From positions 1 through 34,205 of the forward strand of contig JAPNUP010000113.1 of the NCBI GenBank assembly GCA_026627345.1: a DNA stretch of 34,205 bases, given 5' to 3'. Below, one piece after another: positions 1 to 34,205 of this stretch. The notes below the pieces were generated by a model. The model had not been told where the DNA came from and did not search any database. It saw only the letters and a program-made list of their open reading frames with translations. A program made the position numbers and the translations under genes. This stretch comes from Bacillota bacterium. Lineage in GTDB: Bacteria; Bacillota; Bacilli; Alicyclobacillales; SLC66. Position 1 is the stretch's first letter. Every line of letters begins with the position of its first letter.

Positions 1-1089
1 CTCTCCCGTTACAAGGACGCACACCCAGATCTCGCACGCGCATTTACTGACGCCATGGAAGGTATCCTTCCCGCCGACTGGGACGCAGATCTCCCACTAT
101 TCGAGGACGGCGCAGAGGGGCAAGCCACCCGCCAAAGTTCGGGAGCAGCGTTGAACGCTTTGGCGAAACGCATCCCTACCCTGTTTGGCGGCTCGGCCGA
201 CTTGGCTGGTTCTAATGAGACGACTGTCAAAGGTGCCGAAATGTTTCAGTCACCCGATTACAGTGGCCGGAATATCTGGTTCGGCGTGCGCGAACACGCG
301 ATGGGCGCTATTTTAAACGGCATGGCAGTGCACGGCGGCCTGCGCGTGTACGGCGGAACCTTCATGGTGTTTTCCGATTATCTGCGTCCGGCCATTCGCC
401 TTGCGTCGCTCATGCATCTCCCTGTCACCTATGTGTTTACGCACGACAGCATCGGCGTTGGCGAAGACGGTCCGACACACCAACCTGTAGAGCAGATGGC
501 AGCCCTTCGCGTGATCCCTAACTTGGTCGCCATCCGTCCAGCGGATGCCAATGAGACCATTGCTGCCTGGCGTTATTCACTCGGTCATCGCGACCATCCT
601 GTTGCGCTGGCACTCACGCGCCAGAAGTTGCCGATTCTCCCGAAGACCAAGGAACTCGCCAAAGAAGGCGTGGAACGCGGCGGCTATATCCTCGCCAAAG
701 AATCCGGGCAACAAGCTGATCTGATCCTCATCGCAAGCGGTTCAGAAGTCAGTCTGGCTATGGAAGCGAAGGCGAAACTCGACGCAGAAGGCATCGACAC
801 GCGCGTCGTCAGTATGCCTTCCTTCGCCTTGTTCGAAGCACAACCTGCTACCTATCGTCAGGAGGTCTTGCCGCCGCGCGTGCACGCTCGCGTCGGGATC
901 GAGATGCTACATCCTTTTGGCTGGGATCGCTACATCGGCGATGCTGGTCGCATGATTGCGATCGATCACTTTGGCGCTTCCGCGCCCGCAGGGACTTTGA
1001 TGAAAGAATTCGGTTTTACAGTAGAAGCCATTGTGGCGGCAGCGCACGCGAGCCGGGCACACGCCGCAGAACTTTTCGGGGGGAAATAA
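1..1089 (+). CDS. tkt: Transketolase, C-terminal part (cut by window start)
   Basis: Transketolase moves two-carbon ketol units between sugar phosphates in the non-oxidative pentose phosphate pathway, using thiamine diphosphate in the cytoplasm. The reading frame is open from base 1, so the N-terminal TPP-binding half lies outside the window and about 362 residues remain. The visible part has the central pyrimidine-binding domain, with GSADLAGSNET, the catalytic-glutamate segment VREHAMGAILNG and the HDSIGVGEDGPTHQPVEQ motif, followed by the C-terminal domain with GSEV. The stop lies 3 bp before the transaldolase start, so the two genes are almost certainly cotranscribed, which fits their shared pathway. 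The family assignment is firm. The true start cannot be seen. Confidence 0.97.
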   Translation, partial: LSRYKDAHPDLARAFTDAMEGILPADWDADLPLFEDGAEGQATRQSSGAALNALAKRIPTLFGGSADLAGSNETTVKGAEMFQSPDYSGRNIWFGVREHAMGAILNGMAVHGGLRVYGGTFMVFSDYLRPAIRLASLMHLPVTYVFTHDSIGVGEDGPTHQPVEQMAALRVIPNLVAIRPADANETIAAWRYSLGHRDHPVALALTRQKLPILPKTKELAKEGVERGGYILAKESGQQADLILIASGSEVSLAMEAKAKLDAEGIDTRVVSMPSFALFEAQPATYRQEVLPPRVHARVGIEMLHPFGWDRYIGDAGRMIAIDHFGASAPAGTLMKEFGFTVEAIVAAAHASRAHAAELFGGK

Positions 1090-1092
1090 GCG

Positions 1093-2193
1093 ATGACAAC
1101 ATTACACGAGCTTCATCAACAGGGCCAGAGCCCTTGGCTGGACTACATCCGCAAAGACTTGATCGACAACGGCGAATTGCAGACCTGGATCGATAAAGGG
1201 GTGCGCGGCGTCACTTCAAATCCGACACTCTTTGAACAAGCGATCGCCAAAAGCGATCTGTACAATGCCGACATCGCTCGCCTAGCTGCCCAGGGCAAAT
1301 CGACGGTGGAGATCTATGACACGCTGTCGATCGACGATATCACCCGCGCCGCTGATGTACTGCGCGCAGTGTACGACGCCTCTGAAGGCGCCGATGGCTT
1401 TGTCAGCCTCGAAGTATCACCGGAGCTGTGCGACGATCACGAGCAGACCGTGGCAGAAGGACGTCGGCTCTGGAAAGCCGTGAATCGACCCAATTTGATG
1501 ATTAAGGTCCCCGCTACCCCGGAGGGGTTGCTGGCCATCCGGCAGCTCATCGCAGATGGCATTAATGTGAACGTCACGTTGATGTTCACATTGTCGGATT
1601 TCCGCGATGTGGCCGACGCCTATATGAGCGGGCTTGAAGATCGCGCAGCCGCTGGCAAGGACCTCTCGACTGTCTCGTCAGTTGCAAGCCTCTTTGTCAG
1701 CCGCGTCGACAGCGCCGTAGAGGCGGTCTTACCGGCTGCCATGAAGAGTGATCTGTTTGGCAAGGTTGCCATCGCTAACGTGAGATGTATCTACCGAGAT
1801 TTCTTTGAAGTCTTCGGGAGTGCGCGCTTCACGGCCCTCAAGGGCAAGGGAGCTCGTGTCCAACGGCCCCTATTTGCTTCCACCGGTGTCAAAAGCCCAG
1901 CTTTGCCGGATGTCCTTTATGTAGAAACCCTGATCGGCCCGGATACGGTCAATACGATGCCGCCACAAACACTGACCGCTTTCCTCGATCATGGCAGTGT
2001 ACAGCGCACCGCTGATTCGCATCAGGAATCTGACGACCGTGTGCTGGCGCTTTGTGCACAAAACGGGATTGACGTCGCCGCGATCGGAGCAGAACTGAAG
2101 CACAAAGGCCTCAAATCATTCGCGGACTCTTTTGCATCCTTGATGCAGACGATCGATACGCAACGAGCACAGGCGTTATCCACCAAAGCGTAG
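1093..2193 (+). CDS. tal: Transaldolase
   Basis: Transaldolase transfers a dihydroxyacetone unit from sedoheptulose 7-phosphate to glyceraldehyde 3-phosphate through a Schiff base. The 366-residue protein shows GVRGVTSNPTLFEQA near residue 37 and the Schiff-base lysine in NLMIKVPATPEG (K138). GINVNVTLMFTLSDF and SVASLFVSRVDSAV follow. Its length and motifs fit the longer bacterial transaldolase type (about 360-380 aa) found with transketolase in many Gram-positives. The ATG is 3 bp after the transketolase stop, and the GGGGGGAAA sequence at the end of tkt can serve as its ribosome site. No regulator is visible beside it. Confidence 0.96.
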   Translation: MTTLHELHQQGQSPWLDYIRKDLIDNGELQTWIDKGVRGVTSNPTLFEQAIAKSDLYNADIARLAAQGKSTVEIYDTLSIDDITRAADVLRAVYDASEGADGFVSLEVSPELCDDHEQTVAEGRRLWKAVNRPNLMIKVPATPEGLLAIRQLIADGINVNVTLMFTLSDFRDVADAYMSGLEDRAAAGKDLSTVSSVASLFVSRVDSAVEAVLPAAMKSDLFGKVAIANVRCIYRDFFEVFGSARFTALKGKGARVQRPLFASTGVKSPALPDVLYVETLIGPDTVNTMPPQTLTAFLDHGSVQRTADSHQESDDRVLALCAQNGIDVAAIGAELKHKGLKSFADSFASLMQTIDTQRAQALSTKA

Positions 2194-2230
2194 AGATCAC
2201 TATTGGTTGGCTGCAAGTACATGAGGTCAT

Positions 2231-2261
2231 GCCCTCCGGGACCTGGGTGCCGCTGGAGGGC
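2231..2261 (+). terminator. Possible terminator hairpin after tkt-tal
   Basis: A 7-bp perfect stem (GCCCTCC at 2231-2237, GGAGGGC at 2255-2261) with a 17-nt loop lies 37 bp after the transaldolase stop and upstream of the next promoter. There is no U-tract, so intrinsic termination is uncertain. Position is the main argument. Confidence 0.4.
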
Positions 2262-2294
2262 TATGCCCATAGATGAGACCGTGCAGGCATCGCG

Positions 2295-2323
2295 ATGACA
2301 CTGGCATAGAGAACACATATAAT
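2295..2323 (+). promoter_or_regulatory. Promoter of the ferritin-like/VIT1 gene
   Basis: The -35 element ATGACA (2295-2300, 5/6 match) is 17 bp from a perfect -10 TATAAT (2318-2323), about 50 bp before the start codon. This is a near-consensus housekeeping-sigma promoter. I found no clear Fur or other metalloregulator box on it. Confidence 0.75.
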
Positions 2324-2373
2324 AACTCAACTAAATGTTTCCTTGAGGAAAAGCAACGAAAGGAGGTACTGCT

Positions 2374-3528
2374 ATGAGTATGACGCAACACAAAGGCCTT
2401 CTCGGTCGGACACTGACAGAGAGTTGGCGACGTGAGATGCAAGCGGCAAGGCTCTACGAACAAGCCGCGAAGATGGAGACTGACCCTAAGCGCCGTTCTT
2501 TGCTCAAGCAACTCGCTGCGGTCGAACAAACACACGCAGAATTATGGGCCGCCAAAATGATTCAAGCGGGTGCTCAAGCGTCCCTTCCTGATCATTTGGA
2601 AACCGCCAACGAGGATAATCTGAGCAATGAACAGTTGCTACAGCGACTAGATGAGCTCGAACAAAGCAATGCGGCCTGGTACTCGTCCTTGCGCCATGTC
2701 CTCGACGATAGCGAGATGCTGGGCATCATCGATCGCATCGATGAAGAAGAAGCCAATCACGACAGTACCGTTCGCGCACTCTTCGCTGCTCCAACTCATC
2801 ACATCACCGAAAACCTTACGAGAATGCTCAGCGTCGAGCGCTGGCACAAACGTGAAAGCGCTGGTTGGTTGGGCGACGCGATCTATGGCGTCAACGACGG
2901 ACTCGGCGCGATCTTCGGGATCATCGCAGGTGTCGCCGGATACACCGCTAACTCGCATACGGTCCTTGTCAGTGGCTTCTTCGGTGCTGTAGCCAGTACG
3001 TTGTCCATGGGTGTCGGTGCTTGGCTGTCGACGCGGTCGAAAAATGAGCTGGCTCACAGCGAGCAAGAGCATGAGCGACGCGAGATCCTCGAACAACCAG
3101 AACTGGAGAAAGAAGAACTGAACCTGCTCTATCAGCTGAAAGGCTTTACGCAAAATGAAGCGACGGAAATCTCTGAACGGTTGGCGGGAGAGCCCGAACA
3201 GTTCCTTAAAGCCATGAGCCAAGAGGAACTCGGCATACACGAAGACAACGCAGGCAACCCTTGGTCGTCGGCTGGCATCGGGAGCCTCTCTACCTTTATT
3301 GGAGGTGTCTTGCCGCTCATCCCCTTCTTCTTCATGGCAGGGACAGCAGCCATTATTGCCGCTGCGCTGGTGAGCATCGTCGCTCACTTTGCTGTAGGCG
3401 CCGCGAAATCGATCGTTACGGTGCGGACTTGGTGGTCTAGCGGCCTTGAAATGACAGCCGCGGGTATCATCGTGGGTATCGTGTCGTATGGCATCGGTTT
3501 ATTGGGAACACTTCTGATACACGTGTAA
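2374..3528 (+). CDS. Ferritin-like domain fused to VIT1/CCC1 membrane transporter (MbfA-like)
   Basis: A 384-residue two-domain protein. Residues about 10-140 form a rubrerythrin/ferritin-like helical domain with candidate di-iron ligands: E21, E51 and H54 in EQTH, and E124-E126 and H129 in EEEANH. From about 160 a VIT1/CCC1 domain begins with GDAIYGVNDGLGAIFGIIAG, the family signature, with roughly five membrane segments and a charged cytoplasmic helical insert at 222-292. The same fusion is known as membrane-bound ferritin A (MbfA), which exports iron from the cytosol. An iron or manganese detoxification role is inferred from that. A strong AAAGGAGGT ribosome site (2359-2367) precedes the ATG. 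The gene is monocistronic, with its own promoter and terminator. Confidence 0.88.
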   Translation: MSMTQHKGLLGRTLTESWRREMQAARLYEQAAKMETDPKRRSLLKQLAAVEQTHAELWAAKMIQAGAQASLPDHLETANEDNLSNEQLLQRLDELEQSNAAWYSSLRHVLDDSEMLGIIDRIDEEEANHDSTVRALFAAPTHHITENLTRMLSVERWHKRESAGWLGDAIYGVNDGLGAIFGIIAGVAGYTANSHTVLVSGFFGAVASTLSMGVGAWLSTRSKNELAHSEQEHERREILEQPELEKEELNLLYQLKGFTQNEATEISERLAGEPEQFLKAMSQEELGIHEDNAGNPWSSAGIGSLSTFIGGVLPLIPFFFMAGTAAIIAAALVSIVAHFAVGAAKSIVTVRTWWSSGLEMTAAGIIVGIVSYGIGLLGTLLIHV

Positions 3529-3550
3529 AGACCCTAGCCAATCATTGTGG

Positions 3551-3600
3551 AGAGAGGGCGAGCTGCGAGCATGCGCGTCCTCTCTTCTTCCTTCTCTTTT
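3551..3600 (+). terminator. Rho-independent terminator after the VIT1 gene
   Basis: The stem AGAGAGG (3551-3557) pairs with CCTCTCT (3579-3585), with further GCG/CGC pairing inside. A pyrimidine-rich tract ending in TCTTTTTAT follows. It lies 22 bp after the stop codon. Confidence 0.65.
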
Positions 3601-3605
3601 TATAA

Positions 3606-3669
3606 TCGTAACTATTACACTTTACAAACCATCGATAACTTGCTATGATCTAAAACGTAGTCATTACAT
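3606..3669 (+). promoter_or_regulatory. Zur-like operator pair and promoter of the metal ABC operon
   Basis: A promoter with -35 TTTACA (3621-3626) and -10 TATGAT (3644-3649), spacing 17, lies upstream of the metal importer. Two 15-bp sites resemble the Bacillus 7-1-7 Zur box TCGTAATnATTACGA. TCGTAACTATTACAC at 3606-3620 matches 11 of 14 informative positions and abuts the -35. ACGTAGTCATTACAT at 3655-3669 matches 10 of 14 and covers the expected transcription start. The sites start 49 bp apart. They fit Zur better than Fur (TGATAATnATTATCA) or PerR. Occupancy by zinc-loaded Zur would block RNA polymerase at both ends. Confidence 0.72.
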
Positions 3670-3727
3670 TTAACATTTCAGATATTTGCCAATCATGCTG
3701 GTCACTTGAAAGGATGAACAAGGAGAT

Positions 3728-4684
3728 ATGAAACCAAGACGCAAGTGGAAGACTGGCACGCTCGTTACCGTTATCGCGCTGGCCATTGCTGGAGTCGGTG
3801 TCTGGGCCACGTCGCACGATCGACAGGTGTCACAGGAGGCGAATGACGGTCAAGGCCCGATCATTCAGGCGGTAGGCGCTGAGAATGAATACGCCAACGT
3901 GATCAGTCAGATCGGTGGAAAGTACGTGTCCGTCACAGGTATTATGGATAACCCAAACACAGATCCTCACGTGTATGAAGCCTCCACTACAGATGCGCGC
4001 TACATAGCAGGTGCACAGTTAGTGGTGGAAAACGGTGTAGGCTATGATGGTTTCATCCAAAAGCTCGAAGCGGCTTCTCCAAACAATGCCCGGCTGAATA
4101 TTAACGTCGGCTCGGCTCTCGGTTACCCGGCTGATCTCATGAACCCCCATCTGTGGTTCAAGCCTACGACCATGTCTCGCGTCGCCGCGCTGATTGCCAG
4201 TGATCTCTCCAAGCTCGACCCGGCGCACCGCGCCTATTTTCAGCACCGGTTGACTGCGTTTGACCATTCGTTACAACCTTGGTATACAGCGATCGCGCAA
4301 GTGAAGAGAATGTACCATGGCGCGCCTGTTGCCGTGACGGAGCCCGTGTTTGATTATGTGCTGCAAGCGTGTGGCCTTAACATCAAGACTCCCTGGTCTT
4401 TTCAAGCGTCGGTCATGAATGGTACAGACCCCTCTCCTCAAGACGTGCAGATCGAGGAGAATCTGTTCAAGAAGCACTTGGTCAAAGTCTTCGCTTACAA
4501 CGAGCAGACGCCTGATTCGCAGACCGTGATGCTCCTGTCGATCGCGAAAAAATACCACATTCCAACAATTGGGGTATATGAAACCATGCCCTATGGGCAC
4601 ACCTATCAAACGTGGATGCTGGATGAAGTGCACATCTTGCGCCTGGCGCTGAGCCAAGGCGTATCGACGGAGACGATTTCCTAA
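3728..4684 (+). CDS. znuA: Metal (Zn/Mn) ABC transporter substrate-binding protein
   Basis: A 318-residue cluster A-I (TroA/ZnuA) solute-binding protein that captures a divalent metal outside the membrane. Residues 1-27 are a positively charged stretch followed by a hydrophobic segment. There is no lipobox cysteine, so it is either cleaved or kept as a membrane anchor. Core motifs are DNPNTDPHVYEAS (H81), NPHLWFKP (H141), VTEPVFDY (E205) and GVYETMP (E285). Two His plus two carboxylates resemble the manganese-type set (PsaA, MntC) more than three-His zinc proteins, and there is no His-rich loop. The Zur-like boxes upstream argue for zinc, so metal specificity stays open. It overlaps the ATPase gene by one base (TAATG). 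The AAGGAGA ribosome site is clear. Confidence 0.88.
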   Translation: MKPRRKWKTGTLVTVIALAIAGVGVWATSHDRQVSQEANDGQGPIIQAVGAENEYANVISQIGGKYVSVTGIMDNPNTDPHVYEASTTDARYIAGAQLVVENGVGYDGFIQKLEAASPNNARLNINVGSALGYPADLMNPHLWFKPTTMSRVAALIASDLSKLDPAHRAYFQHRLTAFDHSLQPWYTAIAQVKRMYHGAPVAVTEPVFDYVLQACGLNIKTPWSFQASVMNGTDPSPQDVQIEENLFKKHLVKVFAYNEQTPDSQTVMLLSIAKKYHIPTIGVYETMPYGHTYQTWMLDEVHILRLALSQGVSTETIS

Positions 4685-5535
4685 TGACAAGCCAAACCTT
4701 TTCCACTTCCCCGGTGCTCACTGTGTCACACGTGGGGATGAAGTTTTTGAACCGCAGTGTACTTGAAGATATCGAGTTGACGATCGGGGCCGGTGAATTT
4801 ATCGGCCTGATCGGTCCGAACGGAGCGGGTAAATCAACACTCTTGAGAATCTTACTGGGCCTCCAAAAACCGACCCGCGGCACGGTTGAGATATTAGGCA
4901 GTCCTGTGCGGCGAGGCAACCGGTATATCGGCTACGTGCCCCAAAAAATTCACTTGGATCCGGCGACGCCGCTTTCCGGTCGCGACTTGGCAGGGCTAGG
5001 ACTCGACGGCCACCGCTACGGCATCGCCTTTTTTAACCGCAAACGCCACGCGCAAATCGACGAGGCATTAGAGATGGTCGATGCACGCCATTTGGCAGAT
5101 GCGCCTGTCGGTCGACTCTCAGGCGGCGAACAGCAACGCTTGCTGATTGCGCAGGCACTTTTGACCCATCCGCAGATTTTGCTGCTCGATGAACCGTTAT
5201 CGAATCTCGATATCAAAAGCGCGCGTGAAGTGGTCCGTCTTGTCGCGCGCATTCAAAGAGAGCATGGCGTTACGGTAATCCTTGTCGCTCACGATATGAA
5301 TCCGCTTATCGATGTGATGGACCGCATCATTTACTTGGCCCAAGGCCGAGCAGCCATCGGACCTGTGGACGTAGTCGTGCAGTCGGATGTGCTCAGTACC
5401 TTGTACGGATATCCGGTGGAAGTCATCCGCACCCGCAATCGCATTCTGGTGGTCGGAGGCCAGGATTCCGGCATCGAAGACTTCAGCGTCACTGGCGGCG
5501 AACACTGCCACGGTACAGAGGTGTTGTCAACATGA
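4684..5535 (+). CDS. znuC: Metal ABC transporter ATP-binding protein
   Basis: A 283-residue ABC ATPase that powers the metal importer. The Walker A is GPNGAGKS (44-51), the Q-loop YVPQK is near 84-88, the signature LSGGE is at 145-149 and the Walker B ILLLDEP starts at 165. The H-loop histidine is in VAHDMNP. The C-terminal tail carries a GGEHCHG patch that could touch metal, but this is speculative. It starts within the stop of the binding-protein gene and ends in an ATGA overlap with the first permease, which implies translational coupling across the operon. Confidence 0.92.
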   Translation: MTSQTFSTSPVLTVSHVGMKFLNRSVLEDIELTIGAGEFIGLIGPNGAGKSTLLRILLGLQKPTRGTVEILGSPVRRGNRYIGYVPQKIHLDPATPLSGRDLAGLGLDGHRYGIAFFNRKRHAQIDEALEMVDARHLADAPVGRLSGGEQQRLLIAQALLTHPQILLLDEPLSNLDIKSAREVVRLVARIQREHGVTVILVAHDMNPLIDVMDRIIYLAQGRAAIGPVDVVVQSDVLSTLYGYPVEVIRTRNRILVVGGQDSGIEDFSVTGGEHCHGTEVLST

Positions 5536-6401
5536 ACCGCATCTTGAGCTTTGTCTTTGCACCTGGCTTTTTCAGCAATGAGCAGGTGGTCAACGCCTTA
5601 TGGCTCGGTGGAGTCATTGCCGTAGTCGCAGGGGCAGTCGGCGTGTTTACTGTGCTGCGCGGACAATCCTTCGCAGGTCACGCGATGTCTGATATGGGCG
5701 CCGCCGGGGCAGCTGGCTCTTTGCTTGCAGGCGGAACTGCAGTGACCGGCTTCTTGTCCTTTAGTGTCATCGCAGGCGCGCTGGTAGATCTGCTCGGCGT
5801 GCGGCCGCGCGACCGCGACGTCGCGACCGGCCTTGTGTTGACTGCAGTGCTCGGCCTCGGCTCGCTTTTCCTGTTTTTTGACACACGCGTTGTCGGGGCT
5901 CCGGAGATGATTCTCTTCGGCTCCATTTTTGATAGCGAGCCATCATTGACGCCGATACTGTCCGGTCTCGCGCTACTGATGTTAGTCCTGATGCTGATTC
6001 TCTATCGTCCGCTCGTGTTCTCCTCGCTCAGTGCCGAAACGGCTGGTGCACGCGGCGTTCCAGTTCGGCTGATCGGCTTCATCTATATGTTGCTGTTAGC
6101 TGTCTCTGTGGGCGAAACGGCACTGATCGTCGGTTCTCTTCTCAGTACGGCGCTGTTGATCGGCCCGGCTTCCACAGCTTTACGCCTGACTTCTCGAATC
6201 GGCCGCGCGATACCGCTCGCCGCTTTGATTGGCCTACTGTGCACGTGGCTAGGCATTTTGCTCGCGTATGACAGCTACTACTGGCCACCGGCAGGACGGG
6301 GATGGCCAGTGAGTTTCTTCATCACTGGGCTCGTGCTGGCGCTCTACCTGGCATCACGGATGTGGCCCCAAGGGGCGCCTACGCGTGCCCTCGCGGATTG
6401 A
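5532..6401 (+). CDS. znuB: Metal ABC transporter permease 1 (ZnuB/MntC family)
   Basis: A 289-residue ABC-3 family permease with about eight hydrophobic segments. It includes the characteristic RGQSFAGHAMSDMGAAGAAG near residues 43-62 and the coupling region ETAGARGVPVRLIG near 174. GSLLSTALLIGPASTALRL lies in the C-terminal half. It overlaps the ATPase stop (ATGA). A second, paralogous permease follows directly, so the channel is probably a heterodimer, as in TroCD or MntCD systems. Confidence 0.9.
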   Translation: MNRILSFVFAPGFFSNEQVVNALWLGGVIAVVAGAVGVFTVLRGQSFAGHAMSDMGAAGAAGSLLAGGTAVTGFLSFSVIAGALVDLLGVRPRDRDVATGLVLTAVLGLGSLFLFFDTRVVGAPEMILFGSIFDSEPSLTPILSGLALLMLVLMLILYRPLVFSSLSAETAGARGVPVRLIGFIYMLLLAVSVGETALIVGSLLSTALLIGPASTALRLTSRIGRAIPLAALIGLLCTWLGILLAYDSYYWPPAGRGWPVSFFITGLVLALYLASRMWPQGAPTRALAD

Positions 6402-6420
6402 GAAAGGAGATCCTACAACG

Positions 6421-7287
6421 ATGTCTTCATCTGCAACCGGGTGGATCAATTGGCTGGTCAGCCCAGGCATCTTCACCTATAGCTTTATGCAAAATGCGTG
6501 GTTAAGCGGCACCATTATCGCCATCGTGTGTGGTGTCGCAGGGTTTTTCACGATGCTCCGCGGCTCTGCTTTCGCCGCTCATGCGCTGCCCAAGATTGGC
6601 TTTGCAGGTGCGGCTGGCGCAGTCTGGCTGAGTGTCAATCCGCTGTGGGGGCTTAGTGTCTTTGCCGTCGGCGGGGCGCTTGGCATCGGGTGGCTAGGCA
6701 AAGGGGCACGCCGCGACGTCATCATCGGCCTGATTCTCGCTTTTGGTCTCGGTACAGGAGCGCTTTTCCTGTCATTCAACAATGAGTATGCGGCAGGTGC
6801 CATCGCCCTTCTCTTCGGTCAAATCGTCGGCGTGAGCACAGGAGAAGTCATCGATACTGCAGTTCTCGCCGCACTCTGTCTGGCGCTGTTAGTAGTTTTG
6901 TACCGTCCCCTTCTCTTTGCCTCCGTGGCACCAGATAACGCAGAAGCGCGCGGTGTATCTTTACGCTCTATCGATATATGGTTTCTTGTGGTCATCGGCA
7001 TTGCCACCGCTGTCACAGTGCCGATCGTAGGCGCTTTACTCTCCTTTAGCCTGCTGGTAGGTCCAGCGGCCGCAGCGAGCTATCTGACTCATCGGCCTTC
7101 TCACGCGATGATGCTGTCTGTCGCCATCGCGCTGTTATCCCTTTGGATCGGTGTAGCACTCGCCTACGATACAGGTTGGCCTGTGGGCTTTTTTGTGGCC
7201 ACGCTGGTAGTGATCGCTTACGCTGTAGCGCGCATCACCGCACAGTGGCGTGTAAGCCGTTTATCGCGAGTCGCTCCCGCTGAATGA
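6421..7287 (+). CDS. Metal ABC transporter permease 2 (ZnuB family paralogue)
   Basis: A 288-residue second ABC-3 permease with the same organisation as its neighbour: RGSAFAAHALPKIGFAGAAG near 45-64, NAEARGVSLRSID near 177 and GALLSFSLLVGPAAAASYL near 205. I place the start at ATG 6421 because GAAAGGAGAT lies 9 bp before it. An in-frame GTG at 6385 lies inside the previous gene and has no site. It is the last gene of the four-gene operon, followed 7 bp later by a strong terminator. The two permeases are clearly diverged duplicates. Confidence 0.9.
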   Translation: MSSSATGWINWLVSPGIFTYSFMQNAWLSGTIIAIVCGVAGFFTMLRGSAFAAHALPKIGFAGAAGAVWLSVNPLWGLSVFAVGGALGIGWLGKGARRDVIIGLILAFGLGTGALFLSFNNEYAAGAIALLFGQIVGVSTGEVIDTAVLAALCLALLVVLYRPLLFASVAPDNAEARGVSLRSIDIWFLVVIGIATAVTVPIVGALLSFSLLVGPAAAASYLTHRPSHAMMLSVAIALLSLWIGVALAYDTGWPVGFFVATLVVIAYAVARITAQWRVSRLSRVAPAE

Positions 7288-7294
7288 TATGTTA

Positions 7295-7328
7295 AAGGGG
7301 CTACCTTGACGGTAGCCCCTTCTCTTTT
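7295..7328 (+). terminator. Strong terminator of the metal importer operon, possibly bidirectional
   Basis: An 11-bp perfect stem AAGGGGCTACC/GGTAGCCCCTT (7295-7305 and 7311-7321) with a 5-nt loop, then TCTTTTC. It sits between convergent genes. On the minus strand it lies 25 bp past the NCS1 transporter stop, with only a short T-tract there. Confidence 0.88.
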
Positions 7329-7352
7329 CGACAAGCAAGGTCGAGCGTTCTA

Positions 7353-8756
7353 TTACGCCGCGCGAACGGTCGAAGCTGTCCCTTGCCGGCGCCCACGTGT
7401 AGCGACCATATAGATCACAGAGGCAACCACAAAGCTCACATAGTAAGAGAGATCACCGAGTTGCGGATACTTAGCAGCGATAAAGCCTGTCATCAGCTCT
7501 TGATTGAAAAACGGCATAGACACGACAAACCCGATGATGAGCGCGTAGAACCCTGCTCTCACTTTCCCACTGTTCTCATAGAAATCAGAGACGTCCACAG
7601 AGTGGCGGCGGAACAAGAAGTAATCGGTCACGACGATAGCCAACCACGGACTGACCCAATAAGACAGTACATACAGGAAGTTGCTGTAGTTGTTATAGTA
7701 GCCGGACCGTCCACCGATGTAAGAGAGGATACCACCCAAGATCCCGATAAAAAGAGCAGCTACCCAGCGTTTTGGGGTCAACGCGCGAATCCACTTGACA
7801 TCCATCGACAGCAGTGACAACGAACCCGAGTAGATATTTAACACGTTGGCAGTGACCGTCCCTAGCATAATCCCCAGCATCGTGATGACGCCGAGCGCAT
7901 GCGGTAAAATCCCAGAGATCAGGTCAGTAGGCACCACGACACTCTTCACGGTAGCAAGACCTGCACCGAGCAGTTCGAGCCACACGCTGGGAATCACATT
8001 GCCCCAGAAAGCGGCCGCAAATGTCTTCCAGAACGAAGAATTAGCCGGCAAATAACGACTATAGTCGGAACTGAACGTCATCCACCCCATCATGTAAGAC
8101 AAGACAACGCCGATCGACAGGATAAACGCACCACTAGTGCCCATCGCACCTTGTGCCTTGACGTTTTCTGCGATGTTGAAGTGAATGTGGCCCCAAGCAT
8201 ATACGGTGAGCAAGATAAAGATGACGGCGAGGATAAGTGCAGACGCCTTTTCCACCCAGTGAATCAGATTATGTCCATAGACACTAACGATGGCTTGAAT
8301 CACTACCATGATAATCAGGTCGGGCAAGAAACCGATCGGTAACAACCATTGTAAAGCATACACCCCGAGTACTGTATTTACTGCATACCAGCCTACGCCA
8401 GCGATGAAATTGGCGATTGCCGGCAAGAAATTGCCCAAGAAACCAAAGGCGCTGCGAGACTGAATCAGTTGGGGCACGCCCCAGCGATACCCAAACGTCG
8501 TGAGAAAGGCGATGGCGCCAGCACCCACGATATTGCCTATCAGTACAGCGATCGCCGCCTGCCACATATTCAAACCAAAAAACAGCACCGGCAGCACGCC
8601 TACAGTCAGGGTTGCAAATTCAAGGTTGGCCGAAAACCACAGAGTAAAGACGTTTCGCGGACGCCCATGTCTCTCATGTGTAGAGATGGGGTCGATACCG
8701 TGCGGCTCAACATGAAGAACCTCTTCTCCGTAAAACTCAGTCGACTGCAGTTCCAT
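7353..8756 (-). CDS. NCS1 family permease, probably for purines or related nucleobases
   Basis: A 467-residue nucleobase:cation symporter-1 protein with about twelve membrane segments. N-terminal landmarks are GIDPISTHERHGRPRNVF, then LWFSANLEFATLTVGVLP and the helix-breaking GYRWGVPQLIQSRSAFG. WMTFSSDYSRYLPA follows in the middle, and YWVSPWLAIVVTDYF near the end. The family imports cytosine, purines, allantoin or hydantoins with H+ or Na+. Substrate cannot be read from sequence, but the double PurR box on its promoter points to purines. GGGAGGATC lies just before the ATG. It is monocistronic and shares a terminator region with the metal operon. Confidence 0.9.
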   Translation of the reverse strand: MELQSTEFYGEEVLHVEPHGIDPISTHERHGRPRNVFTLWFSANLEFATLTVGVLPVLFFGLNMWQAAIAVLIGNIVGAGAIAFLTTFGYRWGVPQLIQSRSAFGFLGNFLPAIANFIAGVGWYAVNTVLGVYALQWLLPIGFLPDLIIMVVIQAIVSVYGHNLIHWVEKASALILAVIFILLTVYAWGHIHFNIAENVKAQGAMGTSGAFILSIGVVLSYMMGWMTFSSDYSRYLPANSSFWKTFAAAFWGNVIPSVWLELLGAGLATVKSVVVPTDLISGILPHALGVITMLGIMLGTVTANVLNIYSGSLSLLSMDVKWIRALTPKRWVAALFIGILGGILSYIGGRSGYYNNYSNFLYVLSYWVSPWLAIVVTDYFLFRRHSVDVSDFYENSGKVRAGFYALIIGFVVSMPFFNQELMTGFIAAKYPQLGDLSYYVSFVVASVIYMVATRGRRQGTASTVRAA

Positions 8757-8800
8757 CGTGATCCTCCCGAGGATATCTTTTTTGTGAAGTGTACGCCTCT

Positions 8801-8828
8801 ATTGTACTTGAGAATCTTCGTTCGTCAA
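8801..8828 (-). promoter_or_regulatory. Promoter of the NCS1 permease
   Basis: On the minus strand -35 TTGACG (8823-8828) and -10 TACAAT (8801-8806), each a 5/6 match, are 16 bp apart. The expected start is near 8794. It lies directly downstream of the PurR box pair. Confidence 0.72.
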
Positions 8829-8832
8829 GCCA

Positions 8833-8878
8833 AAATACGAACAGATTATCAAAAAGTCTATCCATTGTTCGTATTAAT
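8833..8878 (-). promoter_or_regulatory. Double PurR box upstream of the NCS1 permease
   Basis: Two inverted copies of AATACGAACA lie at 8834-8843 and, as TGTTCGTATT, at 8866-8875, with 22 bp between them. Each contains the invariant CGAA of the Bacillus PurBox (AWWWCCGAACWWT). As 14-15-nt boxes they are 17 bp apart, matching the known two-box spacing. They lie just upstream of the -35, about -39 to -85. In Bacillus, PurR represses purine synthesis and uptake genes when PRPP is low. Confidence 0.78.
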
Positions 8879-9128
8879 GCCAATGGGCATATGCATCGGT
8901 ATTGATGGCTAAATGACAACGGTCTGCCGCCCTATGGATAGCTTGTACCAATGCAGCGAAATATATCGCACTTCGCAACCGCCCCTGCTACTGCGCTTGC
9001 GCAGGCACCGAAGTTCTGCCCCTTTTTCGCAAGAAGTGCTAGTATGAAACTAGTAGTTATGTACGGCAAAAGTTACTCCTTTACACCTGATAACCAACAT
9101 CAGTTCACACACGAAAGGATGATGTTAG
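8879..9128. other. Intergenic region before the FAD dehydrogenase
   Basis: This divergent spacer ends with the ribosome site GAAAGGATG of the dehydrogenase. I see no convincing plus-strand promoter. A 15-bp interrupted palindrome CTAGT-ATGAA-ACTAG at 9039-9053 contains a TAGTAT that could be a -10, and may be an operator, but no well-spaced -35 accompanies it. No RNA gene is recognisable. Confidence 0.35.
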
Positions 9129-10493
9129 ATGGATTTGCTCGCTGATCTACAAGCCATTTTACGCGCAGATCAGGTTACGGCCAACGAGACCATGCGCGAG
9201 CACCACAGCCGCGATGAATCGTATCACGCCCCCGTTTTACCTGATGTGGTCGTCTTTGCTGAATCCACAGAAGATGTGGTTCAGGTGCTACGTTACGCAC
9301 ATGAACATGACGTTCCCGTTACGCCTTTCGCTGTCGGCAGCAGTTTAGAAGGCCATACTATCCCAGTGCAAGCTGGCATCAGCTTAGACTTGATGCGTAT
9401 GAATCGCATTCTTGAAGTGAGACCTGACGATTTTTTGGTCCGAGTTCAACCAGGTGTGACCAAAGATCAGCTGAACGCCGCACTGGCACGGCACGGACTG
9501 TTTTTCACTGTGGACCCTGGCGCGGACGCTTCCATGGGTGGGATGGCTGCCACGAATGCCAGTGGCACTACTACCGTTCGCTACGGTGTCATGCGCGATC
9601 AAGTCCGGGCTCTCGAAGTGGTGCTGGCGGACGGCACAGTGATGCACACAGGGACACTGGCCGCTAAGTCTTCATCCGGTTATCACTTGACAGGTTTATT
9701 AGTGGGCTCTGAAGGGACGCTCGGCGTATTCACGGAGCTGTGGTTACGCGTATACGGTTTGCCCGAGAAAGTCATGGCGGCGCGCGCCGCGTTCCCAGAT
9801 GTAGATGCCTGCGTCCGCGCCTCGACGGCGATCATGGGCGCAGGAGTCCCAGTGGCGCGTATGGAACTGGCAGATCCACACATATTACGAGGAGTCAATC
9901 GCTTTAAAGGGACCTCCTTTCCAGAAGTGCCAACACTGTTTCTCGAATTTCACGGCAGTTCCTCCTCCCTCACACAGGACGTGGAGACCGCAAGGGCACT
10001 ACTAGAAGACGAGGGGTGCATGGCCTACGAAATGGTGGCTACAGAAGACGAGAGGCGCCGTTTATGGGATGCCCGACATGTCGCGGCCACGGCGTTTACA
10101 GCGCAATTCGCTGGCAAACGGCACCTCGCTACAGATGTTTGCGTCCCCTTGTCGCGACTGGCGGAAGCGGTCGCCCATGCACGCCAATGGATCGACGCTT
10201 CAGATATCGACGGCGGGATTGTCGGTCACGTCGGAGATGGGAATTTCCATGCGATTCTAGCTGTGGACCCTGACAATGCAAGCGAAGTCGCCGAAGCCTA
10301 CCGCATTCACGAGCGAATGGTTGAACACGCTTTAGCGTTGGGAGGCACCTGTACAGGCGAACATGGCGTAGGACTCGGCAAACGCAAGTTTCAAGTGGCT
10401 GAGCACAGCGACTCCTTAGCCATGATGCGTCAGATTAAGTGTGTGTTTGATCCGAAGGGGATTCTCAACCCAGGCAAATTAGTGAGTGAATAG
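9129..10493 (+). CDS. FAD-linked D-lactate/glycolate dehydrogenase (GlcD/Dld family)
   Basis: A 454-residue flavoprotein that oxidises a D-2-hydroxy acid, passing electrons to a quinone, cytochrome or partner protein. The FAD-binding type 4 domain covers about 35-175, with PFAVGSSLEGHT and PGADASMGGMAATNASGTTT. The C-terminal FAD-oxidase domain carries GHVGDGNFHAIL and GTCTGEHGVGLGKRKF, the metal and catalytic histidine motifs. The length fits a stand-alone D-lactate dehydrogenase (cytochrome) or the GlcD subunit. No GlcE or GlcF neighbour is present, which favours D-lactate or another free-standing enzyme. Its start follows a GAAAGGATG site. No regulator is adjacent. Confidence 0.9.
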   Translation: MDLLADLQAILRADQVTANETMREHHSRDESYHAPVLPDVVVFAESTEDVVQVLRYAHEHDVPVTPFAVGSSLEGHTIPVQAGISLDLMRMNRILEVRPDDFLVRVQPGVTKDQLNAALARHGLFFTVDPGADASMGGMAATNASGTTTVRYGVMRDQVRALEVVLADGTVMHTGTLAAKSSSGYHLTGLLVGSEGTLGVFTELWLRVYGLPEKVMAARAAFPDVDACVRASTAIMGAGVPVARMELADPHILRGVNRFKGTSFPEVPTLFLEFHGSSSSLTQDVETARALLEDEGCMAYEMVATEDERRRLWDARHVAATAFTAQFAGKRHLATDVCVPLSRLAEAVAHARQWIDASDIDGGIVGHVGDGNFHAILAVDPDNASEVAEAYRIHERMVEHALALGGTCTGEHGVGLGKRKFQVAEHSDSLAMMRQIKCVFDPKGILNPGKLVSE

Positions 10494-10593
10494 GGAGCTT
10501 GCGGGTGTGAGAGCAAAGACTTCCAGACATAGTGAAACCACATGTGACACACGCTAGGCGGGCAAGATCATCTCACATCTGGGGGTGTCGCCG

Positions 10594-10770
10594 ATGCCAA
10601 GCGCAGTCAAATGCATGGTAGAAGAGTGTGTATACAACCAGTCCTTGCATTGCACGGCCAGTGCCATCATGGTGAAAACGATCGGCAACGATATTGTGGG
10701 AACGAGCCGAGGCACCATGTGCGATACGTTCTCCTTCAGAAGTCCGGACCACAAGCCCGATCACTCCTGA
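10594..10770 (+). CDS. DUF1540 cysteine-rich mini-protein
   Basis: A 58-residue protein with the DUF1540 pattern: VKCMVEECVYN (C7, C12), then HCTASAI (C20) and TMCDTF (C43). The four cysteines suggest binding of a metal such as zinc, but the function of the family is unknown. Such proteins are common in spore-forming Bacillota. ATG 10594 is preceded by a GGGGGTG site at about 8 bp. An in-frame GTG at 10585 would overlap that site. It stands alone between the dehydrogenase and a terminator. No clear promoter was found in the 100 bp upstream. Confidence 0.75.
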   Translation: MPSAVKCMVEECVYNQSLHCTASAIMVKTIGNDIVGTSRGTMCDTFSFRSPDHKPDHS

Positions 10771-10786
10771 TGAAGTAAGCAGAGAC

Positions 10787-10823
10787 AAGAGGGATGGGTA
10801 GCCGAAACGGCCCCATCCCTCTT
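10787..10823. terminator. Bidirectional terminator between DUF1540 and the glycoside operon
   Basis: The 12-bp perfect stem AAGAGGGATGGG/CCCATCCCTCTT (10787-10798 and 10812-10823) encloses a second GCCG/CGGC stem with an AAA loop. It lies 16 bp past the DUF1540 stop and 8 bp past the beta-glucosidase stop on the other strand. U-tracts are weak on both sides, but the position and strength make it a convergent terminator. Confidence 0.82.
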
Positions 10824-10831
10824 GATATCTT

Positions 10832-12190
10832 CTACGCGCGCGTGCGAAACGACTTTAGTACGTCTGCATACCATAGCGCGGTGTCCTTCGGTATCCGCTC
10901 TTGCGTGTCATAATCTGTGTACACGATGCCGAATCGCTTGCTATACCCGAATGCCCATTCGAAGTTGTCCATGAACGTCCAGAGGAAATACCCACGCAGA
11001 TCGACACCATCGGCGATCGCGTCTGCGCATGCTTCGATGTGCTCCGATACATAGGCAGTACGCTCAGTATCATGAATGCGACCGTCTTCGACGACGTCTG
11101 GATAAGCCGCCCCATTCTCCGTCACATAGAGCGGAATGTCGCCGTAGTCGCGCTTGAGTCGATTCAGTAAATCGCGCAATGTGGACGCCTTGATCGGCCA
11201 TCCCATATCGGTGACGTGATCCTGCGGGGTTACATTTTGCAACTGCAGCAACTTATCCTCCTGATCGTGTTTGACCACGGCGTAGGAGTAAAAGTTGATT
11301 CCAAGAAAATCGGTCTTCGCGGCGATAATCGGAAGGTCCTCCGCCCGCATGGCGGCGGGTAAGCTCCCTAACCACTGCTCCATTTCCTTCGGATATTCGC
11401 CCTTTAGCACGGGATCAAGGAACCAGCGATTAGAGAAGACATCTTGTCGGGTCGCCGCCGCTTGATCCAGCGTATCGTCCGTAGCGGCATACACGGGGTT
11501 CAAGTTCAACGTAATTCCGATCTGACCAGTATGGCCTTGTGCGCGATACTCGTTGACAGCCAACCCGTGGGAAAGCAAAATGTGGTGGCTGGCGACAAGT
11601 GCCGTCTCCATATCCTGCAGACCAGGTGCATGCACGCCGAACAGATAGCCTAATACGGAAGCGCACCAAGGTTCATTGTGTGTGATAAACGATTGCACGC
11701 GATCGCCGAAGCGTCTAAATACCTCTGCCGCATACGCCTCGAAGCGATAGGCGGTATCTCTGTTCTTCCAGCCACCTTCATCCTCTAACGCCTGCGGAAG
11801 ATCCCAGTGGTAAAGGGTGACCAAAGGATTAATCCCTTGACCGAGAAGCTCATCGATCAGGCGATCATAGAAGTCAACACCTTTTTGATTCAGCTTCCCT
11901 TTCCCGTCTGGATAAAAGCGCGGCCAAGCGAAAGACAGTCGGTAGTTATCGTATCCCAGCTTCTTCATCAGTGCGAAATCTTGCGGATAGCGGTGATAGT
12001 GATCACACGCCGTATCGCCCGTGTCGCCGCCTATAACTTTCCCAGGCGTCCGGCTAAACGTATCCCAGATCGACACACCGCGTCCGTCTTCGGTCGCGGC
12101 ACCTTCAATTTGATACGATGCGGATGCGACCCCGAAACGAAATGTGGATGGAAATCTGGCTGCTAAGAGGTCTGGCTGTATGACCGGCAT
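10832..12190 (-). CDS. GH1 family beta-glucosidase
   Basis: A 452-residue glycoside hydrolase family 1 enzyme, cytoplasmic (no signal peptide), that releases glucose from cellobiose or aryl/alkyl beta-glucosides. FRFGVASASYQIEGA is the GH1 N-terminal signature. The acid/base glutamate is E173 in THNEPW and the nucleophile is E358 in VTENGAAY. GYFLWTFMDNFEW near the C-terminus supplies the sugar-binding loop. I chose ATG 12190 because AAAAAGGAGACAG precedes it. The open frame extends 41 codons further but without GH1 homology. It is the last gene of the minus-strand transporter-regulator operon, 49 bp after the LacI gene. A 6-phospho-beta-glucosidase is less likely because there is no PTS here. 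Confidence 0.95.
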   Translation of the reverse strand: MPVIQPDLLAARFPSTFRFGVASASYQIEGAATEDGRGVSIWDTFSRTPGKVIGGDTGDTACDHYHRYPQDFALMKKLGYDNYRLSFAWPRFYPDGKGKLNQKGVDFYDRLIDELLGQGINPLVTLYHWDLPQALEDEGGWKNRDTAYRFEAYAAEVFRRFGDRVQSFITHNEPWCASVLGYLFGVHAPGLQDMETALVASHHILLSHGLAVNEYRAQGHTGQIGITLNLNPVYAATDDTLDQAAATRQDVFSNRWFLDPVLKGEYPKEMEQWLGSLPAAMRAEDLPIIAAKTDFLGINFYSYAVVKHDQEDKLLQLQNVTPQDHVTDMGWPIKASTLRDLLNRLKRDYGDIPLYVTENGAAYPDVVEDGRIHDTERTAYVSEHIEACADAIADGVDLRGYFLWTFMDNFEWAFGYSKRFGIVYTDYDTQERIPKDTALWYADVLKSFRTRA

Positions 12191-12239
12191 AACTCTGTCT
12201 CCTTTTTGCTTGCATGTTGGTCCCACATACACGGTGTGG

Positions 12240-13298
12240 CTACTGCGCTTGCTGAATGTCTCTGGCCAGCAAGCTTGGGATAACCGGCAACGGCCTCGTA
12301 CTCCCGCGTACAATCAGTCTCGTTGGCAACGTGTAGTACATCGGTACCCCCAGGGGATTGCCTTCGATGAGTTGCAGCATCATTTGCGCTGCCAAACGGC
12401 CAATCTCATCTTTGTCCTGCCTGATCGTCGTCAACTGCGGGTATACAAAGGAAGCGCCATCAATATCATCAAACCCAGTTACACTGATGATATCAGGCAC
12501 CTTGACGCCCGCTTTTTGAAGCGTCTGCAAAACCCCGATCGCCGTACCATCAGCAGAGCAGACGATGACGTCCGGATATTCAGGCAGACTAAGTATCCGT
12601 TCACAGGCGCGCACGCCGCCCTCCACTGTAAAGTCGCCATCCACCACCCACTCAGGCTTCGGCTGCATCCCCATCATGGCCATCGCTCCATAAAACCCTT
12701 GCAGACGCTCGCGGCTCACGGGAAGATCCAAGGGGCCATGCGCAAAAGCAAACCGCGAATATCCATTGGCATGCAGCATCAGCACCACTTCATGAATGGC
12801 ACGCCTGTTATCCGAATTGACTGATCCACCGCGGCTTGAGGTCGTCGCAAAGTCCACTCCGACTACCGGGATCTCAGACGCCACCAACAGGTCAATCGAC
12901 TCGTCTGGTGGCCCCAGTAAAAGAACGCCATCCACATCGCGATAGCGTACGCGATCGGCGAGATCGTACTTTTGGATAAAAGGCATCGACGTGCTGCAAA
13001 AGATAATGACATCGTATCCCTGCATGCCAACGTAATTCTTGAAAACATCGAGGACGTGAGCGATAAAAGGTTGGCGTAGTCCTGGACCAGAAATACTCGG
13101 ATAGTGCACCCCGATGGTAAATGATTTTTGCGTGACCAGATGGCGGGCAGATGCTTTGGGAAAGTACCGTAGCTCCTCTACCACTTGCAAAATACGCGCC
13201 TTGGTGTCTGCGTTGATATCCGAATACCCGTTAAGCGCTCGCGATACGGCTGATACAGATACACCCGCGCGCTTGGCGACATCCTTGATGGTTGCCAT
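12240..13298 (-). CDS. LacI-family transcriptional regulator
   Basis: A 352-residue repressor. Residues 1-55 are the LacI helix-turn-helix and hinge, with TIKDVAKRAGVSVSAVSRAL, and YFPKASARHLVTQKS follows. The rest is a periplasmic-binding-protein-like sugar sensor (TIGVHYPSI, DGVLLLGP, AHGPLDLPVSRERLQGF, VTGFDDIDGA). It lies between the ABC transporter and beta-glucosidase genes on the same strand, so it very probably controls this operon in response to an imported sugar. Palindromes with central CG in the divergent promoter region (19167-19302) are candidate sites. A GGGGGGA ribosome site precedes the ATG and partly overlaps a GGTCC/GGACC hairpin. Confidence 0.93.
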   Translation of the reverse strand: MATIKDVAKRAGVSVSAVSRALNGYSDINADTKARILQVVEELRYFPKASARHLVTQKSFTIGVHYPSISGPGLRQPFIAHVLDVFKNYVGMQGYDVIIFCSTSMPFIQKYDLADRVRYRDVDGVLLLGPPDESIDLLVASEIPVVGVDFATTSSRGGSVNSDNRRAIHEVVLMLHANGYSRFAFAHGPLDLPVSRERLQGFYGAMAMMGMQPKPEWVVDGDFTVEGGVRACERILSLPEYPDVIVCSADGTAIGVLQTLQKAGVKVPDIISVTGFDDIDGASFVYPQLTTIRQDKDEIGRLAAQMMLQLIEGNPLGVPMYYTLPTRLIVRGSTRPLPVIPSLLARDIQQAQ

Positions 13299-13355
13299 AG
13301 CTGGTCCCCCCGATCCGGACCCCTACAGAGCCCGGACCCTACTTATCTTGTCAAA

Positions 13356-14318
13356 TTACACCGCATAGTGACAAGCTACCGCGTGACCAGCATCCAAAGA
13401 TTGCAATGGCGGTTTTTCATTTCGGCACAGATCTGTCACGAGCGGACACCGGGTGGCGAAGACACAGCCTTTACGGCCCTCTAACAAATCTGGCGCTTGG
13501 TTACTCGTTTCCGGCAATGGTTGGCGCACTGGGTTCCCTGGCGTCGCTGCTAATAACAGCTTGGTATACGGGTGCATAGGTCGCCTCAAGAGATCCGACG
13601 ACTCAGCCGTCTCCATCACGTGTCCTCCGTATAACACCATGATCCGGTCACCAAAGTACCGAGCGGATGCGAGGTCATGCGTAATATACAGGAACGACAG
13701 GTTCATGTCGCGCTTAAGCTCATTCATCAGCTTGAGCACCCCTGCCCGGATCGACACGTCGAGCATCGAAATCGGTTCGTCAGCCACGAGAAACTTTGGA
13801 TTGACAGCTAGCGCGCGTGCGATAGCCACACGCTGCCGCTGGCCACCCGACAGTTCGTGCGGATACTTGATCCGCGTCTCTGGAACAGGTGTAAGACCTA
13901 CACGCTCCAGCAGTTCACCTGTACGGTCGTACAGTTCCGTCCCGCGCAAACCTTGGTGCTTCTTCAAAGGAAAGAACAAGTGCTGTTCGATGGTCTTGAC
14001 AGGATTGAGCGACCCGAAAGGGTCCTGAAAAATCATCTGCACATCATTGCGGTACCGAACGAGCGCCTGCCCTTTGATATGGGTGACATCCCGGTTTCCT
14101 ACTTGAATCGTCCCTGCACTGGGCTCCTCAATCCTGAGTAGCGCCTTGCCGATCGTGGTTTTCCCACTCCCCGATTCACCCACCAGCGCCAGCACTTCAC
14201 CTGAGTCAATGGTGAAGCTCACCCGGTCGACCGGCGTGATGAAACTGCGCCCGCGTCCGGTCCGAATCGGAAATCGTACGACCATGTCCTTTACGTCGAC
14301 AAGCGTAGCATTAGACAT
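13356..14318 (-). CDS. Opp/Dpp-type ABC transporter ATPase (OppF-like)
   Basis: A 320-residue ATPase of the peptide/sugar importer family. Walker A GESGSGKTT is near residue 49, the signature LSGGQRQRVAIARAL is near 160, and the Walker B is FLVADEP. The C-terminal oligo-HPY region has the CVFATRCPLV cysteine motif that in some homologues holds an iron-sulfur cluster. The start at ATG 14318 is chosen for the GAAGGTGGT site before it, and it overlaps the preceding ATPase gene by 8 bases. It forms the second nucleotide-binding half of the transporter. The LacI and GH1 genes downstream suggest the cargo is an oligosaccharide, as in the Opp-type cellobiose transporter Cbt of Pyrococcus furiosus. 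Confidence 0.92.
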   Translation of the reverse strand: MSNATLVDVKDMVVRFPIRTGRGRSFITPVDRVSFTIDSGEVLALVGESGSGKTTIGKALLRIEEPSAGTIQVGNRDVTHIKGQALVRYRNDVQMIFQDPFGSLNPVKTIEQHLFFPLKKHQGLRGTELYDRTGELLERVGLTPVPETRIKYPHELSGGQRQRVAIARALAVNPKFLVADEPISMLDVSIRAGVLKLMNELKRDMNLSFLYITHDLASARYFGDRIMVLYGGHVMETAESSDLLRRPMHPYTKLLLAATPGNPVRQPLPETSNQAPDLLEGRKGCVFATRCPLVTDLCRNEKPPLQSLDAGHAVACHYAV

Positions 14319-15300
14319 GTTGCACCACCTTCTCGCCTGCAAAGCGATGGCATTCGATCAATCCGTTTGGCGTATCATAGATCGGCGGCAAAGCGATCTT
14401 ACATTCTTCCGTCGCCACTGGACACCGTGGATGAAAAGCGCATCCACTCGGAAGGGTTACTAGGTCAGGCGGGTTGCCAGGAATGCCTTCGATAGTCACC
14501 TCATCAGCGGTCAGGCGCGGAATCGCGCGCAACAATCCCTCTGTATAGGGATGATGATGGCCCGCTTCCTGCAAACGTTGACTCGGTGTCACTTCCACGA
14601 AACGCCCTGCATACATGATGGCGACGCGTTGCGCCAGCTCTGCCACCAGGCTAAAATCGTGGCTGATAAACAGCACTGAGAATTTGATGTGACGCTGAAT
14701 CTCCTGGATCTGGTCCAAGATCGATCGCTGTACGACAACGTCAAGTGCCGTCGTCGGCTCGTCCATGATGACAAAAGCAGGCTCGAGTGCGATCGCGATC
14801 GCGATGACAACACGCTGGCGCATCCCACCCGATAGTTGGTGTGGGTAGTTCTTCAGGTATTTGCGGTCAATGCGCACCAAATCCAACAGTTCCTCTGCCC
14901 GAGCACGCGCTTGGGGCGGTGTGATCCCTTTACGGTGACTCGTCAAGGTGTCTATAATTTGCTGTTCCACTGTCATCACAGGGTTCAGCGCACTCATGGC
15001 GCTTTGAAACACCATCGAGATCTTCGCCCAGCGAAAAGCCCGGAGTTCAGTCGGAGACATTTTGTACATGTCCTGGCCCAGTACCTTAATCGTTCCTTCT
15101 TGCACGAACGCTGACCCTTTAAGCAACCGCATAATCGCGTATGCAAGCGTAGACTTGCCAGAACCTGACTCGCCGACTAACCCTACAATTTCTTCCGGAT
15201 AAATCTTCATGTTTACATGGTTGACAGCCCTCACTGGGCCTTTGGGTGTATCATACGCGACAGACAGGTTCTCGAGCTCAAGTACCGGAGTTTGCGACAC
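14311..15300 (-). CDS. Opp/Dpp-type ABC transporter ATPase (OppD-like)
   Basis: A 329-residue ATPase, paralogous to the next gene. It has Walker [10 protein letters not shown], the signature [17 protein letters not shown], Walker B FVIMDEP and the C-terminal [15 protein letters not shown] cysteine motif. The start is GTG 15300, supported by AAGGAGG at 7 bp, and it lies 23 bases inside the end of the preceding permease gene. Together with the OppF-like protein it would energise import. Overlaps on both sides indicate tight cotranscription. Confidence 0.92.
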
Positions 15301-16225
15301 GAGACTTCCTCCTTCGCTTTGAATTGGCTAGACGCGGATTCGTGATCTGGTCCATGGCAAAATTCATCAAAGAAAAACTTGTCCCCACCAACGCGACGGC
15401 CAAGCCCGGCGGAACAAACCACCACCATGCGCCAGACAACATCGCGCCACCGCCATCGGCCATATACAAAATGACGCCCCAACTAGAAGTACTCATGCCT
15501 TCATATCCGAGAAAAGCGAGACCTGTTTCGGCGAGCATAGCACCTAGACAACCGTACATGAGGCTAGTTGCGACAATCGACGACATATTAGGCAAGATCT
15601 CGCCGAACATGATTCTCAGATCAGACATGCCCGATAACTTCGCTGCTACGACGAAATCACGATTGGCGAGCGACATGGTCTGCGAACGAAATACACGTGC
15701 GCCAAACGCCCAACCGGTCAAACCGATGATCATCCCAATGATGAGCGGCGACGTGCCTTTCACATAGGATTCGATCACGATCAATAAAGCGAGGCTTGGC
15801 AAGACGAGAAAGATGTTGGATACCGAGTTGAGTAATCCGTCGATCCATCCACCTCTGTAACCAGCATACATGCCCATCAGCAGTCCGATGATAAGCGAAA
15901 GACCTCCGCCAATCAACGAAACCATCAGTGTCGTTTGCGCGCCCCACACGAATTGCGAAAAAATGTCCTGACCCGTGTTGGTCGTGCCTAACAGATGCTG
16001 CCAGGATGGCGGCTGTAGCGGAATGAAGATATTAGCCTGCGGGTTATACGGTGCGAGCACCGGCGCAAGAATAGCCAATAGCACAAAAAACGCGAGAATA
16101 ATTAAGCCGGCTATTGCCCTTGGATGATGAAAGAACTTACTCCAGTTCCCTTTTCTGCGTTTTCTCTTCTTCATGCTAGGGGCGCCCGGATTCACACTCG
16201 GTAAAGTCGGAGACTGTGCGCTCAT
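15278..16225 (-). CDS. Opp/Dpp-type ABC transporter permease (OppC-like)
   Basis: A 315-residue permease. The long N-terminal cytoplasmic tail is very basic (KKRKRRKGNWSK near 19-30), followed by the first membrane helix at about 37-57 and five more. The BPD-transp family loop reads GMSDLRIMFGEILPNMSS. It starts at an ATG that shares one base with the OppB-like stop (TAATG), with GGAGGGG before it. With OppB it forms the membrane channel. Confidence 0.92.
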   Translation of the reverse strand: MSAQSPTLPSVNPGAPSMKKRKRRKGNWSKFFHHPRAIAGLIILAFFVLLAILAPVLAPYNPQANIFIPLQPPSWQHLLGTTNTGQDIFSQFVWGAQTTLMVSLIGGGLSLIIGLLMGMYAGYRGGWIDGLLNSVSNIFLVLPSLALLIVIESYVKGTSPLIIGMIIGLTGWAFGARVFRSQTMSLANRDFVVAAKLSGMSDLRIMFGEILPNMSSIVATSLMYGCLGAMLAETGLAFLGYEGMSTSSWGVILYMADGGGAMLSGAWWWFVPPGLAVALVGTSFSLMNFAMDQITNPRLANSKRRRKSRVANSGT

Positions 16226-17211
16226 TAGTTAGCCCCTCCTGTCCGTACCCGCGGGTCGAGCCGTGAGTAAAGCATGTCAATCACGAAATTGAGCACCAGT
16301 GTGACGATGGCGATGATGAGAAAGATCCCTTGTACCAGTGGATAGTCCTCACTCGACGTCGCGTTATTCAGTAAAAATCCGATCCCTTGATAGGAAAAGA
16401 CCTGCTCCATCAAAATCGAACCGCCTACGACAGATCCGAGTACAATCGCGATGCTCGTGATCTGAGGAAGCATGGCATTGCGCGCTGCGTAAGAGAAAAT
16501 CAAACGACGCGGCGATACCCCTTTGGCTTCAGCAAAAGTGACATAATCTTCGCCCAAGGTGTTGATCATGTTGCTTCGCATACCGATAATCCAACCACTA
16601 ACCCCGCTGATAAAAATGGTGACGACGGGTAAAATACCGTGAGAAATCACACTGCTTATAAATGGACCATTAAAGCCGATCGTGGTGTTCGCGCTGTAAC
16701 TGTGGTACATCGGGAGCCAGCTGAGACTGAATCCGAAGATGTACAGCAGGACAAAAGAACTCCAGTTGTATGGAATAGACTGCATGAACATCGTAACGAT
16801 AGGCAGAACACGATCCATGATGCCGTTACGGCGCCACGCGATCCAGATACCGAGAAAAGTTCCGATGACTGCAGAGAAAACAGTGGCAATGCCGACCGCG
16901 CCAATCGTCCAAGGCAGGTATTGCGCGATCAAACTCGTGACATGTAACGGGAAGTACGTATAAGAAATGCCCCAGTTGCCGGTCACCATGTTCCCTAGGT
17001 ATTGAAAGTACTGTATGATCATCGGCGCGTGACTAAAGCCGAATTCCAATTCCATCGATTTGAGCGCTTGCGGCGGAAGCTTCCCTTGAAAACGCCCGAA
17101 TAAGATCAACGCGGGATTGCCAGGCATCATGCGTGGCAAAATAAAATTCAGGGTCATGGCAGCCCAGATCGAGAAAATCAGGAAGCCAAGCCTTTTCAAG
17201 AAGTAACGCAT
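16225..17211 (-). CDS. Opp/Dpp-type ABC transporter permease (OppB-like)
   Basis: A 328-residue permease starting with the typical MRYFLKRLGFLIFSIWAAM helix and NFILPRMMPGNP. Six membrane segments and the ATPase-coupling segment EAKGVSPRRLIFSYAARNAM follow. An AGGGGGT ribosome site precedes ATG 17211. It is separated from the binding-protein gene by 121 bp that contain an internal terminator, so transporter subunits are likely made in lower amounts than the binding protein. Confidence 0.92.
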   Translation of the reverse strand: MRYFLKRLGFLIFSIWAAMTLNFILPRMMPGNPALILFGRFQGKLPPQALKSMELEFGFSHAPMIIQYFQYLGNMVTGNWGISYTYFPLHVTSLIAQYLPWTIGAVGIATVFSAVIGTFLGIWIAWRRNGIMDRVLPIVTMFMQSIPYNWSSFVLLYIFGFSLSWLPMYHSYSANTTIGFNGPFISSVISHGILPVVTIFISGVSGWIIGMRSNMINTLGEDYVTFAEAKGVSPRRLIFSYAARNAMLPQITSIAIVLGSVVGGSILMEQVFSYQGIGFLLNNATSSEDYPLVQGIFLIIAIVTLVLNFVIDMLYSRLDPRVRTGGAN

Positions 17212-17269
17212 GGGTTAACCCCCTGTTCATCGAGCTAAGTGCGTGCAGTTCTTGCGAGAAGACGGTCTC

Positions 17270-17306
17270 AAAAAGCAGGCCAGAGGCAGACTCGCGTCCG
17301 CCTCTG
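17270..17306 (-). terminator. Intra-operon terminator/attenuator between binding protein and permeases
   Basis: On the minus strand an 11-bp stem with one G-U pair (17296-17306 with 17281-17291, loop GCGA) is followed by GCCTGCTTTTTG, a U-tract at 17274-17270. It lies 27 bp after the binding-protein stop and before the permease start. Such partial terminators often set a high binding-protein to permease ratio. Confidence 0.72.
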
Positions 17307-17332
17307 CAACCAATGACTCGTTGTCCTGCCTC

Positions 17333-19009
17333 TTACTTGACGACTGGTTTGAGGTGCATCAGCACAACAGACTGCGCCACGCCCGTGTACGGGGATGGGG
17401 AGATATACGGGTTGGCTTGCGTCGGCCAGCCTGTATACTGCGATGTGCTGTACTCATCCCAGAACGGTCCGTAGAAGAGCGGGATGACTGGCAGTTGAGT
17501 AGCTGTATACTTTTGCAAGAAATTCAGCTCTTTGTGCTCCACAGCTGCGCTGGTGGTCGTCGTCAACGTGTTGATCGCCTGATCGACTTGCGCATTTTTC
17601 AGTTGCTCTACGTTAAAGCTGCCTTTGGAGTACAGCTCGTAATCGTACTGATAGAACGGTGACGGACCTTCGTTTGTCCAGCTCATGATCAACTGGTAGT
17701 TATGGGTCGCGCCGAACAAGTTCGAGAAGTACTCAGCCTGCGAAATGACTGCCGGAACCAGCTTGATCCCTGCTTGGGTCGCACTCTGCGTCAGCAGCTG
17801 AACATCCTCATCCCAGTCCGTCCAACCAGCTGGCACTTGTACAGTAAAGGTAAGCTCTTTGCCGCCTTTAGCGAAGATACCGTTAGCGTCTTTCTTATAA
17901 CCCGCTTTTTGAAGAATCTGCTGTGCTTTGGCCACATTCGGGTTAACGACCGTATTGAGACCCGGTGCCGCCCACTTGTCATAGGAAGGAATCATGTTGT
18001 TCTGGGTTGCCGGGGCGCTGTAGCCGTACTCCCCTTCATTACCGAGCTGCGCGCGGTCGATGACCAGATTGATCGCTTGGCGGACAGCCAGGTTATTCAA
18101 TCCCGCAACCTTAAGGTTCGGATACAAGGTAGCGACGTTAGCAGCTGGGAACCAGTAGTGATTGCTCGCATTCTTCGAGGTATACACCTGTTGAATGCTC
18201 GGAATGAAGATACCGCTCCACTGAACCTGATCCTTGGCAAGAGCCAAGTCAGCGCTGGTGTTGCTTGAGAAGGCCGGAATCTCGACCGTGCGAACATCCG
18301 ACACGCCAAGGTAGTAATGCATGTTAGCCTTATACGTGATCGCTTCAGGCGTGAAGTGGGTCATGATGTACGGGCCTGTACCTACCGGCTTCGTAATCAC
18401 AGCCTTAGCCGGGTCGCCTTTGACCTTGGACCAGATGTGCTCAGGCAAGATGTACGAGCTGAGCGCGAAATTAATCGCCGGAATGTTCACTTTCTTGTAG
18501 TGCAATACTACTGTGTACGGCCCGTCCACAGAGACAGATCCTAGAGACGACCACACGCCGTTGCTGTCAATGTCCGGATACTTGTGCATGTAGTTCAGCG
18601 TAAACGCGACGTCAGCGGACGTGAAGTTGGTGCCATCGCTCCACTTGACACCGTGGCGCAGGTTGACGACGACCGTTTTACCGCCGTCTTCAACTTTGTA
18701 GCTAGTTGCCAAGAGGTATGTCGGTTTGGTTGCAATTTCGTCAAAATAGACCAGCGGTTGGTAGATCAATCCAGCTTGCCCTGTGTAAGACGGATTGGAC
18801 ACGTATGGGCTAAAGTTATCCGCATAGTTGCCAACCGGAGAAGGCAGCATGACCAGTGGTTTTTCGTTCGCAATGGCCGTTTTCAAAGCAGATGCCGAAG
18901 ACGCGTCCTGTGCATGAGTCGGACCTGCTGCCATCGTGGCACAGCCTGTCAGTGCTACCATCATGGCAGCGGTTGCACCCATAAGACCAATCGTGCGTTT
19001 CTTTGCCAA
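17333..19009 (-). CDS. Family 5 extracellular solute-binding lipoprotein
   Basis: A 558-residue SBP_bac_5 protein that binds the substrate outside the cell and hands it to the adjacent Opp-type permease. Residues 1-23 are a lipoprotein signal with lipobox ALTGC, making C23 the lipid-anchored residue. Family motifs include LRHGVKWSDGTNFTSADVAF and KPVGTGPYIM. The start is TTG 19009, supported by AAGGGGGAT 7 bp before it. No ATG stands in a suitable place. Family 5 proteins bind peptides, nickel or oligosaccharides, and the operon context favours an oligosaccharide such as cellobiose. It is the first gene of the operon. Confidence 0.92.
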   Translation of the reverse strand: MAKKRTIGLMGATAAMMVALTGCATMAAGPTHAQDASSASALKTAIANEKPLVMLPSPVGNYADNFSPYVSNPSYTGQAGLIYQPLVYFDEIATKPTYLLATSYKVEDGGKTVVVNLRHGVKWSDGTNFTSADVAFTLNYMHKYPDIDSNGVWSSLGSVSVDGPYTVVLHYKKVNIPAINFALSSYILPEHIWSKVKGDPAKAVITKPVGTGPYIMTHFTPEAITYKANMHYYLGVSDVRTVEIPAFSSNTSADLALAKDQVQWSGIFIPSIQQVYTSKNASNHYWFPAANVATLYPNLKVAGLNNLAVRQAINLVIDRAQLGNEGEYGYSAPATQNNMIPSYDKWAAPGLNTVVNPNVAKAQQILQKAGYKKDANGIFAKGGKELTFTVQVPAGWTDWDEDVQLLTQSATQAGIKLVPAVISQAEYFSNLFGATHNYQLIMSWTNEGPSPFYQYDYELYSKGSFNVEQLKNAQVDQAINTLTTTTSAAVEHKELNFLQKYTATQLPVIPLFYGPFWDEYSTSQYTGWPTQANPYISPSPYTGVAQSVVLMHLKPVVK

Positions 19010-19072
19010 TGGAAAATCCCCCTTAAAAGATTGTGTATGCTACGAACGAAAGCCCTTTCGGAACGGACCTCC

Positions 19073-19084
19073 TACACGCGTGTA
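19073..19084. repeat. 12-bp perfect palindrome in the binding-protein leader
   Basis: TACACGCGTGTA lies 64 bp upstream of the binding-protein start, in its probable 5' untranslated region. It has a central CG like LacI-family operators but does not share their half-site with the sites further upstream. Role unknown. Confidence 0.4.
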
Positions 19085-19140
19085 ATACCACTGCGCTCTA
19101 TATTGCCGAAAAGGTTTTCGTCTGTATTGGCTACGCGTTC

Positions 19141-19180
19141 ATCATATTACGAGTCTCTCTAAAATGCAATAGCGCTTTCA
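19141..19180 (-). promoter_or_regulatory. Promoter and cre/LacI-like site of the glycoside operon
   Basis: On the minus strand TTGCAT (19164-19169) and TATGAT (19141-19146) are 17 bp apart, giving a good -10 and a poor -35. Overlapping the -35 is TGAAAGCGCTATTG (19167-19180), which matches the CcpA cre pattern TGWAANCGNTNWCA except at its last two positions. It could serve CcpA or the local LacI protein. The placement predicts repression. Confidence 0.52.
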
Positions 19181-19249
19181 CTAGAAATATTCTACCATGA
19201 TCATTACGAGGTGATTTCATACAGATGACAACCGTATAGGTTCCTGAAT

Positions 19250-19302
19250 CCGAAACCGATTTTGAGCAAAATCATCGATTTTTTGTCCGAAATCGGTTTC
19301 GG
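19250..19302. promoter_or_regulatory. Tandem LacI-type operators forming a 13-bp inverted repeat
   Basis: CCGAAATCGGTTTCGG (19287-19302) is a near-perfect palindrome with a central CG, the hallmark of LacI-family operators. CCGAAACCGATTTTGA (19250-19265) is a weaker version. Together they create a perfect 13-bp inverted repeat (19250-19262 and 19290-19302). Centres are 37 bp apart. They lie midway between the divergent transporter operon and the isomerase-SDR operon, so one regulator could control both. Bases between them can also fold as GATTTT/AAAATC. Confidence 0.6.
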
Positions 19303-19425
19303 TGCCCATGACGGCCCTTAGTCACGAATGGCGACATTTGTGTTATTCTCTATAGAGGTAACGCATACATAGGCGACTGCCACACTAATGTGGTACGTAG
19401 TGTCTACAAGGGGGGCCTTTATACA
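19303..19425 (+). other. Leader of the isomerase-SDR operon
   Basis: No well-spaced promoter is convincing here. Small palindromes are CTCTATAGAG (19348-19357) and CCACA-CTAA-TGTGG (19380-19393). The ribosome site AAGGGGGG lies near 19409-19416. Confidence 0.35.
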
Positions 19426-20172
19426 ATGGCGCATTTCGGATTGCAGTTGTACACCTTGCGTGATCGCATGCAGCAGGATTTTCTTGGCACGCTTCAGCAA
19501 GTAGCTGAGATCGGATATGAGGGTGTAGAGTTTGCCGGGTTTGGCGGATTGTCTGCGACAGATCTGCGAGCAGCACTCGATCGCTTGGGGCTTCGCGGCG
19601 TGTCAGCGCATATCCCGCTGGCACAGCTCGATCAGGTAGACGAGATCACAGAGTATGCCAAAGTCGTGGGGCTTGAGTACGTGGTCTGCCCATGGCTTGA
19701 TCCGTCCATGAGAGACAATTATTCAGACTTGATGAAGCAGCTCGGCGAACTAGGAGCCAAGTATGCAGAACGCGGCTTATCACTTTGCTACCACAACCAC
19801 GACTTCGAGTTTGCTGTCAAAGTCGGTGATCGCTATGCGTTTGATTACCTGTTTGCGAACACCAATCCGAAACATGTACAAGTAGAGCTCGATGCCTACT
19901 GGGTACATCGGGCAGGGTTTACAGCGACCGACTATCTGGAGCGGTATAAAGGGAGAACGCCCCTATTGCACCTGAAGGATATGCGCGGCGATGAGAGCAA
20001 AGCGTTCGCAGAGCTCGGTCAAGGTACGTTGCCGATTCGCTCCTTTATAGAAGAAGGCGTGAAAAATGGCGTGAGCTGGTTCTTTGTGGAGCAAGATGTG
20101 TGCCCTGGCGACGCGCTGGACAGTGTGAAAACGAGTTTTCGCCACCTGCGCGATCTCGGCTTCGTAAAATGA
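19426..20172 (+). CDS. TIM-barrel sugar phosphate isomerase/epimerase (AP endonuclease 2 superfamily)
   Basis: A 248-residue protein of the xylose-isomerase-like TIM-barrel family. It starts MAHFGLQLYTLRDRMQQ. Likely metal-site segments are LCYHNHDFEF, VELDAYWVHRAG, LLHLKDM and FFVEQDVCPGD, matching the Glu/Asp/His/Glu site of this fold. Members isomerise or epimerise sugars, keto-sugars or hydroxypyruvate, and some are lyases or hydratases of 3-keto-glucosides. The exact reaction is not readable. ATG 19426 follows AAGGGGGG. It overlaps the SDR gene by ATGA and is divergent from the transporter operon. Confidence 0.85.
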   Translation: MAHFGLQLYTLRDRMQQDFLGTLQQVAEIGYEGVEFAGFGGLSATDLRAALDRLGLRGVSAHIPLAQLDQVDEITEYAKVVGLEYVVCPWLDPSMRDNYSDLMKQLGELGAKYAERGLSLCYHNHDFEFAVKVGDRYAFDYLFANTNPKHVQVELDAYWVHRAGFTATDYLERYKGRTPLLHLKDMRGDESKAFAELGQGTLPIRSFIEEGVKNGVSWFFVEQDVCPGDALDSVKTSFRHLRDLGFVK

Positions 20173-20948
20173 GTGGGACTGCAGATTTTTCCGATCAAGT
20201 CGTGATTGTCAGCGGCGGCGCGCAAGGCATTGGCAAAGGCATCAGTTCAGCCTTTGCCAGCCGCGGGGCGCATGTCGTGATCCTCGATATCGATGAAGAG
20301 GCGCTCGCGCAACAGCAGGAGGTACTGTCAGCGGCCGGGGCCAGTGCTTTGTGCTTGCGGGCCGACGTGGCCGAGGAACTCGACGTTGACGCGAGCGTGA
20401 ACCACATCCTCCAAAGGTTCGGTCGCATCGACGTCCTGGTCAACAATGCCGGGATTGTCGATACACGTCCCATGGCGAGACGCCCTATGGAAGCCTGGGA
20501 TCGACTGCTTGCCGTCAACTTGCGCGGACCATACCTATTGGCAAAGTACTGTGAAACGGCCTTACGCCGCAGCAACCCAGGCGCGATCGTCAATATTGCC
20601 TCTACGCGCGCCCTGATGTCTGAGGCCAACACGGAGCCATATGCAGCCTCCAAAGGTGGACTGATCGCGCTGACCCATGCGCTGGCGGTCAGTCTCGGAC
20701 CCGAGGTCCGTGTCAACGCGATCAGTCCCGGCTGGATCGAGGTCGCCGACTGGAAGAAAACTTCAAAGAGGAGCCAGCCTCACCACAGATCAACAGACCT
20801 CCTGCAACACCCGGTCGGACGCGTCGGTACCCCGCATGACATTGCAGCGGCGTGCCTGTTTCTCGCCAGCCGGGATGCTGGATTCATCACCGGCGCGAAT
20901 TTTGTGGTCGACGGCGGGATGACGATCAAGATGATCTACGAACCCTAA
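20169..20948 (+). CDS. SDR family NAD(P)-dependent oxidoreductase
   Basis: A 259-residue classical short-chain dehydrogenase. GGAQGIGKG near residue 16 is the cofactor glycine motif, and DID at the end of strand 2 favours NAD. NNAG follows near 95, and the catalytic Ser (IAST) and YAASK complete the active site. VDGG lies at the C-terminus. Many relatives oxidise sugars or polyols such as glucose or gluconate. The start ATG 20169 overlaps the isomerase stop by 4 bases (ATGA), so the two are translationally coupled and probably act in series on a sugar. It ends 2 bp from the convergent Gfo/Idh/MocA gene. Confidence 0.88.
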   Translation: MSGTADFSDQVVIVSGGAQGIGKGISSAFASRGAHVVILDIDEEALAQQQEVLSAAGASALCLRADVAEELDVDASVNHILQRFGRIDVLVNNAGIVDTRPMARRPMEAWDRLLAVNLRGPYLLAKYCETALRRSNPGAIVNIASTRALMSEANTEPYAASKGGLIALTHALAVSLGPEVRVNAISPGWIEVADWKKTSKRSQPHHRSTDLLQHPVGRVGTPHDIAAACLFLASRDAGFITGANFVVDGGMTIKMIYEP

Positions 20949-20950
20949 AC

Positions 20951-22036
20951 TCACAGCCCTACAGGGGGAAGTAGAGGAGATCGCTCACATGAGGTCGTCA
21001 TTTCATAGTGACGGCCTGATTGCGCTGCGAGGTGAAATCCTTCCATAGCCTCCAGCACATGCAGTGCCACTTCACCACTCGCGCGATGCGAGCGCCCTTT
21101 TTCGTGTGCTTCGAGCATCTCCGCCGCTCCGATCCCCCGATCATTGTCTACCTCCGGGCGGATATGCGCCAACTCTTGACTCTCAGGCTGATCCATGCGC
21201 CGTACGCGCACAGTGCCCGAAAAGTGATTCGGATCCGGTAAGGAAAGCGTCCCCTCTGAGCCGTAGATTTCAAGCAAGGGAACCTGTGCATGCCAGACGT
21301 CGAAACTCGTTACCAAAGTGGCAATCGCGCCTGACGCAAACTCCAGTACCCCTGCGATATGCGTAGGTACTTCTACCTGGATCGTCTCTCCACGCTTGGG
21401 TTCGCTTGTAATGACACGCTGCGCAAAGGTCGTCTGCGTCGCCCCTGTCACCCGTCTAATCGGTCCGAGCAACTGAATCAGGGCAGTCAGATAATAGGGC
21501 CCCATGTCAAACATCGGTCCCGCACCTCGCTGATAAAAAAATGCCGGATCCGGGTGCCAATGTTCATGTCCGTGTCCGAGCATAAACGCAGTTGCCGCCA
21601 CAGGTCTCCCGATCAATCCATCATCGACGGCCTTGCGGCCTGTTTGCAAGCCCGCACCCAGAAAAGTGTCAGGCGCTGACCCCACACGCAGGCCGCGCGC
21701 TCTAGCCGTATCGAGGATGCGTCGTCCATCTGCGAAAGAAATGGCAAGCGGTTTTTCTGTGTAGACGTGTTTACCCGCTTCAAGCGCACGAATCGATACC
21801 TCCGCGTGCGCTTGCGGGATAGTCAAATTGATGATCAGATCGATACGCTCATCCGCTAGTATCTCATCGACTGTACAGGCTCGCTCGATATGATACTCAC
21901 GTGCTCTGGCCTGTGCGCGTGGCAGATCAATGTCCGCACAAGCGACAATATTCAACTGTTCATACCGCGCAGCCGCTTGACAGTAGATCCCGCTGATATT
22001 CCCGCAACCGATAATCCCTACACGCGCGTGTTTCAT
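20951..22036 (-). CDS. Gfo/Idh/MocA family oxidoreductase
   Basis: A 361-residue NAD(P)-dependent sugar oxidoreductase. The N-terminal Rossmann motif is VGIIGCGNISG (7-16), and the EKPLA motif (E94, K95, P96) supplies the conserved lysine. GAGPMFDMGPYYL in the C-terminal domain carries the usual aspartate and tyrosine region. Members oxidise inositols, glucose or glycosides, including C3 oxidation of glycosides (for example ThuB). It is the third gene of a minus-strand operon with an isomerase and a ThuA-like gene. An AAGAGGTG site precedes the ATG, 28 bp after the ThuA stop. Confidence 0.9.
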   Translation of the reverse strand: MKHARVGIIGCGNISGIYCQAAARYEQLNIVACADIDLPRAQARAREYHIERACTVDEILADERIDLIINLTIPQAHAEVSIRALEAGKHVYTEKPLAISFADGRRILDTARARGLRVGSAPDTFLGAGLQTGRKAVDDGLIGRPVAATAFMLGHGHEHWHPDPAFFYQRGAGPMFDMGPYYLTALIQLLGPIRRVTGATQTTFAQRVITSEPKRGETIQVEVPTHIAGVLEFASGAIATLVTSFDVWHAQVPLLEIYGSEGTLSLPDPNHFSGTVRVRRMDQPESQELAHIRPEVDNDRGIGAAEMLEAHEKGRSHRASGEVALHVLEAMEGFHLAAQSGRHYEMTTSCERSPLLPPVGL

Positions 22037-22064
22037 TGCACACCTCTTCGCACTGGCTTCTCAC

Positions 22065-22697
22065 TCATGAACTTTCACGCGCAGCCCAGACCATCCCGCG
22101 GCGCATCCATGTCAACACCTGAGGAATAGCGACCACGTCCACCTGATGACCCAACGAACAGTAGAACACACGCCCTTGACCGTAGTGCTTCTTCCACACC
22201 ACCGGCATCGTGACGTCCCCGAACTGTGTCGTAGCCAGAACATGATTGGCCGGATCCACGTGCATATAGTACTGCTCCGTCGTAACCGTCAGTGTCTCGC
22301 TGCCTGTCATCACAGGATCGGCGGGGTCTGCCACTTGCACCTGATAGGTGACCCCGTCGTTACCTGGATGCGCCACCCACTGACCACCTACCATGAACTG
22401 ATACTCTGGCTCGTTGCGAAAAGCGTCGCCCATCCCACCGTGCAGTCCAGCACATCCGGCGCCGGACCGCACGGCTGTGAGAAAGGGTGTCAACTGCGCT
22501 TGTGTAATCTCCCCCATCGTCCAGCACGGTACGATCAGCGATGCAGTACCGAGACGCTCCGTATCGAAAAAACAGTCAAGCGAATTAAACACAGTGACAG
22601 CAAACCCTTCCTGGCGCAACTCACCGGCGAGCAGATCAGCTACCTGCTGCGGTTGATGTCCTTGCCAGCCGCCTTGAACGATCCACGCTGACCTCAT
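22065..22697 (-). CDS. ThuA-like domain protein
   Basis: A 210-residue protein of the ThuA/trehalose-utilisation family, with a class I glutamine-amidotransferase-like fold. Landmarks are PCWTMGEITQ, GCAGLHGGMGDAFRNEPEYQFMVGG split over residues 83-108, TEQYYMHVDP and MPVVWKKHYGQGRVFYCSLGH. In rhizobia ThuA works with the oxidoreductase ThuB on trehalose via 3-keto derivatives. The biochemical step of the isolated domain is not settled. ATG 22697 is 2 bp after the stop of the upstream isomerase gene. A GTG at 22709 is possible but lies inside that gene without a ribosome site. Confidence 0.85.
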   Translation of the reverse strand: MRSAWIVQGGWQGHQPQQVADLLAGELRQEGFAVTVFNSLDCFFDTERLGTASLIVPCWTMGEITQAQLTPFLTAVRSGAGCAGLHGGMGDAFRNEPEYQFMVGGQWVAHPGNDGVTYQVQVADPADPVMTGSETLTVTTEQYYMHVDPANHVLATTQFGDVTMPVVWKKHYGQGRVFYCSLGHQVDVVAIPQVLTWMRRGMVWAARESS

Positions 22698-22699
22698 CT

Positions 22700-23668
22700 T
22701 TAGGCCCACCAGATTTCTTGGATCCGTTCTTTAATCAGGACGTTTTTGAGAAAGGCGACTGCTTTTTGGAAGCCTTCTTCGACCGACATCAGGCTGTCTT
22801 CATGCTCGATGCTGATGGCACCGTCATAGCCTACCATCTGTAGCGTGCTAATGATCTGGTTCCAAGTCTCTGCGCCATGACCATAGCCTACAGAGCGAAA
22901 AATCCACGAACGATGCAGCTCATCGCGATATGATTTTGTGTCTAGCACCCCATTGACCGCCGTGTTTTGCGGGTCAATGTACGTGTCTTTCGCGTGAAAG
23001 TGGTAGAGGGCCCCTGCTTTCGCAAGTTCCTTGATGCCGACAATCGGATCCATGCCCTGCCAGAAGAGATGTGAGGGGTCAAAATTGATGCCAATGCTGT
23101 CGCCGCATTCGCTCCGCAGGCGAAGGAGCGTTTCCGTGTTATAAACGACAAACCCTGGATGCGCCTCGATCGCGACGCGAACATTGTGCGCTTTCAAAAA
23201 CTGATCTTGTTCTTTCCAATAAGGAATCACTTTTTCTTTCCATTGCCAATCCAACACGGCCAGAAAGTCTTCCGGCCAAGGACACGTCACCCAAACAGGA
23301 TTTTGGGAGTGCTCTGACTCACCTGGGCAACCAGAAAATGTATTGACTGTCTTAACGCCGAGTTTTTCCGCCAACAAGACTGTCTGGCGAAAAGTCTCAT
23401 GATGCTCTCGCGCAATCGTTTCGTTAGGATGCAACGGATTGCCATGGCAACTCAGTGCACTGATCTCCAACTGATGATCGTCAATCGCCCTTTTAAATGC
23501 TTGCAACTTGCCTTCATCCGCCAACAATTCCGCTGGGTTGCAGTGTGCCGACCCAGGATAGGCCCCGCAGCCAATCTCAATGGCTTCCAATCCGCTTGCA
23601 GCTATGTAGTCCAGCGCCTCGTGAAACGGTTTTTGCGAAAAGAGCACGGCAAATACGCCTAATTTCAC
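22700..23668 (-). CDS. TIM-barrel sugar phosphate isomerase/epimerase (second, larger)
   Basis: A 322-residue xylose-isomerase-like TIM-barrel protein, larger than the copy at 19426. It opens with KLGVFAVLFSQKPFHEALD. Metal-site segments are VAIEAHPGFVVYN, GINFDPSHLFWQGMDP, YHFHAKDTYID and ISIEHEDSLMS. I place the start at GTG 23668, preceded by AGAGGGAGTGG. The open frame runs 15 codons further without similarity. It is the first gene of the isomerase-ThuA-Gfo/Idh/MocA operon, with its own promoter and inverted-repeat operator. The substrate is probably a sugar or keto-sugar. Confidence 0.87.
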   Translation of the reverse strand: MKLGVFAVLFSQKPFHEALDYIAASGLEAIEIGCGAYPGSAHCNPAELLADEGKLQAFKRAIDDHQLEISALSCHGNPLHPNETIAREHHETFRQTVLLAEKLGVKTVNTFSGCPGESEHSQNPVWVTCPWPEDFLAVLDWQWKEKVIPYWKEQDQFLKAHNVRVAIEAHPGFVVYNTETLLRLRSECGDSIGINFDPSHLFWQGMDPIVGIKELAKAGALYHFHAKDTYIDPQNTAVNGVLDTKSYRDELHRSWIFRSVGYGHGAETWNQIISTLQMVGYDGAISIEHEDSLMSVEEGFQKAVAFLKNVLIKERIQEIWWA

Positions 23669-23683
23669 AGCCAACCACTCCCT

Positions 23684-23733
23684 CTTGTATAGGTGTCCCA
23701 TTTCACTATACAAGCGGGGTGGCGTAGATGCAA
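23684..23733 (-). promoter_or_regulatory. Promoter with 9-bp inverted-repeat operator
   Basis: On the minus strand -35 TTGCAT (23728-23733) is 17 bp from -10 TATAGT (23705-23710). A perfect 9-bp inverted repeat, CTTGTATAG (23684-23692) and CTATACAAG (23706-23714), covers the -10 and the transcription start, with 13 bp between arms and about 22 bp centre to centre. There is no U-tract, so it is an operator candidate rather than a terminator. The half-site differs from the LacI-type sites. Confidence 0.6.
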
Positions 23734-23761
23734 CGTGGCAAGTGAGATTTCCAAGCTGGGT

Positions 23762-25309
23762 TTACGCGCCGCCGACTTCCGGGGTCGGTGCGGTCTGTTG
23801 CGATCCTCCCGCAGACCCTTCAGAAGCATCACTAAAGCGACTCGGCAACACGAATACGAATAGGAAACAAGCCACCGAGAGAACAGCCATGATGACAAAT
23901 ACATTGTGCAAAGCTCCTGCCAACACGCCGCGCAATTCCACTAACAGTGCTGTAGGTAGATGTTGTGCAAATTGCGGATTGACGAGGCGGTTGAGCGCAT
24001 CCACTGTACGACTGGCGGAAAGCGCAGGCGTCTGGGCGGTAGCTGCTAACGGGTGTGCTAACTGCGCGTTGAACCAACTGCCGAAAAAGACGACCCCGAT
24101 GGTTTGGCCCAAAGAGCGAACGAATTGATTAGACGCCGTTGCCGCCCCGCGCATTTGCCAGCCTACAGCAGACTGGACTAAAACAGTGAAGACAGTGAGC
24201 GCAAATCCGAACCCAAAGCCAAGCACTAACATGATCACGACCAAATCGATGTACGGCGTCGTAGCTCCCACCGTCGCTAACCAAATGCCACCGACGGTGA
24301 GCATCAGAGAGCCGAGAACGGCGGACCAGCGGGGGTTTAAGCGGAACATGATGCGGCCACAGATCGTCGCTCCGATCGGCCAACCGATGGACATCGGGGT
24401 CAGCGTCAAGCCTGCATTCGTTGCACTATGCCCCAAAATGCCCTGAATCCAAAGCGGCAAGTAGACGGTGATTCCGATGAGCACGCCGCTCGCTAGAAAA
24501 CTCGCGACATTAGAGATAGAGATCGCACGTAAAGCAAATAAGCGAAGTGGCAGCATCGGTTCAGGAGATTTTTTCTCCACCCATATAAAGATCACGAGCA
24601 GCATTGCCGCGACGATAAACAGCGAAATCTCGATGACCGAGTCCCACGCTAACTGTTGGCCACCGGATAAAAGGGCGTACAAGAGAGCCGTCATGGCGAC
24701 CGAAAAGGTCACGGCGCCTGCATAGTCGATGTGGTGCTTGCGCTTCTCGAAGCGCTCTTGCAGATACAAGGCGATGAGGAACATAGAGACGAGCCCAACC
24801 GGGATATTGATATAAAAAATCCATCGCCAAGATAGTGCGTCCACAAAGAAACCGCCCACAAGCGGTCCCAAGATCCCGGCAATCCCCCAGATCGCACTGA
24901 ATAGTCCTTGGATCTTCGCCCTTTCTTTCAATTCGTACAAGTCCCCAATAATCGTCAGCGTAATGGGAAAGACGGCGCCTGCGCCAATGCCCTGAAAGGC
25001 GCGAAAGGCGATCAACTGATCCATATTGCCAGATGCGCCTGACAAGATCGATCCGAGAAGAAAAATCGCCGTTCCGATCTGGAATACGCCTTTGCGACCA
25101 AAAAGATCTGCGAGTTTACCCCAGATCGGCGCCGTCACTGCGGAACTGAGCAAATAGACCGCGAACACCCAACTGATCAATCTGATGCCGCCCAGATCAC
25201 TCACGATCGTAGGCATAGCCGTACTGACGACCGTACTGTCCATGGCCGTCAAAAAAGTCGCCACCATCACGGCGATGGTGACGCTTCTGCGATTCGTTAC
25301 GTGCTGCAT
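23762..25309 (-). CDS. MFS transporter, DHA2 (EmrB/QacA) drug-efflux type
   Basis: A 515-residue proton-driven exporter with about 14 membrane segments. The N-terminal TFLTAMDSTVVSTAMPTI and motif A GKLADLFGRKG are diagnostic of the DHA2 group. GIGAGAVFPITLTIIGDLY carries the motif B region, and GPLVGGFFVDALSWRWIFYI motif C. It starts at ATG 25309 after GGGAGGT. It follows a small secreted-protein gene by 43 bp on the same strand and probably shares its promoter. The exported compound cannot be predicted. Confidence 0.92.
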   Translation of the reverse strand: MQHVTNRRSVTIAVMVATFLTAMDSTVVSTAMPTIVSDLGGIRLISWVFAVYLLSSAVTAPIWGKLADLFGRKGVFQIGTAIFLLGSILSGASGNMDQLIAFRAFQGIGAGAVFPITLTIIGDLYELKERAKIQGLFSAIWGIAGILGPLVGGFFVDALSWRWIFYINIPVGLVSMFLIALYLQERFEKRKHHIDYAGAVTFSVAMTALLYALLSGGQQLAWDSVIEISLFIVAAMLLVIFIWVEKKSPEPMLPLRLFALRAISISNVASFLASGVLIGITVYLPLWIQGILGHSATNAGLTLTPMSIGWPIGATICGRIMFRLNPRWSAVLGSLMLTVGGIWLATVGATTPYIDLVVIMLVLGFGFGFALTVFTVLVQSAVGWQMRGAATASNQFVRSLGQTIGVVFFGSWFNAQLAHPLAATAQTPALSASRTVDALNRLVNPQFAQHLPTALLVELRGVLAGALHNVFVIMAVLSVACFLFVFVLPSRFSDASEGSAGGSQQTAPTPEVGGA

Positions 25310-25352
25310 ATAGACCTCCCATGTTATGCGGCGAACTCAAGTGAGGAGACGA

Positions 25353-25799
25353 TCAGTGAGACGGTCTATCTTCCTGCACTGTCACTGTAATAGGCCCGTT
25401 GTACACGCCAAGACTAGCCCCGACCAACTCGTAGTCTGATTGATTATGAATGTACGCTTTCCATTGAGCCAGAGATGCAAAAACCGTTCGATTAGCAACC
25501 AACATGATGTGATGGTCGGGAAATGTGGCCACACCAAAATAGTAACGCTTATGATCTGGCGTCACAAACGTCTTGACGCTCACTTCAGTGGCATTTTCAA
25601 GAGACGCTAGAGCAGACAAACTGTCCAGTTCGGAACGATACGTCCATTTGGCTGGTGGTACCTTCAAATTATCGAATAGAGAAAGCGCAGGGGGTTGAGA
25701 AGTCTCTTTTGCAAATGCAACAGGCACGACCACCAGAAAGCCGACCAGCAGCGCAGCAAGACACAAACGGCACCGCTGCTTCATCATCCGCACACCCAC
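25353..25799 (-). CDS. Small secreted protein of unknown family
   Basis: A protein of at most 148 residues that I do not recognise. Residues about 5-30 form a signal peptide (MMKQRCRLCLAALL, then a hydrophobic run ending VAFA, cleavage likely before KETS), so the mature part of roughly 118 residues is exported. It contains aromatic strands such as YYFGVATF and HHIMLVANRTVF but no conserved cysteines. The start may be GTG 25799 (GGCAGGTG at 7 bp) or ATG 25787 or 25784. It precedes the DHA2 exporter, so a sensor or accessory role is possible but unproven. Confidence 0.62.
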   Translation of the reverse strand: MGVRMMKQRCRLCLAALLVGFLVVVPVAFAKETSQPPALSLFDNLKVPPAKWTYRSELDSLSALASLENATEVSVKTFVTPDHKRYYFGVATFPDHHIMLVANRTVFASLAQWKAYIHNQSDYELVGASLGVYNGPITVTVQEDRPSH

Positions 25800-25828
25800 A
25801 CCTATTCACCTGCCTTTTTACTTCTTAC

Positions 25829-25857
25829 ATTATGTATGCAAACTGGAGTTTTGACAA
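25829..25857 (-). promoter_or_regulatory. Promoter of the secreted-protein/DHA2 exporter operon
   Basis: On the minus strand -35 TTGTCA (25852-25857) and -10 CATAAT (25829-25834), both 5/6 matches, are 17 bp apart, about 30 bp before the coding start. Confidence 0.7.
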
Positions 25858-26040
25858 GAGACAATGCTTGGTCTCCCTTTCCTAGCGTGTTTCACCAACG
25901 CTCGCAGTGTGTTCCATAGAATTTACACGCTTTCTTCAAACGCTTGACATAAAGATGAAAAAACACTACCCTACGTACAGGCTATCATCCACAGATATTT
26001 ACATGAGTGGACAATTTTTTAGGTTTTGAGGAGGCTCGCC

Positions 26041-27264
26041 TTGAAAGAAGAGAGTGCATACTCCCCTTCACTGCTAACCCTATATACTGGACGATTCATA
26101 TCGATCGCTGGTGACAAACTTTATCTGGTGGCACTCACCTTTATACTTGCTCGCACTCACGCTTATGATTTGACCTTGCTGTGGTTGATCGGCTTGGTCG
26201 CCCCGCTTCTGATGCAGTGGTTTACAGGCTCCGTTACGGATCGTCTCGGCGCCAAAGCGACTGCCATCGGTGGTGAGATCATCTGCGCCGTTGCGACCTT
26301 GCTCATCCCGTTTGCCCTACACTCGAACTGGCTTTTCGTACTCGTTTTTATCAACGCCGCATCCGGTATCTTTCTGCAGTCGGCGCTACCTCCCATGGTC
26401 ACTCACTTGTCTCGTCAAGGCAATGCTCACGAGGTCAATTCGGTCCTCAGTACAGTCAGCTCTGCGGCGATGTTCGTAGGGCCGCTAGTCGGTGGACTTT
26501 TGACATTGCATAGCACCAGTTTGCCGTTCGTTTGTGAAGGTCTGTCTTTCATCATCTCCGCGTTCACGATCGCGTGGCTACGCTTCCCACAAGCGAAGAA
26601 ACAGGAGAATAGCTCTAAAGGTAAGGGCATCGGTGTGTTCTGGAGCGACGTCGCCATGGGCTTTAGCTATCTTCGCAACAACGCGATGCTACGCAAGATC
26701 ATCTGGATCTCTACGCTGTTGAACTTCGGGACAGGTGCGATCTCTGCCTATGAGGCGCTATTTGTAACCCAAGCCGTGCATCTCGGCGCTGGCGGCTATG
26801 GTAGCATTGTCGCGATCAACGGCATCGGTATGGTGCTGGCGGGGATGGCGAACGCGCGCTTTGCCAAGCGCTTTCGGCCGATTGTCCTGGTGCCTGCAGG
26901 CACTCTGATCCTCATGCTCGGATTCATCCCCTACGCCTTCTCGGTCAACCTGCCTATGCTATCGATCAGCGTCTTGATCGTCGCCACGGGTCTGATCACC
27001 TTAATGACTGCCATGCGTACCGTACGTCAGCAGACGATCCCAGTCGAGATCCAAGGGCGGATCATTAGCCTACAGATGGTGTTGCCGACTGCTAGTGCAT
27101 CCATATCTGTTCTAGCTGGTGGAGCACTGATCCCGTTTCTCCCGATTCGCACGATTATCATCGGAGCCGTAGCGATTCTCTTCATCTGTCTGCCGCTTGC
27201 GATCAGTATGTTTCGCCTAGGTACTGCACAGAACACAGCCCAGCCTTCGCAGGCCAGCGCGTGA
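26041..27264 (+). CDS. MFS transporter, MFS_3/macrolide-efflux-like
   Basis: A 407-residue 12-helix major facilitator protein of the MFS_3 type (relatives include MefA-like and EntS-like exporters). It begins with YTGRFISIAGDKLYLVALTF, and the cytoplasmic loop VTDRLGAKATAIGGE corresponds to motif A. A charged central loop (KKQENSSKGKG) splits the halves. The start is TTG 26041, chosen because TTGAGGAGG sits 6 bp before it. An upstream in-frame TTG at 26026 overlaps that site. Upstream, TTGACA at 25944-25949 is a perfect -35 but the -10 (TACCCT) is poor. Substrate unknown. Confidence 0.87.
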   Translation: MKEESAYSPSLLTLYTGRFISIAGDKLYLVALTFILARTHAYDLTLLWLIGLVAPLLMQWFTGSVTDRLGAKATAIGGEIICAVATLLIPFALHSNWLFVLVFINAASGIFLQSALPPMVTHLSRQGNAHEVNSVLSTVSSAAMFVGPLVGGLLTLHSTSLPFVCEGLSFIISAFTIAWLRFPQAKKQENSSKGKGIGVFWSDVAMGFSYLRNNAMLRKIIWISTLLNFGTGAISAYEALFVTQAVHLGAGGYGSIVAINGIGMVLAGMANARFAKRFRPIVLVPAGTLILMLGFIPYAFSVNLPMLSISVLIVATGLITLMTAMRTVRQQTIPVEIQGRIISLQMVLPTASASISVLAGGALIPFLPIRTIIIGAVAILFICLPLAISMFRLGTAQNTAQPSQASA

Positions 27265-27288
27265 GATGGCTCACACCCCGGTTTTCGC

Positions 27289-28299
27289 CTAGCCTAGCAG
27301 TCGCGAGACATGCGTCCACACCCGCTCATTGTCTTCGCGGGTTTTGATAGCCACGCGCCGGTAAGCCCCGTCTAACCCTTGAAAACTCGAGCAGTCGCGT
27401 AGCCAGATACCCACTTCTTGCAATCCAGTTGTGATACGCATAGCCGTGTCAGCGTCAGGAAAGCGTACCAAGAAAAAGTTCACTCCTACGGATTCTATCG
27501 CGAGTTGGGCGTGAGTTCCCCAAGTCGCTGCTATATAGGACTGTTCCCTGATCAACCAATCATGTGTCTGCGTTGCAAAAGTCTGATCCTGATAGGCCGC
27601 GACCGCTGCCGCTTGCGCCAGCGTATTGACACTCCAGCCGTCGCGATCGCTCTCGATAGCTTCGATCTCACTGGCGCGCCCGACCGCAAAGCCGAAGCGC
27701 AGTCCAGGGATGGCGTAGAACTTTGTCGCGGAGCGAATCACATAGAGGTGTTTAACATGCTGCGCCTCCTGAAGCAGGCTACAGCTTTCGTCGCCCGGCA
27801 CAAAGTCTATAAAAGATTCATCCAGTAAGACGGTGATCTGCCGCGCGCATAATGCCAAAACATGATCACGCAAGTCCTCGCGCGACCACACTTGACTCGT
27901 CGGGTTGTGCGGGTTATTGATCATCAGCATATCGCCTGGCGCAAGCTTTGCATGCAGGCTACTGAAAGGCACCCGATAACCGTCTTCGTCATGGGTAAGC
28001 GAAAGGCCTATCACTTCGTACCCGTGCCGTCTCGCGACCGCCTCATATTCGCCGAAAGCCGGGTGCAAGACGATGATCCGCGCTGGGTGCACGTGGCGTA
28101 GAGTTAGTTCTAGCGCCTCCATCGCGCCGTTGCCGCAGAGAATACTATTCTCGCAGATGCCAAAGCGTTTAGCCACGACCTCTTTCACTTGCCGGTGGCA
28201 GGCGTCCGGATAATGGACAATCGCAGGCAACGCATCTGTGATCGCCTGCCAAACGGACATCGGCGGGCCTATTGGATTGATATTCGCGCTACAATCCAC
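27289..28299 (-). CDS. cobD: Threonine-phosphate decarboxylase CobD (PLP, aminotransferase fold), N-terminus disrupted
   Basis: A class I/II aminotransferase-fold PLP enzyme that makes (R)-1-amino-2-propanol phosphate, the linker attached to the cobalamin precursor by CbiB. Motifs are DCSANINPIGPP, NNPHNPTSQ, LLDESFIDF, the PLP lysine in SATKFYAIPGLRFGF, and the carboxylate-binding arginine near RVAIKTREDN. GTG 28299 is the first usual start codon in frame. The conserved N-terminus (HGGTIFDYA) is encoded in frame upstream from 28356, yet no ATG, GTG or TTG precedes it. ATG 28384, in the ATGA overlap with cbiB, is out of frame because of five Gs at 28374-28378. The gene may be frameshifted, use an unusual start, or carry a sequence error. 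Confidence 0.82.
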   Translation of the reverse strand: MDCSANINPIGPPMSVWQAITDALPAIVHYPDACHRQVKEVVAKRFGICENSILCGNGAMEALELTLRHVHPARIIVLHPAFGEYEAVARRHGYEVIGLSLTHDEDGYRVPFSSLHAKLAPGDMLMINNPHNPTSQVWSREDLRDHVLALCARQITVLLDESFIDFVPGDESCSLLQEAQHVKHLYVIRSATKFYAIPGLRFGFAVGRASEIEAIESDRDGWSVNTLAQAAAVAAYQDQTFATQTHDWLIREQSYIAATWGTHAQLAIESVGVNFFLVRFPDADTAMRITTGLQEVGIWLRDCSSFQGLDGAYRRVAIKTREDNERVWTHVSRLLG

Positions 28300-28380
28300 G
28301 ATGTCTTGCCAATGTGTAGCGGTTTGTCGTGCATAGTCAAAAATGGTGCCTCCGTGAACGACGATCCTGAGTGCCCCCTA

Positions 28381-29343
28381 TCATGTCAAACTGAGGATAA
28401 CGCCTGCACCGGCGCAGATAACCAACAGCAACCAAGATACCAGACTAACTAACCGCGCCACGCGCTTGATGTCGGATGCCACGAGTGGCCGTGTAGCATC
28501 TCCCATGTACGCCCGCAGTGACACGACTCCGCCGTAACTGTTATACCCGCCTAAGCGAACGCCCAAAGCGCCTGCTACCATGGCTTCAGCCATTCCGCTG
28601 TTTGGACTCGGGTGTTTGCCTGCGTCTCGACGCATGATGCGCCAGGCGTTTTTGGCGTCGGCCCCCGTCAGCCAAACGGCCACCCACAACAGCAGCGCCG
28701 TGATGCGAGCCGGCAGATAATTGCACACATCATCCAAGCGCGCGGACGCCCAACCAAAGATGCGATACCGGTCATTTTTGTACCCGACCATAGAGTCGAG
28801 CGTATTGACCGCGCGGTACACCCATGCCCAAGGGGCACCTCCGACGGCTGCGAAAAGGGCGGGTGACACGATCGCGTCCACAATATTTTCCGCTAACGTC
28901 TCCACCGCGGCCCGCACGACTTCTTCCTCAGTTAAGTCTGCCGTGTCTCGGCCTACGATGCGCCCGACTTTGTCACGCGCCGCTGGCAAATCACCTCGCG
29001 CCAGGCAGCGATGCACATCGATCCCAGCGCTAAGCAGCCCTTTCCAAGCGATTGCCGTTGCGGTCAACCAGATCGCGATAACAGCAGACAACCAACCGCG
29101 AACCAAGGACAATTCGTGCAGGAGAAGCCAGACGATCAATCCAGAGAAAGTCGGAATCAACAGCGCCAGACACACACCAAACAGCCGGCGCACAAGTGGC
29201 CGGCTGTCGGCACGATTCCATCTTCTCTCCAACCATTTGATCAAGCGACCGATACCAATCACAGGATGAGGCAACCAAGCCGGATCCCCGATCACACGGT
29301 CAAGAGCGAGGGCAGCGGCTACGATATAGAAGCCGGAAAACAC
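28381..29343 (-). CDS. cbiB: Adenosylcobinamide-phosphate synthase CbiB
   Basis: A 320-residue membrane enzyme that joins adenosylcobyric acid to aminopropanol phosphate in late cobalamin synthesis. Family motifs are DRVIGDPAWLPHPVIGIGR (15-33), AAVETLAENIVDAIVSP, YRAVNTLDSMVGYKNDRY and RDAGKHPSPNSGMAEAMVAGA. Four to six membrane segments are present. The start is GTG 29343, with only a weak GAGG upstream. It lies 8 bp after the DinB-like gene and overlaps the likely original cobD start (ATGA), so the pair makes and uses the same intermediate. No cobalamin riboswitch and no other cob genes are in the window. Confidence 0.94.
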   Translation of the reverse strand: MFSGFYIVAAALALDRVIGDPAWLPHPVIGIGRLIKWLERRWNRADSRPLVRRLFGVCLALLIPTFSGLIVWLLLHELSLVRGWLSAVIAIWLTATAIAWKGLLSAGIDVHRCLARGDLPAARDKVGRIVGRDTADLTEEEVVRAAVETLAENIVDAIVSPALFAAVGGAPWAWVYRAVNTLDSMVGYKNDRYRIFGWASARLDDVCNYLPARITALLLWVAVWLTGADAKNAWRIMRRDAGKHPSPNSGMAEAMVAGALGVRLGGYNSYGGVVSLRAYMGDATRPLVASDIKRVARLVSLVSWLLLVICAGAGVILSLT

Positions 29344-29351
29344 GAAAACGA

Positions 29352-29813
29352 TCAGCCTCTAGAAATGAAGAAAGGCATCTCGGTCGCGCCGGCCATCCGG
29401 GCGTACACGAACATCTGACCTTTGTGATGCACTTCATGATCCTTCATTGCGCTCAGAAAAGCCAGTTTCGGCGCCTTCATCCCCATGAATGAAGCATCGA
29501 GAATCTCGTTTAGCTGATCGTCTGTCAAGCTCTCGTATACCTTCTTAGAAGCATCCGTATACTCTTGGACGATGCGTTTGACATCATCCATAGTGGTGAA
29601 TGCAGGGGACTCGGCACGAGTAAACTCCCCTGTCTGAATAGCCGTTAAGAAGAAATGGGTGGAGGTCACCATATGTACCGCCAATTTACCAAGCGTCAAC
29701 GCGCCTTCCCACGGGGCAAAGTCCACCTTCTCAGCATCCACCCGACCCAAAATGTCAGGAAGCACGGCCCGATGTCTCAACCAGTCTCCCATCATCGCTT
29801 GTACTCTTGTCAT
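29352..29813 (-). CDS. DinB family metalloprotein
   Basis: A 153-residue four-helix-bundle DinB/YfiT-type protein. The presumed metal histidines are H47 (LAVHMV) and H126 and H130 (DHEVHHKGQ), matching the three-His pattern. DinB proteins are thiol-dependent transferases or hydrolases in some cases, but most have no known activity, and this one cannot be assigned a reaction. It is the first gene in a line with cbiB and cobD and may be cotranscribed. A functional link to cobalamin is not evident. Confidence 0.82.
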   Translation of the reverse strand: MTRVQAMMGDWLRHRAVLPDILGRVDAEKVDFAPWEGALTLGKLAVHMVTSTHFFLTAIQTGEFTRAESPAFTTMDDVKRIVQEYTDASKKVYESLTDDQLNEILDASFMGMKAPKLAFLSAMKDHEVHHKGQMFVYARMAGATEMPFFISRG

Positions 29814-29901
29814 CAGCCATCATCCCTTCCAATCTTATAGCGTTTCTAGCATACTCTTGTTTACACGCATGGGCAACTTCCTACGCGCGCCGCCTAAACG
29901 G

Positions 29902-29941
29902 GCGAGAGGCCGCGGCCTCTTGTTGGGGCGCGACCTCTCGC
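29902..29941 (-). terminator. GC-rich hairpin region after pepF
   Basis: The 8-bp stem GCGAGAGG/CCTCTCGC (29902-29909 and 29934-29941) surrounds a 16-bp perfect palindrome AGAGGCCGCGGCCTCT (29905-29920) that shares bases with it, so two alternative folds exist. It lies 17 bp past the pepF stop. There is no U-tract, so termination by this structure is only plausible. Confidence 0.42.
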
Positions 29942-29957
29942 ATTTGGCAAATTCGAT

Positions 29958-31760
29958 TTACGCAAAACCTTTCTCCACTTCATCTACCAAGGTGCCCACA
30001 TAGGCCACTGCTTTTTTGATCGGATCTGCAGTCGACATGTCGACGCCCGCCAGTGCGATCAAATCCAGCGGACGCAACGTGCCGCCTGCACTGAGGGCTT
30101 GTAACCAGCGATCCACCGCAGGTTGCCCTTGTTCCCGGATATTCAGTGCGACTGCCGTCGAGATTGTAAGGCCCGCCGAATAGGTATACGGGTATAGCCC
30201 CATATAGTAGTGAGGCTGACGCATCCACGTCAAACGCGCACCATCATCGATTTCGGCCGCATCTCCCCAGAAGCGCTCCAGCAGCTCGCCTTTTTGTTCA
30301 GACAGTACTTTCGCCGTGATCGCCTTGCCTTCTTCCGCAAGCGCATAGACTCTGCGCTGCAGTTCAGCTTCGAGCAGATGCGTCACAAAATTGTGGTAGT
30401 ACGTCCCGAGCGACTGCAATGCGATCCACCGACGCATGCGGCGATCGTTCGTTTGCGCGAACAGGTGCTGCGCCAACAGTAACTCATTGAGCGTCGATGG
30501 CGCCTCGATAAAGTACATCGAGGGCCGAGTGTTGACAAGCCGCTGATGTCGCTGCGCGAAAGAAAAGTGACCTGCATGTCCTAGTTCATGAGCGAGAACA
30601 AAGGCGCCGCGCATGGTATCCGTCCACGTGATGAGAATATACGGATGGACGCCATACGGAGACGAGCAAAATGCCCCTGTGGACTTGCCGATATTGTCCG
30701 CATAGTCTACCCACCGATTAGCCAGCGCCGTTTCAATGACTTGACGATATTCAGGCCCGAGGACGGAAAGCGCATCAACGATCACCTGTCCTGCTTCCGC
30801 AATCGTGGTCTTTGGCGCATAATCGGCGTCGAGTGGCACTTTTAAGTCGCAGTGCTTCATTTTCGAAAGCCCTAACACCTGCTGGCGCACTTTGGCCAAA
30901 CGGCGCATATGTGGCGCCAACTCTGCCTGGATGATGTCCAGTTGGCGGTTATACATCTCTTTGGTCACCTGCTGCGGCTGCAACAACATATCCGTGACCG
31001 ACTCATACCCGCGCGCCTTCGCCATCGTGATCTGCCGTCTGACTTCGGCGCTGTACCCTGCTGCAAATGTGTTTTGATAACGTTTAAGGCCTTCGGTAAA
31101 AGAGTCGTACGCCTTATGCCGCAGTTCCGTATCCGGTAGCTGCTCGTAATGATCTTCATAGAGAGCAAGGGACATCGGATGCTCTTGCCCTTGGCTATCC
31201 GTAATCGGCGCGAACGTCATATCAGACGCTTTCGCACGACTATAGATCATGTACGGGGCACCGAAGACTGGCCCGAGTGCGGCTAGTAAACGTTCAGTGT
31301 CAGGTGATAACTGGTATGGTTTACGCTCTAGCAGTTCTTGCAAATGTTTGTGAAAGTCCCCTAAGCCAGCTTCTTCTTGTCCGTAGCGCTCAATCGTCCC
31401 ATCTGGCAATGCGAGAATCTCTGAGTCAATAAAAGACAGTGCTGCATGAATGCGTGCCATCACACCACTCAGACGTTCGGAATCGGACTGTTTCTCTGCA
31501 TCTGATCCGTCTTCGGATGAGCGCAGACTCGCAAACGTCATCACGCGCGTCAAGCGCAGCGACAGTTTCTCATGCGCTTCCAGACAAGCGAGCAAAACGC
31601 TGGCGCTTTGTCCAAGTTGCCCCTGGTACTTCGTCACCGTTGAGACATCCGCCTCTACGGCTGCCATCTCCTTCTCCCACGCTTCCTTCGTGGCAAATAA
31701 ATCTGCCAAGTTCCACGTCAATTCCACTGGCACTTGCGAACGCGATAATCTCGTAGCCAA
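29958..31760 (-). CDS. pepF: Oligoendopeptidase F (M3 family zinc peptidase)
   Basis: A 600-residue cytoplasmic metallopeptidase that trims short peptides. The zinc motif is HELGH (H391, E392, H395) with the third ligand E419 in FIEAPSTLNE. The N-terminal helical oligopeptidase-F domain covers about 115-185. The length matches the family (about 600). It starts at TTG 31760 with a strong AGGAGGT site at 7 bp. An extended -10 promoter lies upstream. It is monocistronic, with a hairpin in its leader (31778-31793). Confidence 0.95.
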   Translation of the reverse strand: MATRLSRSQVPVELTWNLADLFATKEAWEKEMAAVEADVSTVTKYQGQLGQSASVLLACLEAHEKLSLRLTRVMTFASLRSSEDGSDAEKQSDSERLSGVMARIHAALSFIDSEILALPDGTIERYGQEEAGLGDFHKHLQELLERKPYQLSPDTERLLAALGPVFGAPYMIYSRAKASDMTFAPITDSQGQEHPMSLALYEDHYEQLPDTELRHKAYDSFTEGLKRYQNTFAAGYSAEVRRQITMAKARGYESVTDMLLQPQQVTKEMYNRQLDIIQAELAPHMRRLAKVRQQVLGLSKMKHCDLKVPLDADYAPKTTIAEAGQVIVDALSVLGPEYRQVIETALANRWVDYADNIGKSTGAFCSSPYGVHPYILITWTDTMRGAFVLAHELGHAGHFSFAQRHQRLVNTRPSMYFIEAPSTLNELLLAQHLFAQTNDRRMRRWIALQSLGTYYHNFVTHLLEAELQRRVYALAEEGKAITAKVLSEQKGELLERFWGDAAEIDDGARLTWMRQPHYYMGLYPYTYSAGLTISTAVALNIREQGQPAVDRWLQALSAGGTLRPLDLIALAGVDMSTADPIKKAVAYVGTLVDEVEKGFA

Positions 31761-31805
31761 TATCCTTACCTCCTCGCATTGTCTTTCGACAATCGAACTA
31801 TCTTG

Positions 31806-31814
31806 ATTATATCA
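31806..31814 (-). promoter_or_regulatory. Extended -10 promoter of pepF
   Basis: The minus strand reads TGATATAAT, a perfect extended -10 (TGnTATAAT), about 45 bp before the pepF start. The -35 region is poor, as often found with extended -10 promoters. Confidence 0.6.
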
Positions 31815-31871
31815 AATCCTCGTCCGTTTTGTGCTGCATTTCTTACGCAGAGAGGGAAAGAATTTGTTCAC

Positions 31872-32789
31872 TCATGCCTGCGCTCGCGCCTGCCATACGA
31901 TGCCTATGACCACCAGGGCCATGCCGACAAAAGAAGGCCACGCGGGCAACTGATTGGAGACCAAAAGGAGGCTAAGCACAAGCGTCCATACGATCTCCAT
32001 CGCCTGCGTGGCTTCCACACGGGCCAGCAGATGCGAATCAGCGCGTGCGTGATCCGTCGCTGTAAAAAACAGTAGAGTTGCTAGTAGCCCTGAGAATACG
32101 GCCACTCCCGCAGATTGAGTGATTTGACTGATCGGCGGCCAGCCAGACGTCAGGTAAGCGATCACCGAAAGCAGCAACCAAAACGGCAGACTCGCGATCG
32201 TCATGCCGAGTATCCGTTCCGCGGCAGACCAAGTACCGGCGCATAATGCCATCATCTTGCGGTTGCCAAGTGGATAGGCGAATGCGGAGACGACCACTGG
32301 CAGCGCCGCCAGCCAGGTTTGATGCCCACCTCGAGTAGCGGCTTGCTGCTCCTCGATTAACAGAATGCCAGCGAGCATGACGCCCGACCAGCGCAGACTG
32401 CGCCACGGAATGCGCTGGCGCAACCTGGCATCCACTGGGTTCCTAAAGAGCGGTGAGAGTAAGGGACCGGCAATAATGGTGAGCTGAAATGTGCCTGCAA
32501 CAGCCCAGGCAGGCGCGTAATCTGAAGCGAAACAAAGCGGAGCATAGAAAAGTCCGAATCCCACTGTACTCCACAGCACCCAGCGACGCCAGGCGCCCAC
32601 CATCTCCGTGAGCAAAAGCCGATGCCGCCCGCTGCGTACTGTCACGATCAGGAACAGGGGCAGCATGAACAAGTAGCGTAAGGACGCGCTCCACAGGAAA
32701 CTTCCGCCCGCTAGACTCATACGTGCGTTTAGCACATAGGTGGCTGAGAAAAAGACTGCAGCCACGATACCGAGTAACACCGGTCGCAT
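31872..32789 (-). CDS. DMT family transporter (EmrE-like multidrug efflux type)
   Basis: A 305-residue drug/metabolite transporter with about ten helices arranged as two repeats. Landmarks are SATYVLNARMSLAGGSFLWSA split over residues 15-35, LCFASDYAPAWAVAGTFQLTI and the C-terminal half SHLLARVEATQAMEIVWTL. This resembles the EmrE-type multidrug resistance efflux family rather than classical EamA. GGAGGTG lies before ATG 32789. The gene is alone on the strand, and TATAAT at 32848-32843 may be its -10. Substrate unknown. Confidence 0.85.
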   Translation of the reverse strand: MRPVLLGIVAAVFFSATYVLNARMSLAGGSFLWSASLRYLFMLPLFLIVTVRSGRHRLLLTEMVGAWRRWVLWSTVGFGLFYAPLCFASDYAPAWAVAGTFQLTIIAGPLLSPLFRNPVDARLRQRIPWRSLRWSGVMLAGILLIEEQQAATRGGHQTWLAALPVVVSAFAYPLGNRKMMALCAGTWSAAERILGMTIASLPFWLLLSVIAYLTSGWPPISQITQSAGVAVFSGLLATLLFFTATDHARADSHLLARVEATQAMEIVWTLVLSLLLVSNQLPAWPSFVGMALVVIGIVWQARAQA

Positions 32790-32932
32790 CCGAACACCTC
32801 CATCGACACGCGCAAGAGGTGCGCATGCGTCTCCTATGCATTATTATATAGGCTAACACGGCGCTCTCGCGCCAGCATCCACGGGAAGAATAATCGGCTC
32901 CGCCGTTGACATAAGCGAAAAGAGGTGGGCTA

Positions 32933-33565
32933 GTGGAAATTACCCAACGCGTTCATCTCCTCGAAGAGATGAAAGGCAGTTATGTATATCTCATTCTCGG
33001 ACAAGAGCCGGTCCTTGTCGATACGGGCATGTCAGGTCGCGCAGATCGAGTCCTCAAGGCACTCACAGCTCTAGGCATGCAACCGACGGATATCGCGCAT
33101 ATCCTGCTGACGCATCAGGATGTCGATCACATCGGGAATGCCAAGCGGCTTCAGGAACTGTCAGGTGCGCGGTTGTGGGCGCCCAAAGGCGAGGTACCGT
33201 ACATTCATGGAGAAGTCAAAGGGCCTGGCTTGCGTAGGGTCATTCAAACCCTGATGAAAGTCGATCGTCCCACAGTCACGGATACATACGTGGCCGGGCA
33301 ACATATCGGTGACATCGAGACGATTCCGGCTCCAGGACATACGCTTGATCACACCTGCCTGCTGTACGGCGACGTGCTGCTTGCAGGCGACCTCGTGACT
33401 ACGCGCAGAGGGAAGCTCCAAGCCTCTCCTAAGTTTCTCGCTTGGGATCTGAATAGTTTGCACCGCTCCATTCGCGAAGTCGGTAAGCGTTCCTTTGATT
33501 TTGTTTGTCCAGCGCACGGTGAACCTGTAAGACGCGGAAATCTGTGGGAGGCCATGTCGAGGTGA
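32933..33565 (+). CDS. Metallo-beta-lactamase fold hydrolase
   Basis: A 210-residue MBL-fold protein. The metal motif is THQDVDHIGN (H61, D63, D65, H66), an HxDxDH variant common in YflN-like members where Asp replaces the second His. APGHTLDH, LLAGDLV and CPAHGEPV supply the remaining ligands. Members hydrolyse thioesters, lactones or phosphoesters, and the substrate here is unknown. The start is GTG 32933 after AGAGGTGGG. Its stop overlaps the start of the DUF2161 gene (GTGA), so the two are translationally coupled. Confidence 0.88.
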   Translation: MEITQRVHLLEEMKGSYVYLILGQEPVLVDTGMSGRADRVLKALTALGMQPTDIAHILLTHQDVDHIGNAKRLQELSGARLWAPKGEVPYIHGEVKGPGLRRVIQTLMKVDRPTVTDTYVAGQHIGDIETIPAPGHTLDHTCLLYGDVLLAGDLVTTRRGKLQASPKFLAWDLNSLHRSIREVGKRSFDFVCPAHGEPVRRGNLWEAMSR

Positions 33566-34205
33566 AAGCGCCTGTTGCAAAAGAGATGAGTAACCAGGCA
33601 TTCACGAGCGAGAGTAAAAAAGGAACAGCCCCTTCGGCCAAAGCCCGGCGAAGCGCAAGCCGCGTCCCCAAGCCAAGCGCTCAGCCTCACCTCAGCGAGA
33701 CAGACCTCTATGCGCCTGTACGTGACCTGTTGCTCGCACAAGGGTATACCGTCCGTGCAGAGGTAAACGGTTGTGACTTGGTCGCTGTACGCGATGAACA
33801 CATGGTGATCGTCGAGTTAAAAACGGCGTTTAACACTGCCTTACTCATCCAGGCCGCCGATCGCCAACGCATCGCTGATGAAGTCTATATCGCCATCCCA
33901 AGGCCTGACAAGAGCCTGCGTTCCGCCCGCTGGGAAGGCATTTTGCACCTCTTGCGCCGCCTGGAACTTGGGCTGATCTTCGTGCGTCTTCCACAGACGA
34001 GAAATCGCAGTGTCGCACAAGCCGAAATTGCACTGCTGCCTGAACCGTATATAGGCAAACGGCAAACACGTGTGCGCAAAAAGATTTTGCGCGAAACAGT
34101 ACACCGATCGGCTGACTATAATGTGGGTGGAAGCACGCGCACGCCGCTCATCACAGCCTATCGCGAGCGCGCAGTTCACATCGCCTGCTGCCTCGCGCAC
34201 TTTGG
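33562..34205 (+). CDS. DUF2161 putative PD-(D/E)XK phosphodiesterase (cut by window end)
   Basis: The frame is open from GTG 33562 to the window end, giving 214 residues without a stop. Residues 1-45 are a low-complexity, Lys/Ser/Ala-rich tail. From about 47 the protein reads LYAPVRDLLLAQGY, then CDLVAV and VIVELK. D in CDLVAV with E and K in VELK fits the PD-(D/E)XK nuclease core annotated as DUF2161. Later DEVYIAIPRP and GLIFVRL fit the same fold. The start overlaps the MBL hydrolase stop (GTGA). ATG 33586 is an alternative. Activity is unproven, and the C-terminus lies outside. Confidence 0.78.
   Translation, partial: MKAPVAKEMSNQAFTSESKKGTAPSAKARRSASRVPKPSAQPHLSETDLYAPVRDLLLAQGYTVRAEVNGCDLVAVRDEHMVIVELKTAFNTALLIQAADRQRIADEVYIAIPRPDKSLRSARWEGILHLLRRLELGLIFVRLPQTRNRSVAQAEIALLPEPYIGKRQTRVRKKILRETVHRSADYNVGGSTRTPLITAYRERAVHIACCLAHF

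Follow-up and report, generated by a model that had tools for sequence, protein, structure and literature searches.

Probable initiation of cobD at a non-canonical AUC codon next to cbiB in a Bacillota genome

In the stretch of Bacillota DNA analysed here (34,205 nucleotides, hereafter the window), the threonine-phosphate decarboxylase gene cobD probably starts at a non-canonical ATC codon (AUC in the mRNA) at 28365-28363 on the minus strand, and the gene is probably unusual rather than broken. This reading draws on the open frame of cobD, its place relative to its homologues, a Shine-Dalgarno (SD) sequence and an ATC at the start of the organism's own infC, all read directly from the DNA, and from these we infer initiation at AUC itself. 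Such a start is uncommon but of a known kind and calls for no new mechanism, and its interest probably lies chiefly in a lesson for annotation. Gene callers restricted to ATG, GTG and TTG would trim 22 conserved CobD residues, including the HGG motif, and a reader might record a false frameshift.

Layout of the cbiB-cobD junction

The features of the junction, all on the minus strand, are as follows.

28381..29343, minus strand: cbiB, adenosylcobinamide-phosphate synthase, the gene upstream of cobD (TIGR00380, 3.2e-81; PF03186, 2.2e-104)
28382..28384, minus strand: ATG in the overlap with the cbiB stop (ATGA), without SD (dG +0.7) and out of frame with cobD
28374..28379, minus strand: candidate SD AGGGGG, the five Gs and the preceding A (dG -9.3)
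28363..28365, minus strand: candidate cobD start codon ATC, 3 codons upstream of HGG, SD at 8 nt (dG -9.3)
28348..28356, minus strand: codons of the HGG motif, the marker of the N-terminus (43 of 43 relatives)
28297..28299, minus strand: GTG, the first usual in-frame start of cobD, which loses 22 residues, without SD (dG -1.5)
27289..28365, minus strand: cobD, threonine-phosphate decarboxylase, 358 amino acids counted from ATC

The cbiB stop TGA (28383-28381) shares ATGA with the ATG at 28384-28382, an overlap described in an earlier sequence-only reading of this DNA and confirmed at those coordinates. After the overlap the minus strand reads TAGGGGGCACTCAGG and then ATC GTC GTT CAC GGA GGC, with the five Gs at 28378-28374 and a gap of 15 nt between the cbiB stop and the candidate ATC. 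The cobD frame is open back to a TAG at 28380-28378 and reads GALRIVVHGGTIFDYARQTATHWQDIVDCSANINP; from this TAG to GTG 28299 it holds no ATG, GTG or TTG, as had been claimed, and all coordinates that were checked agree. The ATG at 28384 opens an ORF of 15 codons, MIGGTQDRRSRRHHF (window 28337-28384), which ends in TGA and overlaps the cobD start, and which, lacking an SD, is probably not translated.

The start of cbiB is likewise somewhat uncertain: the call is at GTG 29343, AGAGG precedes it by about 12 nt, and CTG, ATC and GTT codons stand in frame between the two (29343-29355, minus strand). A small gene at 29352-29813 of the window (minus strand), which by eye we take from its sequence to be DinB-like, ends 8 nt ahead of cbiB and is an odd neighbour for a pair of B12 genes.

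Identity and N-terminus of CobD

The cobD product matches TIGR01140 over profile positions 1-327 of 331 with an E-value of 5e-83 and 279 bits, slightly short of the curated cut-off of 290.55, and is 46% identical to its orthologue in L012, a genome of the same genus. Its PLP lysine motif and conserved arginines are in place, residues S211, T213, K214, R222, R322 and R336 being invariant among 29 sequences. The AlphaFold model has a mean pLDDT of 96 and predicts a confident helix at residues 7-14, past HGG. The frame is otherwise intact and both cobS and cobQ are present, so that the B12 pathway looks functional.

Homology had been said to continue upstream of the first usual start codon, and this was borne out. 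HGG was found in all 43 relatives whose DNA was read, a set that takes in all 14 orthologues found within the family; the alignments of the relatives' CobD begin at query residue 1-3 (VVHGG), and the match to Salmonella CobD (1lc5) begins at 'aHGG'. The alignment proposed earlier as a check on whether homologues start near DCSANINP thus places their beginning at HGG, and for this reason the anomaly stands. A usual start (ATG, GTG or TTG) lies 1-14 codons ahead of HGG in every one of the 43, within 6 codons in 40 of them, and most have a clear SD. A non-canonical cobD start was found in none of these relatives, the window being the sole exception; L012, the only second genome from this genus in the comparison, starts cobD at ATG, and a scan of genome contigs for near relatives returned none.

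It is quite unlikely that the start has been lost, leaving a gene on its way to becoming a pseudogene that is little expressed or yields only a shortened protein begun at GTG 28299 or ATT 28344. The GTG is the first usual start in the frame, the ATT is preceded by an SD-like GGAGG (dG -9.5), and for certain CobD-like proteins (3fkd) the alignment does not begin until about residue 20. Against this, the GTG has no SD, and either codon would cost the protein HGG and all or part of the N-terminal helix ordered in the model; the GTG lies downstream of HGG and would be predicted to remove helix 7-14 as well. The intact remainder of the frame and the presence of cbiB, cobS and cobQ also speak against decay. 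ATT 28344 was rejected as a start since its apparent SD, GGAGG, consists of the Gly-Gly codons of HGG.

Ribosome binding at the candidate starts

Candidate starts were scored by pairing the 16 nt upstream of each with the 16S tail, assumed to be Bacillus-like, and taking the duplex dG; 224 ORFs of the organism and 2085 ATC codons inside its genes served as reference sets. The ATC at 28365 scored -9.3, close to the median of the 224 ORFs, of which about half are as good. The same value is matched by 1.9% of the internal ATC codons, which places this ATC above 98% of them. By the same measure ATG 28384 (+0.7) is poorer than all 224 reference starts, and GTG 28299 (-1.5) is in effect without SD. 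Predicted mRNA folding at the candidate cobD starts was uninformative. The SD supports the location of the cobD start and not which codon stands there. An ATC start at 28363-28365 with the G run as its SD, listed as an alternative in the sequence-only reading, emerges as the best supported of the proposals, with its dG of -9.3 and a precedent in the organism's own infC.

That reading had given precedence to a cobD start at ATG 28384 broken by a homopolymer frameshift. On such an account the G run would be one base too long through assembly error, mutation or slippage. Removal of one G does join the two frames exactly, and a cobD start inside the cbiB stop, as ATGA or TTGA, is known in the relatives L018, L067, L076 and L077. 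In these four, however, the overlapping start has an SD in every case (dG -6.8 to -11.4), so that the overlap is no excuse for an ATG without one. The mended protein would moreover carry nine residues (MIGALRIVV) ahead of HGG, longer than the leaders of most relatives (1-6), the G run is already explained by its role as SD for the ATC start, and the A in front of TGA that makes up ATGA is expected by chance in about a quarter of cases. The arithmetic by which one G fewer yields 364 residues is correct; the agreement with the length of the Salmonella protein looks coincidental, because the latter has 7 residues ahead of HGG and the mended protein 9. Programmed +1 slippage was dropped, there being no known signal for it at the junction. 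The frameshift is consequently the weaker reading and highly improbable beside the ATC start.

The layout proposed for initiation at ATC resembles that of two relatives with short gaps, in which a G-rich SD by the cbiB stop is soon followed by the start: in L020 the cbiB TGA, GGGAGG and the cobD ATG all fall within about 17 nt, and in L072 AGGGGG is followed by the cobD ATG 9 nt downstream. In many other relatives about 750-1050 nt separate the cbiB stop from cobD.

On the AUC reading, the 30S subunit would bind AGGGGG directly past the cbiB stop and initiate with fMet at the AUC 8 nt downstream, giving a CobD of 358 residues (M-V-V-H-G-G...) with the predicted N-terminus (M)VVHGGTIFDYAR. Ribosomes translating cbiB would terminate at 28381, with the SD 2-7 nt further on and the AUC at 28365; as cobD begins only 15 nt past this stop, they would probably reinitiate there, coupling the two genes. 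Initiation factor IF3 checks start codons, and CobD output may depend on it. Output is probably well under the level of an AUG start; such a low yield, argued by analogy with AUU and AUA reporters in S. aureus (PMC13009471), would be tolerable for an enzyme of a trace cofactor.

Non-canonical starts in infC and in other systems

The organism's own infC (L050, on G000:C41, minus strand) appears to begin at ATC as well. This codon, at locus positions 2010-2008, is preceded by GGGAGGTG, the product begins ISREDVQIND, and across the 25 codons upstream of the conserved ARE motif there is no in-frame ATG, GTG or TTG. All 16 family relatives have ATT where this genome has ATC. Across the order, the 46 infC genes start at ATT (37), ATA (6) or ATC (3) and none at a usual codon, the remaining two ATC starts belonging to L108 and L110 of another genus. 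AGGGGG also precedes infC in L053. The SD of the organism's infC (dG -14.7) is stronger than that of cobD (-9.3); this difference, and the fact that 0 of 43 relatives share the cobD start, count against initiation at AUC. A survey of 13 stretches and the window, about 288 kb of the genome, yielded no further convincing ORF with a non-canonical start, which suggests that ATC starts are rare in this genome; the filter overlooks genes with a spurious usual start upstream, so that the count is a lower bound, and what a looser filter picked up seems to consist mainly of wrong-strand ORFs.

The infC data also bear on the possibility that cobD starts at this very site with a usual codon that reads ATC through an assembly error or a recent, real mutation. 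All 43 relatives carry a usual start there, ATG and ATC differ by one base, and the genome is a draft in 186 contigs. The SD is equally compatible with this account: it is silent on codon identity, and a single-base error in the codon would give an indistinguishable picture. On the other side, infC of the same genome is also at ATC, and its relatives are non-canonical there too. In a deep assembly an error striking any one start codon is rare, which counts against a wrong base, and on balance we consider this account unlikely.

Initiation of cobD at AUC, if correct, adds a likely case outside infC to a short bacterial list, in a host whose infC is also AUC. A bolder proposal, which we regard as doubtful, is that AUC initiation in this lineage extends beyond a single gene, to both infC and cobD, and that CobD, a B12 side-chain enzyme, is thus under IF3-dependent start-codon control; such control would tie CobD supply to translation status.

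Among known systems, Salmonella enterica CobD (1lc5) belongs to the same enzyme family, with HGG near its N-terminus and the same TKFYAIPGLR motif, but comes from another lineage and has 7 residues ahead of HGG where the window protein has 3. The gene for IF3 offers the closest likeness in initiation, infC combining, like cobD, a non-canonical start (AUU, AUA or AUC, the last being used here too) with a well-placed SD; its unusual start is conserved, whereas that of cobD is seen only here and has a weaker SD. Use of non-canonical codons by bacterial infC is established, and the unusual start of E. coli infC is self-regulating. Titles cited in PMC9845219 give this start as AUU, and the incidence of AUU, CUG and AUC starts in prokaryotes is described as variable (PMC9845219). 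In S. aureus, infC starts at AUA, and extended SD motifs accompany the AUA or AUU starts of infC, ccpN and cvfC1; in poor medium, reporters of non-canonical starts reached about 10% of the activity obtained with AUG (PMC13009471). Like cobD, ccpN (AUA) and cvfC1 (AUU) are genes other than infC, theirs having a strong SD and a low yield (PMC13009471); their starts are conserved and were mapped by ribosome profiling, while cobD encodes a biosynthetic enzyme and its start is predicted. Inefficient AUU initiation in a single gene other than infC is also on record for E. coli pcnB, as cited in PMC13009471, which differs from cobD in using AUU rather than AUC and, according to that citation, in having been genetically tested.
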